Source: Chitinophaga cymbidii
GTDB lineage: Bacteria; Bacteroidota; Bacteroidia; Chitinophagales; Chitinophagaceae
Direction: 5' to 3'
Assembly: GCF_007992715.1 (NCBI RefSeq)
Contig: NZ_BKAU01000001.1
Coordinates: 62,001 to 126,000 of the forward strand
DNA length: 64,000 nt
The number at the start of each line of letters is the position of its first letter. Position 1 is the stretch's first letter. Below, one piece after another: positions 1-64,000 of this stretch. The notes beneath the pieces are model-generated. The model saw only the letters and a list, made by a program, of their open reading frames with translations, searched no databases and was not told the DNA's origin. The translations under genes and the position numbers were made by a program.

Positions 1-1257
1 CCAGAGCACTACGGCGAAACATACCAGCGGCACGAGGTAAGCCATCTGGATGTTGGAGGCGTCGGAGATCAGCCCCATCAGCGGAGGGCATACGGCGCCC
101 CCCACGATCGCCATGACCAGCATGGAAGAGCCCAGCTTGGTATGACCGCCGCCAAGCCCTTGCAGCCCTAAAGAAAAGATCGTCGGGAACATGATGGACA
201 TGAAGAAAGGCACCGCCAGCACGGCCCAGATCGCGACTTCTCCTTTCACCGTCATCGCAATGAGGATCAGTATCACGTTCAGCAGGGCGTACAGCGATAA
301 CAATGTAGCCGGCTTCATGAAGCGCATAAGGAAAGTGCCCACAAACCGCCCGATCATGAAACCAAGACCGGCTACTGCGCCCAGCAGATAAGCCGCTTCC
401 TTTTCCGGCATGCCGCCGGCATATTTCGCGAAGCGGATGAAAAAGGCATTCACGCCCACCTGCGCCCCTACATAAAAGAATTGTGTAACAATGGCGGCGA
501 TCAGATGCCGGTGCCTGAAAATGCTGCCTTCATGCGCCGCGGGCTGGCCGGCGTTATCTTCTTCCTTCACGTCCGGCATCTTTGTAAAAATAAACAGCAC
601 GGCTACCAGCAACACCACGATCCCGATCACCATGTAAGGCATCTTCACTGCCGCAGCCTCTGAAGCCAGGTATTGCTGCAATTCCGCCGCGGGCATGGCG
701 TTCAGCTGCTGCTCCGTATACTCTTTGCCGGAGAGGATGAACTTTGCGCCGATCACCGGTCCCACAAAAGCGCCCACACCGTTGAAACATTGCGCCAGGT
801 TCAGCCGGAAAGTGGCCGTATCCGGGTTGCCGAGGATGGTCACGTACGGATTGGCGGCGGTTTCGAGGAAAGTAAGCCCGGATGCAATGATGAACAAAGC
901 CACCAGGAAAAACATGTATTGCCCGGAATTAGCGGCGGGTATGAACAGGAACGCACCTGCCGCGTATAACAGCAAACCCAGTATGATGCCGGATTTAAAG
1001 CCAAAGCGTTTCATAATGTATCCCGCAGGCAATGCCAGCAGGAAATAAGCCAGGAACACCGCCGAATCGATGAACGACGATTGCGTGTCCGTCAACCGGC
1101 AGGCTTTTTTGAGATGCGGTATCAGGATCGGGCTGAGATTGTGCACCAACGCCCATAAAAAGAACAAGCTCGTAACGAGGATGAACGGAAATAAATACTT
1201 CCCGGCTTTACTTCCGGCGGAAGTATACGTGGTAGTGGTAGCTGCGCCGCCTGCCAT
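1..1257 (-). CDS. fucP: L-fucose:H+ symporter permease, FucP family (3' end cut by window)
   Basis: This is an inner-membrane sugar/proton symporter of the major facilitator superfamily that would bring L-fucose into the cell. The 419 visible codons run open from ATG at 1257 to the window edge. The translation shows a short polar N-terminus, then repeated hydrophobic helices, with the FucP-like stretches FLWALVHNLSPILIPHLKK near residue 30, FLETAANPYVTILG near 120 and ANPY/NLAQ motifs typical of this family. The C-terminus lies outside; the family is usually 410-440 residues. It is the last visible gene of a minus-strand operon whose other products fit L-fucose oxidation, which supports fucose over glucose or galactose as substrate. 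Substrate is inferred. Confidence 0.85.
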   Translation of the reverse strand, partial: MAGGAATTTTYTSAGSKAGKYLFPFILVTSLFFLWALVHNLSPILIPHLKKACRLTDTQSSFIDSAVFLAYFLLALPAGYIMKRFGFKSGIILGLLLYAAGAFLFIPAANSGQYMFFLVALFIIASGLTFLETAANPYVTILGNPDTATFRLNLAQCFNGVGAFVGPVIGAKFILSGKEYTEQQLNAMPAAELQQYLASEAAAVKMPYMVIGIVVLLVAVLFIFTKMPDVKEEDNAGQPAAHEGSIFRHRHLIAAIVTQFFYVGAQVGVNAFFIRFAKYAGGMPEKEAAYLLGAVAGLGFMIGRFVGTFLMRFMKPATLLSLYALLNVILILIAMTVKGEVAIWAVLAVPFFMSIMFPTIFSLGLQGLGGGHTKLGSSMLVMAIVGGAVCPPLMGLISDASNIQMAYLVPLVCFAVVLW

Positions 1258-1288
1258 GTGGAATTGCTTTATGTGAGTGATGAATGTA

Positions 1289-2071
1289 TCAGCTGATGGA
1301 ACGGTCCAGGTGTGTATAGCCGCCGTCCACATACACGATCTGGCCGGTAGTGTGCGATGAGCGGGCGGACAGCAGGAACACCGTCATGCCGGCGATCTCT
1401 TCGGACGTGGTCATTCTCTGTTCCAGCGGAATTTTTGATACGATGGATGCAAGTTTTTCCTCCGGGTTGGGCAATGACTGTATCCATGTTTCATACAGCG
1501 GCGTCCATACTTCCGCGGGGATCACCGTGTTCACCCTGATGGAAAAGGGCAGCAGCTCCACGGCCCATTCCCGTGTGAGCGCGTTGATAGCGCCTTTGGA
1601 TGCGGCATAGCCGGAGGTATTGCCCTGGCCGGTAGCGGCTACTTTGGAGCCGATGTTAACGATGTTGCCTTTCGCCGCTTTCAGATGCGGCAAAGCATAA
1701 TGCGCGAGGTTGTAGTAATGCGACAGGTTGTTCTGCAACGACGCCATGAACTTTTCGGGACTGCCGCTTTCCAGGCCCACGCCGTCGTTGGCGCCGGCAT
1801 TGTTGACCAGTGCGTCTATCCGTCCGTATTCCTTTACCGCCGCGTCGATCACTTTTTTGCAATCTTCCACTTTTCCCAGCTCCGCCTGTACGCTGCTGGC
1901 CTTGCCGCCGGCGTTGCGTATAGCCGATACCGTTTTTTCGTTGTCCGCTTCGTTGCGGCCTGCTATCACTACAATGCCGCCTTCCGCCGCAATGAGCCTG
2001 GAAATCGCTTCCCCAATGCCTTTGGCGCCGCCGGTAACGATCACTACTTTATCCTGTAATCCGAGATCCAT
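1289..2071 (-). CDS. SDR-family dehydrogenase, probable L-fucose dehydrogenase
   Basis: This is a 260-residue classical short-chain dehydrogenase/reductase. It has the cofactor motif TGGAKGIG at residues 13-20, NNAG at 90-93, catalytic Ser142 and the YAASK motif with Tyr155 and Lys159. Arg39 after strand two suggests it can accept NADP. In the operon it lies between the probable lactonase and the permease, so oxidation of L-fucose to L-fucono-lactone is the likely role. The operon has a second SDR at 4947-5729, and the two could be swapped: one should be the sugar dehydrogenase and the other the 2-keto-3-deoxy-L-fuconate dehydrogenase. Family is certain; substrate is inferred from context. 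Confidence 0.8.
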   Translation of the reverse strand: MDLGLQDKVVIVTGGAKGIGEAISRLIAAEGGIVVIAGRNEADNEKTVSAIRNAGGKASSVQAELGKVEDCKKVIDAAVKEYGRIDALVNNAGANDGVGLESGSPEKFMASLQNNLSHYYNLAHYALPHLKAAKGNIVNIGSKVAATGQGNTSGYAASKGAINALTREWAVELLPFSIRVNTVIPAEVWTPLYETWIQSLPNPEEKLASIVSKIPLEQRMTTSEEIAGMTVFLLSARSSHTTGQIVYVDGGYTHLDRSIS

Positions 2072-2080
2072 TTATAGAAT

Positions 2081-2911
2081 TTATGAAAGTTTATAAAATG
2101 CCGCCGCGTTACCGCCCATGATGCGGGCCTGTTCTGCGGGCGTCAACGTCCCGATGAAATCCGTCACGATCTTTTTCATTTGCGGATAATCCGCCGCCAC
2201 GAGGCATACCGGCCAGTCGGAGCCAAACATCAATCTGTCCGGCCCGAAGGCTTCCAGCGCCACTTCGAGGTACGGCGTGAAATCCGCCTGCTTCCAGTTA
2301 CGTATATCCGCCTCCGTTACCATTCCGCTGAGCTTGCAGTAAACATGTTCATGCTTGCCGATGGCGCGCATATTTTCCTCCCATCCTTTCACTTCTCCTT
2401 TTTTGATATAAGGTTTGGCAAGATGATCGATCACGAGCCGTTGATATGGGAACTTTTCTACGAATTGAACAGCGGCGGGCAGTTGATATGGGTAGATGAG
2501 GATGTCGTATGTGAAATCATGCCTTGCCAGCGCTTTTACGCCTTTGCAGAAGTCCTCCCGCAGCAGGAACGCCGGATCAGGTTCGCCCTGCACGATGTGC
2601 CGGAAGCCCTTCAGCAAAGGGAATTGCGCATAGTGGTCCAGCCTTTCATCCAAACGGGCAGACCGGAGGTCCGTCCATCCCACCACACCTTTCACGAAGC
2701 TGTTCTCCGCTGCGAGCTGCAGCAGAAAATCCGTTTCGGCCTCGCTCTGGTCCGCCTGCACGGCCACGCAGCCGTCCACACCATTGGCCTGCAATACGGG
2801 CGCCAGGTCCGCTGGCAGGAAATTCCGGCGGATGGCGCTCATGTCCTCCGTGATCCAGGCGTCGCGCACGGGATCGAAAATCCAGAAATGCTGGTGTGCG
2901 TCAATTATCAT
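2081..2911 (-). CDS. Amidohydrolase-family lactonase, probable L-fuconolactonase
   Basis: This cytoplasmic metal-dependent hydrolase of the amidohydrolase superfamily would open L-fucono-1,4-lactone to L-fuconate. I take the ATG at 2911, giving 276 residues beginning MIIDAHQHFW, because the family starts just before the HxH metal motif (His6, His8). An upstream in-frame start at 2941 would add ten unrelated residues. Further signature pieces are VIDHLAKP (His163) and FGSDWPVC (Asp232). The chosen ATG overlaps the stop of the mutarotase gene as ATGA, a sign of translational coupling. The same family includes 2-pyrone-4,6-dicarboxylate and rhamnono-lactone hydrolases, but the fucose operon context favours fuconolactonase. 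Confidence 0.82.
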   Translation of the reverse strand: MIIDAHQHFWIFDPVRDAWITEDMSAIRRNFLPADLAPVLQANGVDGCVAVQADQSEAETDFLLQLAAENSFVKGVVGWTDLRSARLDERLDHYAQFPLLKGFRHIVQGEPDPAFLLREDFCKGVKALARHDFTYDILIYPYQLPAAVQFVEKFPYQRLVIDHLAKPYIKKGEVKGWEENMRAIGKHEHVYCKLSGMVTEADIRNWKQADFTPYLEVALEAFGPDRLMFGSDWPVCLVAADYPQMKKIVTDFIGTLTPAEQARIMGGNAAAFYKLS

Positions 2912-3237
2912 AACGTAAATATCTTGTCCATTAACACCCATTTTTCACCGGGTTTGGCTACGGGGATGGCCTGCTGGTATTTCCACATCAGCGCTTCCCA
3001 TTCCTGCACTTTCGGATTAGCGGCGTCCATGGCGGATTTGCGCTCAAAGGAAAAGCTGCCGTCCACTTCCATGATCATGAACATCCGGTTTCCGGCGCGG
3101 TAGATCTCCAGCGCTGTAACGCCCGCCGTGCGGATGCTTTCCTGTATCTCCGGCCACACGTTGCGGTGATACGCTTCATACTCCGCGATCAGCGCCGGAT
3201 CATCTTTCAGATCGAGCGCGAGGCAATATCTTTGCAT
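2908..3237 (-). CDS. L-rhamnose/L-fucose mutarotase, RhaM family
   Basis: This 109-residue protein belongs to the RhaM (L-rhamnose mutarotase) family, which interconverts the alpha and beta anomers of 6-deoxy sugars in the cytoplasm. The family length is about 105 residues, so it is complete. The pattern YHRNVWPE with His24, Tyr46 in LEIYRAGNRMF and Trp80 in QEWEALM matches the His/Tyr/Trp active-site layout described for RhaM. It is not of the unrelated FucU fold. It starts 5 bases after the FAH-family hydrolase gene and overlaps the lactonase gene by 4 bases (ATGA). Supplying the anomer used by the dehydrogenase fits the operon; fucose rather than rhamnose is inferred. Confidence 0.88.
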   Translation of the reverse strand: MQRYCLALDLKDDPALIAEYEAYHRNVWPEIQESIRTAGVTALEIYRAGNRMFMIMEVDGSFSFERKSAMDAANPKVQEWEALMWKYQQAIPVAKPGEKWVLMDKIFTL

Positions 3238-3242
3238 AACGG

Positions 3243-4097
3243 TTATTTTTGCCAGGCTACGGCGGTTTGTCTGGAAGACCCCAGCCCGTCGATACCCAAT
3301 TCTATTACATCGCCGGCCTTCAGGTAAACGGGCGGGTTAAAGCCAAGGCCCACGCCTGCCGGTGTTCCGGTGGAGATCACATCGCCCGGGAGCAGGGTCA
3401 TGAACTGGCTCAGGTAAGACACGATGAATGGTATTTTAAAGATCAGGTTGGAAGTATTGCCGTCCTGCATGGTCTTACCATTAACGGTCAGCCATAAACG
3501 AAGATTATCTACGTCGGCGATCTCGTCTTTCGTAGCCAGCCAGGGGCCGAGTGGCGCAAAGGTATCGTTACTCTTGCCTTTCACCCATTGCCCGCCTCTT
3601 TCCAGCTGGAATTCGCGCTCGCTGTAATCGTTGTGCAGGGCGTAACCGGCGATGTAATCCATCGCGTCTTTTTCTTCCACATAACTTGCCTTTTTACCGA
3701 TCACCACGGCCAGCTCCACTTCCCAGTCGGTTTTCACGCTGTTGCGGGGGATGACGAGGTTGTCATTAGGGCCAACGAGGGAGGAAGTGGATTTAAAGAA
3801 CACGATCGGTTCTTTCGGTATCTGCGCATTGGTTTCGCGGGCGTGGTCAGCGTAGTTCAGGCCGATGCAGATGATCTTGGAGGGGCGCTGCACGGGGGAG
3901 CCCAGCCTAACGCCGTCGGGTACACGTGGGGACTTTTCGCTGTTCGCTGTCCACCAGGCTGACAGGCGGGACAATCCGTCCGTTTCAAAAAAACGCTCTC
4001 CGAAGTCCTCTCCGAAGGCGCTTGCGTCAAACATGCCGGCATCTGTAATGATGCCTGGCTTTTCCTCTCCCGGTAATCCGAACCTGATAAGTTTCAT
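3243..4097 (-). CDS. FAH-family hydrolase, probable 2,4-diketo-3-deoxy-L-fuconate hydrolase
   Basis: This 284-residue fumarylacetoacetate-hydrolase-family enzyme cleaves a carbon-carbon bond next to a ketone with a divalent metal. Metal ligands are visible as Glu126 and Glu128 in DWEVELAV and Asp157 in ALHNDYSERE, with His85 in NYADHARE as a likely general base. In the known non-phosphorylated L-fucose route, an FAH-family hydrolase splits 2,4-diketo-3-deoxy-L-fuconate to pyruvate and L-lactate, and the neighbours fit that route. Similar sequences are often named ureidoglycolate lyase, which the context does not support. Its start ATG lies inside one copy of a 23-bp direct repeat (see 4094-4168). 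Confidence 0.82.
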   Translation of the reverse strand: MKLIRFGLPGEEKPGIITDAGMFDASAFGEDFGERFFETDGLSRLSAWWTANSEKSPRVPDGVRLGSPVQRPSKIICIGLNYADHARETNAQIPKEPIVFFKSTSSLVGPNDNLVIPRNSVKTDWEVELAVVIGKKASYVEEKDAMDYIAGYALHNDYSEREFQLERGGQWVKGKSNDTFAPLGPWLATKDEIADVDNLRLWLTVNGKTMQDGNTSNLIFKIPFIVSYLSQFMTLLPGDVISTGTPAGVGLGFNPPVYLKAGDVIELGIDGLGSSRQTAVAWQK

Positions 4098-4168
4098 TTG
4101 TAATCGTTTGTTTTTTCAGTTGCCAAATGGAGCGCCGGAGGCGGGTCATTTGTAATCGTTTGTTTTTT
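4094..4168. repeat. 23-bp perfect direct repeat, 52-bp period, around a start codon
   Basis: Positions 4094-4116 and 4146-4168 are identical over 23 bp. Read on the minus strand each copy is an A-rich leader ending in ATG; the downstream copy carries the start codon of the FAH-family hydrolase gene. The upstream copy's ATG opens a different reading that continues into the gene region only out of frame. It looks like a short tandem duplication of the gene's leader, perhaps by slippage. Confidence 0.9.
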
Positions 4169-4208
4169 AAACGGTCAGACGGGCCACCGAAGCGGCCCAT
4201 CCGTACCG

Positions 4209-4946
4209 CTATTTTGCAAATGTTTTCAACTGCCGTGCGCCAATACGTCCTTCCACCACCTTGATCTCGAAATACTCCTCCAATTCCCCGTCTATCTCCA
4301 ATCCCGCAAAGCAATGATCGTCCGCAAACGCCTGAACGTAAGGTTTTGCTCCTTCCGGCACCGGCATGTTCAGCACGCGCGTTACGCCGCCGAACTCACA
4401 GTATACGTTCACTTCTTCCGGTGAATTGCCCGGTTGTATTTCCACAATGAAATCCGCTATGATCTTGCCGGACTGGAAATTCTTCCGGTACTTGAACACC
4501 CGCGGCTGATTGCGGATAGCATCGCCGAGGCCCATTACCTTTTCCATGTACTCGTAGATCTTCGCGGGAGGCGAAGGCACCCAGAGTATCTTCAGCGAGC
4601 GGCCGTCCTGGCTGCCATGATAATATCTTGTTTCCCGGTTGGCCTTGATGAAGCCGATCCACACGCTGTTCGGCGCATCCCAGAGAATGCGGTACAGCGC
4701 GGTATCTTCCAGCCCCTTCATCAAGGGCACATCGTTATATGACCTTTCATATTGCAGGGAATCCACCGTAAACGCAAAATGCACGGTAGACGTGTCTTTA
4801 TCCCGTTCTGAAAATGTTACCGAAAATGTTCCCGCGGGAGTGGCCGGCGTTACCGCATCCGCTTTTGCTGAATCCTTTTTTTTGTTTTCGTTGTTGCAGG
4901 CTGCCAGCGCAGCTACTGTGGCACAGAGAAATAAGATCTTCTTCAT
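4209..4946 (-). CDS. Lipoprotein of unknown function inside the fucose operon
   Basis: I do not recognise this 245-residue protein. It begins with a lipoprotein signal, MKKILFLCATVAALAAC, with the lipobox LAAC and Cys17 followed by NNENKKK; the absence of acidic-residue retention logic for this group means inner or outer membrane cannot be told. A charged linker to about residue 35 is followed by a soluble domain with many beta-like stretches and the phrases YYHGSQDGRSLKILWVPSPP and FKYRKNFQSGKIIADFIVEI. Its ATG directly follows the TAA of the upstream SDR gene with no gap (TAAATG), so the two are almost certainly co-translated. A surface or periplasmic protein among cytoplasmic sugar enzymes is unusual. 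Confidence 0.8.
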   Translation of the reverse strand: MKKILFLCATVAALAACNNENKKKDSAKADAVTPATPAGTFSVTFSERDKDTSTVHFAFTVDSLQYERSYNDVPLMKGLEDTALYRILWDAPNSVWIGFIKANRETRYYHGSQDGRSLKILWVPSPPAKIYEYMEKVMGLGDAIRNQPRVFKYRKNFQSGKIIADFIVEIQPGNSPEEVNVYCEFGGVTRVLNMPVPEGAKPYVQAFADDHCFAGLEIDGELEEYFEIKVVEGRIGARQLKTFAK

Positions 4947-5729
4947 TTAATTGTTTAGTTTGATGAAACCGCCGTCGATCGGGTAATCGCAGCCTGTAAT
5001 AAAACCTGCTTCGTCCGAGCAGAGATACAGTGCAAGATAACCCACTTCTTCGGGTTTCGCCATCCTTCCTATCGGTTGCGTCCGGGAAAGTTTCTCAAAC
5101 ATCTCCGCTTCGCGGCCCGGATAGTTCTTTGCAATGAAGCCGTCCACAAAAGGCGTATGCACACGCGCGGGGGACACGCAGTTGCAGCGGATGTTATCGC
5201 CAAGATAATCTTTGGCGACAGACAAGGTCATCGTCAATACCGCGCCCTTGCTCATGGAATACGCAAACCGGTCCGGTATGCCCACGGTAGACGCGATGGA
5301 TGCCACATTGAGGATCACACCGCCGCCCTGCTGCTTCATCTGCCCGATCACAGCATACATACAATTATAAGTGCCCTTCACGTTCACCGAGAATACCCGG
5401 TCGAAATCCGCTTCCGGCGTAGTTTCGAGCTTTCCGATATGCGCGATGCCGGCGCAGTTCACCAGTACGTCCAGCCGGCCGGAAACACCGGCGATCTTTT
5501 GCATCACAGCGCCCACACCCGCCTGGTCCGCCACATTCACCGCATGCGCAAAAGCCTTCCCGCCCGCGGCGGTAATATCGTTCACCGTACCCTGCCCTGC
5601 TTCTTCATTCAGCTCCAGCACATGCACCACCGCTCCGTTTTCCGCGAAGCAACGCGCAATAGCCTGCCCTATTCCACTGCCGGCGCCCGTTACAACGGCT
5701 ACCTTTCCATCTAATCGGAACAAACTCAT
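4947..5729 (-). CDS. SDR-family dehydrogenase, probable 2-keto-3-deoxy-L-fuconate dehydrogenase
   Basis: This 260-residue classical short-chain dehydrogenase has TGAGSGIG at residues 14-21, an NCAG variant of NNAG at 91-94, Ser144, and YSMSK with Tyr157 and Lys161. Glu39 at the end of strand two points to NAD+ rather than NADP+. It is the first gene of the minus-strand fucose operon. With the FAH-family hydrolase two genes downstream, oxidation of 2-keto-3-deoxy-L-fuconate at C4 is the best guess. The other SDR at 1289-2071 could hold this role instead. No clear TAnnTTTG box was found in the 114 bases shared with the divergent dipeptidase gene. Confidence 0.8.
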   Translation of the reverse strand: MSLFRLDGKVAVVTGAGSGIGQAIARCFAENGAVVHVLELNEEAGQGTVNDITAAGGKAFAHAVNVADQAGVGAVMQKIAGVSGRLDVLVNCAGIAHIGKLETTPEADFDRVFSVNVKGTYNCMYAVIGQMKQQGGGVILNVASIASTVGIPDRFAYSMSKGAVLTMTLSVAKDYLGDNIRCNCVSPARVHTPFVDGFIAKNYPGREAEMFEKLSRTQPIGRMAKPEEVGYLALYLCSDEAGFITGCDYPIDGGFIKLNN

Positions 5730-5843
5730 CTTGTTTATTTTTAAGGGTTCTAAAATACCTCATTTATCAGCCCTATTGCAATTCTTTTTTACCCGGATTT
5801 TGTACTTTCTTCACTATTTTTAGATGGATTTAACTTCTTCATT

Positions 5844-6518
5844 GTGAAAAACATATTCATCCTCTGGGCTTTTTGTCTGCCTACGCTGCTCTTTGCCCAG
5901 GAAATTCCCCTGAACAAATACGGCTTGCCCGTAGTGCGTTCCGTTGCGCAATACCATGCGCAGGTGCAGGCGGACAGCAACATGCAGCTGGTAAAGGTAA
6001 CAGACATCGCAACGGACGTGCGGTATGCCACCGTCCATAATTTCACGAAGCAACAGCTCTATCCTTTCGCGGCGGTATGGCTGCGGCGGCCGGCCTATGA
6101 GGCGCTGCAGCGGTTGCAGGCCGTATTGAAGCCGATGGGGCTCGGGCTGAAAATATACGACGGCTACCGCCCCTACCGCGTCACGGAAAAAATGTGGGAG
6201 ATCGTACCGGACGACCGGTATGCCGCCGATCCGAAGAAAGGCTCCGGGCACAACCGCGGCGTAGCCGTAGACCTCACGCTGATATATCTTAAAACGGGAA
6301 AGGAAATGCCGATGCCGACGGACTTTGATGATTTTACCGAAAAAGCGCATCATAACTATCCGGACCTGGAGGCGGAAGTGATCGAGAACAGGGAGCTGCT
6401 GCGCACGATGATGGAAGCGCACGGTTTCATTGCACTGGAAACGGAATGGTGGCACTATTACCTGGAAGACCCGGAGATATATCCGCTGATGGATATCGGG
6501 TTTGATGAATTAAACTAA
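5844..6518 (+). CDS. D-alanyl-D-alanine dipeptidase, VanX/DdpX type (M15D)
   Basis: This secreted zinc dipeptidase would split D-Ala-D-Ala, releasing D-alanine from cell-wall turnover. The start is GTG at 5844; the nearby ATG at 5824 is out of frame. A signal peptide (MKNIFILWAFCLPTLLFAQ) ends near residue 19. Family motifs are complete: YDGYRP with Arg109, SGHNRGVAVD with zinc ligands His136 and Asp143, and EWWHY with catalytic Glu201 and ligand His204. Length 224 is usual. No vanH or vanA homologue lies nearby, and Bacteroidota commonly carry such enzymes without vancomycin resistance, so a wall-recycling role is more likely. It stands divergent from the fucose operon. Confidence 0.9.
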   Translation: MKNIFILWAFCLPTLLFAQEIPLNKYGLPVVRSVAQYHAQVQADSNMQLVKVTDIATDVRYATVHNFTKQQLYPFAAVWLRRPAYEALQRLQAVLKPMGLGLKIYDGYRPYRVTEKMWEIVPDDRYAADPKKGSGHNRGVAVDLTLIYLKTGKEMPMPTDFDDFTEKAHHNYPDLEAEVIENRELLRTMMEAHGFIALETEWWHYYLEDPEIYPLMDIGFDELN

Positions 6519-6551
6519 TTTCATAGCTTAACAGCCTAATTACAAGTCCTC

Positions 6552-7388
6552 ATGAGAACAATGAAATTATGGCTGACAGTTAGCCTCGCCTTTATCTTCA
6601 GCGCCTGCGCCGTACAAAAACCAGGCAAACGCTGGATACAACTCTTTAACGGAAAAGACCTGAAAGACTGGGATATCAAGATCACCGGTCACGAGCTGAA
6701 TGATAACAACGGCAACACTTTCCGCGTGCAGGACGGCAAGCTGGTGGTATCTTATGAAAACTACAAGGCATTCGACGAACAATACGGCCACATCTTCCAC
6801 AAACGGAAATTCTCCGCTTACCTGCTGGTGATGGAATACCGTTTTGTCGGCGACCAGGTAGCAGGCGGCCCGGGCTGGGCTTTCCGCAACAGCGGCGCTA
6901 TGATCCACTCGCAATCCGCCGCAACAATGGGTAAAGACCAGGATTTCCCGATCTCAATCGAAGTGCAGCTGCTCGGCGGCACGGGAAAGGGTAAACGCAG
7001 CACCGCCAACCTCTGCACACCCGGTACCAATGTAGTGATGAACGACAAGCTGATCACCGCGCATTGCATCGATTCAAAATCAAAAACCTATGACGGGGAC
7101 CAGTGGGTGACCGCGGAAGTGCTGGTGCTGGGGGATTCCATCGTTAAACATATTGTGGAGAAAGATACCGTGCTGGTATACGAAAAACCCCAGATCGGCG
7201 GCGGTAATGTTTCTCATGCAGATCCTTCCCTGCTGCAGGCGGGCAAGCTGCTCAACGAAGGTTATATAGCGCTGCAAAGCGAAAGCCATCCGGTGGAATA
7301 CAGGAAGGTAGCGCTCTTCGATTTGGCGCCATATATGAATGATAAGGAGAAACTGGAAAAGGTTATCAGGGACTTGCAGACGAGATAA
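6552..7388 (+). CDS. DUF1080 (3-keto-disaccharide hydrolase domain) lipoprotein
   Basis: This 278-residue protein is a DUF1080-family lipoprotein. Members of this family are common in Bacteroidota and have been tied to hydrolysis of 3-keto-glycosides; its exact substrate is not known. The signal MRTMKLWLTVSLAFIFSAC carries the lipobox FSAC at Cys19; ATG at 6561 would also keep the signal. The mature part opens with the family phrase WIQLFNGKDLKDWDIKITGHE and contains GHIFHKRKFSAYLLVMEYRF and FPISIEVQLLGG, typical of its jelly-roll fold. It follows the dipeptidase gene by 33 bases on the same strand. No oxidoreductase partner of the 3-keto-glycoside route is seen beside it. Confidence 0.88.
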   Translation: MRTMKLWLTVSLAFIFSACAVQKPGKRWIQLFNGKDLKDWDIKITGHELNDNNGNTFRVQDGKLVVSYENYKAFDEQYGHIFHKRKFSAYLLVMEYRFVGDQVAGGPGWAFRNSGAMIHSQSAATMGKDQDFPISIEVQLLGGTGKGKRSTANLCTPGTNVVMNDKLITAHCIDSKSKTYDGDQWVTAEVLVLGDSIVKHIVEKDTVLVYEKPQIGGGNVSHADPSLLQAGKLLNEGYIALQSESHPVEYRKVALFDLAPYMNDKEKLEKVIRDLQTR

Positions 7389-7397
7389 GAATTTCCG

Positions 7398-8402
7398 TCA
7401 ATCCCCCCGCCCCTTATTCCTCGTCAGCACATTCGGCGAAAAACCAAAATGCTTCTTGAACGCCCGGCTGAAATGCGGGATATGCTTATACCCTGTAAGG
7501 ATCGATACTTCAGACACGCTCTTTCCTTCCAGCAGCATTTCCTTTGCCTGGCTCATCTTGATCTCTGACAGGTAACCGAACACCGTGTTTCCGAATACCG
7601 CTTTGAAGTGGCTTTTCAGGTAGTTCTCGTTCGTGCCTACCTGGCTGGCGAGGTCTATCAGTGAACAGGGGCTGTTAAGGTTGTTCACGATGATGTCCCG
7701 CGCATGATACATCCTTTCCACTTCTTCCTTCCGCAGCTGCCGGGCGGGGTTGTTCATCTTTTCGCCGGCGTACTGCTCGTATTGTTCCAGCTGGTAAGAC
7801 AACAGCTCCACGGCCTTCGCCTTGATGTACAGCTGCTTGTAGCGGTTCTCCAGCGGGCAGTGCAGGATGTCGTAAAGAATGTTGCTGAATTTCGGCGCCA
7901 GCGGCAGGTTCTGCTTGCTCATGGGAGATGAAACGTTCTTCTCCACGCTTTCGGCGAACAGGGGGTAAAACGGATGGTCCTGCGGCAGCCATTTCGCAAA
8001 CAGCTCGGGACTGAGGCCCAGCTCGAATATTTCCAGGTGCTTGTTGGGCTCCCAGCTAAGGCGTATCTGGTCTTCCCGGAAAAAAAGATAATTATATTGC
8101 TGCTGCTGAAACGTTGCGAACTCTTTTCTCCCTTCGTCGATCGTATAACTTTTGCTGCCGCTCACGGCATAGCTGAGCTGCATAAAGGGATGAATGTTGT
8201 TGATCACTACTTCTCCGCCTTCGGAGGACTGCACGTTATAATAGCCAAAGCGGATACCGTCCGGACTGCTCAGTTCATACAATGAACCATCATTACCGTT
8301 TTCATGTACGCTCCTGCGCCTTTCCAGCAGTTGCTGCCCGCTGTGATAAATATCCAGCGAACAGGTCAATGGTGATGTGGGATAAAGCTGCTTCAAAGTC
8401 AT
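7398..8402 (-). CDS. AraC-family transcriptional regulator
   Basis: This is a DNA-binding regulator of the AraC/XylS family. I choose ATG at 8402 (334 residues, MTLKQLYPTSP), since the upstream extension to 8540 is rich in cysteines and hydrophobic residues and unlike the family. The N-terminal two thirds would be a sensor domain; the C-terminal 100 residues hold the two helix-turn-helix motifs, SLIDLASQVGTNENYLKSHF and KSVSEVSILTGYKHIPHFSR, ending GFSPNVL. Regulators of this build next to TonB receptors often act in siderophore or iron control (PchR-like). It diverges from the HmuR-like receptor gene, 173 bases apart, which makes that gene its likely target. Ligand unknown. Confidence 0.88.
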   Translation of the reverse strand: MTLKQLYPTSPLTCSLDIYHSGQQLLERRRSVHENGNDGSLYELSSPDGIRFGYYNVQSSEGGEVVINNIHPFMQLSYAVSGSKSYTIDEGRKEFATFQQQQYNYLFFREDQIRLSWEPNKHLEIFELGLSPELFAKWLPQDHPFYPLFAESVEKNVSSPMSKQNLPLAPKFSNILYDILHCPLENRYKQLYIKAKAVELLSYQLEQYEQYAGEKMNNPARQLRKEEVERMYHARDIIVNNLNSPCSLIDLASQVGTNENYLKSHFKAVFGNTVFGYLSEIKMSQAKEMLLEGKSVSEVSILTGYKHIPHFSRAFKKHFGFSPNVLTRNKGRGD

Positions 8403-8575
8403 GAAATTGTAACAAAACAACAACAATATTAAATAGCAAACATTATTATGACAACTCACAAACGGAATATTTCTTACGCAATGCGGAAGAATGCCTGCCA
8501 GTAAAGGAAGTTTTTCCTTCGGAGGTTGCATTTTCTCCATTATTGGTCAGTGATTGAGCGGAATTTTGCAGCGCT

Positions 8576-10915
8576 ATGCTGCATAAACTACTCCCGGCCT
8601 TTATATTCCTGCTCTGCTCACATATTTCCCTTGCGCAGTCCAACGCCATATTAAAAGGGACCGTAACAGAAGGGAAAACACCCGTACCGGCGGCCACCAT
8701 TGCGCTGGATGCGGACTATAAAACGGTGAAGATCGTTGTAGCGGGTAATGACGGGCGTTTCGAGATACGCGGCATTCCGCCGGGCACATATACGCTGACC
8801 GCCAGCTCTATCGGGTACCAGACGTTAAGCCAGCTGATCGTGCTGAAGGCAGGGCGGGAGCAGGACATACGGCTGGAGCTGACGCCCGCCAGCCAATCAC
8901 TCGAAGGCACTACGGTTACAGGGAATGTTTATAAAAAAGACGATGATATCATCGATATAAAAAAGATCGCGCAGCCGGTGACCGTCATCACGAAAAAAAC
9001 CATTGCCATGCTTGGCAGCCGGCGGCTGGATGAAGTGTTGCGGGAGCAGACCGGCATGGCCATCGTGAACGATCTTGGCGCGGGCAACCGCTCTGTGGGC
9101 GTGCAAATGCAGGGATTCGGATCGGAATATATCATGATCATGCTGAACGGCCAGCCAATGAACGGCAGGTTTAACGGCAACTTCGACCTGTCGCGCATCA
9201 GCGTTTCCGATATTGAAAGAATAGAGATCATCAAAGGCGCTTCCAGCAGCCTCTACGGCTGCGAAGCGCTCGGAGGCGTGATCAACATCATCACCCGCCA
9301 GCACATCAATACCCGCCAGGGCATGGCCAACGTGCAATACGGCACCTACAACATGCTCGACGCCACGCTGGAAGGCGAAACGCCCTTCGCGGGAGATAAA
9401 GGCTCCGTGTACCTTTCCGGCAACTACTACCGCACAGACGGATTCAATGTGAACACGCCTTATCTCAAAGAAGGACAGACCGCGCCGCCTTACAACAGCC
9501 TCACCTTCCAGGGAAGAAGCAAATACCGCCTCAATGATGTGCACACAGCCAACCTGAGCGGCCGCTACTCTTCCCGGCATTCGGTGATGGACAGGAACTA
9601 CAGCGCGCAACCCTTCCGCGACGTGCTGGATGAAACGGACCTCAACCTCGGCGTTTCGCTCAACAGCAATCTCCGCAACGGCATCCGTTTACTGAACAGG
9701 TATTATTTCTCCCGCTATTCTACCGACCAGGAAGCAGCCCTGCTGCAAACCGGCAAAGTGCTGCAAACGAACCGCTTTACCCAATCCGTTCACCGGCTTG
9801 AATTACAGGGTACGCGCGACTTTCTGGATAAAAAGCTGTCCCTCACCGGCGGCGCCGGCGGTGATTACCAGGGAATGGACAGCGTGGATATGTATAACTA
9901 TTTCGTTTACCTGCAAGCGAATTATAAACCAGCCGAAAAGTATGAGCTGATCGCCGGCGTGCGGTACGATGGCAACAGCATCTTCGGCGGCAAGGTGAAC
10001 CCTACGATCGGAGCGGCCTTTCATCCATCCCAAAAGATCAGCTTCAAATTCTCCGCCGGCAATGGCTTTAAAGCGCCCACCTTCGCGCAGCTTTACCAGA
10101 TGTTCACGAATGTGTCCACCGGCTACACCGTGATCGGCGCCAATAACTTCGAAGAGAAAATAAACATATTGCAGGAAACAGGGATGATACAGCAACTGTT
10201 CGATGTCGCCGGCGACATAAAACCCCTCAAGCCGGAAACCTCCCTCTCACTCAACCTCAGCGCCACCTGGAAACCATTCACCAACACTGAATTCAGCGTG
10301 AACGGCTTCTACAACGACATTCGCAACCAGATATTCTTCCGGCCGGTAGGGCTCATGAAAAACGGCCAGCCCATTTACAGCTATTTCAATATCGAACAGG
10401 CATTCACAAAAGGCATCGAAGCCACCGTAAAATGGTCGCCGCTCAACGGCCTGAGCATCGTTTCCGGCTATCAGTACCTTGATGCCAAAGACAAAGCTTC
10501 CCTCGACGCGATCAAATCCGGCAGCCTCACCGTACGCGCAGACGGTGGATTACGTACCGCCGTAGTATCCGATTACTACAACCTCCCCAACCGCAGCCGC
10601 CACAGCGCCAACATGCAGGTATTCTATGAACATCAGCCCCTCGGTCTCGGCGTTTCGCTGCGCGGCAACTACCGCAGCAAAGCGGGCTTCATCGATCAGG
10701 ACAACAACGGCTTCATCGATCCGTACGACGTATTCATCACCGGATATTTCACCGGCAGCGCATCCATCCGCAAAAACCTCTTAAAAGACCAGTTCACCGT
10801 ACAATTCACGGTGGACAATGTATTCGACTATACAGATCATCTGATGCCATCTCAACCCGGCCGCATGTTCATCGCCGGACTGACCTGGCGTTTTAAACAA
10901 AACATGAAACCATGA
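8576..10915 (+). CDS. TonB-dependent outer-membrane receptor, HmuR-like
   Basis: This 779-residue receptor would take up haem or another iron source through the outer membrane with TonB energy. A signal peptide (to SLAQ, residue 21) is followed by a carboxypeptidase-regulatory-like domain (residues 25-110, GTVTEGKTPVPAATIAL), a plug domain (about 125-235, with GASSSLYGCEALGGVINIIT) and a 22-strand-type barrel ending MFIAGLTWRFKQNMKP. The next gene encodes an HmuY-like lipoprotein and overlaps the stop as ATGA, so haem or haem-protein uptake is the best inference; the classic haem ligands of HmuR were not checked by alignment. The divergent AraC gene is the likely regulator. Confidence 0.88.
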   Translation: MLHKLLPAFIFLLCSHISLAQSNAILKGTVTEGKTPVPAATIALDADYKTVKIVVAGNDGRFEIRGIPPGTYTLTASSIGYQTLSQLIVLKAGREQDIRLELTPASQSLEGTTVTGNVYKKDDDIIDIKKIAQPVTVITKKTIAMLGSRRLDEVLREQTGMAIVNDLGAGNRSVGVQMQGFGSEYIMIMLNGQPMNGRFNGNFDLSRISVSDIERIEIIKGASSSLYGCEALGGVINIITRQHINTRQGMANVQYGTYNMLDATLEGETPFAGDKGSVYLSGNYYRTDGFNVNTPYLKEGQTAPPYNSLTFQGRSKYRLNDVHTANLSGRYSSRHSVMDRNYSAQPFRDVLDETDLNLGVSLNSNLRNGIRLLNRYYFSRYSTDQEAALLQTGKVLQTNRFTQSVHRLELQGTRDFLDKKLSLTGGAGGDYQGMDSVDMYNYFVYLQANYKPAEKYELIAGVRYDGNSIFGGKVNPTIGAAFHPSQKISFKFSAGNGFKAPTFAQLYQMFTNVSTGYTVIGANNFEEKINILQETGMIQQLFDVAGDIKPLKPETSLSLNLSATWKPFTNTEFSVNGFYNDIRNQIFFRPVGLMKNGQPIYSYFNIEQAFTKGIEATVKWSPLNGLSIVSGYQYLDAKDKASLDAIKSGSLTVRADGGLRTAVVSDYYNLPNRSRHSANMQVFYEHQPLGLGVSLRGNYRSKAGFIDQDNNGFIDPYDVFITGYFTGSASIRKNLLKDQFTVQFTVDNVFDYTDHLMPSQPGRMFIAGLTWRFKQNMKP

Positions 10916-11589
10916 GAAAATATTTCCTGTTACTCGCCGCCATTATACCATTTGCCGCATGTACGAAAGACAACGTGGCCCCCTCGAAGGAAGACGGCGT
11001 CAGCGTAGTGGTCTACGACCTCGCCTGCGACACCCTCGCCTCCATGGGCGATACCGAAGGAAAAGAAAAACGCCCCTTTTACACCGTGCTTTTTTCCATG
11101 ACCACCCGGCAAACGCGCTTCATCAAAAATGCGGCGGACTCCGCGCAATACCTGAAGAAAGCGGACTGGGACATTGCCTTTTCCAAAGAATACAATTCCT
11201 ATGTAACTGTGAACGGACAGTTTCCCGGCACACCCGGCAATGGCGGTCCCGGTAAAGGAGTAATGGTGGTAGTGGACAAACCATACGACCAGGTGACCGA
11301 AGCACCCGCGGACGCAGAATTCGACACTAACGGGAACGGTGGTACGGGATGGGATACCGGCAGCGGGTATGGATGGTTTTTCTACAGCCTGCAAAACCAC
11401 ATCTGCGTGCCGATCAAAAACAGGACCTTCGTGCTGCGCACGGCCACCGGCCATTACGCGAAGCTGGAGCTGCTCAATATTTACAAAGGAAATCCTGCGG
11501 TTGTGACCGATCTGTTCTGGCCCGCGCCTTATCTCACCTTCCGCTATTTTGTACAAACAGACGGGTCCAGGAATCTCCGGACGAAATAA
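10912..11589 (+). CDS. HmuY-family haem-binding lipoprotein
   Basis: This 225-residue lipoprotein belongs to the HmuY family, surface proteins that bind haem and pass it to the partner receptor. The signal MRKYFLLLAAIIPFAAC has its lipobox at Cys17. Family features are WDIAFSKEYNSYV, the phrase YGWFFYSLQNHICVPIKNRTFVLRTATGHYAKLELLNIYKG and the C-terminal LTFRYFVQTDGSRNL. The gene overlaps the receptor stop codon by 4 bases (ATGA), so the two are made together. HmuY in Porphyromonas binds haem with two histidines; homologues often use other residues, and which ones serve here cannot be said. Length fits the family. Confidence 0.87.
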   Translation: MRKYFLLLAAIIPFAACTKDNVAPSKEDGVSVVVYDLACDTLASMGDTEGKEKRPFYTVLFSMTTRQTRFIKNAADSAQYLKKADWDIAFSKEYNSYVTVNGQFPGTPGNGGPGKGVMVVVDKPYDQVTEAPADAEFDTNGNGGTGWDTGSGYGWFFYSLQNHICVPIKNRTFVLRTATGHYAKLELLNIYKGNPAVVTDLFWPAPYLTFRYFVQTDGSRNLRTK

Positions 11590-11612
11590 CCCGGTAACAG
11601 ATCGGCTCAACA

Positions 11613-11632
11613 CGCACAGCGCAGGCTGTGCG
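11613..11632. repeat. 8-bp hairpin without T-run between hmuY-like gene and next lipoprotein
   Basis: An inverted repeat with arms CGCACAGC and GCTGTGCG and loop GCAG lies in the 81-base gap. There is no T-run after it, so it is more likely an mRNA-stability or processing element than a terminator. Confidence 0.6.
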
Positions 11633-11670
11633 CACAGACTTGCTATGCCTTCAAATCAAATAAACAATTG

Positions 11671-12420
11671 ATGAAAACAACGCTACAACTAGCTGCGCCC
11701 CTGCTTGCACTTTGCATGGGCATCTTCAGCTGTACCAAGACCGATACGGTGCCCGCGCCGCCGGAAGCCGCCAACCGCATACTGGAATTCCGGATCGTAA
11801 ATGTGACCGGCGATCCCATCTACGGCGCTGTCAATGATGAGGACAGCTCCATACAGGTTTACCTGCCGTACGACAAACAGCTGGTGATCATAGAGCCGGA
11901 GATCACGGTATCCGAAGGCGCCACCGTAACGCCCGAAAGCGGCACCATGGTGGAAGACCTGCTGGATTACTTCTGGAAAGGACGCGACCTCCGCTACGTG
12001 GTGAAATCGAAAGACGGTGCAACAAGGACCTACACGCTGCATATCAGCGTGCAGCAGCCCGATCTTTACATGGAAGAGCTTTCACCGGATGCGGAGAACA
12101 TCACCGGCTATGAACTGGACCTGTCCCAGATCTATACCAATATTTTCCTTGTGGCGCGAGGCAGCGGATTCTCGGAAAATCATGAACTGGTGCGGATGGT
12201 GCTAGTAAAGGACGACGGTACGGAACTGCCGCCCCTGCCAATGAGCGTCACCAATACCAATAACATTTCAGAGCTGACCGCCGTGATCTCCGCCTATCCC
12301 GGTTCGATGGACGAAACAATAGCAGCGCTGAAGACCGGCGGCCTTTACCGGCTGCGCATCTACAGCTACTCCAAAGTATCCACCATGCACCATCCCATCC
12401 GCATCACCGTAAAAAATTAA
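11671..12420 (+). CDS. Lipoprotein with DUF5018-like repeat domain
   Basis: This 249-residue lipoprotein has the signal MKTTLQLAAPLLALCMGIFSC with a Cys lipobox. I use ATG at 11671; the preceding TTG gives one extra residue. Residues 35-130 form a DUF5018-like beta domain of the type seen in Bacteroidota surface proteins: ILEFRIVNVTGDPIYGAVND, an IEPEITVSEGATVTPESG block, and a closing YTLHISVQQP. The second half resembles an IPT/TIG-like beta domain. Function is unknown; such proteins often sit beside TonB systems as surface binding proteins. It shares this domain with the following gene and is probably in the same transcript as the HmuR/HmuY pair. Confidence 0.8.
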   Translation: MKTTLQLAAPLLALCMGIFSCTKTDTVPAPPEAANRILEFRIVNVTGDPIYGAVNDEDSSIQVYLPYDKQLVIIEPEITVSEGATVTPESGTMVEDLLDYFWKGRDLRYVVKSKDGATRTYTLHISVQQPDLYMEELSPDAENITGYELDLSQIYTNIFLVARGSGFSENHELVRMVLVKDDGTELPPLPMSVTNTNNISELTAVISAYPGSMDETIAALKTGGLYRLRIYSYSKVSTMHHPIRITVKN

Positions 12421-12424
12421 GATC

Positions 12425-13444
12425 ATGCAACGCAAACATATTTTACTGGCATTCGCGGCGCTGTTGTTCTTCGCGGCCTGCAAAAAAGAAACGGAGCACG
12501 CGCCCTATCCCTATCACCGCATTACCAGCTTTGCGGTGCAGACGAACGGCGCGGATTCCGTGTCCGGCGCCATTACAGCAGACACCGTGATCATTTACTG
12601 GCCATATCACCTTCCCCTGCCAGAACAGGTACGGCCCAAGGTCACCGTATCGGAAAATGCAACCGTCAGTCCGGCTTCAGGAACTGCAGTCGATTTTGCC
12701 ACCGGCACGAAATACACCGTCGAAGCGCAGGACGGCGGACTGAAAGATTATTTCCTGAAAGTGATCGTGCAGCAACCCGCTATTCAGCTGTACACCGGGT
12801 TCGGGCAATCGGTAGTATTCGGCAGTGACATGACTTACGATAACAGCACCACGCTCCGGTATGTCATCCGCGACAACCAGCAGACACATTATTTCCTCGT
12901 AGACGCGGAGAACAACGAAGCAGAACTGCCCGTTACCTTTTACACCGCAGGCCGTGATTCCATGATGCGCGTGAAAGTGCCCGAAAAAGGGCAGATCGCA
13001 GCCGGCCCTTACCGCATTAAGGTGACCAGCGGCACACAATCCGTCATCACAGAGAACGCCGTGCTCGGCGTGGTGAACGGCTGGGAAGACCGGCCCGTGG
13101 TGAACGAGCTTTCCGGCAGCATGACCTGGAAGCGGGGGGAGACCATCACTTTTGAAGGAACACAATTTGCGGACATGCAGGGAGCGCGGCTGTATTCGCT
13201 GCCGGACTGGTGGACGGAAACCGAGCTCGGCGCACTGGAGCTGGTGAGCGCCACCGCCACATCCGCCACTTACCGCATTCCGGATACATTGCCCACCGGC
13301 ACTTATACGTTCAACGACGACGGCCCCAATACCATGCGCATACAATTACGCATCAGCGATTATTTCCCCGGATATAATCCTGTCAGTCCCAAGCCGATCT
13401 ATGTAGATGTAAAAGGTTCCGACACGATCGTGGTAACCGAATGA
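12425..13444 (+). CDS. Lipoprotein with DUF5018-like domain, paralogue of the upstream gene
   Basis: This 339-residue lipoprotein starts MQRKHILLAFAALLFFAAC, lipobox at Cys19, followed by KKE. Residues 30-120 repeat the plan of the previous protein: ITSFAVQTNGADSVSGAIT, then RPKVTVSENATVSPASGTAVDF and KDYFLKVIVQQPA. Two further beta-rich domains follow, with the second (VNELSGSMTWKRGETITFEGTQF) reading like an IPT/TIG domain. The gap to the previous gene is four bases. Together the two look like a duplicated pair of surface proteins serving the uptake system; the ligand is unknown. A hairpin terminator follows directly. Confidence 0.8.
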   Translation: MQRKHILLAFAALLFFAACKKETEHAPYPYHRITSFAVQTNGADSVSGAITADTVIIYWPYHLPLPEQVRPKVTVSENATVSPASGTAVDFATGTKYTVEAQDGGLKDYFLKVIVQQPAIQLYTGFGQSVVFGSDMTYDNSTTLRYVIRDNQQTHYFLVDAENNEAELPVTFYTAGRDSMMRVKVPEKGQIAAGPYRIKVTSGTQSVITENAVLGVVNGWEDRPVVNELSGSMTWKRGETITFEGTQFADMQGARLYSLPDWWTETELGALELVSATATSATYRIPDTLPTGTYTFNDDGPNTMRIQLRISDYFPGYNPVSPKPIYVDVKGSDTIVVTE

Positions 13445-13449
13445 TCATA

Positions 13450-13478
13450 AAAATGCCCGCGTCATCCGCGGGCATTTT
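13450..13478. terminator. Bidirectional terminator between convergent genes
   Basis: Twelve-base arms AAAATGCCCGCG and CGCGGGCATTTT with a 5-base loop lie 6 bases after the lipoprotein gene. The convergent PepSY gene ends inside the hairpin: its stop codon (13462-13464) sits in the loop, so the hairpin would work for both strands. Confidence 0.85.
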
Positions 13479-14613
13479 CCATATAGGAACGTAATACGAT
13501 CCGCTTTCGCTTTACTTTCTTTTGCGTTCCGCCCTTCGCGCCTTTCAGCCAGATCAGCAAGCCGGTCACCGGCAGGGATGCCGCCAGCAGGCAGGATACC
13601 AGCGCCAGTATCTTTGTAGGCCAGCCGAATATATTGCCGGTGTGGATGGGATATATCGCGCGGCGGACTTTCATGCCCGTGCTCTGGTCTTTATACAAAC
13701 GTTTCCGCAACACGTTGCCGGTACCGTTTTCGTAATATATAAAATCGACCACGTTGGTGATCTTCGCTTCGTAATTCTCCTTGGTAACGGCAACGGATAA
13801 ACTGTCATTCGGCGGAAACCGGAAGGCCAGGCCCCCTTTGTACGGCAAGTCCCTGTTCACCTGCTGGTAGAGCCGTTCATAAAATCCTTCGTCCGCCGGC
13901 TGCATCACCTTATTGGCAGGCGCGGTGTAAGGCTCCATGAGCTTTCCGTCGAACAACATAAAAATGCCGTTATTGAACCATTTATAACTCCAGGTAAGCC
14001 CCGTCAGCGCAATAACAAAAATGAGCAGGTGCATGTAAAAGCCACCCACCGCATGCAGGTCCCACACGATCCGCTTAAATGATCCCGTCCATTTAATGCG
14101 GAGGCGCTGCCGGAGATACTTCCAGCGTTTCGGCCACCACAGCACAATACCACTGATCACCAGCACAAGGAAGATCAGGCAGGCAACGCCGGTAACGGCT
14201 TTGCCCGCATCACCCGCGAGCAGGTAGCGGTGCAGGCGGAGCATGATGGGGAAGAAACGTTTTTCTGCCTCCACGCCTTTTATCACTTCGCCGGTATACG
14301 GATGCACCGCAATGAGGTAGGTAACTGTTCCTTTTTTGCCGTAAAATAAAGCGGTGCGGTCCGGTGCATGCGGCTCCATTTCAAGACTGGTCAGCTTAAT
14401 GGCCGGATCGAAATTCTCCGCCTGTTTCTTCAGGCTGTCTACCGGCAGGCGCGCCGCTCCGGGCGTAACGAAGTACAGCCGGTGGCTCGCCAGGTGCTCG
14501 ATCTCCTTTTCGAAGACCAGCACGGCGCCGGACAGCGTGACTATCAAAACTACAAGGCCGGAGCCAAGCCCCAGCCAGAGATGTAGTTGCCGTATGATCT
14601 TTTTAGCAGTCAT
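13462..14613 (-). CDS. PepSY-associated membrane protein (iron-uptake linked)
   Basis: This 383-residue inner-membrane protein is of the PepSY_TM type, often found with siderophore receptors and proposed to act in reduction or release of iron from siderophores. The N-terminus MTAKKIIRQLHLWLGLGSGLVVLIVTLSGAVLVFEKEI is the family hallmark, with helices again near residues 140-165 (LIFLVLVISGIVLWWPKRW), 185-210 and 330-355. Histidines in RQLHLWLG, LRLHRYLL and DLHAVGGFYMHLL could bind haem or metal. Its ATG overlaps the receptor stop codon as TAATG, indicating coupling. The gene ends within a terminator hairpin. Confidence 0.88.
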   Translation of the reverse strand: MTAKKIIRQLHLWLGLGSGLVVLIVTLSGAVLVFEKEIEHLASHRLYFVTPGAARLPVDSLKKQAENFDPAIKLTSLEMEPHAPDRTALFYGKKGTVTYLIAVHPYTGEVIKGVEAEKRFFPIMLRLHRYLLAGDAGKAVTGVACLIFLVLVISGIVLWWPKRWKYLRQRLRIKWTGSFKRIVWDLHAVGGFYMHLLIFVIALTGLTWSYKWFNNGIFMLFDGKLMEPYTAPANKVMQPADEGFYERLYQQVNRDLPYKGGLAFRFPPNDSLSVAVTKENYEAKITNVVDFIYYENGTGNVLRKRLYKDQSTGMKVRRAIYPIHTGNIFGWPTKILALVSCLLAASLPVTGLLIWLKGAKGGTQKKVKRKRIVLRSYMENARG

Positions 14614-17036
14614 TAAAATGTATAAGCTACGGATGTAAGCCAGTTCCGCGGCGCCCCCGGGAACAGGCGAAGATAGTCATATCCGCCCACCCAGTGCGTT
14701 TTGTTGAGCACGTTGTTCAGGTTGAACTGTATCTGGAACTTGTCGATGCGGTAGTACACAGCGGCGTTGAGCAATTCGTAGCCGGGCAATACCTGGTCAG
14801 CATTGGAATCCATGAACCGCTGCGTCACAAAATTGCCGCCCGCCCCGAAGCCGATGCCGCGCAATACGCCGCTGCTGAAAGAGTACTTCGTCCAGAAAGA
14901 ACCCTGGTGCTGCGGTGCGCCGGGGGACTGACGGCCGACTTCTTTTGGTTCATCGCTTTCCTTGATCGGCATATCATTATAGGCGTAAGCCAGTGTTACA
15001 AACCATTCCGGTGTGATCTGCCCTTTTACATCCAGCTCCACGCCTTTCGATTCCACATCGACCTCCCGCAGCTGGTCGCTTCCCGGCATACTGAGCAACA
15101 TGTTCTCCTGGTAAATGCGGTACACGGAAACGGTGGCGGAGAGCCTGTTCTTGAAGAAATCGCCTTTGGCGCCCGCTTCTATCAGGCTGCTTTTAACAGG
15201 GTCAAAAGGCCCTCCCGCATCCGGATTGGTCATGTTCACCGAGGTTTGCGGATTGTATCCCTTTGAATAAGTAGCATACAGGTTGATGTCTTTCGTCAGG
15301 GAATAAACGAGGCCAAGGCGGGGAATGATGGCATCCTGCTTCACGATCTCTTCCGTTGGCTTCTCGTAGTTCAGCCAGTCGCGGTAAGCATCATACCGCA
15401 GGCCAAGCAGCGCCTGGAACCTGCCGATCGTGATCTGGTCCTGCACATACAGGCCATGCGCATTGTACAGCGTAGGATCATATGCGGCTTTAACGAAGAA
15501 GTATTTGCTCATATCATACAGCTGGTATGGACTGGCAGCTGTAAGATCGAAATGCGGCACGTTGGGCACGGGGCGGTTTTGCGCATCATACATAAAGCGC
15601 CAGGGTTCCGCCGCATTGTAAGCGCCAGCTCCTGTGTTCGTATTGTTCCGGTACCCGTTGGCAGTGAGCTGGGATGCGCCCCAGGGCGTTTTGGATTGCG
15701 CAAAGTCATATCCCGCCAGCAGCTTATGGTTCAGTGAACCCGTGTGCACATCAAATGTAAAATAGGTGGAAATATTATCGGAAACCGTGCGGCGGTTGCG
15801 GTCGAACACCTGCATTTCTACCAGCGTGGAAATCGGCTTGCCCGCGCTGTCTTTCGCGTAGGTATTGGCGCCGCGGTGCTCCAGCAGGTCTTCTTCCCAG
15901 GAAGTTTTCAGGTAAGCGACGTTGAACTGTACCGCGTCCGAGAACTTGTGCGTCAGCGATGCGGTGATCATCAGGTTATCTTCATTCAGATAATCATTCA
16001 CCGCATTGATGCTTTTGGAAATGGGCGTGGAATAAATATCGTTGTTGCCGAATACGGCCTGCCCGCGGTCCAGCCGGCTCATGCTGCGGTTGTACACCAC
16101 GTCCACATTCACCTGCGTTTTATCATTCGGGATAAATGAAATGGAAGGCGCCACGATGAAGTTTTTGTCGTATTGCAGATCGCGGAAGCTCTGGGAATTT
16201 TCATATCCAATGTTCATGCGGTAGAGCAGGGTTCTGGATTCATTCAGCGGCCCCGTGAAATCGGCCAGCGTGCGGAAAGTATTGTAGCTGCCCGTTGTGA
16301 AGCTGATGCTCTGCCGCGGATCTCTCAACGGTTTTTTCGTTACACGGTTGATGATGCCGCCTGGCGAGCTGTTGCCGAACAGCGCCGCAGCGGGACCTTT
16401 GATCACTTCCACCCTTTCGAGGTAATTCGTCAGCGGCTGCTTCCAGAAACCGGTGATCGTCCGGAGGCCGTTCATCAGTTGTACGGAGGAATTGTTTTGC
16501 GTGCGGAAACCACGGATCGTAAAATCATCATACGCGGTATACTGGTTCACGCCGCTCATATATTTAACCACGTCGCCGATGCGCATCGCCTGCTGATCGT
16601 ACATCAGCTCCTTGGTAACGTAGCTGATGGATTGCGGTACGTCTTTCAGTGCGGTAGCTGTTTTTGTGCCGATGAAAGAGTTGGTGTTCTTGTACCCGGA
16701 TTCCTTGCGGCCGGTGATCTCTACAGATTGCAGTTGCTCCGCGGAAGAAGTGAGCACAATATCCACCACCCGCGTTTCCCCCTCTTTCAGATCGATGGTG
16801 CGGGAAGCCGGTTCGTAGCCGATATAGGTAAACCGGAGCGTATATTTTCCGGGTTGAAGATCGTTCAGGTTGAATTGTCCGGACACATTGGTCACCGTAT
16901 TTTTTCCTTTTCCGAGCATAACGCTTACACCCGGCACCAGGTTATTATCCTGGTCTTTCACGGTGCCTTTCACAACAGATTGACCGAAAACGCCGCCGGC
17001 GCAAAGAACCAGCAGGCCCATCATCAAGATTCGCAT
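14613..17036 (-). CDS. TonB-dependent siderophore receptor
   Basis: This roughly 807-residue receptor would import ferric siderophores. I favour ATG at 17036 (MRILMMGLLVLCAGGVFGQ, a signal peptide); ATG at 17069 adds eleven residues. Next come a carboxypeptidase-regulatory-like domain (VKGTVKDQDNNLVPGVSVMLGKG), a plug domain with YMSGVNQYTAYDDFTIRGF and VEVIKGPAAALFGNSSPGGIINRVTKKP, which is the FhuA/FpvA-type signature, and a barrel ending PRNWLTSVAYTF. The final aromatic residue is as usual for outer-membrane proteins. It forms a two-gene operon with the PepSY gene. The siderophore cannot be named. No FecR-like signalling domain is present, so it is not a trans-signalling receptor. Confidence 0.9.
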   Translation of the reverse strand: MRILMMGLLVLCAGGVFGQSVVKGTVKDQDNNLVPGVSVMLGKGKNTVTNVSGQFNLNDLQPGKYTLRFTYIGYEPASRTIDLKEGETRVVDIVLTSSAEQLQSVEITGRKESGYKNTNSFIGTKTATALKDVPQSISYVTKELMYDQQAMRIGDVVKYMSGVNQYTAYDDFTIRGFRTQNNSSVQLMNGLRTITGFWKQPLTNYLERVEVIKGPAAALFGNSSPGGIINRVTKKPLRDPRQSISFTTGSYNTFRTLADFTGPLNESRTLLYRMNIGYENSQSFRDLQYDKNFIVAPSISFIPNDKTQVNVDVVYNRSMSRLDRGQAVFGNNDIYSTPISKSINAVNDYLNEDNLMITASLTHKFSDAVQFNVAYLKTSWEEDLLEHRGANTYAKDSAGKPISTLVEMQVFDRNRRTVSDNISTYFTFDVHTGSLNHKLLAGYDFAQSKTPWGASQLTANGYRNNTNTGAGAYNAAEPWRFMYDAQNRPVPNVPHFDLTAASPYQLYDMSKYFFVKAAYDPTLYNAHGLYVQDQITIGRFQALLGLRYDAYRDWLNYEKPTEEIVKQDAIIPRLGLVYSLTKDINLYATYSKGYNPQTSVNMTNPDAGGPFDPVKSSLIEAGAKGDFFKNRLSATVSVYRIYQENMLLSMPGSDQLREVDVESKGVELDVKGQITPEWFVTLAYAYNDMPIKESDEPKEVGRQSPGAPQHQGSFWTKYSFSSGVLRGIGFGAGGNFVTQRFMDSNADQVLPGYELLNAAVYYRIDKFQIQFNLNNVLNKTHWVGGYDYLRLFPGAPRNWLTSVAYTF

Positions 17037-17188
17037 AAGGGAGGTAAATTTTAATTGATTCGCCCGCAAAGTTCCACACCAATTCAGGGTTTATTGTATC
17101 GTAAACGGAAAAAGGTTTACGCGAAACGGAAAAAACTGCGGTTTCCATTTATGCGTGAAAATCAAGATATTAGCGAAAAATATTTCGT

Positions 17189-17713
17189 ATGCGGGTGGAG
17201 CACAGGCGGCTGTTCCGGTTGAACATCATTTTTAAGGCGCTGGCGGGGTACCAGGTACTGGGAGGAATGCTCGGCTTCGGTATGTTGGCGTGGTCTTACG
17301 CCGGCGCAAACCGGTTCGATCCGTTGCTGTTGCTGATAGTAGCAGTGCTGTACGGGTTCTCTGTCTGCTGCGGGGTGCTGATCCTGAAAAAACCGGTAGC
17401 GGGATTACATTATTCCTTTATACATCAATTGTTGCAGACCGTACACATCGGCTGGCACGGATATGTGTTCAAATATATTTCCGGGCTGGCGCTTTCGCTG
17501 AGCTGGTCCCCTTTCAGCGGCTCCGCTTTCTCCCTTCAGGCGGAGCTTTCCCGGTTCAATATTTCCGTTAGCGGCGCCGGCGGGGGAGCTTTCATCGGCA
17601 TCAATCTGCTGGCGATCTTTCTCTCCGGCTACCTGCTGTATGTACGGGAATCTTATTCGGAAGCTTTGCTGGCAAAGGAGATCACACATATTACGGACAT
17701 CAGTGAAAATTAA
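17189..17713 (+). CDS. Unknown small membrane protein
   Basis: I do not recognise this 174-residue protein. About four hydrophobic helices are visible: ALAGYQVLGGMLGFGMLAW, LLLLIVAVLYGFSVCCGVLIL, a middle stretch around HQLLQTVHIGWHGYVFKYISGLALSL, and FIGINLLAIFLSGYLLYV. A basic N-terminus (MRVEHRRLFR) suggests it faces the cytoplasm. It is divergent from the siderophore receptor with 152 bases between the two starts and is followed by a strong bidirectional terminator, so it is a single-gene unit. A link to iron uptake is only by position. Confidence 0.7.
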   Translation: MRVEHRRLFRLNIIFKALAGYQVLGGMLGFGMLAWSYAGANRFDPLLLLIVAVLYGFSVCCGVLILKKPVAGLHYSFIHQLLQTVHIGWHGYVFKYISGLALSLSWSPFSGSAFSLQAELSRFNISVSGAGGGAFIGINLLAIFLSGYLLYVRESYSEALLAKEITHITDISEN

Positions 17714-17742
17714 CCCAGTAAATTATCCGCACGTTTAAAAAG

Positions 17743-17781
17743 AAGGAAGGCATTGCGCCCGCTGGGCGCAATGCCTTCCTT
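17743..17781. terminator. Strong bidirectional terminator
   Basis: Eighteen perfect base pairs (17743-17760 with 17764-17781), loop GCT, between two convergent genes. An A-run precedes and T-rich sequence follows, so it can end transcription from both sides. Confidence 0.92.
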
Positions 17782-17798
17782 TACAATAATTCTCTCCA

Positions 17799-19025
17799 TT
17801 ACTTCACCACGATCCACCGGTTCAGAAAATTATCCGGCGTTTCAATCACCACTTTATAGAAGCCCGAAGCCCCGCCCGCATCAATAACGGCTTCCTCTTT
17901 ACCAACAGGCACGGTGGCTTTCAGCACATATTGATCCCTGCCGCCTTCCTTAAACCGGTTGGCGGTGGTCAGCCATATCTTCGCATCTCCTTTCCGGCCG
18001 GTGGCCTTCCAGGTTACTTTGATCTTCCCGTTTTCCAGCCGGGCGCCGGGATGGGTGGCGGCTACAGCGCCGGTCAGCGGTATTCCGTCTACTTCCATCA
18101 GCTGCTCCCGGGGTATCTGAACGCCCAAAAAATTGGCGATGGAAGGCATAATATCCACGATACCGGGGTGGCCGGTTTTGAAATAATTGTTCAGGTGCTG
18201 CGCATTGGTAACGATCCAGGTGCTGCGCTCGCGGTCGGATTGTCCGCCGTGATGCTTGCCGGTGGCGCTGTCCCGGCCATGGTCCGTAGTGATGTAGATC
18301 ACCCAGTCTTCTTTGAATTGCTTTTCCCGGTACCGGATGGCTTCCCACAGGCGGCCCATTTGCTTGTCCATCAGGTCCACGGCGCGGAAGTACTCGGGAC
18401 TGTCGCCATACCGGTGGCCCATGTCATCGGTGTACTCGAGGTACACCCACGAGAGGTCCGGCGCTTCCTGCCGGATGTAGCGGGCCGCTTCGTCTGTCAC
18501 CGCATCATCGATATGTTGCATGTACTCTTTTTTCCTGTCGTGCGGATATTTCACCGTATCCAGCTCAAGACCGTCAAAATGATAATCCAGCTGCAGGTTG
18601 CCGGTAGCAGGTAATCCTTCGCCGATCAGCTTGGTGCGGTTATCCAGCCAGCTGGAAAAAATGGCCGCTTTCTTTTGCGGGTATTGTTCTTTAAAGAAGC
18701 GGAAGATGGTCCAGTAATCATAGTCGGGCGCAGCAATATCATTGTCCCACACATTATGTTTGTTGACCCAGGTGCCGGTCAGCAGGCTATTATAGCCCAC
18801 CGCGGAAATGGTGGGCGTTTGGGAATACCCGCCTTTCTCGCCACCCACATACGCCCGGGTATACCCGCCGGCTTTGGCGATCCTGTCCAGGTGAGGCGTG
18901 GGTTGTTTCTCGATCACATCGGCCGCAATGCCGTCTACGATCACAAATACCGCCTTCTTCGTCTTTTGCGCCTGCAATCCTGTTACACAGGAAAAACATA
19001 CCGCTATTAAAAATCCTTTCTTCAT
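17799..19025 (-). CDS. Secreted alkaline-phosphatase-superfamily phosphodiesterase (NPP-like)
   Basis: This 408-residue secreted enzyme belongs to the type I phosphodiesterase/nucleotide pyrophosphatase group. I start at ATG 19025 ([20 protein letters not shown], signal peptide); an upstream ATG at 19058 would precede the signal with unrelated residues. Metal-binding and catalytic pieces are [11 protein letters not shown], the [31 protein letters not shown] region with the Thr or Ser nucleophile, [12 protein letters not shown] and YITTDHGRD. About 100 C-terminal residues form a beta-type domain ([18 protein letters not shown]). It lies 17 bases after the SusD-like gene on the same strand, so its product is probably imported or used with that SusC/SusD system. 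Substrate unknown: a nucleotide, phosphodiester or phosphonate. Confidence 0.85.
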
Positions 19026-19042
19026 CTTTCTGAATATGTTTG

Positions 19043-20521
19043 TTATTGTAAGATCCACATTACGCCATTGATATCATCCCCACCGGGATACTGGCTTTTC
19101 ACAGCGCTTTCCACATTCACCCGGTTATTGAGAAATTCATCGTTAGGGTACATCCAGCGCTTGGGCACCACGCCGCCGTTCAGTATCCCCGACCCGGTTA
19201 CGTCGAACGCCGGAAACCCGGTGCGCCGTTGTTCGTAGAACGGCTGCCAGCCGGTATTCATGAACATGCTGATATACTTCTGGGTGATGATCTGCCTGAT
19301 CTCGTTGCCGGGCTGTAAAGCTACAACAGGCCGGGCAAGATAATCATTGATATCCGCCGTTTCGTAGGTATTGTTGAAATTGGAGAATTCCAGCGAAGCC
19401 CTGATGCCGTTCTCGTAGTACGTATCCGCATCACCCGTGATCCATCCGCGCACCACCGCTTCCGCCAGTATGAACTGCAACTCGGCATAGCTCATCAGTA
19501 CGCTCGGCTCATTGGTGGCCTGGTAAGAATACCGGTCATTGATCTGGGAAGCATTGCCCGCTCCTCTTTTGGCGGTATTCTGGGCCAGGGAGGCGCTGCC
19601 CCGCAGACCGTCGTACGCATCAAAATCGTTTGCCGGAAGGTTGGAAGAAGGTGTTGGCTTGCCGAAAACAAACAAGCGCGGATCCTGCAGCTCCTGCAAA
19701 ATATCTACAAAAGTGCTGTCCAGGTAATAATCCGTTTTCATGGAATTATTGTTGAAATAAGGATACTGGTTGCCCGTGATGTCATAGTAAGGCAGCCGCC
19801 CGTTATCCGCGTTGGATGCCAGCAAAGGATACTTGGTGGGATTGGACACGATGTCGCTGAACCGCTGTTGAATGTTTAAAGACGCCTCTCCTTCCTTCTT
19901 CGAAAGGCTCATCAATACGCGCAGGGTAAAAGAGTTGACCAGCTTTTTCCATTTTTCAATATCGCCGGCATATACCAGATCCCCCGTCACCGCCAGCTCT
20001 GCGGCCGACAAAGAGTCGCTCGCAATTTTAAGCTCGTCCAGCACGCCGCGGTAAACATCCTGCTGCCTGTCGTACGCCGGCCTGATGGCGGCAGTGTCTG
20101 TTACGTTATTAAAGCGGATGGACTGCATCATTTTGGAGTAAGGAATATCGCCAAAGGTTTGCGTCATGCCCACAATGAAATACGAGGTCAGGAATTTGCC
20201 GATATAACGGTAATTCTTCTTGCCGGTCCGGGCGGCTTCCTGTTCCATTTTTACCACCTGGCTGATGTTGCCATACCCCATGCCGCTGCGCTGCCATCCG
20301 TAGTACTGGGAATTGCTCACGCTTTGTGTATACACCAGGTACCGGGAGGCCAGCGCGGCATCTGCCGATATGGTGGAAAAAGCGGTCCTTTCAATGGCGG
20401 GCAACAACAGCGAAGGGTCTGCTATGGTAGGATTGTTCGGATTGATCTGGAAGTCCTCGAACTTTTTGCACGAAGCAAAAGCGGCGACCAGTAACAGGAA
20501 CAATAATGTATGTCGTTTCAT
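19043..20521 (-). CDS. SusD/RagB-family nutrient-binding lipoprotein
   Basis: This 492-residue surface lipoprotein of the SusD/RagB family (the SusD-like type 2 branch) binds nutrient and lids the SusC channel. I take ATG 20521 ([18 protein letters not shown], lipobox Cys18 then [14 protein letters not shown]). The helical TPR-like family layout is visible, with [51 protein letters not shown] and ASLEFSNF plus the C-terminal [12 protein letters not shown]. It lies 34 bases after susC. With the SusC gene upstream and the phosphodiesterase downstream it forms a three-gene operon without glycosidases, so the cargo is probably not a classical polysaccharide. Confidence 0.92.
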
Positions 20522-20555
20522 CTTGTTAACGTTTAATAAATGTGAATGCAACTGG

Positions 20556-23500
20556 TTAGAACTTCAGGTTGATGTTGAACCCTAAGGAGCGCATGGACGG
20601 CGTTTGCAGGTTGTCGCTTTCCGCATCAGGATCTACATTCGGGATCTTTGACAGGATGAACAGGTTGTTGCCGATCAGCGATACGGAAGCGCTGCTGAAC
20701 TTTCCTTTTACCCACCGTTCAGGCAAATTATACGTTAACACCACTTCACGCATCTTCAGGTAAGTGCCGCTGTAATAGTGATAGTTGTTCAGCATGCCGC
20801 CGCTGGTGGTTTGCATGAAGCTGATGTAGTTCACGGCGGTGGTGTTGGGCGCGAACTTGCGGGTATCGGAAGTAATGTTGCCATGGGCATCATATTCCAC
20901 GCTGCCCCCGGTTACCACAACACCCGGCCCGACATACGTGTTCTGGCCGGCGTTCGCATCATCGCGGTAAGAAGTAACGGTTCCTTTGGCCGTGCCGCCC
21001 CACCACATTTTCTGGTTGGTGGTAGAATAGATCAACCCGCCGAGACGGCCGTCTATAGAAAAGCTGAGCGAAAAGTCCTTGTATTTGAAGGTGTTTTGTA
21101 CGCCATAGATCCAGTCCGCATCGCTATGCCCGAAATACTGGCCTATGGGGGTATAAGCCTGCATGCCATTGGAGTTGTAAATGGCCTGGCCATCTGGTGC
21201 GCGGCTTTCGGTAATGTAGATCCTGTCTGTACGCTGTCCTTCTTTCACCAGCCCGAGGTAACCATCGGAATTATCGGTAGACTCCTTCAGCCAGCGGTGG
21301 ATGCTGCTGAAGTTGATCGCCGCATCCCATTTAAAGTCTTTGTTCCTGACCGGCGTTCCACTGAGCATGAACTCCCATCCTTTCCGCAGGTAAACATTCG
21401 CATTCTTCTGGATGCTGCCGTAGCCGCTGGCCTGGGAAAGGGTAACCGGCTGAAAATTGTTATAGTCCTTATTCCTGAAATAGGTCACGTCTACATTAAG
21501 TCTGTTCTGGAAGAAGCCGGCAGCTATGCCATATTCTCCTGACAGTACTGTTTCAGGTACAAGGTCCGGCGATATAAATTGACTTGGCACGCCCAGGGAA
21601 GGTACATTGTTCCACTTGGCCCCGATATTATAGGTGAAAATGTGCGCATAGGGGTTGTTATCATTGATAAAGCCGGTATTCACTTTAGCCCAGGAACCCC
21701 GTAATTTCAGGAAAGAAATCGCCTTTGGCAGGGTCAGTACATCTGAAAGCACAGCTGATACGCCGGCGGAAGGATAGAAGTAGGCGTTATTCTTGATGGG
21801 CAATGTGGAAGTTTTGTCGTACCGCCCGGTCAGCGACAGGTACAAGAAGCCAAATGTTTCAATGTCCAGCATACCATAGGCAGACGCTGTTCTGCGTTCA
21901 CGCAGCAGGTTGGAACCTTTGAGGGGATTGATGGAATTGCTGATGGCATAAAACCCCGGGATCGTTAACCCGTCTGTAGTGGTGTATGCTGATTCATACC
22001 GCCTGTAGTTGTTGGCGCCGCCGGCGGTTACGTTTATTTTAAATGCCTTGCCGAACTGGTGATTGTAGTTCAGGATCAGGTCTGAATTGATATCGAAGTA
22101 ATTGGCCACATCGGTGGAATAGTTGCCTCTTGAAATGTAGTCATACGCCACATAACTGTTAGGCTCGCGGAGTTCGGAATTGGTGGAATACTGGTTGAAT
22201 CCGTTCCGGAACTTGACGGTAAAATTGTTGGCGATCTCGTAATCGAAAGTAACCTGTCCGAAACTGTTATTCCGCTTATAACCATTCAGCAGCTCGTTGG
22301 CCACAAAATGCGGGTTATTGTACCAGGAGAGGTTGTAGTTGCGCTGCTGCAGACCTTCGCGGCCGGGTATCCAGTAATTTTCGAGATCGCGGATATCGAT
22401 GTCCGGCCCTATCCAGAGGATCAGGTTATACAGGTAGTTGGGGGGACCATATCCTACGGTGGGATAGTTATCGGAGTACTCCCGGTTGTAGGTCAGCTTC
22501 GCATCCATGGTCAGCCTGGGAGACAGCCGGTAGTTACCGCCGATAGAGAACGAAGAGTTGTTCAGCTCCGTGTTGGGCACTACCCCTTTCTGGAAAATGT
22601 GGCTGGCGGACACCCGGAAGGAACCTTTCTCGCTTCCGATGGAAGCGGACACGCTATTGGTCGATAGAAGACCGGTCCTGAAGAAATTCCGGATATTGTT
22701 GCGGCCTCTCGACACCCAGGGCGTTTTTATACGCTGGCCGGTGTTCGGGTCGATGGGACTATCGTATTGCGTAGTTTCATAAAAGCCGCTGGGCGTGGAG
22801 GGATCGCGCTGGTCCAGCTTCGGCCCCCAGATCCAGCCGCCGCCTTCTGTGCCGCCGCCGGAACCGTTCACATACGCATACTTACCTTGATCCCCGCCGC
22901 CGTATACCGTTTGCACTTCAGGGACAACGGTATAGCCGGGCTGGAACATGGTAGATGAGTTGACCTCCACAACCAGTTTTCCCCTGCCGCCTTTCTTGGT
23001 GGTGTAGAGGATAGCGCCGTTCACCCCCATAGCGCCGTACAACGCGCCGGCAGCAGTGCCTTTCAGTACGCTGATGCTTTCAATATCGTCGGCATTCAGC
23101 TTGTAAGGATCGGCATCCGGGTCGGGGATGCCATCTATTACGATCAGCGGCGATCTGCCACGGAGCGATATGCCGGGGTTACGGAAGAGGTCAGTGGTGT
23201 TGTTGATATTCAGGCCGGCCACCTTGCCCGTCAATGCGCTCAAAGCCGTGGCGGTCTTGGTTTTGGCCATCGTTTCGCCGCTCACTTCCTGCACAGCGTA
23301 ACCCAGTGTTTTTTGCTGCTTTTTGATGCCGAGCGCCGTGGTCACCACCACTTCGGCCAGATCGCTGCCGCCGGGCTGCAGCTGAATGTTGATGTTCGTT
23401 CTGCCATCTACCGGCACCTGCTGGGTAACATGCCCCAGGAAAGAAAATACAAGCACAGCGTCCCTGGAAACGGAGAGGGAATACTTGCCATCCACGTTGG

Positions 23501-23681
23501 TGGTGGTGCCCCGGTTGGTGCCACTCACCGAGATCGATACGCCGATCAGCGGGGTATTGTCACTGGCCGAACGCACCGTGCCTGTTACGGTAACATTCGC
23601 GCCTGCTGATACGGTAACATTCTGTGCGAATGCCGCCACCTGTAACAGCAATGAAAGCATGAGTAAAAATTTTGTTTTCAT
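20556..23681 (-). CDS. SusC/RagA-family TonB-linked outer-membrane transporter
   Basis: This 1041-residue protein is a SusC/RagA TonB-dependent transporter. It shows a signal peptide (to AFAQ, residue 20), a carboxypeptidase-regulatory-like domain (VTGTVRSASDNTPLIGVSISVSG, residues 30-115), the plug with ALSALTGKVAGLNINN and SISVLKGTAAGALYGAMGVNGAILYTTKKG, which is the SusC signature, and the long barrel ending RSLGFNINLKF. It is the first gene of the operon with the SusD-like protein and the phosphodiesterase. It is divergent from a TetR-type regulator across 335 bases that hold a large AT-rich palindrome, the probable operator. Confidence 0.93.
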   Translation of the reverse strand: MKTKFLLMLSLLLQVAAFAQNVTVSAGANVTVTGTVRSASDNTPLIGVSISVSGTNRGTTTNVDGKYSLSVSRDAVLVFSFLGHVTQQVPVDGRTNINIQLQPGGSDLAEVVVTTALGIKKQQKTLGYAVQEVSGETMAKTKTATALSALTGKVAGLNINNTTDLFRNPGISLRGRSPLIVIDGIPDPDADPYKLNADDIESISVLKGTAAGALYGAMGVNGAILYTTKKGGRGKLVVEVNSSTMFQPGYTVVPEVQTVYGGGDQGKYAYVNGSGGGTEGGGWIWGPKLDQRDPSTPSGFYETTQYDSPIDPNTGQRIKTPWVSRGRNNIRNFFRTGLLSTNSVSASIGSEKGSFRVSASHIFQKGVVPNTELNNSSFSIGGNYRLSPRLTMDAKLTYNREYSDNYPTVGYGPPNYLYNLILWIGPDIDIRDLENYWIPGREGLQQRNYNLSWYNNPHFVANELLNGYKRNNSFGQVTFDYEIANNFTVKFRNGFNQYSTNSELREPNSYVAYDYISRGNYSTDVANYFDINSDLILNYNHQFGKAFKINVTAGGANNYRRYESAYTTTDGLTIPGFYAISNSINPLKGSNLLRERRTASAYGMLDIETFGFLYLSLTGRYDKTSTLPIKNNAYFYPSAGVSAVLSDVLTLPKAISFLKLRGSWAKVNTGFINDNNPYAHIFTYNIGAKWNNVPSLGVPSQFISPDLVPETVLSGEYGIAAGFFQNRLNVDVTYFRNKDYNNFQPVTLSQASGYGSIQKNANVYLRKGWEFMLSGTPVRNKDFKWDAAINFSSIHRWLKESTDNSDGYLGLVKEGQRTDRIYITESRAPDGQAIYNSNGMQAYTPIGQYFGHSDADWIYGVQNTFKYKDFSLSFSIDGRLGGLIYSTTNQKMWWGGTAKGTVTSYRDDANAGQNTYVGPGVVVTGGSVEYDAHGNITSDTRKFAPNTTAVNYISFMQTTSGGMLNNYHYYSGTYLKMREVVLTYNLPERWVKGKFSSASVSLIGNNLFILSKIPNVDPDAESDNLQTPSMRSLGFNINLKF

Positions 23682-23773
23682 AAAAATGACCTGGTTGTTA
23701 ATAAATAGGATTGCTTATTAAAAAGTGGTGTTCTTTTTTGCTGGCGTAAAAATGTGTATTTAGATCAATGTAT

Positions 23774-23807
23774 AAAAATTAATTGAACATTCATTCAATT
23801 AATTTTT
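23774..23807. promoter_or_regulatory. 34-bp AT-rich palindrome, candidate operator
   Basis: Arms of 14 bases, AAAAATTAATTGAA and TTCAATTAATTTTT, surround the 6-base centre CATTCA. The size suits a dimeric TetR-family protein, and the site is 93 bases upstream of susC and 210 bases upstream of the TetR gene. TTGAA/TTCAA half sites recur nearby. The binding partner is inferred. Confidence 0.6.
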
Positions 23808-23982
23808 ATTTTCATAACGTAATCTTTACAATTAGTTAATACGGATTTTGAATGAAATGCCCTATAGGTGATGCATTCAATCATCCTTCCGTATTATGCA
23901 ACCGTTTGTATTTTTTTTACCGGGAGGCTTTCATAACGGCTGGCATTTATTAAACAGACATACAACATTGAACCGGGAATAC

Positions 23983-23990
23983 TATATTTG
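23983..23990 (+). promoter_or_regulatory. Bacteroidota -7 box (TATATTTG) for the TetR gene
   Basis: TATATTTG fits TAnnTTTG and lies 26 bases before the ATG at 24017, implying a very short leader. No well-placed TTTG -33 box was seen. Confidence 0.5.
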
Positions 23991-24016
23991 CCGGAAATCA
24001 GCGAACTGCATTACAT

Positions 24017-24649
24017 ATGGGAAGAAGAAGCATCAAGGAGTCCAGGCAGAAAGAAATTATTGAGGCTTTTTACACGATTGCGAAGAAAGAAGGACTTGAA
24101 AACGCCTCTATAGCCAAAACGGCTGCGCTCATCAACATCAACCCCAGCCTGGTCATCCACTACTTTAAAACCAGGGAATACCTGGTGTACGGGCTTATTG
24201 AATATATCCTTGACCAGTATTTGCTGATCTATAAAACACCCGCCGCCTACAAAGGTGATCCCCATAAAAAACTGCTGAAAGTAATAGACAATATATTCTC
24301 GCATAAATGGAACGTGCTGTTCGATGACAGTGTTGCTTACAGTTGCTATTCGCTGGTGTTCCGCGACCAGAAAGTAAAAGAGAACTACAAGGTATTGCTG
24401 GACACCCTGCGCGGGAATTTAAGAGCGCTGATAGAGGAATGTAACCAGCAGGGGGTGCTGAAGGTGAAAGATCCGGCGGCGGTGGCGGACACTATTTTTG
24501 TGATGGTGGACGGCGCTTATTATTACCTGAGCCTGGTCAGCAATAAAAAAGAGTACAAACAAAAACTGGCGCAGTACAAGGGGCTGGCTTTACAGCAACT
24601 TAATTTGGTTTCCCCTTCTTCTTCCGGGAAATCACGACAAAAGCACTGA
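24017..24649 (+). CDS. TetR/AcrR-family transcriptional regulator
   Basis: This 210-residue regulator has an N-terminal TetR helix-turn-helix: SRQKEIIEAFYTIAKKEGLENASIAKTAALININPSLVIHYFKTREYLVYGLIEYIL, with the recognition helix near residues 42-50. The remaining helical part would bind a small ligand. It is divergent from the SusC/SusD/phosphodiesterase operon; TetR control of such a unit is less usual than the sigma/anti-sigma or hybrid two-component control common in Bacteroidota. It probably represses susC and itself from the palindrome at 23774-23807. Its last 50 bases overlap the convergent membrane-protein gene. Confidence 0.88.
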   Translation: MGRRSIKESRQKEIIEAFYTIAKKEGLENASIAKTAALININPSLVIHYFKTREYLVYGLIEYILDQYLLIYKTPAAYKGDPHKKLLKVIDNIFSHKWNVLFDDSVAYSCYSLVFRDQKVKENYKVLLDTLRGNLRALIEECNQQGVLKVKDPAAVADTIFVMVDGAYYYLSLVSNKKEYKQKLAQYKGLALQQLNLVSPSSSGKSRQKH

Positions 24650-24872
24650 CGGCAATGAGCCCCCACACCAGGTTAACCACCACATTGGGCAGGTCCGCAT
24701 AATGCAGCGCATTGGCAGTGAGTCCTATGGCGCCTACCGCATTCAGGGTATGGTAGATAAGTTGCCGGGCATTGATCTTGTTCACGCTCAGCAGAAAGTA
24801 GGCGAGCAGATAGGCAAGCGTGCCCACCCAGCCCAGCACGGGATAAATACCGTTCAACGACAATAGATACAT
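24600..24872 (-). CDS. Small membrane protein, CBU_0592-like
   Basis: This 90-residue membrane protein (start ATG 24872, MYLLSLNGIYPVLGW) has three hydrophobic helices: LGWVGTLAYLLAYFLLSV, HTLNAVGAIGLTANAL and VNLVWGLIAVSAFVVI, then a basic tail RKKKGKPN. This matches the small CBU_0592-type family of unknown function. A start at 24941 would add 23 residues that do not fit the family. Its 3' end overlaps the TetR gene tail to tail by 50 bases, so the two transcripts are antisense there. Confidence 0.72.
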   Translation of the reverse strand: MYLLSLNGIYPVLGWVGTLAYLLAYFLLSVNKINARQLIYHTLNAVGAIGLTANALHYADLPNVVVNLVWGLIAVSAFVVISRKKKGKPN

Positions 24873-24939
24873 ACTACGGGTTGTTTTGGTTGGCAAATAA
24901 TAGGCCCCAAGTCCGGGCGTAATATACGCAACCTTCCAC

Positions 24940-24972
24940 AAAAAAAAAGCCGCCCCGGTCCCCCGGGGCAGC
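24940..24972 (-). terminator. Terminator of the leu operon
   Basis: On the minus strand a GC-rich hairpin (arms 24972-24963 and 24958-24949, loop of four, one G-T type pair) is followed by nine T residues. It lies 27 bases after leuA. Confidence 0.9.
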
Positions 24973-24999
24973 GTTCCCTTTACAAACCTTTAAAAAAAA

Positions 25000-26505
25000 T
25001 CAGTAGATCTTGTTCAGCGCGTCCACATACGCATGCACGCTGGCATTCACGATGTCTGTGGAGTAACCGAAACCGTAGTAGGATTTCCCGTCGTGGCGCA
25101 CACGCATGTTCACTTTGCTCACGTCTTCACTGCCGCCGTGCATGGCCTGGATGGAAAATTCATCGATCGTAATCTCGTCGTTGATAATATTGTGGATGGC
25201 GTTGATGGTCGCGTTCACGGGACCGTTGCCGGCGGCGCTCGCTTCTTTTTCTTCGCCGTTGATCTGCAGCTTCACGGTGGCCATCGGGCGGAGGGGATCG
25301 CCGCAAACCACCTGCAGCAGCGTTACCTTAATGCCCTTGTCGTCATAATTATTGGCAGCGCCGTCGCCCATCAAGGTTTGCAGATCGTGGTCGGTGATTT
25401 CCTTTTTACTGTCCGCCATTTCCAGGAAGCGGGTGTACACATCGTCCAGGTTGATCTTGTCGATCTTGTAGCCCAGTCTTTCGAGGTGATGCTTCAATGC
25501 GTGGCGGCCGCTGCGGGCGGTGAGGATGATGGCGTTGGATTGCAGGCCGATATCCTCGGGGTTGAGTATCTCGTAGTTCTCGCGGTGCTTCAGCACGCCG
25601 TCCTGGTGAATGCCGGAGCTGTGCGCGAAAGCGTTGCGGCCCACGATCGCCTTGTTCGGCTGTACGGGCATGCGCATCATGTTGGATACCAGGTTGCTGA
25701 TCTCGTAAATGCGTTTGCTGTTGATGCCTGTCGTGTAGCCGAGGGCGTGATGCGTTTTCAGGATCATGGCCACTTCTTCCAGGGAAGTGTTGCCGGCGCG
25801 TTCACCGATGCCGTTGATCGTGCACTCCACCTGCCGTGCGCCGTTGATGATGCCGGCCATGGTGTTCGCGGTGGCGAGGCCGAGGTCATTGTGGCAATGC
25901 ACGGAAATGATGGCTTTATCGATATTGGACACATGGTCCATGAGGTATTTGATCTTGGCGCCGTACTGTTCCGGGAGGCAGTAGCCGTTGGTATCGGGGA
26001 TGTTCACCACGGTGGCGCCTGCCGCGATCACCGCTTCGATCATCTGCGCGAGGTATGCATTGTCCGCACGGCCCGCATCTTCCGCATAGAACTCCACATC
26101 ATCCACAAACTTGCGGGCATATTTCACGGCGGAAACGGCGCGCTCCAGGATGTTCTCGCGGGTGCTGTTGAATTTGTATTTGATATGCATGTCCGACGAA
26201 CCGATGCCGGTGTGGATACGCTTGCGTTTGGCATATTTCAGGGCGTCCGCGGCAGCGTCGATGTCTGCCGTGTTGGCGCGGGTGAGTGCGCAGATGACGG
26301 GCTCGGATACGGCTTTGGATATTTCGACGACGCTCTGGAAGTCGCCCGGACTGGAGATCGGGAAGCCAGCTTCGATCACATCCACGCCGAGTGCCTCCAG
26401 CTCTTTCGCCACCACGATCTTTTCTACGGTGGTCAATTGGCAGCCGGGGACCTGTTCGCCATCGCGGAGGGTCGTATCAAAAACGTAAACACGATTGTTG
26501 TCCAT
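25000..26505 (-). CDS. leuA: 2-isopropylmalate synthase
   Basis: LeuA joins acetyl-CoA and 2-oxoisovalerate to make 2-isopropylmalate, the first committed step to leucine, in the cytoplasm. The 501-residue length is typical of the short form. The [16 protein letters not shown] motif (residues 10-25) begins the TIM barrel; the metal-binding [14 protein letters not shown] follows near residue 200, and the C-terminal LeuA regulatory domain (from about 370; [27 protein letters not shown]) would give leucine feedback. It is the last of leuC-leuD-leuB-leuA, 33 bases after leuB, and is followed by a clear terminator. Confidence 0.97.
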
Positions 26506-26538
26506 GGTAATGTTATTGAATTTCGAGTTAGTAGGTTA

Positions 26539-27618
26539 TTAGTTCAGGTTTTCCAATACTTTCGCGCCCATCGCGTCCGTGCCAAGCAGTAGTTCGTTCG
26601 GCGTGTGTTTGTTGGCGATGTCCATCGTGCGGAAGCCCTGGCGCAGCGTGGCGTCTACCGCGCGGATCACGCGCTGGGACTCTTCCTTCAGTCCGAATGA
26701 AATATCCAGCAGCAGCGCGGCGGACAGGATGGAGGCCAGCGGGTTGGCGATGCCTTTGCCCGTGATGTCATGCGCGGAGCCGTGGATAGGCTCGTAAAAG
26801 CCAATGGCGTCGCCTACGGACGCGGAGGCCAGCATGCCCATGGAGCCCGCGATCTGCGAAGCCTCATCGGTGAGAATGTCGCCGAACAGGTTGCCGGTGA
26901 GCACCACGTCGAAGCGCTTCGGATCCTTGATCAGCTGCATGGCCGCGTTGTCGATGAACATATGTTCGGTTTCCACGTCCGGGTAATCTTTTGCCACTTC
27001 CTGCACCACTTCGCGCCAGAGGCGGGAAGCTTCGAGCACATTGGCTTTATCTACAGAGCAGAGCTTTTTGCGGCGCGTGCGGGCGGCTTCATACGCCTTG
27101 CGCGCGATGCGCTCCACTTCATATTTATGATAGATCATCAGGTCGGAGGCGGATGAACGGTCGTCGCTCCGCTTCTTTTCCCCGAAATACACATCGCCGG
27201 TCAGCTCACGGAAGAAAAGGATGTCCGCGCCCTGCAATATCTCCGGCTTGATGCTGGATGCATGCAACAGGTCGTCGAACAGTTTAATGGGACGAAGGTT
27301 GGCATACAGTCCCAGTTCCTTCCGTATTTTCAGCAGGCCCTGCTCCGGGCGCACTTTCAGGGTGGGATCATTGTCGTATTTCGCATGGCCGATAGCGCCG
27401 AAGAGGATGGCGTCGCTGGCGCGCGCCTTGTCCAGCGTTTCATCCGGCAGCGGGTTGCCGGTGGCCTCTATCGCCACGTGGCCCATGATGCCTTCGTCAA
27501 ACGAAAAAGTGTGCTTGTAATTCGCTGCGATCGCTTCCAGTACTTTCTTTCCCCAGGCTGTAACTTCCTGCCCGATCCCGTCTCCGGGTATTACGAGTAT
27601 TTTCTTTGTGACTCCCAT
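26539..27618 (-). CDS. leuB: 3-isopropylmalate dehydrogenase
   Basis: LeuB oxidises and decarboxylates 3-isopropylmalate to 2-oxoisocaproate with NAD+. The 359-residue protein starts KKILVIPGDGIGQEV and carries the substrate-binding arginines in LRPEQGLLKIRKELGLYANLRP form, the family motif FFRELTGDVYFGEKK, and the Asp/metal region NLFGDILTDEASQIAGSMGMLASASVG. The dehydrogenase family also holds isocitrate and tartrate enzymes, but position between leuD and leuA settles the role. The gap to leuD is 21 bases. Confidence 0.97.
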   Translation of the reverse strand: MGVTKKILVIPGDGIGQEVTAWGKKVLEAIAANYKHTFSFDEGIMGHVAIEATGNPLPDETLDKARASDAILFGAIGHAKYDNDPTLKVRPEQGLLKIRKELGLYANLRPIKLFDDLLHASSIKPEILQGADILFFRELTGDVYFGEKKRSDDRSSASDLMIYHKYEVERIARKAYEAARTRRKKLCSVDKANVLEASRLWREVVQEVAKDYPDVETEHMFIDNAAMQLIKDPKRFDVVLTGNLFGDILTDEASQIAGSMGMLASASVGDAIGFYEPIHGSAHDITGKGIANPLASILSAALLLDISFGLKEESQRVIRAVDATLRQGFRTMDIANKHTPNELLLGTDAMGAKVLENLN

Positions 27619-27639
27619 TGATGCGTTCTGATATATTTT

Positions 27640-28239
27640 TTAAAAATTGAAAGGGCGTGTTGATTCATAAGCGTTGACCTCCTTGTTCAGGCTCAGCAGG
27701 TAGTCGATGTCGTCGTAGCCGTTGAGCAGGCAGGTCTTTTTATACGGGTTGATGGCGAATGCTTCTTTTTCGCCGGTGGACTGGATGCGGATGAACTGCT
27801 CTTCAAGATTTACTTCCAGTTCAGCGGCCGGATCTTTTTCCACCGCGGCGAAGATCTTCGCCAGGAATTCCTCACTGACCTGCACGGGCAGGATGAAATT
27901 GTTCAGCGCGTTGTTCTTAAAGATGTCCGCAAAGAAGCTGCTCACCACTACCTTGAAGCCGTAATCGCCAATGGCCCAGGCGGCGTGCTCGCGGGAGGAG
28001 CCGCAGCCGAAGTTCTTGCCGGCCACCAGGATGCGGCCTTTGTACAGCGGGTTGTTCAGTGCAAAGTCCGCTCTCGGGTTGCCTTCCGCGTCAAACCGCC
28101 AGTCCCGGAACAGGTTCTCGCCAAAGCCCTCGCGGGTGGTCGCTTTCAGGAAGCGGGCGGGAATGATCTGGTCTGTGTCGATGTTTTCTATGGGTACAGG
28201 TACCACGGAGGATACCAGGTTGTGAAATTTCTTGTCCAC
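27640..28239 (-). CDS. leuD: 3-isopropylmalate dehydratase small subunit
   Basis: LeuD is the small, swivelling subunit of isopropylmalate isomerase and pairs with LeuC. There is no ATG at the natural start. I prefer GTG at 28239 (199 residues, start [15 protein letters not shown]), because the family begins right before this segment; TTG at 28266 would add nine residues. Key pieces are [14 protein letters not shown] and the substrate loop [22 protein letters not shown]. The non-ATG start, if right, may tune the LeuD to LeuC ratio. It follows leuC by 107 bases that contain a GC-rich hairpin. Confidence 0.94.
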
Positions 28240-28291
28240 TATCAGAAAGTTAAACTTGTTATTCAAAAATTAAAGCACCGCTAGCAAATCC

Positions 28292-28323
28292 AGCCGGCGC
28301 AACGCCGGATGCCCCATCCGGCT
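28292..28323. repeat. Competing GC-rich hairpins between leuC and leuD
   Basis: CCGGCG-CAA-CGCCGG (28294-28308) and AGCCGG...CCGGCT (28292-28297 with 28318-28323) share an arm, so only one can form. There is no T-run. It may protect or process the mRNA between the two subunit genes. Confidence 0.55.
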
Positions 28324-28346
28324 GATCGGGCCGCGGCAGGGCGGTA

Positions 28347-29744
28347 TCAGATCATCGCCCTTACATCCGTAACGCTCCCCGTGATCGCTGCTGCCGCGGC
28401 GGTAAGCGGGCTTGCCAGGAAAGTACGGGCGTTCGGTCCCTGACGGCCTTCGAAGTTGCGGTTGGAAGTGGCGATGCAGTATTTTCCGGCCGGTATCTTG
28501 TCCTCATTCATCGCCAGGCAGGCGGAACACCCCGGTTGCCGGAGCTGGAAGCCCGCTTCCTCGAATATCCTGTCGATTCCCTCTTCAATGGCCTGCGCCT
28601 CTACCTGCCGGGAGCCCGGTACGATCCATACCGTCACATCCTCCGCTTTTTTCTTTCCTTTCACAAATTCCGCCACCATGCGCAGGTCCTCGATGCGGGA
28701 GTTGGTACAGCTGCCGATGAACACGTAATCCACCTTCTTGCCCAGCAGCCGGCTCCCCGGTTCGAGGTCCATATACTGCAGGGATTTGGAGAAAGACGGC
28801 TTTTCCTTTTCTTCGATCTCGTTCAGCGCGGGGATGTGCTGCGTAATGCCCATGCCCATACCGGGATTGGTGCCGTAGGTGATCTGCGGCTCTATGTCCG
28901 CCGCATCGAACGTCAGTACTTTATCAAATTCCGCGTCGGCATCCGACTGCAATGTTTGCCAGTAAGCCAGGGCTTTGTCCCAATCCTCTCCCGCGGGCGC
29001 GAACTCCCGTCCTTTTATATAAGAGAAGGTCGTTTCGTCCGGCGCGATCAGGCCGCCCCTCGCTCCCATCTCTATGCTCATGTTACAAATGGTCATGCGC
29101 GCTTCCATGCTCAGGCTGCGGATGGCCTCGCCGGCATATTCCACGAAATAGCCGGTGGCGCCGGAAGCGGAGATCTGCGAGATGATATAGAGGATGATGT
29201 CTTTCGATACCACGCCTTTTTTCAGCTGCCCCTTCACTTCTATCTTCATTTTCTTCGGGCGGTATTGCAGGATGCATTGGGTGGCAAGCACCTGCTCCAC
29301 CTCCGAGGTACCGATGCCGAAGGCGATAGCGCCGAAGGCCCCGTGGGTGGACGTGTGGCTGTCCCCGCACACGATGGTCATGCCCGGCAGGGTAATGCCC
29401 AGCTCCGGCCCTATCACGTGCACGATGCCCTGGTAGCGGTGCCCCAAACCATACAGCTCAATACCAAATTCGGTGGTGTTCTGCGTGAGCATCTCCACCT
29501 GCTTGCGGCTCAGGGCCTCCTTGATGGGGAGGTGCTGGTCGATCGTGGGAACGTTGTGGTCCGCCGTTGCCCGCGTTTTCCCCGGCCTGAATACCGGTAT
29601 GTTGCGCTTCCGCAGCCCGTCGAATGCCTGCGGACTGGTCACTTCGTGAATAAAATGCGTATTGATGTACACCGCATCCGGGAACCCTTCCCTGCTCGCC
29701 ACAATGTGGCTGTCCCAGATCTTGTCAAATAATGTTTTTCCCAT
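28347..29744 (-). CDS. leuC: 3-isopropylmalate dehydratase large subunit
   Basis: LeuC is the [4Fe-4S] subunit that isomerises 2- to 3-isopropylmalate. The 465-residue protein starts [14 protein letters not shown] and has the substrate motif [25 protein letters not shown]. The cluster cysteines are in [14 protein letters not shown] and [19 protein letters not shown]. It is the first gene of the operon and has a TAGATTTG box on its strand at 29795-29788. Length and motifs are complete. Confidence 0.97.
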
Positions 29745-29787
29745 GCGTAATTTGCTTAATTTTGTATCCCCCGTCGATTTATACCTT

Positions 29788-29795
29788 CAAATCTA
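29788..29795 (-). promoter_or_regulatory. Candidate -7 box (TAGATTTG) for leuCDBA
   Basis: On the minus strand this matches TAnnTTTG, 44 bases before the leuC ATG. A convincing -33 TTTG was not found at the usual distance. Confidence 0.45.
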
Positions 29796-29821
29796 ATTGA
29801 CACAATTAAACCGCAGATCGT

Positions 29822-29829
29822 TAAATTTG
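29822..29829 (+). promoter_or_regulatory. Candidate promoter (TTG, 22 bases, TAAATTTG) for the 29907 gene
   Basis: TAAATTTG at 29822-29829 fits the Bacteroidota -7 box and TTG at 29797-29799 can serve as -33 element. The leader to the ATG at 29907 would be about 70 bases. It overlaps the divergent leu control region. Confidence 0.45.
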
Positions 29830-29906
29830 TCATTATTACGATTCGCAACTGGTATGTATAGCCAATAATTTATTGAGAATCAACAATTTACAATTTCACA
29901 ACAACG

Positions 29907-31460
29907 ATGCCCAACTCGCATAACGATGCACTATTCATACTGATAAAAACGCTCACAAAGGCCGAAAAACGTAATTTTCAACTGGCATTCAACCGGGATA
30001 ATACGAAAGAGGACGTACTGTTCATACAGCTGTTTCAGACGCTGGACAAAATGAAGGACTACGATGAGGAGCAGGTGCTGAAGAAGATCCCCGCCATCAA
30101 GAAACAGCAGTTAAGCAACGTAAAGGCCCATCTTTATAAACATTTACTCACCACCCTCCGGCTGTTGTACAAAACGAAAGACCCGCTGATCGATCTCCGC
30201 GAGCAGCTGGACTATGCAAGGGTACTTTACAACAAGGGGCTGTACCATCAAAGCCTCAAGATACTCGGCAAGGCCAAGGTAAGCGCCCGCGAGCAGGAGG
30301 AGGTGATGCTGTATTTCGAGATCGTGGAGTTTGAAAAGCTCATCGAAACCCGCCATATCACCCGCAGTATCGATAACCGCGCGGACGAGCTGAGCGACGA
30401 GTCCCGCACCATCAACGAGCAGCTGAACAATGTGAGCAAGCTCTCTACCCTCGCCCTCCGCATGTACGGCATGTACCTGAAGCTCGGCCATGCGCGTGAC
30501 GACAAAGACGTGCACATCCTCAAAAGCTTCTTCGATTCCAACCTGCCGGCGCAGCCGCAGCACGTGATGAGCTTTTACGAACGCAGCTATCTTTACCAGG
30601 CGTACTGCTGGTATTACTATATTTTGCAGGACTTTGTGATGTACTACCGTTACACCCAGAAGTGGGTGGACCTGTTCTCCGAATACCCTTCTCTCCGGGA
30701 TTCGGACGTAGACCTGTACATCAAGGCCTTGCACAACCTGCTCACGGCGCATTTCCACACCATGAACCATGAGAAGTTCACCGAAGTGCTCTGCGAAATG
30801 GAAAGGTTCATTACAGAAAAAGAGGAAACCCTCAATGAAAACACCCGCACCTCCGCATTTGTGTACCTCTACACCGGGAAGATCAACCGTCACTTCCTGG
30901 ACGGCACCTTCTCCGAAGGGCTGAGCCTGGTGGCCGAAGTGGAAGAAAGAATATCCGAGCACCAGCTGACGGTAGACCAGCACCGGGTACTCGTTTTCTA
31001 TTACAAGATCGCCTGCCTCTATTTTGGCAGCGGGGACAATAACAACGCCATCGTTTACCTCAACAAGATCATCCACCTGCGGATCGGCAATTTGCGGGCG
31101 GACATCCAGTGTTTTGCGCGCATCCTTCACCTGATCGCGCACTACGAGCTGGAGAACTACAGCCTGGTGGAATACCTCATCAAATCCGTCTATCATTTCA
31201 TTGCCAAGAACAAAGACCTTAGCCTGGTGATGGAAGAGATACTGAAGTTCCTGCGGAAGAACATGTACGCCCACCCGAAGGCGCTGCGCACCGCGTTCAT
31301 CGAGCTGAAAGGAAGGCTGGAACAGATCGCCCGGAGCCCCTATGAGCGACGGAGTTACCTGTACCTGGACATCGTATCATGGCTGGAAAGCAAGATCGAC
31401 GGCATACCGGTGCAGGAGGTGATCAGGAAGAAATTCCTCAACAAGGTGCCCCGCATATAA
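29907..31460 (+). CDS. Conserved helical-repeat protein of unknown function
   Basis: I do not recognise a named family for this 517-residue protein. It has no signal peptide or membrane helix and is nearly all helical, with TPR-like pairs such as QLDYARVLYNKGLYHQSLKILGKAKVSAREQEEVMLYFEIVEFEKLIE and FYYKIACLYFGSGDNNNAIVYLNKIIHLRIGN. The N-terminus (LFILIKTLTKAEKRNFQLAFNR) reads like the start of similar long cytoplasmic proteins in Bacteroidota. It would be a scaffold or protein-binding factor. It is divergent from leuC and is followed by the nrd control region, so it seems to be a single-gene unit. Confidence 0.8.
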   Translation: MPNSHNDALFILIKTLTKAEKRNFQLAFNRDNTKEDVLFIQLFQTLDKMKDYDEEQVLKKIPAIKKQQLSNVKAHLYKHLLTTLRLLYKTKDPLIDLREQLDYARVLYNKGLYHQSLKILGKAKVSAREQEEVMLYFEIVEFEKLIETRHITRSIDNRADELSDESRTINEQLNNVSKLSTLALRMYGMYLKLGHARDDKDVHILKSFFDSNLPAQPQHVMSFYERSYLYQAYCWYYYILQDFVMYYRYTQKWVDLFSEYPSLRDSDVDLYIKALHNLLTAHFHTMNHEKFTEVLCEMERFITEKEETLNENTRTSAFVYLYTGKINRHFLDGTFSEGLSLVAEVEERISEHQLTVDQHRVLVFYYKIACLYFGSGDNNNAIVYLNKIIHLRIGNLRADIQCFARILHLIAHYELENYSLVEYLIKSVYHFIAKNKDLSLVMEEILKFLRKNMYAHPKALRTAFIELKGRLEQIARSPYERRSYLYLDIVSWLESKIDGIPVQEVIRKKFLNKVPRI

Positions 31461-31560
31461 TCATGCCAGTTTTTTGACACATTTAATATAAATTTCATAC
31501 CTCCGGCGTGCAAAAAGCTGTGCAAAAGTCCGTATGTCCCACCCCTGCTATATCTGAAAT

Positions 31561-31593
31561 TTACCCACATTCTTTATCCACACCTGTGGGGAA
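31561..31593. promoter_or_regulatory. Cluster of three DnaA-box-like 9-mers upstream of nrdBA
   Basis: TTATCCACA at 31574-31582 is a perfect match to the classic DnaA box TTATNCACA. TTACCCACA at 31561-31569 is one base off, and TTCCCCACA on the opposite strand (31593-31585) is two off. The three lie within 33 bases, just upstream of the nrd -7 box. DnaA boxes control nrdAB in Escherichia coli; the role here is inferred. Confidence 0.55.
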
Positions 31594-31622
31594 CTTACAT
31601 TTTTTTCGCCTGACGTGATCGT

Positions 31623-31630
31623 TACATTTG
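31623..31630 (+). promoter_or_regulatory. -7 box (TACATTTG) of the nrdBA promoter
   Basis: TACATTTG fits TAnnTTTG and lies about 19 bases before the 5' end of the cobalamin aptamer, the right place for transcription to begin just ahead of it. A T-run at 31600-31606 takes the place of a clear -33 TTTG. Confidence 0.6.
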
Positions 31631-31648
31631 CATCAAGTTCTTGACTCC

Positions 31649-31836
31649 GTTGTTCTGGCTTCTTTTCCGATGTAAACGGAATATGAATTAATAGGGAATC
31701 GTGTGGAATTCACGAGCAGACGCGCTACTGTGATCCCCTATCTTTTAAGATGCCGGACTCTTCTAACGCCACTGCTCCTCCGGGAGCGGGAAGGCCCGCC
31801 CGGCAAGGGAAAGCCAGGAGACCTGCCAGCAACAAC
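31649..31836 (+). promoter_or_regulatory. Cobalamin (B12) riboswitch
   Basis: The aptamer core is clear: AATAGGGAA at 31690-31698, the CGCGCTACTGTGA segment at 31721-31733, GGGAAGGCCCGCC-type stem near 31786, and the B12 box GCCAGGAGACCTGCC at 31813-31827. The closing stem pairs TTGTTCTGGC (31650-31659) with GCCAGCAACAA (31826-31836). It precedes a B12-independent ribonucleotide reductase operon, an arrangement known from other bacteria where adenosylcobalamin shuts off the B12-independent enzyme. Confidence 0.9.
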
Positions 31837-31984
31837 GTAACTGTCAAAACCTTCGCGACTAAGGTTATGGCGAAAGTGACCCTCACCGTATCACTCATGG
31901 AAAAGTAATCTTCCGTCCGACCGCGTCCCCGACATTGTGAACTAATGGATGGTTCCATCCTGCTAACCATATAAAAACTTTTGT
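31837..31984 (+). other. Expression platform between B12 aptamer and nrdB
   Basis: CCTT/AAGG (31850-31864) may be the hairpin that kisses the aptamer. Two mutually exclusive hairpins lie before the start: GGATG-GTTC-CATCC (31947-31960) and ATGGTT...AACCAT (31949-31970). No T-run follows either, so control of translation is more likely than termination. Confidence 0.5.
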
Positions 31985-32959
31985 ATGAGTAACGAGAATG
32001 AGATTTTATTAAAGGAGAACAAAGACAGGTTCGTGCTGCTGCCGATCAATTACCCCAAGCTGTGGGAACATTACAAAAGGCATGAAGCGAGCTTCTGGAC
32101 GGCGGAAGAGATCGACCTTTCCGGCGACCTGAAAGACTGGGCCGGCATGACGGACGGCGAGCGTCACTTCATTTCGCATGTACTGGCGTTTTTTGCGGCC
32201 TCCGATGGCATCGTGAACGAGAACCTGGCGGTGAACTTCATGAGCGAAGTGCAGATACCCGAAGCGCGCTGCTTCTATGGTTTCCAGATCATGATGGAGA
32301 ACATTCACTCCGAAACCTACGCCCTGCTGATCGACACCTACGTAAAAGACCCCGCCGAGAAAGATCGCCTGTTCCACGCCATTGAAACAGTGCCGGCCGT
32401 GAAAAAGAAAGCGGAATGGGCTTTACGCTGGATCGAGAACGGCACCTTCGCGCAACGTCTTGTAGCATTTGCGGCGGTGGAAGGCATCTTCTTCAGCGGC
32501 AGCTTCTGCTCTATCTTCTGGCTGAAAAAACGCGGCCTCATGCCCGGCCTCACCTTCTCTAACGAGCTGATCAGCCGCGATGAGGGCCTGCATTGCGAAT
32601 TTGCCTGCGAACTGTACCGCATGCTCAACGGCAAGCTCTCCGAAACAGAAGTGCACGAGATCATCACAGACGCCGTGAAGATCGAAAAGGAATTTATCAC
32701 GGACGCGCTGCCCGCCGCACTGATAGGCATGAACAGCGAACTGATGAAACAGTATATCGAGTTCGTGGCGGACAGATGGATATCCGAACTGGGTTACAAG
32801 AAAGTATACAACGCCGCCAACCCCTTCGATTTCATGGAAATGATCTCCCTGCAGGGCAAGACCAACTTCTTCGAAAAACGTGTGGGCGATTACCAGAAAG
32901 CAGGCGTCATGGGCAACAAGGAAGGCAGCAACACCTTCAGCCTCGACGAAGATTTTTAA
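31985..32959 (+). CDS. nrdB: Class I ribonucleotide reductase, radical-bearing beta subunit
   Basis: NrdB makes and holds the stable radical that starts reduction of ribonucleotides. The 324-residue protein is close in style to eukaryotic R2 ([44 protein letters not shown]). All di-iron ligands are visible: Asp44, Glu105, His108, Glu166, Glu200 and His203, and Tyr112 is in place as the tyrosyl radical, so it looks like a normal tyrosyl-radical, oxygen-dependent enzyme. The C-terminal tail NTFSLDEDF is the usual docking peptide for NrdA. It is preceded by the B12 riboswitch and followed after 62 bases by nrdA. Confidence 0.96.
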
Positions 32960-33021
32960 CGATAACGGATAATACAAATACACCTCCATATATTTCATCA
33001 CCCATTTAAATTCAACACACT

Positions 33022-35397
33022 ATGTTCGTTATAAAAAGAGACGGAAGAAAGGAATCTGTCAAATTTGACAAGATCACGGCAAGGGTAGAGAAACTGTGTT
33101 ATGGCCTGGCGCCTGATTATGTGGACTCAATAGATGTAGCGAAGAAAGTGATCCAGGGACTGTACGACGGCGTGACCACCACCGAGCTGGACAACCTGGC
33201 TGCGGAAACCGCCGCGTCCCTCACCACCAAACATCCTGACTATGCACAGCTGGCTTCCCGCATCGCGGTGAGCAACCTGCACAAGAATACCGTGAAGTCG
33301 TTTTCCAAAACGATGAAGAAGCTGTATGAATACATCGATCCGAAAACCGGCAAACCCGCCGGCCTGCTGAGCGATGAAATATGGGATATCATCCGCAAGA
33401 ACGCGGACATCCTGGATTCTACCATCATCTACGACCGCGACTTCGCATTCGATTACTTCGGCTTCAAAACGCTGGAACGCTCTTACCTCCTGAAAGTGGA
33501 CGGCAAGATCGCCGAACGCCCGCAGCATATGTTCATGCGCGTGGCCGTAGGCATCCACAAGGAAGATATCGACTCCGCCATCAAAACATACAACCTGATG
33601 AGCGAGCGCTGGTTCACGCATGCCACGCCTACCCTCTTCAACGCGGGTACGCCGAAGCCGCAGATGAGCAGCTGCTTCCTCCTCACCATGCAGGGCGACA
33701 GCATCGACGGCATCTACGATACCCTGAAGCAGACCGCGAAGATCTCCCAGAGCGCAGGCGGCATTGGCCTGAGCATTCATAATATCCGTGCAACCGGTTC
33801 CTACATCAGCGGCACCAACGGCACATCCAACGGCATCATCCCCATGCTGCGCGTGTTCAACGACACGGCGCGTTATGTGGACCAGGGCGGCGGCAAACGC
33901 AAAGGCGCTTTCGCCATCTACCTGGAGCCCTGGCACGCCGATGTGTTCGAATTCCTGGACCTCCGCAAGAACCACGGCAAGGAAGAACTTCGCGCCCGCG
34001 ACCTGTTCTACGCCCTCTGGATGCCGGACCTGTTCATGAAGCGCGTGGAAGCCAACGGCGAATGGAGCCTGTTCTGTCCGCATGAAGCACCCGGACTGGC
34101 CGACTGCTGGGGTGAAGAATTTGAAAAGCTGTATGAGCAATACGAAAAGGAAAACCGCGCCCGCAAAACCGTGAAGGCGCAGGACCTCTGGTTCGCCATC
34201 CTGGACGCGCAGATCGAAACCGGTACGCCGTACCTGCTGTACAAGGATTCCGCCAACCGCAAATCCAACCAGCAGAACCTCGGCACCATCAAAAGTTCCA
34301 ACCTCTGCACAGAGATCATTGAATATACCTCTCCCGAAGAAGTGGCCGTATGTAACCTCGCGTCACTGGCGCTGCCCCGCTTCGTGATCGACGGTAAATT
34401 CGATCATCAGAAACTCTACGAGGTAACCTACCAGGCTACGCTCAACCTGAACAAGATCATTGACGAGAACTACTACCCGGTAGAAGAAGCCCGCCGCTCC
34501 AACCTGCGCCACCGCCCGATCGGCCTCGGCGTACAGGGCCTGGCCGATGCGTTCTTCCTGCTGCGTTATCCATTCGAAAGCGAACAGGCGCAGACCCTGA
34601 ACAAGGAGATCTTCGAAACGATCTACTTCGCTTCCCTGACCGCTTCCAAAGACCTCGCGAAGAAAGACGGGTACTACGAGTCATACCCCGGTTCTCCCGC
34701 TTCCAAAGGCATCCTGCAATATGATATGTGGGGCGTAACGCCGTCAGAGCGCTGGGACTGGACAGGACTGAAAGGCGAGATCAAAGAGCACGGCATCCGC
34801 AACTCCCTGCTGCTGGCGCCGATGCCCACCGCATCTACTTCCCAGATCCTCGGCAACAACGAATGCTTTGAGCCGTACACCTCCAACATCTACACCCGCC
34901 GCGTACTGAGCGGTGAGTTCGTGGTGGTGAACAAGCACCTGCTGAAAGACCTCGTGGAGCTGGGCCTGTGGGACAATGACATGAAGAACAAGATCATCGC
35001 CGCCAACGGCTCCATCCAGCAGATACCGGAAATTCCTTCCAACATCAAGGAACTCTACAAAACTGTGTGGGAGATCAAGCAGCGCACGATCATCGATATG
35101 GCGGCAGACCGCGGCGCGTACATCTGCCAGTCACAGTCACTCAACCTGTTCGTGGACACGCCGTCCGCTTCCAAACTTACTTCCATGCACTTCTACGCCT
35201 GGAAGAAAGGGCTGAAGACCGGCATGTACTACCTGCGTACACAGGCAGCGACCCAGGCCGTTCAGTTCACCGTGGAAAAACAGGGCGGGCAGAACATGGT
35301 GCCGGTGGTAGCTCCCGCGGAAGGCACGCTGGAACTTGCGGTTCCGGAAGGCGCCGTGTGCACCATGGAAGAAGGTTGTGTAACCTGCAGCGCATAA
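33022..35397 (+). CDS. nrdA: Class I ribonucleotide reductase, catalytic alpha subunit
   Basis: NrdA reduces ribonucleoside diphosphates to deoxy forms. The 791-residue protein starts with an ATP-cone domain ([25 protein letters not shown], residues 1-95), which gives dATP on/off control. The barrel holds the active-site cysteines in [20 protein letters not shown] and [13 protein letters not shown], and the radical-path motif [26 protein letters not shown]. The C-terminal tail [12 protein letters not shown] carries the cysteine pair reduced by thioredoxin. It shares the nrdB leader with its B12 riboswitch and is followed by a terminator. Confidence 0.97.
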
Positions 35398-35417
35398 TTG
35401 TCAGCTTTAGATACAGG

Positions 35418-35453
35418 AAGGCCTGGGCGGATATTACGCTCAGGCCTTTTTCG
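35418..35453 (+). terminator. Terminator of nrdBA
   Basis: Stem AAGGCCTGGGCG with CGCTCAGGCCTT (one wobble pair), 7-base loop, then a T-run, 20 bases after the nrdA stop. Confidence 0.9.
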
Positions 35454-35479
35454 TTGATGGCTGGTTAATGTCGTTGACC

Positions 35480-36073
35480 TTATTTCAACCCCAGCTGGTA
35501 GATCAGCTGCGGGAAGTTGGCGATATTATTCCGGTGCAGCATCCGGCGGCGGTGCGTTTTTACCGTTTCTTCACTGATGAACAGTCTTTTGGCGATCTGT
35601 TTGGAAGAAAGGCCCTGCGCCACCAGCTGCACCACTTCCATCTCCCGGTCGCTCAGCTGCACTTTTCCGCTCACCGGCGCGCCCGCTGACCCTTTGTAAT
35701 AGAATTTGTGGAAAGCCATCTGTACGGCCACCAGGAGCTGTGCGTCACTGAAAGGTTTTACCACGTACATCACGGGTTCCGCTGTGGCCGCGGCCTGTAT
35801 GGTGGCGGCGTCCGTATAGGCGGTGAGGAAGATGACCTCGCACTGGTACAGCCTCTTCAGCTGCTTTGCCAGTTCCAGGCCATTGATCGGCCCTTTGATG
35901 TTGATGTCGCAGATCACCACATGCGGCCGCTTTTCTTCGCAAAGGTCCAGCGCGCCCGCTGCGGTAGGCGATATGCCCGCTATTTCATAATCCTCCTGTA
36001 TCAGCAATTCTGCAATGCTCTCGGCTGTGATCAGCTCGTCCTCCACGATCAGGATCGTTGCGTTTGTGCTCAT
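35480..36073 (-). CDS. Response regulator, REC plus LuxR-type DNA-binding domain
   Basis: This 197-residue two-component regulator has a receiver domain (residues 5-120) with phosphoacceptor Asp56 in VVICDINIKGP, acidic pocket Glu11/Asp12, Thr84 and Lys106. A LuxR/NarL helix-turn-helix follows (LSDREMEVVQLVAQGLSSKQIAKRLFISEETVKTHRRRML, about 143-182). Its ATG lies one base after the stop of the sensor kinase gene, so the two are a cognate pair. It converges on nrdA. Targets are not visible. Confidence 0.92.
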   Translation of the reverse strand: MSTNATILIVEDELITAESIAELLIQEDYEIAGISPTAAGALDLCEEKRPHVVICDINIKGPINGLELAKQLKRLYQCEVIFLTAYTDAATIQAAATAEPVMYVVKPFSDAQLLVAVQMAFHKFYYKGSAGAPVSGKVQLSDREMEVVQLVAQGLSSKQIAKRLFISEETVKTHRRRMLHRNNIANFPQLIYQLGLK

Positions 36074-36074
36074 G

Positions 36075-37322
36075 TTATGTTATTACGATGCGAAATATAG
36101 TCCCCTTGTTATGCTCAACATGGAGTTGGGCATTTAATTGCAGTACCAGGGTGCGGACCAGCTTCATGCCGAAGGAACCGGGTTTCTGCAGGTCGTCCAT
36201 GTCTTGCAGTCCCCTGCCGTTATCGGCTACCTGCAGTTCCAGTCCGTGACCGCGCTGTATCAGCGTGATCCTCACCTGTGGCTGTTCAATACCGGAAAAA
36301 GCATGCTTGAATGCATTGCTCACCAGTTCATTCACGATCAGCCCCAGCGGAATGGCCCTGTCGATATCCAGCAGGTCCTGCTGCAGCTGCACGTCTATTT
36401 TGATGACCTCGCTGCCATATCCGAAGCTGCCGGCCAGGGAACCCGCCAGTGAAGCCAGGTATTGCCCGATCTCCACGGCAGACACGTCCTCGTTCTGGTA
36501 CAGCCCTTTGTGGATCAGCGCCATCGCCTCGATGCGGGTTCTGCTGGCTTCCAGCGAAGCCCTGGCGGCGTCATCCTCCATGCGGTTATACTGCAATGCC
36601 AGCAGGCTGGAAATAACCTGCAGGTTGTTCTTTACGCGGTGATGCAGCTCTTTCAGGATGATCTGTATCCGTTCATGCCGGTCGTTCGCCAGCGCCACGG
36701 ACTGTTCCAGTTCGGCTTTCAGCAGCAGCAGGTCTTCGTTCTGCCTGCGCACCTGGTTCCTTTCGCGGATGTAGCTGCGCCGGAAAACAACGATCACAAC
36801 GGTAATGAAGAATACCGTGTACAGGATACCGATACCATGGTCCAGCAGCCGCTCCACACGCGAGTGGTAAGGCACCACCCAGTCCGGGTGCAGGTATTCC
36901 AGTACCAGCAGGATGAAAATAATGGCATACAGTATACCGAACAGCAGCCACAGCTGAAAACGCGGCGGTATGACCATCTGCATGATGGTCAGCAGCATAA
37001 CGATGAGGTAGATGATCGTACCGAATGACCCACCGTTTGAAAAATAAAGGAAGCACATTATTACAGCAGCCACACAGGCATACCATATTACCAGTCCGGG
37101 TGTAAAAACCCCTTTGACTCTCGTCTGGTAATAAACAATGATGGAAGCGGTACCCCCTATATAGCCCGGCCATATGGTATAAGCGTTCAAACCGATCAGG
37201 TAATTACCTGTAGAGGCCAAAAAAGCAAATAAGGTGATAACGAAACTGGTACTGTTGAAAACCTGGTGCTCAAGCGTAAATGCATGCTTACTGCCCGAAA
37301 TTGCCGAAAGCAATTTTCTCAT
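36075..37322 (-). CDS. Membrane sensor histidine kinase, HisKA_2 family
   Basis: This 415-residue kinase has an N-terminal membrane part of about six to seven helices (residues 25-190) with little outside domain, then a short coiled coil (RNQVRRQNEDLLLLKAELEQSVALANDRHERIQ), the HisKA_2 motif ELHHRVKNNLQVISSLLALQYNRM with the phospho-His near residue 229, and a HATPase domain (LGLIVNELVSNAFKHAF, VADNGRGLQ, GSFGMKLV). The signal is probably sensed in or at the membrane. The paired response regulator follows directly. No gene next to it reveals the stimulus. Confidence 0.9.
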   Translation of the reverse strand: MRKLLSAISGSKHAFTLEHQVFNSTSFVITLFAFLASTGNYLIGLNAYTIWPGYIGGTASIIVYYQTRVKGVFTPGLVIWYACVAAVIMCFLYFSNGGSFGTIIYLIVMLLTIMQMVIPPRFQLWLLFGILYAIIFILLVLEYLHPDWVVPYHSRVERLLDHGIGILYTVFFITVVIVVFRRSYIRERNQVRRQNEDLLLLKAELEQSVALANDRHERIQIILKELHHRVKNNLQVISSLLALQYNRMEDDAARASLEASRTRIEAMALIHKGLYQNEDVSAVEIGQYLASLAGSLAGSFGYGSEVIKIDVQLQQDLLDIDRAIPLGLIVNELVSNAFKHAFSGIEQPQVRITLIQRGHGLELQVADNGRGLQDMDDLQKPGSFGMKLVRTLVLQLNAQLHVEHNKGTIFRIVIT

Positions 37323-37425
37323 ATATCTTATACAATGTATAGGAATTCTATCCGAACCTAAAGATATACAATTAATTAGGATTCCAGATCAACCGGGGCA
37401 GAATTGACACGTTTGTTGGAGAACG

Positions 37426-37899
37426 TCACTTCATCAGCCTGCTGACTTCTTCTTTCAACTCCGCTTCACTGATCCCGCCTTCTACAAACTTCCGGTAACC
37501 TTTGCCGGCATGAATAAAAATAGTGGCGGGAATGCTTCCTTCCCACCGCGGGTCTATGTGCGCCGCATATTTATTGGCGTTGGATTCGTCCAGCCAGTAA
37601 ACGGGTGAATGTATCTTATAACGGCGGGCGAACTGACGGATTTTTTGGGGATAAGCGTCTTCCATGTCAAGACTCAGGAATATGAACTTTACTTTCTGGC
37701 CTTTCAGCAGCCTGGCCTGTTTTTCGAAATGAGGGATCTCCTTGATGCAAGGCCCGCACCAGGTAGCCCAGAGGTTCACCACCAGCGCGGTATCAGGATG
37801 ATGCAGCAGCTTTTCCAGTCCGGATACCGGCACACGGGTAACTTCCTGCGACAATGCAGGAAAACTGAAAAACATCAGAAAGGGCAAAAGTTGCTTCAT
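37426..37899 (-). CDS. Secreted thioredoxin-like protein, TlpA type
   Basis: This 157-residue exported thioredoxin-fold protein has a signal peptide (MKQLLPFLMFFSFPALSQ, about 18 residues) and the motif NLWATWCGPCIKEIPHFEK with redox Cys48 and Cys51. The cis-proline region is present as SIPATIFIHAGKGY. Such TlpA/ResA-like proteins reduce or exchange disulphides in the envelope, for example in cytochrome c maturation. It starts two bases after the TrmH-family gene, so they are co-transcribed, though no shared role is evident. Confidence 0.9.
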   Translation of the reverse strand: MKQLLPFLMFFSFPALSQEVTRVPVSGLEKLLHHPDTALVVNLWATWCGPCIKEIPHFEKQARLLKGQKVKFIFLSLDMEDAYPQKIRQFARRYKIHSPVYWLDESNANKYAAHIDPRWEGSIPATIFIHAGKGYRKFVEGGISEAELKEEVSRLMK

Positions 37900-37901
37900 G
37901 C

Positions 37902-38495
37902 TTACAGGTCTTCTTCTTTAAATCCCCACTCTTCCAGCAACGCGGCGCGCCGCGCTTCCGGGAGATCGGGCTGGTTATAATGACCGGCGGCGTGGCGCTG
38001 GCGCATGGCTTCGTAAATGCTGACGGCGCAGGCCACGGAGATGTTAAGCGAGCGGATAATGCCCACTTGCGGAATGATAAAATTCCCGTCCGCCATCGCG
38101 CGCAGCTCCTCGCTGACGCCGCTGTGCTCATTACCGAAGATGAGCGCTACAGAACCGGTGAAATCAATATCGTAGAGGCTCACGGAATCCGAAGCCAGGT
38201 GTGTTGTATAGATCTTGTCGTATTGCTTGCGCAGCACCGCGATCATTTCCTGCGCATTCGTGTAGGCGTGCACCGTTAGCCATTTGGCGGCGCTGGACGA
38301 GCTTTTGGCGCCCCATTTTTTATGGCGCGGGATCTTCGTGGTCAGCACGTAGATATCCTGTATGCCCACAGCATCACAGGTACGCATCACCGCGGAAATA
38401 TTATGAGGGTCCTCCACATTTTCCAGCACCACGGTAATGCCTGCCTGCCGCTTGTGTAGTACGGATAAGAGCCTTTCTCTACGTTCCGGTGTCAT
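37902..38495 (-). CDS. tRNA/rRNA 2'-O-methyltransferase, TrmH (SpoU) family
   Basis: This 197-residue SPOUT-class enzyme would use S-adenosylmethionine to methylate a ribose, most likely G18 of tRNA. Motif 1 is ENVEDPHNISAVMRTCDAVGI (residues 24-45), motif 2 is VALIFGNEHSGVSEEL (about 125-140) and motif 3 IIPQVGIIRSLNISVACAVSIYEAM forms the knotted cofactor site. There is no long N-terminal RNA-binding extension, which favours TrmH over RlmB. It is the first gene of a pair with the TlpA-like gene and diverges from the AsmA gene. Confidence 0.87.
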   Translation of the reverse strand: MTPERRERLLSVLHKRQAGITVVLENVEDPHNISAVMRTCDAVGIQDIYVLTTKIPRHKKWGAKSSSSAAKWLTVHAYTNAQEMIAVLRKQYDKIYTTHLASDSVSLYDIDFTGSVALIFGNEHSGVSEELRAMADGNFIIPQVGIIRSLNISVACAVSIYEAMRQRHAAGHYNQPDLPEARRAALLEEWGFKEEDL

Positions 38496-38585
38496 AATCT
38501 CTGTTAATTTAACGGTAAAATTAGCAGAAATTAAGTTTAGGAGGCGTGATTTACTATTTTAGCGGGAGTTTTATAAATTGCTCCT

Positions 38586-41285
38586 ATGAACGTAAAAAAG
38601 ATACTGAAAGGTATCGGGATCACCCTGGTGGTGCTCATCGCCCTCCTCATCGCGATCCCCTACCTCTTTAAAGGCCAGATCATTGCAAAGATCAAGACCG
38701 AACTGAACAAAAACCTGAATGCCAAAGTAGACTTCGAGGATGTGGACATCAGCCTTTTCCGCCGTTTCCCGCGGCTGGCCGTTGCGCTGGAAGAGCTGCA
38801 GGTGACCGGTGTGGACCACTTCAACGGGGATACGCTGGTAGCCGTGAAACGGCTCGACCTGGCGATGGACCTCATGAGCGTCATCAAAGGGGAAAAGATC
38901 GATATCTACAACATCGCGGTACAACAGCCACGTATATACGCGATTGTGGATGAAGAAGGCCGCGCCAACTGGGATATCACCAAACCCGATACCGCCGCCA
39001 CGGAAGAAACGCCGGCCGATACCAGCGCCAGCGACTTTTCCTTCAGCCTCCGGCAATACAGCATCGAGAACGCCACCCTCAAGTACAGCGACCGGCAGGG
39101 GCATCTTCACCTTTCCATCGAGCAGCTCGATCATAAAGGGAAAGGGGATTTCTCGCAGGACCAGTTTGTGCTGCAAACGTCCACCACCGCGGGATCATTG
39201 AGCTTCGCCTCCGGCTTCGTTCCCTACCTGCTCAATACAAAAGCGGAGATCATCTCCGATATCAACATCGATAACAAAACCAGCACTTATTCCTTCAAAA
39301 CGGACAAGATCGCCATCAACAACCTGAAGCTGTCCACCGAAGGCTTCGTGCAGTTACTGAATGACAGCAGCTATAAAATGGACATCAAATTCGATGCGCC
39401 GTCTACCGACTTCAAGGACATCCTGTCGCTGGTGCCCACCATCTTCACGCAGGATTTCGCAAAGATCAAAACAAGCGGCTCCGCCGTGCTGAATGGATTT
39501 GTGAAAGGCACCTATTCGCCGCTGCAAATGCCGGCCTATGCGGTGCATCTCGGCGTGAAGAACGGCTTTTTCCAGTACCCCGACCTGCCGAAGCCGGTGA
39601 AGAACATCCAGCTGGCGGTGAACGTTACGAATCCGGACGGCGTGCCGGACCATACGCTGGTAGACGTGCCGCAGGCGCATCTTGAAATGGATGAAAGCCC
39701 GGTAGATTTCCGGCTGATGATCAAAACGCCGGTGTCTGACCTTTACCTGGACGCCGCCGCAAAAGGCAAGCTGGACCTCAGCAAGGTTTCACAGTTCGTA
39801 AAATTCGAGAAAGGCACTTCCCTCACCGGCCTCCTGGATGCGGACCTCAAAGCCCGCGGCTATATGAGCGCCATCGAAAAGCAGCAATACGAAAGCTTTG
39901 ATGCCTCCGGCAAGCTCTCCATCACCGACCTGCTGTACCGCAGCGGCGATTACCCGGACGGTGTGAAAGTTTCCACCCTGCTCATGCAGTTCAACCCGAA
40001 AAACGTGAGCGTGCCGCAGTTCAACGGCCAATACCTCGGCACCAACTTTACGGCGAACGGCGAGCTGAACAACTTCCTCGCTTACACGTTCCGCAACGAA
40101 GCGCTGCAGGGAAAGCTGAATGTGAACGCGGACCAGATCAATCTCGATAAATGGATGGCCACCGGCAGTGAACCGGCTTCCCCCGCTGCCGCGGATACCG
40201 CCGCCAGCGGGCCTTTCATCGTTCCCAACAACCTGGACTTCACCATCAACGCACAGGCAGATAAAGTGCATTACGATAAAGTAGACCTGTCGCAGCTATC
40301 CGGCTCCCTCCTGCTCCGCGATGAAACCGTTACCCTGAAAAACATCAAGGGCAACGCCCTGCAGGGCAGCATGCAGATAGACGGCACCTACTCTACGAAA
40401 GAAGACAAGGAGCATCCCGCCATCAGCCTTACTTACGATGTAAAGGAACTGGACGTGCAGCAAACCTTCAATGCCTTTAATACCGTGCAGAAACTGATGC
40501 CGATCGGCAAATTCCTCAGCGGCAAGCTCAGCTCCAAAATGAGCGTTACCGGCAAGCTGGGCGAAGACATGTCCCCCGTGCTGAACACCCTGTCCGGCGA
40601 AGGGAACCTATTGCTCATCCAGGGCTTCCTGCAGAAATTCCAGCCGCTGGACCAGCTGGCGAACCAGCTCAACGTAAATGCGCTGAAAGATATTTCTGTA
40701 AAAGACATCAAAAACTATTTCGCCTTCACGAACGGCCGCCTCAGCGTGAATCCCTTCCGCGTGAAGCTCAACAATATGAACATGCTGATCGGTGGATCAC
40801 ATGGCTTTGACCAGAGCCTGGACTACACCATCCAGCTGGCCCTGCCGCGCAGCCTGATGGGCAACCAGGGCAACACGCTGGTGAACAACCTCGTTAAACA
40901 GGCGAACGACAAAGGCATCCCTGTTAATGTGGGCGACAGCGTTTACCTGAACGTGCTGATGGGCGGCAACATCGCCAAGCCGTCGCTCAAAACCGATCTG
41001 AAAGAAATGGCCGGAGATGCGCTGAACAATCTTAAAAATCAGGCTACCGCGCTGGTGCAGAACAAGATCGATTCCGCGAAGAACACGATCAAGGATTCGC
41101 TGCAATCCGTGAAGAATGAAGCCGTATCCGCTGTGAAAGACGAGCTGAAAAAGCAGTTGCTTGGCGGAAAAGACAGTACCGGCTCCGGCAAACCGCTGCA
41201 GGACGCCGGTAAGGCCGCTGAAAAAACGCTGAATAATACGTTGAAGGGGCTGCTGAACCGGAAAAAAGATACCACAAAGCAGTAA
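38586..41285 (+). CDS. AsmA-family envelope protein
   Basis: This 899-residue protein belongs to the AsmA family, long beta-groove proteins anchored in the inner membrane that are linked to lipid transport and outer-membrane upkeep. One helix at residues 8-28 (GIGITLVVLIALLIAIPYLF) anchors it, with the start of the AsmA domain at VDFEDVDISLFRRFPRLAVALEELQV. The C-terminal AsmA_2-like part lies around GKFLSGKLSSKMSVTGKLGEDMSPVLNTLSGEGNLLLIQG. The last 100 residues are amphipathic and charged (KNTIKDSLQSVKNEAVSAVKDELKKQ) and may form a coiled coil. It is a single-gene unit followed by a terminator. Confidence 0.88.
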   Translation: MNVKKILKGIGITLVVLIALLIAIPYLFKGQIIAKIKTELNKNLNAKVDFEDVDISLFRRFPRLAVALEELQVTGVDHFNGDTLVAVKRLDLAMDLMSVIKGEKIDIYNIAVQQPRIYAIVDEEGRANWDITKPDTAATEETPADTSASDFSFSLRQYSIENATLKYSDRQGHLHLSIEQLDHKGKGDFSQDQFVLQTSTTAGSLSFASGFVPYLLNTKAEIISDINIDNKTSTYSFKTDKIAINNLKLSTEGFVQLLNDSSYKMDIKFDAPSTDFKDILSLVPTIFTQDFAKIKTSGSAVLNGFVKGTYSPLQMPAYAVHLGVKNGFFQYPDLPKPVKNIQLAVNVTNPDGVPDHTLVDVPQAHLEMDESPVDFRLMIKTPVSDLYLDAAAKGKLDLSKVSQFVKFEKGTSLTGLLDADLKARGYMSAIEKQQYESFDASGKLSITDLLYRSGDYPDGVKVSTLLMQFNPKNVSVPQFNGQYLGTNFTANGELNNFLAYTFRNEALQGKLNVNADQINLDKWMATGSEPASPAAADTAASGPFIVPNNLDFTINAQADKVHYDKVDLSQLSGSLLLRDETVTLKNIKGNALQGSMQIDGTYSTKEDKEHPAISLTYDVKELDVQQTFNAFNTVQKLMPIGKFLSGKLSSKMSVTGKLGEDMSPVLNTLSGEGNLLLIQGFLQKFQPLDQLANQLNVNALKDISVKDIKNYFAFTNGRLSVNPFRVKLNNMNMLIGGSHGFDQSLDYTIQLALPRSLMGNQGNTLVNNLVKQANDKGIPVNVGDSVYLNVLMGGNIAKPSLKTDLKEMAGDALNNLKNQATALVQNKIDSAKNTIKDSLQSVKNEAVSAVKDELKKQLLGGKDSTGSGKPLQDAGKAAEKTLNNTLKGLLNRKKDTTKQ

Positions 41286-41317
41286 CGGGACGCAACAAAA
41301 CATTTCCCTTGATTGTA

Positions 41318-41357
41318 ATAATAAAAGCGTGGCATTTATCTGTCACGCTTTTATTAT
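41318..41357. terminator. Terminator hairpin reaching into the SdpI start codon
   Basis: A 14-base perfect stem (ATAATAAAAGCGTG with CACGCTTTTATTAT) lies 33 bases after the AsmA gene. The right arm ends in the first two bases of the ATG at 41356, so the same hairpin could also hide the SdpI start in any read-through mRNA. Confidence 0.8.
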
Positions 41358-41742
41358 GATGACGAACATCCTGCATAGCCCCTTTTGCAATGCCAGCCTG
41401 CTGGCAGGATTGTTATTCCTGTTTATGGGATTCATGATCCGGAAATTCCCGCCACGCAGTATGAAAACATGGTACGGGTACCGTACCTTCTCCTCCACCA
41501 TCAATCAACAGACCTGGGATGAAGGCAATCAATACGCCGCTTATGTGTCGCGCATCATGGCTTATTTCCTGGTACCGTTCGGGCTGATCTGCGGGTTTGT
41601 GTTCAGCACCCAGTCCGATGTGTTCATGTATGTGACTATTAGTCCCGTTATCTTCTGCGCATTGCTGCTGACGGGGCTTACTGAATGGCATTTGTTGCAG
41701 GTGTTCGATGAAGATGGGGAGCGGAGGAAGGGATCAGTCTGA
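41356..41742 (+). CDS. SdpI-family membrane protein
   Basis: This 128-residue protein matches the SdpI family of small membrane proteins; the namesake gives immunity to a killing factor in Bacillus, but most Bacteroidota members are of unknown role. The family core KTWYGYRTFSSTINQQTWDEGNQYAAYVSRIM follows the first helix (ASLLAGLLFLFMGFMI); two more helices are near YFLVPFGLICGFVF and YVTISPVIFCALLL. ATG at 41356 is preferred, ATG at 41359 is possible, and GTG at 41329 would lie within the terminator stem. The start is covered by that hairpin. Confidence 0.85.
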   Translation: MMTNILHSPFCNASLLAGLLFLFMGFMIRKFPPRSMKTWYGYRTFSSTINQQTWDEGNQYAAYVSRIMAYFLVPFGLICGFVFSTQSDVFMYVTISPVIFCALLLTGLTEWHLLQVFDEDGERRKGSV

Positions 41743-41847
41743 TATGCGTACGTACACATAGGAAGTGCTGGTGCCGGTGGCTTCGCTTTGGCGCCGTATG
41801 TAGTTTGAACCTGGCACTTCAATATCTGTTTAACGCAGCGATCATCT

Positions 41848-42780
41848 TTACTTCCGCCGGATGACCAGCACAGCGGGCACCGCACGCTGGCCGTTGGCAT
41901 CGGAAGGTTTGATCGTATTCATGTGGTTGACGTAGAGGGCGGAAGAGCCGCCGCCGTCGAGGTTCAAGGCTTCTTCGCAATGCAAGTCTGTAAATATTTT
42001 CGCCATCTGCTCCAGCGTAACGCCTTCCGCTACACCTTTATTCCGCCCTTCGATCGCCAGCAGGATCAGCTTGCCATCAGCGGTATACCCCACTGCGGAG
42101 CGCGGATGACTGGCGGCAACGCCGTTCATGCGTTCTTCCTTTACTGTCACAAAAGGTTTGCCGTCCTGCACCAGTACCGGTCCGCCGCCTGCTGCTTCTT
42201 TCATTTTCCAGCGGTGCGCGCCGCGGGGGTAGCGTTTGTTTGGCTGTCGGTAGGTGGTGTCAGTTCCCTGGATGTCCGGCGTGGCGGGGGCGTCGTAGGC
42301 ATAGGCTTTTTTCTTTCTACCCACGTTGTAGACCCATGCGATATCCGGTCTTCCTTTTTTATCGATGCCGAAAGCGCCGCGGGTGGTGTATATAGTTTTG
42401 TTGCGGACGTTGTGTGATGGCGGGTTTACGGCCAGCACTTTTCCGTTATGCATGACGATGTTCAGGTTGCTGTTGTCTTTAAAGGAAAAGAAGGTGGTGT
42501 TGATGACGGACAGCACAGATGGCCCGATCATGCTGTCATATTGCGCAGCGGTGTACCGTTTGCCGTTGCCAATGTGCATTTCGAATGTCAGCTGCGGGTC
42601 CTGCAGGTCCGCTTCGAGGTAGAAGGCACGGAAGGGTTTGCCGTCGAGGGAATCCGTGGTTTCGTAAACGCGGATGGAGGGCGGAAGGCCGCTGTTGTGT
42701 TTTTCGGAAGGGTGCCAGGTGAGCTGGGCGTGGGCGAAGGCTGGTGTGATAGACAACAGCAGCAAAAAGATTTTTATCAT
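41848..42780 (-). CDS. Secreted phosphodiester glycosidase family protein (NAGPA/DUF2233)
   Basis: This 310-residue secreted protein carries a NAGPA-type phosphodiester glycosidase domain, named after the enzyme that uncovers mannose-6-phosphate. Bacterial members are thought to act on sugar-phosphodiester links in wall or exopolymers. I use ATG 42780, which opens a signal peptide (MIKIFLLLLSITPAFAHAQ); a longer reading to 42891 would bury it. The family core includes INTTFFSFKDNSNLNIVMHNGKVLAVNPP, RSAVGYTADGKLILLAIEGRNKGVAEGVTLEQMAKIFTDL and the closing ALNLDGGGSSALYVN. Flanking genes give no clear link. Confidence 0.88.
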   Translation of the reverse strand: MIKIFLLLLSITPAFAHAQLTWHPSEKHNSGLPPSIRVYETTDSLDGKPFRAFYLEADLQDPQLTFEMHIGNGKRYTAAQYDSMIGPSVLSVINTTFFSFKDNSNLNIVMHNGKVLAVNPPSHNVRNKTIYTTRGAFGIDKKGRPDIAWVYNVGRKKKAYAYDAPATPDIQGTDTTYRQPNKRYPRGAHRWKMKEAAGGGPVLVQDGKPFVTVKEERMNGVAASHPRSAVGYTADGKLILLAIEGRNKGVAEGVTLEQMAKIFTDLHCEEALNLDGGGSSALYVNHMNTIKPSDANGQRAVPAVLVIRRK

Positions 42781-42915
42781 ATGAATAAATAAAGAGTGTT
42801 GGGTGTAGGGCATAAAATTACATTTCCCATCTGACATTGTCAGCATTCTTCTTCCCTTTGCGACCACCTTCAATAAGAAAAAGCGCTGCACAAAGCCGAA
42901 ACAATTCAGGCATGC

Positions 42916-43134
42916 TCAATCAGATAAAACCTCCCAATCTTTCCTGTCAATACCATATTGAATCCATACAGCATCAAAAGCATTCTCTAACGATGCATGC
43001 CAGGTGTCAAATGCCATATTCTCGTTCCGATAGTAATAGACAAAATATCCCTTTGTATCACCCTCATCAGATTCAATAACGACCCATTCTACTTCATCTC
43101 CTATATCGTTGGAAACAAATGCCCTTAAATTCAT
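42916..43134 (-). CDS. Small acidic protein, possible orphan immunity protein
   Basis: I do not recognise this 72-residue acidic, cytoplasmic protein. It has no signal or membrane helix, many aromatic and acidic residues (DEVEWVVIESDEGDTKGYFVYYYRNENMAFDTWHASLENAFDAVWIQYGIDRKDW) and a tail of the form seen in small immunity-like proteins beside polymorphic toxins. It is AT-rich like the island to its right and lies 113 bases after the end of an RHS gene on the same strand. Without a toxin tip next to it, it would be an orphan. Confidence 0.6.
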   Translation of the reverse strand: MNLRAFVSNDIGDEVEWVVIESDEGDTKGYFVYYYRNENMAFDTWHASLENAFDAVWIQYGIDRKDWEVLSD

Positions 43135-43247
43135 ATATCTTTTATCTTAATGCAAATCAGGCTAGGATACCAGCGTTATCCTCCGGACATCCCTTCACAA
43201 TTACCTGCCGCTCAGTATCCGAATAAGGGTGTGTATAATAATAACGG

Positions 43248-46200
43248 TTATTGAGTAATTGGTTTTTGATATTGATAATCATACACCTTTAAAACCTTTC
43301 CATTCCGATCTTTAACCAGCTTGAGGCGCCCTATGTTATCATATTCATAGTAAACAATCTGGCCCTTGGCATCTGTTTCGCTGGTTGCACCTACTATTGG
43401 CCTATAGGTATAAGTGTTTATCAGCGCACCATTAGTCCTGGGGTCTGTACGTAACGCGTTCAAAACAGAACGGAGCGTCTGATCGCTGCCCGTGGCATTA
43501 TCAATTTGAGACTGCGACACAACACTACTTATTGTTGCATAGTCACTGCCTACGATTTTTGCCACAGGATATCTGCCTTTATAGGCCCACAGATAATTAA
43601 TTGTCACATCATTCTCTCTTGACAAGCTTAGTATATTTCCCTTTGTATCATATTGATTGAACTTCAATTCTGTCACCAATGGATCAGATGCCCGTTTCTG
43701 AGTTTGTATTGATGAAGGCATATATAGCTCGTTAAAAGGCTGAAAATAATTCGTTCTAACCAGATTAACCTGATTAGAGTTTATTTTACTCACGACCTCT
43801 ATTTCAGGCGAAATAATGTGGTTATTGATCATTCCCTGGTAGATACCGTTTGGATCCCTTCCGGTAGCAACCATTTTAGATGGTCTCGCAATAGTTTTTA
43901 AAAGTGTTTCCTCTTTGCTACTCAATGTCTCCTCCTCTTCTATCAATCTATCGCCACTGTTATATCTATAAATGCTCTTGTTTAAAATAGTATTGTATCC
44001 ACCAGGGTACCTCGAATAACCAATTTCAACCAGAGAATCTAATTTTTTCCAATGACTAAACGTGATATTGCTGGTTACTATATAATTGGCAATATTTGTT
44101 CTGGGATCGGAAGAATATACATGGATAGGATGCAATAAATAAGCAGCGTAATTGTAGTATGAATTGGATAAGCCTGAATAGCTCCATTTCCTTTCGAGGT
44201 CAACAATGTAGTTATCATCTAGTTTCGTCCCATAGTACCGCTCCAGCTCCAGACCATGATCCCAGGCTGAATTTTCCAGCTCGGGCATCAAAACATCCAT
44301 CTGCGGGTATAAATCAACTAATTCTCTGTAAGAATGGCTATTAAACGCCAGATTAAACTCACCGGCAATAAAGGACGTTCTGCTAGTATCTAAATACTCC
44401 GTGACATTCTTGTACGCATACGGCAATCCTCCGTATATATTTATATTGTAATTGCTGTTTGACAGTAACCGAAATATTGAGTATGGAACAAATCCTGTAA
44501 GATCACTGTATCCAGGAGGCAAACTGGGCCAAACATCAGGAATCGTATATTCGGCTTCACTATAACTCAATACAGAATAATTTTTCATTGGTACAGATAC
44601 AAGGGAACTGGAATCTGTATATTTTAAGGTATCGCCTTTTTTCTCAAAAACATTATAATTGTACAACTTTACTACATCCGGGGAACTATCAGAGCTGGAG
44701 ATCACCTTCTGTACCCTATGTCCCGCATATGCAGAATCAACAGCATCATAAGTAGTATCCTCTATATAATAAAGAGTAGCCCGAACGTTGGTATGTTTGC
44801 CCTGAAGCGATAGGTAGAGATTGTATTCCTCATCAGGAGTAAAGTGCAGCTTTACAGTATTTCCTGGATAAAGGTGATTATACTTTGTGGAAAAGTATGT
44901 TTGACCAAGTCTTAATTCAATTTCATTTCCGCCGTGGGGGAAATCCATTTGTCCTTCTGAATTCCAAAGCTGAACTTTAGCATAGTATTCACCCTCATCA
45001 TCTCCGGGAAGGTCCCCTCCATCATAAAAACATTCAAGTAATAGTTCAACATCTCCTTCTTTCGGGAGCCACATCGTGAAGAACCATCCATCGTATGTTT
45101 CTGAATCCTCCGTGCCAAACCAATCCATATAAGAAGCATGATGTATATTCTCTACAATTGTCCTGTATTGATTTTGTTCATATATTATTGAATCTTTACC
45201 GTCCGTCGGATATATAATCCGGTTCAAAAGGCCGGTCTTACCGCTAGATGAAGGCCGACGGTCGCCAAAAGAAACAGACGATACAGGTAGTATTGAACTT
45301 AGCCCTTCTGCTGCTTGTACAGGAACCATTGTACCATTGGGCTTGGCATTATAACATCCCATGTAGTCCTGCGAAAATGAAAAACGGTGTGGCAAGGAAG
45401 AGGGAGATATGTAGTCAAACCGATACACTTGCTCAATATTTCCCTGTCCGTCGCGTATACTAAGATCCTCCAAAAAATATCTTGTTTTCAATGCATTCAG
45501 CTCCCAGGGATCATTATCACCTAAATGGAAAGACAGCTCCTGTTCAAAGGTACTCGTTGCCACAACCTCATCATACGAAAATTCCAACTCCTTCAAAACG
45601 CCCATACTGTTTGTAAGGGTTATTTTACTTAGCAGTTTCTCTCCATAAATATCATTGCGGCTTATATATTCGAAGCCTATGCTAAAGTTATCACCTACAA
45701 TACTGTTTAATATCCGGGTTTTTGTACTCTTTCGACGCAGGCAAGCTAACTTCTCTGCAGCAGGGCTTAAGCCCGTAAAGTGATACCAATCAGTATATGA
45801 AAAATAGTTGAATAAAAAAGATTCAGTATAATCATATATGTATTTATACTCAGCATAGTCATAATTGAATGTAATTGTGTATCCTGTTTGCGAAACAATC
45901 TTATCGATAAACCATGCGGTTACTATTCCTCCATATCTATATGGGTTATCGATATCGCACGCGTTTTCACTATCAAACTTCGTTTCTTCTGTCTGTACAT
46001 TGAAATAGTATTTAACACCATTGTTATCAGTCAGGATAAAAAGGTAGCTCGGGGATGTTTGTACTATATCTATCTTGAAACTCTTGTCATCACTCAAAAG
46101 AATGGCCGTGTCGTTTTTAATAATAAATTGACCTGAAACGCCGAATATAGAATAATTAAAAAGGTCATACTGACCATCAAATGTTGTTCCGGAAACTTCC

Positions 46201-46643
46201 AACTGACGTACTTTATCGTAAGTTGCCTGTGTAAAGTCCTGTGCCCCCGGGTCCCCGAATTCATATCTCGTATCACCAATACGTGATGTGGCGCGTTCAT
46301 CCGGCACCCCTCTGACTGTTCTGGAAATTATTGGCGTAGTGTTTTCAGACCAGGCAATACCCACTCTGCTGCCCCAATCGTTCACCTTAATACCGGTTGA
46401 AAAGTAATGTATTGAGGGGCTGTATTCAATATCACCTTCCTTTACCTCAAAAAGGCTAATGGTCTTACTAAGACCACCAGTACTTTTTTCTACATCCATG
46501 CCTCCAAAAGCTCCCAAAGAAGCAACCATTGGAGATGGTGTCAAATTTTTCTCAACGCTTCTGGCATAATCCTGGGCAGACACCATGTTAACAATTAAAA
46601 AACAAATCAACCCAATTCCGCAAAATAATTTAATTTCTTTCAT
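43248..46643 (-). CDS. Secreted RHS/YD-repeat protein without a variable tip
   Basis: This 1131-residue exported protein has a signal peptide (MKEIKLFCGIGLICFLIVNMVSAQ) and then DYARSVEKNLTPSPMVASLGAFGGMDVEKSTGG, an opening typical of large Bacteroidota proteins that partner an RHS toxin. The long middle is beta-rich. Only the last 80 residues show YD-repeat style text, IVYYEYDNIGRLKLVKDRNGKVLKVYDYQYQ. There is no DPxxGRW-type core motif and no tip. Such proteins usually stand upstream of a full-length RHS gene; here it lies at the downstream end of the tip array. Base composition is AT-rich. Confidence 0.78.
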   Translation of the reverse strand: MKEIKLFCGIGLICFLIVNMVSAQDYARSVEKNLTPSPMVASLGAFGGMDVEKSTGGLSKTISLFEVKEGDIEYSPSIHYFSTGIKVNDWGSRVGIAWSENTTPIISRTVRGVPDERATSRIGDTRYEFGDPGAQDFTQATYDKVRQLEVSGTTFDGQYDLFNYSIFGVSGQFIIKNDTAILLSDDKSFKIDIVQTSPSYLFILTDNNGVKYYFNVQTEETKFDSENACDIDNPYRYGGIVTAWFIDKIVSQTGYTITFNYDYAEYKYIYDYTESFLFNYFSYTDWYHFTGLSPAAEKLACLRRKSTKTRILNSIVGDNFSIGFEYISRNDIYGEKLLSKITLTNSMGVLKELEFSYDEVVATSTFEQELSFHLGDNDPWELNALKTRYFLEDLSIRDGQGNIEQVYRFDYISPSSLPHRFSFSQDYMGCYNAKPNGTMVPVQAAEGLSSILPVSSVSFGDRRPSSSGKTGLLNRIIYPTDGKDSIIYEQNQYRTIVENIHHASYMDWFGTEDSETYDGWFFTMWLPKEGDVELLLECFYDGGDLPGDDEGEYYAKVQLWNSEGQMDFPHGGNEIELRLGQTYFSTKYNHLYPGNTVKLHFTPDEEYNLYLSLQGKHTNVRATLYYIEDTTYDAVDSAYAGHRVQKVISSSDSSPDVVKLYNYNVFEKKGDTLKYTDSSSLVSVPMKNYSVLSYSEAEYTIPDVWPSLPPGYSDLTGFVPYSIFRLLSNSNYNINIYGGLPYAYKNVTEYLDTSRTSFIAGEFNLAFNSHSYRELVDLYPQMDVLMPELENSAWDHGLELERYYGTKLDDNYIVDLERKWSYSGLSNSYYNYAAYLLHPIHVYSSDPRTNIANYIVTSNITFSHWKKLDSLVEIGYSRYPGGYNTILNKSIYRYNSGDRLIEEEETLSSKEETLLKTIARPSKMVATGRDPNGIYQGMINNHIISPEIEVVSKINSNQVNLVRTNYFQPFNELYMPSSIQTQKRASDPLVTELKFNQYDTKGNILSLSRENDVTINYLWAYKGRYPVAKIVGSDYATISSVVSQSQIDNATGSDQTLRSVLNALRTDPRTNGALINTYTYRPIVGATSETDAKGQIVYYEYDNIGRLKLVKDRNGKVLKVYDYQYQKPITQ

Positions 46644-46753
46644 AAGTATACCGGGCTTTTTGAACAGCTATTTAGTACCTTCAGGGGGCTTAATCCTTCC
46701 AACATCTATAACTCATTCCTGAGGTGAATGAAACGTACATAACTTGGCTATTG

Positions 46754-47140
46754 CTACTTTTGGGAACCAAGATATATGGCTAACCAAAAGAAACCAATTA
46801 TACTTATAGTTCCATATGCGAAAAAAAAAGCGCTCTTTTGTTTCCTTGACGATTCTGTATTCTTTAACCATTTGTTCTCTATTACACTAACAGAATGTTT
46901 CTCTCGATATATGTACCTTATATAGGTATAGACCTGAAATATTATGAATAAAACGATTGCTATAAGTTTATTAATTTTTTCTTTAGGATCAACTATCGAT
47001 TGAATCAGCATGATTATAGTCAACACATTCATTGCTTGCAATCCCCCTATTATTGCAGAAGCAGTTGATTCAGCACTTTTTACATTATAGCGTGCATAAA
47101 ATTTATAGAGAAGATAATATAAAAAATCAAAAAATAACAT
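46754..47140 (-). CDS. Small membrane protein, probable immunity to orphan tip 2
   Basis: I know no family for this 128-residue protein. About three hydrophobic stretches are visible, ASAIIGGLQAMNVLTIIMLI, LIAIVLFIIFQVYTYI and the C-terminal FAYGTISIIGFFWLAIYL, with basic loops. It starts 18 bases after the orphan RHS tip at 47159-48091 and is strongly AT-rich. A membrane immunity protein would suit a membrane-acting tip. This is inference from position and topology. Confidence 0.65.
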   Translation of the reverse strand: MLFFDFLYYLLYKFYARYNVKSAESTASAIIGGLQAMNVLTIIMLIQSIVDPKEKINKLIAIVLFIIFQVYTYIRYIYREKHSVSVIENKWLKNTESSRKQKSAFFFAYGTISIIGFFWLAIYLGSQK

Positions 47141-47158
47141 TAGTTACAATTTATATAG

Positions 47159-48091
47159 TTACGGAAGCCACCCATGTCTAAGTCGATGTTCCAAGTTGGA
47201 AAACCCTGAAATAAACGTCTTCCACGTCGAAGAAACAAAGTTTAAAGTCTTACCAGACACCTCTCCTACATAATTTGCTGCATCTCCAACGTGGTGTCCA
47301 ATATTCTTTCCCGTGGTTTTTTTAACAATCGGATCTGCAAGGAAATAAACAGCACCAATCACCCAACCCACTCCAGGAATCAACGATGCTCCCCCCATAG
47401 CTGCATCTGTACCATTCTTCCAGTTCAAACCATTATTAGCGATATCTAAACCCGTCACAAGAATACCAACAACAGCTACCCTTCGACCTAGAGCATCGAC
47501 AGTAAGACCTTTTACTACTTGATACTCACCCATCTTAATAACTTCATAGGTGGTTCCTGTATACATATTTACAAACGCTTGCAATCCACTAAGACCGTTT
47601 ACTGTAAAATCTGTGGAAGTTGAGATTGCACCTAATGCAGTAGCTGTAGTCTCGATAACTTTTTGATATTCCTTTTGCTTTTTCTCGGTGGCATCATCTT
47701 TTTCCTTGTTCTTACTTTCTTCTGCTTCATCAGCTTTGTAAACCGTAGTTCCCATTGCTTCTATTTGTCCCATAGCATCTTCATTACTTACTTCTTTGCC
47801 GTTCTCATCAACGTACTGTCTAGTTTTCCAATCGTAAGTAAGCATTCCATCAGGATCAATAAAGCGAATCGGATTGTTAAAAGCATAATTATAAGAAGAC
47901 CACCTTCTTGACATTTCAGTAAGTGGATCGACGTGATTCCACCTGCCAATCTGCGGATCGTACGTCCTCGCACCATAGTCATACCACTCCAAACCACCGC
48001 CATTATTGAACTCCTTATTCTGCAATTCCTTCCCGTTATATCCGAACTTATTCTCGGGACTATAGATCGCCTTGTTTGATATCCCGCTCAT
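47159..48091 (-). CDS. Orphan RHS tip 2 (displaced RHS C-terminus)
   Basis: This 310-residue product is the core end and tip of an RHS protein without its body. It starts [27 protein letters not shown] and goes through [49 protein letters not shown], the RHS core, then a private tip. The tip has hydrophobic Gly-rich segments ([44 protein letters not shown]), suggesting membrane action. Before the ATG, codons for [11 protein letters not shown] run in frame back to the TAG at 48137-48139, showing it was once part of a longer RHS frame. It has no signal peptide. It may be expressed, or serve as a store for recombination. Confidence 0.82.
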
Positions 48092-48104
48092 AGTGAGCCC
48101 GTAC

Positions 48105-48124
48105 GGATAATAATGTGTCTCCTC
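48105..48124 (-). repeat. Conserved RHS junction, copy in orphan tip 2
   Basis: This 20-base stretch, encoding EETHYYP on the minus strand, differs at one base from the copies at 49944-49963 and 51558-51577. It is the last shared DNA before the orphan ORFs begin and the likely site of recombination. Confidence 0.85.
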
Positions 48125-48136
48125 ACTGTTACACGG

Positions 48137-48550
48137 CTATTGTCCACCTTTTTTAAAAAAATAAGATACAGCTTCGCGCTCTCTGAATTTTACGAGATAC
48201 CGAAAAGTATCTCTGACATTAGATAGAATGGAGATATTCAAAGTGTCTCCCGCTTTCAACAAATCAGGTTCTTCTATACTCTTAATTATCAAAGAATATT
48301 CAGAGCAGCCATGCCATTTAATATCATATTGGGTAACTAGCCTCCCGTTCAAATAATCAAGTTGAATAGAATCGTAAAAAATAAAGTATGAATTCTCGTT
48401 CAAAACAGTGTCTCCGTTGAAGTACTTTGCACCGGCAACTATGTTATCTCTGGGACAACTAGGCATCTTACAGGCACTACCAGCCATTGAAAGTATATAA
48501 ATGACAATACAAACATGCAATTTTATCTTCCCAAATAGAGTTACATTCAT
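48137..48550 (-). CDS. Small lipoprotein or secreted protein between tip cassettes
   Basis: I do not recognise this 137-residue protein. Start ATG 48550 gives MNVTLFGKIKLHVCIVIYILSMAGSAC, a lipoprotein-like signal with a Cys after AGSA; ATG at 48583 is also possible. The mature part is polar (FIFYDSIQLDYLNGRLVTQYDIKWHGCSEYSLIIKSIEEPDLL). The TAG at 48137-48139 is in frame with the RHS remnant of tip 2 that follows, so this gene's end was joined to that frame. It may be a second immunity gene or the immunity gene of a lost tip. Confidence 0.6.
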   Translation of the reverse strand: MNVTLFGKIKLHVCIVIYILSMAGSACKMPSCPRDNIVAGAKYFNGDTVLNENSYFIFYDSIQLDYLNGRLVTQYDIKWHGCSEYSLIIKSIEEPDLLKAGDTLNISILSNVRDTFRYLVKFREREAVSYFFKKGGQ

Positions 48551-48632
48551 TTTATCTTTTAGCTGCTTTATATAGTTACACATCTCAAAAAATGAATTTA
48601 AGTGCGTCTGAAGTTCAATTAATCAGTTTCAT

Positions 48633-49097
48633 CTACAAGATTCCTTGTTTTACCAGATTCTTTACCTGCTGAATCCTTTCTCGAGACCAAGGGGCAACCT
48701 GTTTTTGGGTAAAATACGTCTTTCTATCTACATCGATGCGTATCATATCCACGATATATCTAGATGTAGCATCTTGAATAACCCTCACTTTCACATCCTT
48801 TCTATTGCGCTGAATTTTTCTTATTTGGTTAAAATGTAGTGTTTCTATTTCAACTATATCATTATCTTCATCCAGATGACCCTTATATAAAACATTGACA
48901 GACATTCTTAACCCATATAAGGCCACTAAAAGTAAAAAACCACCCCCTACAATGATCACTCCCCACCCCAGTCCAATCTTCACCAATAATGCAATATCTA
49001 TGATGATAAAAAACAGTAGAAATAATCTAATACTACGCCAATACCGTGTTAAAAAATGTCGATTAGCTTCTTCAATCCCAAAAAGCTCTAATTTCAT
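48633..49097 (-). CDS. Two-helix membrane protein, probable immunity to orphan tip 1
   Basis: This 154-residue protein has two adjacent membrane helices (SIRLFLLFFIIIDIALLVKIGL and GVIIVGGGFLLLVALYGL, residues 22-62) followed by a soluble basic domain that reads like a PH-like fold (VLYKGHLDEDNDIVEIETLHFNQIRKIQRNRKDVKVRVIQDATSRYIVDMIRIDVD). It starts 32 bases after orphan RHS tip 1 on the same strand. Position and membrane topology make it the best candidate for that tip's immunity protein. Strongly AT-rich. Confidence 0.65.
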   Translation of the reverse strand: MKLELFGIEEANRHFLTRYWRSIRLFLLFFIIIDIALLVKIGLGWGVIIVGGGFLLLVALYGLRMSVNVLYKGHLDEDNDIVEIETLHFNQIRKIQRNRKDVKVRVIQDATSRYIVDMIRIDVDRKTYFTQKQVAPWSRERIQQVKNLVKQGIL

Positions 49098-49129
49098 TGC
49101 TTCAATGGCTTTTTAAAGTTGTTACTAAT

Positions 49130-49969
49130 TTAGTTGCCTTCTTTTTTTTCGTCTTTTTTCTGCTCAATTGCTTGATCTATCTTTATAACCACTTTTTTAC
49201 CATCTTTATACGTATCAGTCGCCGTCTTCGTTTTGTCAATAGCAACTAGTGCATCAGACTGGTTTGGCTTGGCTTTTTTCAGCAAATCCTTTGTACCAGT
49301 TAATACAGTTTCCAATAATCCTCCAACATCTTGTAAAAGACCGTTTGTACTTTGTCCTGTTGCCACCTCGGTTGTTTTGTCGGCTACAAGCCCAACAGTC
49401 TCTCCCAAACCCTCAGGTATCGCTTCCACTTTTGGATTGTCTGGATTAACCGCTTGAGCTATGTCTTTTGTCAGAGTTAAACCTAGTGCCGGTATACCAA
49501 GTATTATTCCCGCGGGCCCTCCCAAAAGAATACCTGCAGTTATACCCGCATATTTGAATCCAGTAGCCGCCCCCTCTGCATAGGGTTTTATTTCTTTCAA
49601 CGCTGTATTCGCGGTATTCTCGATATTCCTGGCAGTAGTTGATGTTACACCAGCCGATTGCCAAAGCTGGGCTTTTAAGTATCCGACGCTTTCAAGTCCC
49701 TCCAACTCGACATGTGCTATCACCTTGTTCTCTGAAAATGCATAAGGCGCATTATGAACATAATCACTCGCCAAAGGATCGATTTGTATAAACCGTCCTA
49801 TCTGCGGATCGTGGTTTCTCCACTTAAAACCATACCAGTGCAGTCCTAACTCATCATCCAAAGGCTGTCCCTGGAACTTCTCGTTCTTGTTCTCCAGCTT
49901 GCCCGGAGCCTTGGCACTGATTCCCGCCATTGTAAGCCCGAAAGGATAATAATGCGTCTCCTCTAACAC
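49130..49969 (-). CDS. Orphan RHS tip 1 (displaced RHS C-terminus)
   Basis: This reading is 279 residues from GTG 49969 (LEETHYYPFGLTMAGIS) or 266 from ATG 49930, the same conserved Met used by tip 2. It has the end of an RHS core (LGLHWYGFKWRNHDPQIGRFIQIDPLASDYVHNAPYAFSENKVIAHVELEG) and a private tip with a long hydrophobic Gly-rich hairpin (KYAGITAGILLGGPAGIILGIPALGLTL) and a lysine-rich tail. A membrane-active toxin is likely. A TAG lies two codons upstream of the GTG, so it lacks the RHS body and a signal. Its core is more diverged from the full-length protein than tip 2's. Confidence 0.8.
   Translation of the reverse strand: MLEETHYYPFGLTMAGISAKAPGKLENKNEKFQGQPLDDELGLHWYGFKWRNHDPQIGRFIQIDPLASDYVHNAPYAFSENKVIAHVELEGLESVGYLKAQLWQSAGVTSTTARNIENTANTALKEIKPYAEGAATGFKYAGITAGILLGGPAGIILGIPALGLTLTKDIAQAVNPDNPKVEAIPEGLGETVGLVADKTTEVATGQSTNGLLQDVGGLLETVLTGTKDLLKKAKPNQSDALVAIDKTKTATDTYKDGKKVVIKIDQAIEQKKDEKKEGN
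49944..49963 (-). repeat. Conserved RHS junction, copy in orphan tip 1
   Basis: These 20 bases are identical to 51558-51577 in the full-length RHS gene and one base different from 48105-48124. Similarity on the upstream side ends within a few codons. Confidence 0.88.
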
Positions 49970-49980
49970 ACCCTAGCATA

Positions 49981-50544
49981 CTATCTTGAAATATTGATAC
50001 GCTCCCAGATAGTGCTATCGTTAGTGATGTACTTTATAATTCCCAATTTTTCATGCCAGAATATCCTATTGGGTTCACCAGGTTTTCCATTTCGATGATA
50101 GGCATTAAACTCATAGGTATTACCCTTCTTATATTTCTCTATCGAGCCGGTCGTTAAATCCAAAATTGTTACACTGGAGTTTAGATAGTCTATCATAAGT
50201 CGCGTTTGCTTATCGGGATAGGCTTTATACATATATATCAATTTTTCCCCATCAGGCCGATACACTAAGTTCCTGTTTTTATAAGTAACTACTCCGGTAT
50301 GAGGTAAATACTTATTATGTACTTCAATTGGAATATATTCAGGGTAATATATCTTCTTTCCGATGATATAAGACGTGTCAAATCTTCCGTTTGACGATTT
50401 ATAAATCAAAGTATCACCAACATTGTAGATATCCAGCCAGCGAAGTTCAGCAACGGTAAAATTTGTTTTCATTGGACGACAACCAATAAAAACAAGAATA
50501 GTCAAAGTAATGAATATATTGTATAAGACTAATCTCATCTGCAT
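49981..50544 (-). CDS. Lipoprotein, probable immunity to the full-length RHS tip
   Basis: I know no family for this 187-residue protein. It starts MQMRLVLYNIFITLTILVFIGC, a lipoprotein signal with Cys22; ATG at 50538 is an alternative. The mature part is beta-rich and basic (YNVGDTLIYKSSNGRFDTSYIIGKKIYYPEYIP, MIDYLNSSVTILDLTTGSIEKYKKG). It starts 10 bases after the full-length RHS gene, where immunity genes sit. A lipoprotein facing the periplasm would fit a lipase-like toxin that attacks the membrane from that side. Confidence 0.65.
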   Translation of the reverse strand: MQMRLVLYNIFITLTILVFIGCRPMKTNFTVAELRWLDIYNVGDTLIYKSSNGRFDTSYIIGKKIYYPEYIPIEVHNKYLPHTGVVTYKNRNLVYRPDGEKLIYMYKAYPDKQTRLMIDYLNSSVTILDLTTGSIEKYKKGNTYEFNAYHRNGKPGEPNRIFWHEKLGIIKYITNDSTIWERINISR

Positions 50545-50554
50545 TCTTTGTTTT

Positions 50555-53500
50555 TTATTCTATTACATTAACAGTAACGCCCTGATCCCTCCAGTATTTA
50601 ACCAAGTCATCCAGCCAGGTTTCAACACTATGTCCACCTCTTCCTCCCTCATACTTCTTTCTTTGCACACCCCATTCCGTTCCCCTAATTTTCTCGTAAC
50701 TGGACTTCCCAAAAAGCTTCGGCAGTAACCCTTTGGAAGAAACCTCATCACTTTCCGTAGAAAATTGTCGGCCTCTTACTCCATCTGGATGAATAATACC
50801 ACCTGGCTGGTGTGGTGAAAGATAGTCGACAAACTCTATCAATCCTCCGTATGAAGAATAATTAGCAAGTGCAAATGCTATTCCGGCAGCATAAGCAGCA
50901 CCCTGGCTGTGCCCAACAATCTTAATAGTTTCACCTTCACTCAATGAAATTTCTCCGGAGGTTAACTTTGAAATAAGTTCCAACCCTGCTTCCTCGCCAG
51001 ATTTAAATCTTGCGGAGGCTGAAGCCTTAGGTGTAAAAGAGCCGTTGGTATAATACGAGTTTTTATCCTTGTACTCATTCATATAAGCAAGATCAACTCC
51101 ATTCCAATAATCGAACTTCTTCCCTGCATTATGCGGCCCGTCTGAATAAAATCCTCTATCTGGCGCATATTGATTCGAGTTTGGAACAGTATATGTTGTT
51201 CCTGGATCAGCCCGATATCTATATTCTTTTGTTGCATCCGTTCCTCCCTTCCAATGATTAAGCATAAATCCACTTGCAAATATGAATAAGTTTCCATCAA
51301 TGTCTATAGCATTAACCGGGGTATTTCCCGCATAATTATAAGGGGTTAACGCGTAATAGATGTCCGAATAATTGTCTATCACATGCCACCTCCCTATCTG
51401 CGGATCGTACATCCTTGCTTCATAGTCATACCACTCCAGGCCACTACCTCCATTCCCTGCAAACTCCTTGTTCTGCAACTCCTTGCCGTTGTACAGGTAT
51501 TTGTTTTCAAGGCGGTTCGGTGCTTGGCTGCTGATCCCGCTCATGACGAGCCCAAATGGATAATAATGCGTCTCCTCCAACACCGGCCCCGTTGTATGCT
51601 GCACCACAATATTATCAAAGAACACATCCTCCACACTCTCATTACTCGTATAAACATACAAAAACCCCGTCCGTTTAATCTCGAACTGATTCGTAGCCAA
51701 CGTCTGCAACTGATCAGGACTTCCCTGCACCTGCCGCACGCCGCTATTCTCATTGACCAAGTTAAACTGATCGTCAAACATTACAAAATTCAAGTACGCT
51801 CTTGGCTTGTTCGACACATTCTGGGTCGGGTCCTGATCTTTCAGTTGTTGATAGCTTGTAGCGCTAAAACTTGTTGTGATCGGGGAACCGGGGCCGGAGC
51901 CAGTTCCATGGCCATCAGGACCGGAGCCTCCACCCCCGCTGAACGCTTGCAGCAATGCGCCCAGCATGTCCGGGATCGTGGCGCTGGAAGTGCTCGTGCC
52001 TGTAGATTTGTAAAATGCTTTCGCTCCAAGTTGTATCTTATCGCCGGCCATCACCCTCAACACCAACGCCGGCCCGATCTTCTGGCCGCCGGTACCAGCA
52101 TGTAATTTGGCTACATAGTCATTCGGGTTGGTCGTAGCATCAGCGGGGTAACCTACCGGTTTCGTGCTTCGTGCCGCATCAATGTTACGGTACAGCGCAT
52201 TCTCCACAGGACTTGAAGCTGTTTCCATCGTAGCTGCATATACGTTTGTATCGGCATCCTCCGTCAATACCATCCGGGTATTTCCCAAATGGTCCTTTAA
52301 AAAGTAATCATAAATGTAAGCTACCGGCTGGCTTGTTTTGAACAACGTCCGAATGCGGCCTTCTTCGTGGCTGATAAACTGCAATGTGTCATTGACGTAG
52401 ACCTGGCCTCCGATGTAATCTGTCACCGTTACTTTATTAGGCGTGACGGTCTGATCGGTTACCGTCTTCTTCAGTTTATTCCCTGCTGCATCATATTGAT
52501 AGCTGATCGTACCTTTCCCTGTAATAGAGATCGTTTGCGGCAGGTTCAGGTGATTGTAGGCGATCGCGCTGATCTCCTTGTTCTTGTCGCTGATCATATT
52601 TCCGTTCACATCGTAGGCATAATCGATATCCGTAGTTGGTGCATTCTGATTTGATGTATTATTTGCAGCCGGTTCCTTGAAATCGCCCAACGTAGTGGTT
52701 GGGTCATTGGAGTTGTCACGCACTAACCGCAGCCGGTTACCATTGGAATAGTAACCATAAGATAGCTGATCCACGGTAGCCTTAGCTCCTGCTTTCATAC
52801 CCTGTTGGGTCATGGATAAAATATTGCCATTGGCGTCATAACCAAGGTTGCTTACACTAAAGTCCACCAGGTTTTTCTGCCAGGTGGAAGTACCGGCATT
52901 AACCTGGTTGAAATCTGCATAGGTCAGCCTGTTGGCTTTGTCATAACCATAGCCATAAGCGCGTGCAATTCCATCTCCCTTGCTCTTCCACTTTGCGCCG
53001 GCAATGTTGCCATTGTACTGATTAGCAGTAAAACCATAATCATAGCTTAATTCCTGGCCGAACCAATTGGTTGTGCTGCCAGATGTATTGACATACGCTT
53101 TGTTAATTCCTTTCATCCAGCCACGAATGTTATATTCATAGGCCAGTTTTTCCATCTGTGCAGCGCCGCTGGTCACCCCGAGCCGCTTTTCCTTCAACTG
53201 TCCCATCTCATCGTAGTCCATGACCGCCACCGTTCTTTCGAGACTGGCCTGGTCGTTGAGCCGCTTTTTTACTACCCGCAGTCTGCCGGTAGCATCATAG
53301 CGGTTCATCGTCAACACCATAGTTTGTGGAGTTACGCCGCTGCGGGGATTATTGGAACGATGATAGCTGCTCAGCAACTTGCTGTTAAAGTCATACAGGT
53401 TTGTTACTACATCCCGGCCACCGGCTACGTTGTCACTGATCGTTTGAATCACCCGTCCTTTGTCATCGTAAAAGATGGTCGTGGTCAGCCACTGGTTCGT

Positions 53501-55114
53501 ACCCAGTACTCTTACACGGGTGCCGGTCGTCAGCCCTTTGATCATCACGCTCGCAGCAGTTGCCGGTTCTGCATAAGGGTTACCGCCGGCCTGTGGTTTG
53601 CTGAGATCCCCACTTTCAATATTGTGCTTACCCGTGAACTCATATTTATCGTAGAATGTGTAGGTCAATGGTTGATAACCCGTGATATTAGGGAGTGGAT
53701 TGGTCACGGTCAATAAAGTGGTCCCGCCGGTCAAAGCCGGATCAATCTCCGCCACAAATTCCGCATTGGTTTCACTTTCAAAACCGTCCTGGAAAAGAAT
53801 ACTATTAGTGGCCTTGTAGCTGGTAACTCCCGCCTGACGGTTACCAATGACAAGGTCTGCTGTTCCGGGGAAAGTGTAATTTACTGTTCCAGCAGCTGTA
53901 GCACTGCTCATGGCCGTCTGCAATTGATCCCTGGTAGAATTTGAAGGGTACAACGCGGTCATCACCGGGCGATTCAGTTCATCATAAAAAGTCACCAGCC
54001 ATTCTTTTGTCGGCGCTTTGCCTCTCTGCACCGCGTCTTGCGTAAAAACAAGCCGGTCCCGCACATCATAGACCATCTGCACAAGGCCCGCGCCGGGCAC
54101 CTTCTTCTCGATCATTCGCTTACGATGATCATATTGATACTGGAAACAAAGCTCGTCGGCGACAACAGTACTGATCACCCAACTGGTGCTGATCAGTTCA
54201 ACGGCACGGGGAGGGATCACAAAACGCAAATTGCTCAGATCATCGTACACATAGTAAGTACACAGCCATCCATCATGTGCTGCACCAATAGAAGCGCTAA
54301 GCTGAACTTTCTTCAAGACCACCCTGCCATCCTTATCCTTATATTCTACTACCTGGTTGCCTGTTTCATCCAGAACGACGTTCTTATATAGCTGGCCTGC
54401 GCCATAAACACGCCCTGAAGCACTGGTCGGGATCGTACCTGTCGCAGGCATATCCCAGATCCTTACACCGTCAGCCGCAGTGTTAACAAGATATTGCGTG
54501 GCCATTGGTTTATTGCCTCCTTCCAGCGCCCAGGTGTTACCCGGAGCATAAGTTTTCAACACACGGTTTAACGGGGAAGCCTCAAATTCTGTACGGTTAT
54601 AATAGATACTTTCTCCCTGCGCCCCGGGATTCAGGCTGCTATTCTGATAAAAAGCCGCCTGTCCCGTAAAGGGAGAGGTTTTAAACTTGCCGTCATTTGT
54701 ATTGCCGCTCTGCTGCACATAAGGCAGATATTGAAATTGTTCCCGGCCGAAGGCATCGTAGATATGCATGCTCACGATGTCTTTACCACCAGTGACAATC
54801 GTATCAATTCCCCCGCTCATTCCTTTCGATACTGTCTGGATCGGCCGGCCCAGCCCGTCAAAGTACTGGGTGGTCTGCTTGACTTCCTTTACTGTTCGCG
54901 CAGCGGCGGTCACCACAGCAGGGTCTGTTGTTGGCATGGAAGGTTCCCAGGTACGGATATAGTTGATCGTCGGATTGGTATAAGCAGCAGGAACCGATGC
55001 TGCTGTTGCAGACGGACGACCGCTGCTGTTCGGTGCATTCTGGGCCAATGCAATCATCGTCCAACATAAAAAACAGCTTGTAAAAAATAGCCGGCCGGTA
55101 AGGGAGCTGATCAT
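50555..55114 (-). CDS. Full-length secreted RHS/YD-repeat toxin with lipase-like tip
   Basis: This 1519-residue protein has a signal peptide (to ALAQ, about residue 25), a DUF6443-like opening (NYIRTWEPSMPTTDPAVV...TTQYFDGLGRPIQTVSKG, about 50-120), many YD/RHS repeats to about 1150, the junction VLEETHYYPFGL from residue 1178, the core [10 protein letters not shown]...[18 protein letters not shown] (Trp1243) and a tip of about 275 residues. The tip holds KIVGHSQGAAYAAG, a GxSxG nucleophile elbow with Ser1403, and GGHSVETWLDDL near the end as a possible catalytic His. That suggests a lipase or alpha/beta-hydrolase toxin. The tip DNA is clearly more AT-rich than the body. No HINT or autoprotease domain was seen. 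Confidence 0.87.
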   Translation of the reverse strand: MISSLTGRLFFTSCFLCWTMIALAQNAPNSSGRPSATAASVPAAYTNPTINYIRTWEPSMPTTDPAVVTAAARTVKEVKQTTQYFDGLGRPIQTVSKGMSGGIDTIVTGGKDIVSMHIYDAFGREQFQYLPYVQQSGNTNDGKFKTSPFTGQAAFYQNSSLNPGAQGESIYYNRTEFEASPLNRVLKTYAPGNTWALEGGNKPMATQYLVNTAADGVRIWDMPATGTIPTSASGRVYGAGQLYKNVVLDETGNQVVEYKDKDGRVVLKKVQLSASIGAAHDGWLCTYYVYDDLSNLRFVIPPRAVELISTSWVISTVVADELCFQYQYDHRKRMIEKKVPGAGLVQMVYDVRDRLVFTQDAVQRGKAPTKEWLVTFYDELNRPVMTALYPSNSTRDQLQTAMSSATAAGTVNYTFPGTADLVIGNRQAGVTSYKATNSILFQDGFESETNAEFVAEIDPALTGGTTLLTVTNPLPNITGYQPLTYTFYDKYEFTGKHNIESGDLSKPQAGGNPYAEPATAASVMIKGLTTGTRVRVLGTNQWLTTTIFYDDKGRVIQTISDNVAGGRDVVTNLYDFNSKLLSSYHRSNNPRSGVTPQTMVLTMNRYDATGRLRVVKKRLNDQASLERTVAVMDYDEMGQLKEKRLGVTSGAAQMEKLAYEYNIRGWMKGINKAYVNTSGSTTNWFGQELSYDYGFTANQYNGNIAGAKWKSKGDGIARAYGYGYDKANRLTYADFNQVNAGTSTWQKNLVDFSVSNLGYDANGNILSMTQQGMKAGAKATVDQLSYGYYSNGNRLRLVRDNSNDPTTTLGDFKEPAANNTSNQNAPTTDIDYAYDVNGNMISDKNKEISAIAYNHLNLPQTISITGKGTISYQYDAAGNKLKKTVTDQTVTPNKVTVTDYIGGQVYVNDTLQFISHEEGRIRTLFKTSQPVAYIYDYFLKDHLGNTRMVLTEDADTNVYAATMETASSPVENALYRNIDAARSTKPVGYPADATTNPNDYVAKLHAGTGGQKIGPALVLRVMAGDKIQLGAKAFYKSTGTSTSSATIPDMLGALLQAFSGGGGSGPDGHGTGSGPGSPITTSFSATSYQQLKDQDPTQNVSNKPRAYLNFVMFDDQFNLVNENSGVRQVQGSPDQLQTLATNQFEIKRTGFLYVYTSNESVEDVFFDNIVVQHTTGPVLEETHYYPFGLVMSGISSQAPNRLENKYLYNGKELQNKEFAGNGGSGLEWYDYEARMYDPQIGRWHVIDNYSDIYYALTPYNYAGNTPVNAIDIDGNLFIFASGFMLNHWKGGTDATKEYRYRADPGTTYTVPNSNQYAPDRGFYSDGPHNAGKKFDYWNGVDLAYMNEYKDKNSYYTNGSFTPKASASARFKSGEEAGLELISKLTSGEISLSEGETIKIVGHSQGAAYAAGIAFALANYSSYGGLIEFVDYLSPHQPGGIIHPDGVRGRQFSTESDEVSSKGLLPKLFGKSSYEKIRGTEWGVQRKKYEGGRGGHSVETWLDDLVKYWRDQGVTVNVIE
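51558..51577 (-). repeat. Conserved RHS junction, copy inside the full-length RHS gene
   Basis: This segment encodes EETHYYP at residues 1180-1186. It is the same DNA that begins both orphan tips, and the tip side of it is what has been replaced. Confidence 0.88.
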
Positions 55115-55310
55115 TGAAGATGAATTTTAATAGATGAATCCCGTTGTATTACAGGCCACAAACTCCAGGCTAACAACGATAACGTCAATTTCATATGGCA
55201 GGGTTACGGGTCATTAATCAAGGTATAGTATTACAGGTATCAAAATAATCAAATATTCAGAAATAAAATATTTTTTATCTCCAAAACACGGCACTTTACA
55301 GGACTGCAAT

Positions 55311-55348
55311 AAAAAAGAAGGTGTCTCAAAAATAACTGAGGCACCTTT
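55311..55348 (-). terminator. Terminator-like hairpin after the decayed remnant
   Basis: On the minus strand the stem AAGGTGCCTCA with TGAGACACCTT (one wobble), loop GTTATTTT-like, is followed by a T-rich run. It would end transcripts coming from the right before they reach the RHS promoter. Confidence 0.65.
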
Positions 55349-55374
55349 TTAGTTAGACTATGGTTTATTAAATT

Positions 55375-55551
55375 TCAGACAGAAAAGTAAATACAGTCGA
55401 AGATATTACCCAGCAGCTCCAACAATGGAGTCGTCGGAAGAAAACTCTTTTTGCAAATCCTAAGTTCATTCAGATTGGTTTCGAGAACATTCAATCTCAT
55501 CTTTCGTTCTAACCTTTCTTTATTTAATTCATCCAGAATAGAATTGGGGAA
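55375..55551 (-). pseudogene. Decayed C-terminal coding remnant, origin unknown
   Basis: A 58-codon open stretch with no start codon at its head reads FPNSILDELNKERLERKMRL, then NVLETNLNELRICKKSFLP and TTPLLELLGNIFDCIYFSV before a TGA. The upstream sequence continues as KRNNPYQSDSPIL in another frame, so a frameshift is likely. Its helical, charged style and the terminator after it suggest the tail of a lost gene, possibly a transposase or an accessory protein. The family is not identified. Confidence 0.35.
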
Positions 55552-55750
55552 TCATTCACTTTGGTACGGGTTATTTCTTTTCTAATAGTTAATTTTCAGG
55601 GGAATTAAAGAAATTAATTATAAAGTTGTGAACTTATGCGCGCGATATTAAAGAAAGCACTCTGGCAATAGGTGACGGTTTCGCAATTTTGTGCACTCAG
55701 GGGGGACGGAAGAGGATGTGCGGGTGTTTTTCTGATGGCAGGGATGAGGA

Positions 55751-56239
55751 TTAATGCCGATAAAGGCGAGGGCAAGGCCAGGGTGAAGCGGGTATGAAGC
55801 GGATTAAAGGCCGATTAAGGCGGATCCAAGGCCGATAGTATGCGAGTACGAGGCGAGTACGAGGTTTTTTTGGGAGAGATAAATTAAACATTTTTATAAT
55901 ATGAAAAACAGGAAGGTGAAGGAAGACCACATGGGCAATGGCCAGCTTAAACCACATATCCAATTCAAATAATTCCCCATTATTATCCAAATTTAAGGAG
56001 GCTATATCACTAACACCATCAGAATCTAAAAATTGGTATTCACTCGACCACTCTCCAAACTCTCGTTTTCCCACAGCATACCCATGACGGAATAAGGTTA
56101 GGCTTCCCATGCCACCATCTTGCATTGGCTGAACCATTAAGTCTGATTCCCAATTTGCAGGTAGTGGCTTGACTGCTCTGCATACCAAAAACTTGATAAG
56201 CCTTAGTTCTTGTGAGGATGGTTTTCTAATCGACTCCAT
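55751..56239 (-). CDS. DUF6984-like protein with a repeat-derived tail
   Basis: The first 100 of 162 residues fit DUF6984-type proteins, often found near polymorphic toxins: SSQELRLIKFLVCRAV, DLMVQPMQDGGMGSLTLF, REFGEWSSEYQFLDSDGVSDIASLNLDNNGELFELDMW. After that the family would normally end soon, but this reading goes on through LAIAHVVFLHLPVFHIIKMF and about 30 residues (RPWIRLNRPLIRFIPASPWPCPRLYRH) encoded by the short-repeat patch at 55754-55863. That suggests the true end was lost and the frame runs on. It overlaps the upstream lipoprotein gene by 14 bases. Confidence 0.6.
   Translation of the reverse strand: MESIRKPSSQELRLIKFLVCRAVKPLPANWESDLMVQPMQDGGMGSLTLFRHGYAVGKREFGEWSSEYQFLDSDGVSDIASLNLDNNGELFELDMWFKLAIAHVVFLHLPVFHIIKMFNLSLPKKPRTRLVLAYYRPWIRLNRPLIRFIPASPWPCPRLYRH
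55754..55863. repeat. Patch of short degenerate repeats
   Basis: GCCGAT occurs three times (near 55756, 55810 and 55832), each beside AAGG(C/G)-type words, and an 11-base unit GCGAGTACGAG is repeated in tandem at 55842-55852 and 55853-55863. The patch is purine-rich on the plus strand and GC-rich in an otherwise AT-rich stretch. Confidence 0.75.
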
Positions 56240-56801
56240 GTATGTTTATAAATCTAAACTTGCTTATATATCCATAGAATAAATCGAAATTTTTATCTTC
56301 AATATTATACAGTAAGGTAGTGGCATTCCCTCTCTGCATAACTAAGTGCTTTCGATGCTCATTAAATGGAATAGCGTTTAAGTTATATTTTCCATTCCCT
56401 GTCTGCGCCGTCGATTCAATAAGTTCACCCAACTGATCTCTCGTTGGATTATAAACAGTATCCCGACTAATCTTGCTTTTTTCGAGATTCACTTTTATAA
56501 AAACAGTCTGCCCTTTATCATAATAAAAAGAAAAATCAGTAGACCCTATAAACTCATAAAATCTAATCTTCTTAGGTAACCTAACTTCAAAAAATTTCGG
56601 ATAAATCCTCTCCGTATCCTTTGTCAATACCACATTGGATTTGTATCTAAAAACGTTACTGTCAGGATAGAATTGAAAAAAATCATTTTTAGCATATCCA
56701 TTGGAATAACTTCTTACTGTATCTACATACCTGGCACAAGAACTGACAATAAATAATGATAGATATAAAGATGCCTTTATAACGCTTTTGGTTGCGCACA
56801 T
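56226..56801 (-). CDS. Unknown lipoprotein in the island
   Basis: I do not recognise this 191-residue protein. Signal: MCATKSVIKASLYLSLFIVSSC with a Cys lipobox, then ARYVDTVRSYSNGYAKNDFFQFYPDSNVFRYKSNVVLTKDTERIYPKFFEVRLPKKIRFYEFIGS. The mature part is rich in aromatic and basic residues with strand-like segments. The 3' end overlaps the DUF6984-like gene by 14 bases, so they are translated from one mRNA. Small lipoproteins of this sort beside toxin arrays are often immunity or accessory proteins, but nothing more can be said. Confidence 0.65.
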   Translation of the reverse strand: MCATKSVIKASLYLSLFIVSSCARYVDTVRSYSNGYAKNDFFQFYPDSNVFRYKSNVVLTKDTERIYPKFFEVRLPKKIRFYEFIGSTDFSFYYDKGQTVFIKVNLEKSKISRDTVYNPTRDQLGELIESTAQTGNGKYNLNAIPFNEHRKHLVMQRGNATTLLYNIEDKNFDLFYGYISKFRFINIHGVD

Positions 56802-56832
56802 AATATTGAGTTATTAGTTAAACCTACAAATG

Positions 56833-57297
56833 CTAAATACCCTTATTCACTACTGCGCTCAGGCTAAATACATCATTGGTACAATCATACAAAAACTCAA
56901 CTGTACAACCTCCACTGTTTACATAATGAAAGCCTGACCTCGTTCGTGACACATCGAACGGAATAATATTTACAAAAAAACGCCCTTCTTTTACCCGTAG
57001 TGGAACAACTCTAATCAATGTTAGTGATTTTGTTGTTTTCAATTTCTTTTGAAGTTTCTGTACATCAACTACTTCAACCCTGATGTTCTTCAACTGCTTC
57101 GGAAGACTTTCTGTTGTAATATTGTTTTCTTCAACCAGTAGTATGCCATTGTTATCCGGGAGTGAATTTGAGCAATAATGCATGAATGCCTGATAGTAGA
57201 TATTGGATGAATCATGCGACTCGGTATTGCTTGCGGTTTGTCCCAATGCTATACCAGTCCATAGTAAAGATGCGATTAGAAAAAGAAGATATTTCAT
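56833..57297 (-). CDS. Unknown secreted protein in the island
   Basis: I do not recognise this 154-residue protein. I use ATG 57297, which begins a signal peptide (MKYLLFLIASLLWTGIALGQ); ATG at 57318 precedes it by seven residues. The mature part contains NNGILLVEENNITTESLPKQLKNIRVEVVDVQKLQKKLKTTKSLTLIRVVPLRVKEGRFFVNIIPFDVSR and a closing VEFLYDCTNDVFSLSAVVNKG. It lies 31 bases before the lipoprotein gene on the same strand and is AT-rich like the island, of which it marks the right edge. Confidence 0.65.
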   Translation of the reverse strand: MKYLLFLIASLLWTGIALGQTASNTESHDSSNIYYQAFMHYCSNSLPDNNGILLVEENNITTESLPKQLKNIRVEVVDVQKLQKKLKTTKSLTLIRVVPLRVKEGRFFVNIIPFDVSRTRSGFHYVNSGGCTVEFLYDCTNDVFSLSAVVNKGI

Positions 57298-57338
57298 GTT
57301 AAGAAAGGTTGTTATCAAACCATTGATAATCCCGCAAT

Positions 57339-57373
57339 AAAAAAGGCCACATCATACATCATATGACATGGCC
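57339..57373 (-). terminator. Terminator of lipA
   Basis: On the minus strand an imperfect hairpin (GGCCA/TGGCC ends with inner TCATA/TATGA, 57373-57345) is followed by six T residues, 27 bases after the lipA stop. Confidence 0.8.
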
Positions 57374-57399
57374 GTCTAATCCTTTTTCAGGAAAAAATA

Positions 57400-58293
57400 T
57401 TATTTCCTCCCACTAAAAATATGCTTCTCCGCATGATACGAAGACCGCACCAGCGGCCCGGCCTCCACATAATCCAGCCCCATGCCGTAACCGATCTCAC
57501 GCAGTTCCGCGAACTCGTCGGGGTGCACAAAGCGCACAACGGGGAGGTGTTTGGGAGTGGGTTGGAGGTATTGCCCGAGGGTCACTACATCGCAACCATT
57601 ATCGTAGAGGTCCTGCATGGCCTGCACTACTTCTTCTTTTGTTTCGCCGAGGCCGAGCATGATACCGCTTTTGGTACGCATGCCGCCTTCTTTCAGGCGG
57701 CGGATCACTTCGAGGCTGCGGTGGTATTTGGCCTGGATGCGGACCTGCTTGGTCATGCGCTCCACGGTTTCCAGGTTGTGGGATACTACTTCCGGCGCGG
57801 CTTCTATCACACGTTCCAGGTTTTCCCAGATGCCCCGGAAATCGGGGATGAGGGTTTCCATGGTGGTGTCCGGATTGAGGGCGCGTACGGCTTTGATGGT
57901 GTTGGCCCAGATGATGGAGCCGCCGTCTTTCAGCTCGTCGCGGTCAACGGAGGTGATCACGGCATGTTTTACTTTCATCAGGTAGATGGCCTCCGCCACA
58001 CGTTGCGGCTCGTCCCAGTCCACCGCCTCGGGTCTGCCGGTGGCTACGGCGCAGAAGCCGCAGCTGCGGGTACATATATTGCCCAGGATCATGAAAGTGG
58101 CCGTACCGGCGCCCCAGCATTCGCCCATATTGGGACAATTGCCGCTTTCACAGATGGTGTGTAATTTATGCGTGTCTACCAGGTTCCTTACCTGTCTGTA
58201 ATTCTCTCCTATCGGAAGCTTTACTCTCAGCCAGTCGGGCTTTTTCACTCTCGGCGCGGCCGGTTCGGCCGCGATTACGGGTAATTCTTGCAT
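57400..58293 (-). CDS. lipA: Lipoyl synthase
   Basis: LipA is a radical-SAM enzyme that inserts two sulphur atoms into octanoyl groups on lipoyl domains, in the cytoplasm. The 297-residue protein has both iron-sulphur sites: the auxiliary cluster cysteines Cys48, Cys53 and Cys59 in [13 protein letters not shown] and the radical-SAM Cys74, Cys78 and Cys81 in CTRSCGFC, plus the C-terminal RSSYHAEKH with the serine ligand. A promoter-like element lies just upstream, inside the end of the outer-membrane-protein gene. lipB is not next to it. Confidence 0.96.
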
Positions 58294-58316
58294 CGCAAAT
58301 CCTTTCTTTTAAGATA

Positions 58317-58345
58317 CAAAGTTACTTATTCCATCGTTTCCCCAA
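58317..58345 (-). promoter_or_regulatory. Candidate lipA promoter (TTG, 18 bases, TAACTTTG)
   Basis: On the minus strand TAACTTTG (58324-58317) and TTG (58345-58343) are 18 bases apart, 24 bases before the lipA ATG. They overlap the 3' end of the upstream gene, giving lipA its own start of transcription. Confidence 0.5.
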
Positions 58346-59152
58346 CTGCAATCCTACATATGCATTGAAAAAGAAGGACTTAGCCTTCTCGTCCACCATG
58401 ATTTGCACTTTTTTCGTGTAATATTCGGCGTTTACGCCCACTTCTATCGCGGAGATCACGTCATTGAACCGGGCCCAGTCGAACCGGAAGCCAACCTTGG
58501 CATGCAGGCCGGGGGTAAGCTCCACTTCGTTCCAGCCTTTGGTAAAGCCGCCGGCGCCGTATATCAGGTCGCGGTTCAGAAAGTCGTCGCGGATGTCGTC
58601 AGTGTATTTCACGGTCCGGCGCTGGTTGGGGTCGCCGGAATCATTCATCAGATCAAGATAATATGGTTTGACCAGGCCGAAAGAAACGCCGCCGTAATAA
58701 ATGGCGTTCACTTCCACCCCGTTCTTGTTGCCTTTGCCGCCGATCAGGCGTTTTTGCCCGAGGCCGAGCTTGGCCTGGTAGAAGTTGTTCTGTTTACCGT
58801 ATACGAAGGGGCTGCTGCTGATGCCGAAGCCCCCGCCGATAGGGATGATGCGGGAGGCGCGGTCCTGCTTTGGATGCCTCTTTTCAGAGAACTCCAGCTG
58901 GAAGTAGTTCACGATGGTGGCGTTCTTGCGGTATCCTTTTTCCAGGAAACCTGTCCATCCATCCGTATTCAGGCGTGCACCACCGGAAAATTCCCTGTTG
59001 TAAAGGTTATCTCCTTCTTCTATTTCCCTGAAAAGGGATATTCTCCTAAGCCGTTTCTGTTCCCGTTCCTCCTTTTTGGACTGCCGGTCATCCTGGGCAT
59101 AGAGTGTTGTGGAAGCCAGCAAGGTCAGTAAGAGTATATGTAATTTTTTCAC
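58322..59152 (-). CDS. Putative outer-membrane beta-barrel protein
   Basis: This 276-residue protein starts at GTG 59152 with a signal peptide (MKKLHILLLTLLASTTLYAQ) and a basic segment (DDRQSKKEEREQKRLRR). The rest alternates in the manner of a small beta barrel: SGGARLNTDGWTGFLEKGYRKNATIVNYFQLEFSEKRHPK, GGVSFGLVKPYYLDL, VGVNAEYYTKKVQIM and the C-terminal FFFNAYVGLQLGKRW. I know no named family; similar lone proteins are frequent in Bacteroidota. It precedes lipA by 28 bases on the same strand but lipA has its own promoter-like element, so a shared role is not implied. Confidence 0.72.
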   Translation of the reverse strand: MKKLHILLLTLLASTTLYAQDDRQSKKEEREQKRLRRISLFREIEEGDNLYNREFSGGARLNTDGWTGFLEKGYRKNATIVNYFQLEFSEKRHPKQDRASRIIPIGGGFGISSSPFVYGKQNNFYQAKLGLGQKRLIGGKGNKNGVEVNAIYYGGVSFGLVKPYYLDLMNDSGDPNQRRTVKYTDDIRDDFLNRDLIYGAGGFTKGWNEVELTPGLHAKVGFRFDWARFNDVISAIEVGVNAEYYTKKVQIMVDEKAKSFFFNAYVGLQLGKRWNK

Positions 59153-59212
59153 CGTGATGTGCGATTATATTTTTATTAAACGCCTGATTACGTTTTATGT
59201 TTTATTCCCATA

Positions 59213-59230
59213 CAAACATACATAAATTTG
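59213..59230. promoter_or_regulatory. Back-to-back -7 boxes for divergent genes
   Basis: TATGTTTG on the minus strand (59220-59213) suits the outer-membrane-protein gene and TAAATTTG on the plus strand (59223-59230) suits the OsmC gene. The two boxes are two bases apart, so the two promoters may exclude each other. -33 boxes are weak. Confidence 0.45.
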
Positions 59231-59316
59231 TTGGGTTGTCGACCGCCACCGCCTTTGGCCATATGGGGGACGATTTACTAAAAATACATTTAATTTTACA
59301 AGCAAAACAACATACC

Positions 59317-59724
59317 ATGCAAACAGCGGCGATCCTTTACAACGGCGAGCTTAGAACGACAGCTACACACCTCCGCTCCGGAACGGTGATAGAAACAGAT
59401 GCCCCGGTAGATAATAACGGGAAAGGGGAACGCTTTTCTCCCAGTGACCTGGTGGCCACGGCTTTGGGCTCCTGCATGCTCACCATCATGGGCATCAAGG
59501 CGCGGGACAAGGGCTGGAATATCGACGGTACAAAAGTGAGCGTGGAAAAGATCATGGGCACGGAGCCCCGCCGCATCACGGGCGTGAAGATCGTGTTCGA
59601 CTTCCCCGCGGGTCACGGGCTGGAGGAAAAAGACCGGAAGATCCTCGAAAATGTGGCTTACACCTGCCCGGTTGGGGAAAGCGTGCACCCGGATATTAAG
59701 CAGGATGTGACCTTTAACTGGTGA
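59317..59724 (+). CDS. OsmC-family protein
   Basis: This 135-residue protein is an OsmC/Ohr-type peroxidase or a related redox protein of the cytoplasm. I use ATG 59317 (MQTAAILYNGELRTTATHLRSG); an upstream start at 59197 would add forty unlikely residues and overlap the promoter. Family features are the first Cys in LVATALGSCMLTIMGIKA and the second in VAYTCPVGESVHPDI, the pair used to reduce hydroperoxides, and GKGERFSPSDL. Its end overlaps the convergent DUF2851 gene by 11 bases. Confidence 0.9.
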   Translation: MQTAAILYNGELRTTATHLRSGTVIETDAPVDNNGKGERFSPSDLVATALGSCMLTIMGIKARDKGWNIDGTKVSVEKIMGTEPRRITGVKIVFDFPAGHGLEEKDRKILENVAYTCPVGESVHPDIKQDVTFNW

Positions 59725-60994
59725 TATCGTCTTCCAGCAGCCGCATACCGATGCCGCATCCGAGGCATCTTTTTTCTTCGCAATAATATTGCTTCAATTG
59801 CAGCAGCGCCTGCGAGTCCCAGGCCGAGGCCACGGGCACGAGGTCGCTCCATCCGCGGATGATCCGGTTATTCTCGGCGGGCAGCTGTTGCAGGAAATGA
59901 AGCGCGCGCTGCCTGTAAACGGCCAGCCCCATATGTTTTCCGTAGAGGTATAGCAAGGGAATGACCACATTGACGATGATGCGGAGGATGGTGCTTTTGC
60001 CGATGCCTGCGGTGCGGACGGAGGGAATGTCGAACCGGTAATGGTCTTCCCAGTAGGGGGATGGCGCGGCGTGGAACAATTGTTCTGCGGCGGAGGGGTC
60101 TTCCAGCTCCAGGAGCCGGGAAAACAGGTGCGGCGTTTGGTGCAGCAGCGCGGCAAAGCAGGCGATCCGCATGGTGGGGAACGATGAAGGCCGCATCCGC
60201 AGCCAGTTCCAGCCGTGGGCGGGCATCGGCTCAAGGCGGTATTTATGTTGCAGGAATTGATACTCCTGCTGCAATTGCCGGGGATATGCATCGCGGAACT
60301 GACCTGCCAGCATGCCGGCCTGCCCGAACAGCAGGGATTCCAGCCGGAGGAGGTGGGGGCGTTGCCGCGCCAGCAGCATGAAAGGCAGGGACAGGGCGAG
60401 CTGCAGGAAAGCTTCCGTGTTCACAGGCATCCCGAAGCCTTGCGCCATGGCGCGGAAGCACACTTCTTCCCAGTTAAAGCGGCTTTGCTGCAGCCAGTTG
60501 AACAGCAGGCCGGTTTTCCGTTCCAGGCGTTCTTCCATCAGCGCTGCTTTCCAGGGCGTCCAGGCCTGCTCCTGCAGCCGCGACAGCAGCGGGGCGCAGG
60601 GGATGAAGGCTTCGCTTTCCTTCAGGGTTTGATAGCGCTGGAGGAGGAGTTTGGGGATGCGGTGGTGCAGTTCGAGGCAGGGGGCGTCGTGCGAGGGAAC
60701 GTCGTGCTCGAATACCACATGCAGGATCACGTTATCATACCGCGGGTTGCGGTGATGGCCATGCTTCCGCCAGTCGGACGTGCGGTAATGCAGCTCCACG
60801 TTCCCGGCCCACTCTACCGCACCGATGCGGATACGGGCGGCCGTGAAATCCGGACCGGCATTCCTGTTGAGCTGGCCCCTGCTGATGATGGTAAGCGGTT
60901 CTCCCGCGACAGTGGAGAGTTCCTGCTGGTTAAACAAACCGGATTGCCAGATATACTGAAGCAATTCCTCAGAAAGTAACGGGTTAACAGACAT
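59714..60994 (-). CDS. DUF2851-family protein
   Basis: This 426-residue protein belongs to DUF2851, a Bacteroidota family without known function. It begins MSVNPLLSEELLQYIWQSGLFNQQELSTVAGEPLTIISRGQLNRNAGPDF, has GNVELHYRTSDWRKHGHHRNPRYDNVILHVVFEHD, whose His/Asp pattern looks like a catalytic or metal site, and ends with cysteines (YYCEEKRCLGCGIGMRLL) that could bind a metal. It has no signal peptide. It overlaps the OsmC gene tail to tail by 11 bases. Confidence 0.88.
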   Translation of the reverse strand: MSVNPLLSEELLQYIWQSGLFNQQELSTVAGEPLTIISRGQLNRNAGPDFTAARIRIGAVEWAGNVELHYRTSDWRKHGHHRNPRYDNVILHVVFEHDVPSHDAPCLELHHRIPKLLLQRYQTLKESEAFIPCAPLLSRLQEQAWTPWKAALMEERLERKTGLLFNWLQQSRFNWEEVCFRAMAQGFGMPVNTEAFLQLALSLPFMLLARQRPHLLRLESLLFGQAGMLAGQFRDAYPRQLQQEYQFLQHKYRLEPMPAHGWNWLRMRPSSFPTMRIACFAALLHQTPHLFSRLLELEDPSAAEQLFHAAPSPYWEDHYRFDIPSVRTAGIGKSTILRIIVNVVIPLLYLYGKHMGLAVYRQRALHFLQQLPAENNRIIRGWSDLVPVASAWDSQALLQLKQYYCEEKRCLGCGIGMRLLEDDITS

Positions 60995-61062
60995 AAAATA
61001 CTATTATAAAGCGTTAATAAATTACCACTATTTTTACAAAAAATCGAAATTCTGAACAGGTA

Positions 61063-61095
61063 TTTGGAAAATTGATGTTTCTGCCATTACCTTTG
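61063..61095 (+). promoter_or_regulatory. Bacteroidota promoter: TTTG, 21 bases, TACCTTTG
   Basis: TTTG at 61063-61066 and TACCTTTG at 61088-61095 fit the -33/-7 consensus with standard spacing. Transcription would begin about 10-15 bases before the SAM aptamer. Confidence 0.8.
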
Positions 61096-61114
61096 CGCAC
61101 AGTTCTTAAACATT

Positions 61115-61226
61115 ACTTATCCAGAAAGGCAGAGGGTACTGGCCCTGCGAAGCCTTAGCAACCTATTCCGCCACCGGCGGAAAAAAGGTGCTAATTCCGG
61201 CCTCCGGCAACGGGGGAAAGATAAGT
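61115..61226 (+). promoter_or_regulatory. SAM-I (S-box) riboswitch
   Basis: The aptamer has all conserved pieces: CTTATC opening strand at 61116, AGAGGG and CTGGCCCTGCGAAGCC, TTAGCAACCT, GGTGCTAATTCC, and GAAAGATAAG closing strand ending at 61225. S-adenosylmethionine binding would switch off the methionine genes below. Confidence 0.95.
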
Positions 61227-61262
61227 TGGCAGAGATTTTTACTACAGCATCATATTGCATAG

Positions 61263-61291
61263 GCTCTTCCAACTCCGGAAGGGCTTTTTTT
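61263..61291 (+). terminator. SAM-controlled attenuator
   Basis: Stem GCTCTTCC with GGAAGGGC (one wobble) then seven T. The rival helix is visible: 61224-61234 (AGTTGGCAGAG) can pair with 61264-61274 (CTCTTCCAACT) at 10 of 11 positions, taking one arm of the terminator. The first arm of that helix overlaps the aptamer closing stem, so bound SAM would free the terminator. Confidence 0.9.
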
Positions 61292-61372
61292 ATGCCTGCA
61301 TTTCCCGGAAAGCGATATTTCAGAATGAATGATTATAAACGGATATTCCGTTTCGTAAAACATTGATCAACC

Positions 61373-62551
61373 ATGAAGCCAAGCACACAATTAATCCATA
61401 GCATCCCGGTAGACGAGCTGACCGGCGCTATCTCCGTGCCCATCTACCAAACGTCCACGTTTGTGCAGGAAAGCCCGGGGATCAACAAGGGCTTCGAATT
61501 TTCCAGGGCTAACAATCCCACACGGAAAGTGCTGGAAGACCTGATCTGCGGCCTGGAAGAAGGATATGCCGGTTTTGCGTTCGCCAGCGGCATGGCGGCC
61601 ATCGACGCCGTGCTCAAGCTGCTGAAGACCGGCGACGAGATCATGGCCGTGGAAGATACCTATGGCGGCATCTTTCAGATCTTCCATCACATGTTCGAGC
61701 GCTTTGGCGTAAAGGTGAATTTTGTGGATACCAGCAACATCGACAAAGTGCTGGAAAAGATCACCCCGAAGACCCGCATCATCTGGCTGGAATCCCCCAC
61801 CAACCCCACATTGAAAATATCGGACATCAAGTCCATCAGCAAGATCGCGCGGCAGCACAACATCCTGCTGGTGGTGGACAACACCTTTTCCACTCCCCTG
61901 CTGCAAAAGCCGATCCCCATGGGGGCGGACATCGTGATCCACAGCGCGTCCAAATACCTGGCCGGGCATACGGACGTACTGGCGGGGCTCGTAGTGGTGA
62001 ACAACAAAGCGCTGGCGGACCAGCTGAAATACAATCAGAACATTTCCGGCAGCATCCTCAGCCCGTTCGAAGCATGGCTGACCATCCGCGGCATTGAAAC
62101 ACTTTCCCTGCGGCTGGAAAAACAATGCGCCAACGCCATGGCGGTAGCCACCTGGCTGGCGGAGCATCCGGCGGTAGACAAAGTTTTCTATCCCGGCCTC
62201 GCCACCCACAAACATCATCACATCGCCCGCAAACAACAAAAAGGATATGGCGGCATGGTCAGCTTCACATTGAAAGACGACCTGCTCAAAAATGCGATCC
62301 GCATCGTGAACGCCACCAAGCTCTTCCGCCTCGCGGAAAGTTTCGGCGGCGTGAAAAGCATGCTCAGCCACCCGGTGACCATGACGCACCGCAATATCCC
62401 GGAGGACTTCCGCCGCAAAGCCGGCGTGCAGGATTCCTGCATCCGCCTTTCCGTAGGCATCGAAGACGCGGAAGACCTTATCAACGATCTCAAACAAGCA
62501 CTGGATAAACTTAATCAGCCGATTGGCAAACAAATTACCGTACTGCAATAA
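61373..62551 (+). CDS. Cystathionine gamma-synthase or beta/gamma-lyase family, PLP enzyme of methionine synthesis
   Basis: This 392-residue PLP enzyme belongs to the Cys/Met metabolism family. The PLP lysine is Lys194 in HSASKYLAGHTD, Asp169 in LLVVDNTFSTP holds the pyridine ring, and Tyr97 in EDTYGG stacks on it. MetB (gamma-synthase), MetC-like lyases and O-acetylhomoserine sulfhydrylases are hard to separate by eye. Control by a SAM riboswitch and a homoserine dehydrogenase two bases downstream favour a synthetic role from homoserine (cystathionine gamma-synthase or direct sulfhydrylation). It is cytoplasmic. Confidence 0.88.
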   Translation: MKPSTQLIHSIPVDELTGAISVPIYQTSTFVQESPGINKGFEFSRANNPTRKVLEDLICGLEEGYAGFAFASGMAAIDAVLKLLKTGDEIMAVEDTYGGIFQIFHHMFERFGVKVNFVDTSNIDKVLEKITPKTRIIWLESPTNPTLKISDIKSISKIARQHNILLVVDNTFSTPLLQKPIPMGADIVIHSASKYLAGHTDVLAGLVVVNNKALADQLKYNQNISGSILSPFEAWLTIRGIETLSLRLEKQCANAMAVATWLAEHPAVDKVFYPGLATHKHHHIARKQQKGYGGMVSFTLKDDLLKNAIRIVNATKLFRLAESFGGVKSMLSHPVTMTHRNIPEDFRRKAGVQDSCIRLSVGIEDAEDLINDLKQALDKLNQPIGKQITVLQ

Positions 62552-62553
62552 AT

Positions 62554-63738
62554 ATGGAAACAAAGAACATCAATCTCGGCATCTTCGGTTTTGGCTGCGT
62601 AGGCCAGGGACTCTATGAAGTGCTGAACCGTACAAAAGGTATCAACGCAAGGATCAAAAAGATTTGCATTAAAGACCCGAACAAGCCTCGCCCGATTGAC
62701 ATGAGCTATTTCACAACGGATGCGGACGAGATACTGGACGACCCTACCATTGACGTGGTGGTGGAACTGATCAATGAAACAGACGCCGCGTTCAGCATCG
62801 TGAGCAAGGCGCTGAAAAACGGGAAAGCCGTGGTGAGCGCCAGCAAACGCATGATCGCGGAAAACCTGCCCGCCCTGTACCAGCTGCAGGTGGACAATAA
62901 AGTACCGTTCCTTTATGAGGCATCCAGCTGCGCGAGCATTCCCATCATCCGCAACCTGGAAGAATATTACGATAACGACCTGCTCAATGCGGTGGAAGGT
63001 ATCTGTAACGGCTCTACGAACTACATCCTCACCCGCATCTTTGAAGACAACATGAGCTTCGACGAGGCGCTGAAGAAAGCGCAGGAGCTGGGCTTCGCGG
63101 AAACCGATCCTTCGCTGGACGTGGAAGGCTACGATCCCAAATTCAAGATCGTCATCCTGCTGCTGCATGCCTTCGGCACCTTCGTGCGGCCGGAAGAAGT
63201 GTTCAACTTCGGCATCAACCACCTGAATGATTTCGATATACAGTTCGCCAGGCAGCGCAACTCCACCATCAAGCTGATCGGCAACTGCCGCCGGCAGAAC
63301 GGCAGCGTGAACGCTTACGTGCTGCCACACCTCGTGCGCGAGCATAACCTGCTCTACGATGTATACAACGAATACAACGGTGTACTGCTGGAAAGCGCTT
63401 TTACGGACAAACAATTCTTCGTGGGCAAGGGCGCGGGCGGCACCGCCACCGGCAGCGCCGTGCTGAGCGATATCTCCGCATTGCTGTACAACTACCGCTA
63501 CGAATACAAGAAGATCAAACAATCCAACCAGCCCGCATTTACCAACGACGTGCAGTTGAAAGTATACGTGCGGTACAAAACTCCCGACCAGGTGAACCTC
63601 ACGGAGTTCTACAACATTTCGGAGAAATATGAATCACCGGAATACCGCTATGTAGTAGGCACCATCAACCTGCAAAAGCTGAAAGACGCGGCATGGCTGA
63701 AGAACAAAGAAGTGAACCTGCTGGTGCTGGAACATTGA
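62554..63738 (+). CDS. hom: Homoserine dehydrogenase
   Basis: This enzyme reduces aspartate semialdehyde to homoserine, the branch point to methionine and threonine. The 394-residue protein has GIFGFGCVGQGLYEVL as the NAD(P) motif, the ASKRMIAENLPALYQ region, the family signature EGICNGSTNYILTRIFEDNMSFDEALKKAQELGFAETDPSLDVEGYDPKFKI with the catalytic Asp and Lys, and GKGAGGTATGSAVLSDI. The C-terminal 60 residues are short and do not form a full classic ACT domain by eye, so feedback by threonine may be weak. It starts two bases after the PLP-enzyme gene and shares its SAM riboswitch. Confidence 0.93.
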   Translation: METKNINLGIFGFGCVGQGLYEVLNRTKGINARIKKICIKDPNKPRPIDMSYFTTDADEILDDPTIDVVVELINETDAAFSIVSKALKNGKAVVSASKRMIAENLPALYQLQVDNKVPFLYEASSCASIPIIRNLEEYYDNDLLNAVEGICNGSTNYILTRIFEDNMSFDEALKKAQELGFAETDPSLDVEGYDPKFKIVILLLHAFGTFVRPEEVFNFGINHLNDFDIQFARQRNSTIKLIGNCRRQNGSVNAYVLPHLVREHNLLYDVYNEYNGVLLESAFTDKQFFVGKGAGGTATGSAVLSDISALLYNYRYEYKKIKQSNQPAFTNDVQLKVYVRYKTPDQVNLTEFYNISEKYESPEYRYVVGTINLQKLKDAAWLKNKEVNLLVLEH

Positions 63739-63758
63739 TCCAGCGCATCAACGCATAA

Positions 63759-63791
63759 AAAAAGAGAAAGGTATCACACCTTTCTCTTTTT
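63759..63791. terminator. Bidirectional terminator after the methionine operon
   Basis: Fourteen perfect pairs (AAAAAGAGAAAGGT with ACCTTTCTCTTTTT), loop ATCAC, between convergent genes. A and T runs on both sides make it work on both strands. Confidence 0.9.
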
Positions 63792-63811
63792 CACTTAATA
63801 ACCAGTCTTGC

Positions 63812-64000
63812 CTATTTCAGATCGATATATTCAAATTTGGAAGTATACTCGCTCGTTCTGTCCGCTTCCACATCCGTTTCCTTCGTTACGGTAGACTCCA
63901 GCAAACCGTCCGTGCTGAACGTGTGCGTGTAATCAGAGCGCCAGCGCTCCTGTTCCGTTGGTTTATAGACCGTAACAGAAGAAGCGACGAGATTGGCGCT
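63812..64000 (-). CDS. C-terminal end of an unknown protein (cut by window)
   Basis: An open frame enters from the right edge and ends at TAG 63812-63814, giving 62 residues. The visible part reads NLVASSVTVYKPTEQERWRS, DYTHTFSTDGLLESTVTKET and DVEADRTSEYTSKFEYIDLK. The FSTDGLLESTV pattern recalls beta-strand repeat or DUF4595-like domains of Bacteroidota lipoproteins, but the fragment is too short to name. The codon pattern and the terminator just after it make it a real gene end. Confidence 0.6.
   Translation of the reverse strand, partial: SANLVASSVTVYKPTEQERWRSDYTHTFSTDGLLESTVTKETDVEADRTSEYTSKFEYIDLK

Follow-up and report, generated by a model that had tools for sequence, protein, structure and literature searches.

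An inverted DnaA-box-like pair before class I and class II ribonucleotide reductase genes in Chitinophaga, with a B12 riboswitch on one of the two

Main finding

We analysed a 64-kb window of Chitinophaga cymbidii DNA (the window being the whole stretch under analysis) and found that its class I ribonucleotide reductase operon, nrdBA, is preceded by an inverted pair of DnaA-box-like arms. The first-pass annotation had overlooked that this inverted pair is the conserved unit, that it stands at a fixed distance from the promoter -7 box and that it is also found at the class II gene nrdJ. Judged by its sequence, this piece of regulation is real and unusually well conserved. The B12 riboswitch adds a layer of its own, at nrdBA only. 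We consider it probable that reductase genes class-wide are governed by an element that was ancestrally a 20-bp tandem repeat, lying about 39 bp ahead of the -7 box and read by DnaA or a new regulator, the members tested being without NrdR; the Chitinophaga family would carry an inverted double DnaA box before both reductase classes and combine replication initiation and B12 at nrdBA.

The putative mechanism outlined below, an inverted double DnaA box common to two reductase classes with a B12 riboswitch added on one, is likely in its broad lines. In the open-access literature (most subscription journals lie outside it), no paper describing the operator in Bacteroidetes was found among the matches listed, and none on how NrdR-less Bacteroidota set reductase transcription. 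The shared operator is a precise place to look for the regulator, and through it a direct link between the start of replication, dNTP supply and vitamin B12 could be put to the test at a single promoter. The arrangement suggests that DNA precursor synthesis responds to replication as well as to vitamin supply.

Results

Operator, promoter and aptamer ahead of nrdBA

Read 5' to 3', the leader holds three DnaA-box-like 9-mers (31561-31593), a -7 box, a cobalamin aptamer and then nrdB-nrdA. The first-pass annotation had given this same order; pattern scans, Rfam and Pfam bore out both order and positions, with all three 9-mers in place and one of them perfect. The perfect box TTATCCACA (31574-31582, + strand) is the left arm of the core operator (31574-31593), an inverted pair TTATCCACA-cc-TGTGGGGAA with a 2-bp spacer. 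The right arm (31585-31593, - strand) reads TTCCCCACA, or TGTGGGGAA on the + strand, and has 2 mismatches; the pattern scan was limited to 1 mismatch, hence this arm was taken from the sequence itself. The third, upstream 9-mer TTACCCACA (31561-31569, + strand) has 1 mismatch and was identified, like the left arm, both by reading the sequence and by the scan. The right arm begins 38 bp upstream of the -7 box TACATTTG (31623-31630, + strand), which is conserved in the family alignment described below and is of the Bacteroidota type (consensus TAnnTTTG). The sequence TTACATTT was found twice, 27 bp apart (31595-31602 and 31622-31629), its second copy overlapping the -7 box.

The aptamer (31639-31844, + strand) belongs to Rfam RF00174, covering model positions 1-189, the full length, with 89 bits against a gathering score of 31.5 (E 1.2e-20). 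Three further cobalamin aptamers were found in the genome (L001, L002, L004), and the same Rfam scan returned a SAM riboswitch at 61114-61227 of the window (RF00162, 83.1 bits). Downstream lie nrdB, the class I small subunit (31985-32959, + strand; PF00268, E 8.6e-118), and nrdA, the large subunit with an ATP-cone (33022-35397, + strand; PF02867, PF00317 and PF03477; TIGR02506, 742 bits). The NrdB translation contains the radical-site pattern ENIHSETY, in agreement with the radical ligands reported at first pass; the ligand residues are assigned by analogy with E. coli NrdB. The named organisms closest by nrdB are Chitinophaga.

The element in relatives

TTATCCACA with at most 1 mismatch occurred 19 times in the window where 13.4 were expected (12 of 100 shuffles reached 19), and TAnnTTTG 31 times against 37 expected; with counts this near chance, the single boxes and the -7 box carry no significance by themselves. 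What exceeds chance is that relatives keep these sites at a fixed distance from each other, and that they recur before nrdJ. We assembled 110 nrdB loci, our own genome included, and compared 106 after dropping 4 duplicate leaders. The combined score was passed by 71 of the 106, with an inverted partner in 45 and a tandem partner in 26; the 9-mers, whose conservation upstream of nrdB was a check proposed at first pass, are thus kept in relatives.

The inverted form was aligned from 33 of the 45 leaders (alignment A1), leaving out 2 near-duplicates and 10 weak or Sphingobacteria-type rows. Rows of A1 are mostly Chitinophagaceae, a few being named only to higher rank. In Chitinophagaceae and their close kin, an inverted left arm TTWTCCACA stands 2 or 3 bp from the right arm (2 bp in 15/33, 3 bp in 18/33; these were the two spacers scored). 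The left arms have C at box position 6 in 31/33 rows and fit YTWTNCACA in 25/33. Right arms fit the strict TTWTNCACA in 4/33, which counts against a reading as DnaA boxes. A weaker counterpart of the third box, ending TCACA and placed 4 bp before the left arm, was present in L010, L039 and L041.

A sequence profile built from A1 (R1) matched 20 of 30 leaders (L008-L037) at E <=1e-5, matches that are not independent because many of the 20 were in its training set. The match in L035 fell on the strand opposite the gene; its coding strand reads, by inspection, TTATGCACA-cc-TGTGGATAG. Inspection also revealed a weaker form in eight more leaders (L011, L012 via its duplicate L043, L017, L028 and L030-L033), whose left arm reads TTTTCAACA or CTTTCAACA and whose right arm reads GTKnATAA, and no operator in L036. 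A family subclade has TTTTCAACA as its left arm (8/30 leaders, by inspection), again against DnaA.

In Pedobacter, Mucilaginibacter and kin the partner is instead a same-orientation copy 20 bp upstream (alignment A2, holding 25 of the 26 leaders that passed as tandem), and this is likewise the case in distant members of the class, which we take to be Bacteroidia. We took 60 distant genomes, chosen for family spread, from 115 with a class-wide match (some of these weak and distant). The strict motif at an exact 20-bp tandem spacing occurred in 12/60 leaders (mean in shuffles, 0.01), and tandem pairs with a relaxed score >=18 in 37/60, against 15 of 1200 shuffled leaders. The period of these 37 elements was 20 bp in 31 and 21 bp in 6. 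No box with C at position 6, the base that the E. coli consensus TTWTNCACA has there, was present in 17 of the 37, a further point against DnaA.

The distance to the promoter was equally constrained. A -7 box lay within 700 bases in 84/106 nrdB leaders, and the distance to it from the start of the half-site TGT[TG] was 38 bp in 39 leaders and 39 bp in 32; other offsets averaged 1.4, but 59 bp stood out with 21. A stricter half-site was found 38 or 39 bp before 61 of 104 -7-like sites in nrdB leaders and before none of 1099 such sites taken as controls from other parts of loci L038-L117. This offset control rules out a general promoter feature. The lack of enrichment of single boxes in the window is what chance would give, but neither chance nor a promoter feature without a regulator of its own would be expected to give an arm distance seen at 0/1099 control sites, the exact tandem spacing in distant leaders and a recurrence at nrdJ, and we hold such an origin of the boxes to be very improbable.

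The same element before nrdJ

The class II reductase that the first-pass annotation had proposed to look for is present in the genome: nrdJ scored 479.6 bits with TIGR02504, or 583.5 bits with its neighbour in frame, and matched PF08471 (Ribonuc_red_2_N). Upstream of it we found TTATGCACA-cgc-TGTGGATAA, whose right arm precedes TATTTTAG by exactly 38 bp. The full arrangement, both arms with a -7-like box at 38/39 bp, occurred in 29 of 30 family nrdJ loci (the exception was L137), a count of the best-scoring arrangement per locus with spacers of 0-4 bp allowed and without a shuffle control; spacers of 2, 3 and 4 bp were the ones that occurred. With a stricter -7 box, the right arm was at 38/39 bp in 24/30 loci, other offsets averaging 0.02. 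A profile of the nrdB promoter, with nrdJ absent from its training, gave coding-strand matches to the nrdJ promoter in 19/30 loci (E <=0.01). Since nrdJ bears the same element as nrdBA, replication-linked control, if real, covers both reductases.

The B12 riboswitch

Of the nrdB leaders of 29 relatives (L009-L037), 22 hold a cobalamin aptamer according to Rfam, in addition to the one in the window. NrdJ was present in all 23 genomes with a riboswitch leader and in 3 of the 7 without (Fisher P 0.0013, uncorrected for kinship). The three were G177, G153 and G166; the other four (G006, G161, G039, G111) gave a cross-match to nrdA alone. Across these 30 leaders the riboswitch is confined to NrdJ genomes, in line with the earlier proposal that such a riboswitch controls a B12-independent reductase where a class II enzyme is available as well. 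The operator persisted in leaders without a riboswitch (L010, L015, L027, L037), so that the two layers are separable.

Once transcription has started, the aptamer in the nrdBA leader would add a further, independent level of control: under ample B12, nrdBA would be shut off, because NrdJ can do the work, and with B12 scarce nrdBA would be made. Between the aptamer and nrdB (31845-31984), the + (coding) strand showed no terminator-like site. In the same stretch the nrdB start codon is predicted to pair with an upstream segment, weakly (z -1.36). Among 23 leaders, at least one start-codon base was paired in 15 and all three in 4, a comparison without a control in which the start is the first aligned residue and not always the start codon. 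This weak predicted pairing, mixed in relatives, hints that the riboswitch may act on translation.

Boxes at predicted replication origins

A probable replication origin of the genome was located at C1:1776090-1776575 (L127), where seven DnaA boxes fall within ~490 bases; it came from a box-cluster search in which 100 of 141 places were listed. This candidate has a nadA-like gene (by eye) on one side and a SurA/PpiD-like gene on the other, and is far from dnaA, as is common for oriC in Bacteroidetes according to PMC4755523. A SurA/PpiD-like gene also flanks a box cluster in G162. The 9-mers of the nrd operator recur in our own candidate, TTACCCACA among them, which speaks for DnaA.

Close inverted pairs were found at 4 of 23 CCAC sites in the two predicted oriC candidates against 15 of 910 in the background (P 5e-4), two in our own and two in that of G162. 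The G162 candidate had been found through its match to the operator profile, a selection bias; setting aside the pair that led to it left 3/22 sites (P 0.005), and our own genome alone gave 2/9 (P 0.009). No double box was found upstream of our own dnaA (L133), which counts against DnaA. By inspection without a chance control, that region has TTTTGCACA ~470 bp before the gene and, within ~150 bp of it, a pair of half-sites (TTTTCAACA and TTATAAACA) whose position 6 is A. In the search for an origin in a distant relative, matches to TTATCCACA listed for 6 genomes (no rows for G350, part of those for G349) included two close pairs in G247, both inside open reading frames. The GC skew of G316, from 20 samples, was too noisy for placing an origin.

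Candidate binders of the operator

We slightly favour the reading in which 31574-31593 is an inverted double DnaA box, DnaA setting both reductases and B12 tuning nrdBA alone; DnaA as the binder, and the sign of regulation, are what we infer from the sequence. DnaA would bind the good box and its degenerate partner, which lie 2 bp from each other shortly before the nrdBA promoter. Probably two DnaA molecules, helped by the third box at 31561, would set the firing rate of this promoter. With nrdJ preceded by a like arrangement, the B12-dependent reductase would come under the same control, and dNTP supply by either enzyme would thereby be tied to the replication initiator. In E. coli, a ChIP-seq study reports that DnaA prefers a good and a degenerate box 2 or 3 bp apart, nrdA and nrdD included (PMC11317965). 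The operator likewise pairs one box, TTATCCACA, with a degenerate one, TTCCCCACA, 2 bp away, and the 33-member alignment shows such pairing as well, though inverted where E. coli has a tandem. The DnaA of this genome keeps the recognition motif RDHTTVIH, close to the recognition-helix residues named in PMC5043019, which speaks for its binding. The same paper describes rare C-to-A changes at position 6 as tolerated in Epsilonproteobacteria, and degenerate partners at E. coli nrdD and datA have A at this position (PMC11317965).

With 17 of 37 tandem elements lacking a canonical-type box, a dedicated reductase regulator is a serious rival. The operator would then belong to a new protein, in place of NrdR across the class; the ancestral site would be the tandem TGTKnAWAACt with its 20-bp period, for which the Chitinophaga family would have swapped the distal site for an inverted one, whose resemblance to a DnaA box would be coincidence. 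The abundance of tandem pairs in distant leaders over shuffles, their period, the very fixed promoter distance, the lack of an NrdR match and the few targets (nrdBA and nrdJ below E 0.05 here, with 150 of 1327 candidates scored) all fit this. It is harder to square with the distal half-site, whose orientation and spacing differ by lineage with its place before the gene kept, a change that a rigid dimer would presumably not easily tolerate, and with a spacing that closely follows the rule for E. coli double boxes, the inverted pairs at the oriC candidates and a search of 14 genomes in which no ATP-cone regulator was found. Because there is evidence on both sides, we put DnaA at a little over one half and a dedicated regulator at somewhat under two fifths. 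NrdR itself was also considered, as its boxes too precede both reductase operons. However, its model TIGR00244 gave no match in the genome at E 0.001, yet matched 9 of 14 control genomes, and the ATP-cone was found in NrdA alone (judged by its place beside nrdB) in 13 of 14 genomes, G006 having one further ATP-cone protein of 709 residues. The operator also differs from the NrdR box in sequence. Its spacing differs too, most NrdR boxes being 15-16 bp apart according to PMC12051234. The absent match and the lack of another ATP-cone protein in our own genome rule NrdR out as the binder, and we give it a negligible probability.

Likeness to known systems

The closest parallel to the DnaA-based reading is E. 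coli nrdAB, whose control by DnaA is described in PMC8203912 and PMC11317965. There, as here, a good and a degenerate DnaA box lie a few bp apart upstream of the class I reductase promoter, and more than one reductase class is in the DnaA regulon (nrdA and nrdD; PMC11317965). The second target is class III nrdD in E. coli and class II nrdJ here. E. coli double boxes are tandem whereas those here are inverted, which argues against DnaA; the tandem form is confined to distant relatives, with a 20-bp period. Unlike at E. coli nrdAB, NrdR was not found here and a riboswitch lies downstream of the operator.

According to PMC4991794, citing Borovok 2006, the leader of Streptomyces nrdABS (class Ia) has a B12 riboswitch in a genome that also has NrdJ, and SenR, a response regulator, has its binding site close to the riboswitch and upstream of nrdA. 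Our locus is alike in its B12 aptamer in a class I leader, its NrdJ in the genome and its upstream control site; it differs in phylum, in an operator that is DnaA-box-like and shared with nrdJ, and in having no terminator-like site after the aptamer. The NrdR regulon resembles the present case in placing one operator type before both reductase operons, but differs in half-sites and spacing and in the NrdR match that is missing here.

Further sites in the family

The whole-genome profile search covered 20 family genomes, with 150 of 1327 first-look candidates scored, and its target list is therefore not exhaustive. Among those scored in our own genome, nrdBA (2e-9) and nrdJ (0.012) were the only sites at E <0.05. 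A palindrome scan for the regulon gave 39 sites at <=3 mismatches versus 16 for the reversed pattern; of the 15 examined together with their surroundings, nrdBA alone has a -7 box at the conserved distance. We inspected 24 other sites (23 distinct; L279 was left out of the counts, and L185 covers the site of L282), and 12 rows (11 distinct sites) showed no pattern.

Eight of the 24 lay before a phoH-like gene, in eight genomes (G127, G083, G002, G029, G162, G085, G071, G175), the gene identity being Pfam-confirmed in one and given by the look of the sequence in the remaining seven. The phoH-like loci with the inverted element were L179, L180, L185, L186, L187, L190, L274 and L276. Their promoter geometry may differ, since a TAACTTTG-like sequence directly follows the element in several. 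One site preceded a gene resembling a topoisomerase, judged by how its sequence looks, and one fell at an oriC candidate. G006, of the same genus and without NrdJ, has the operator and promoter a second time, as a strong match (E 4.8e-7) at C4:23549-23612 (L184, L277), without a clear gene directly downstream. Weak copies of the element account for two of the 24 sites, in our own genome at C9:124346 (L271) and in G106 at C1:3614456 (L281); both genomes belong to the Chitinophaga group, and in both the copy precedes the same tetratricopeptide-repeat gene, for which one of them gave Pfam matches.
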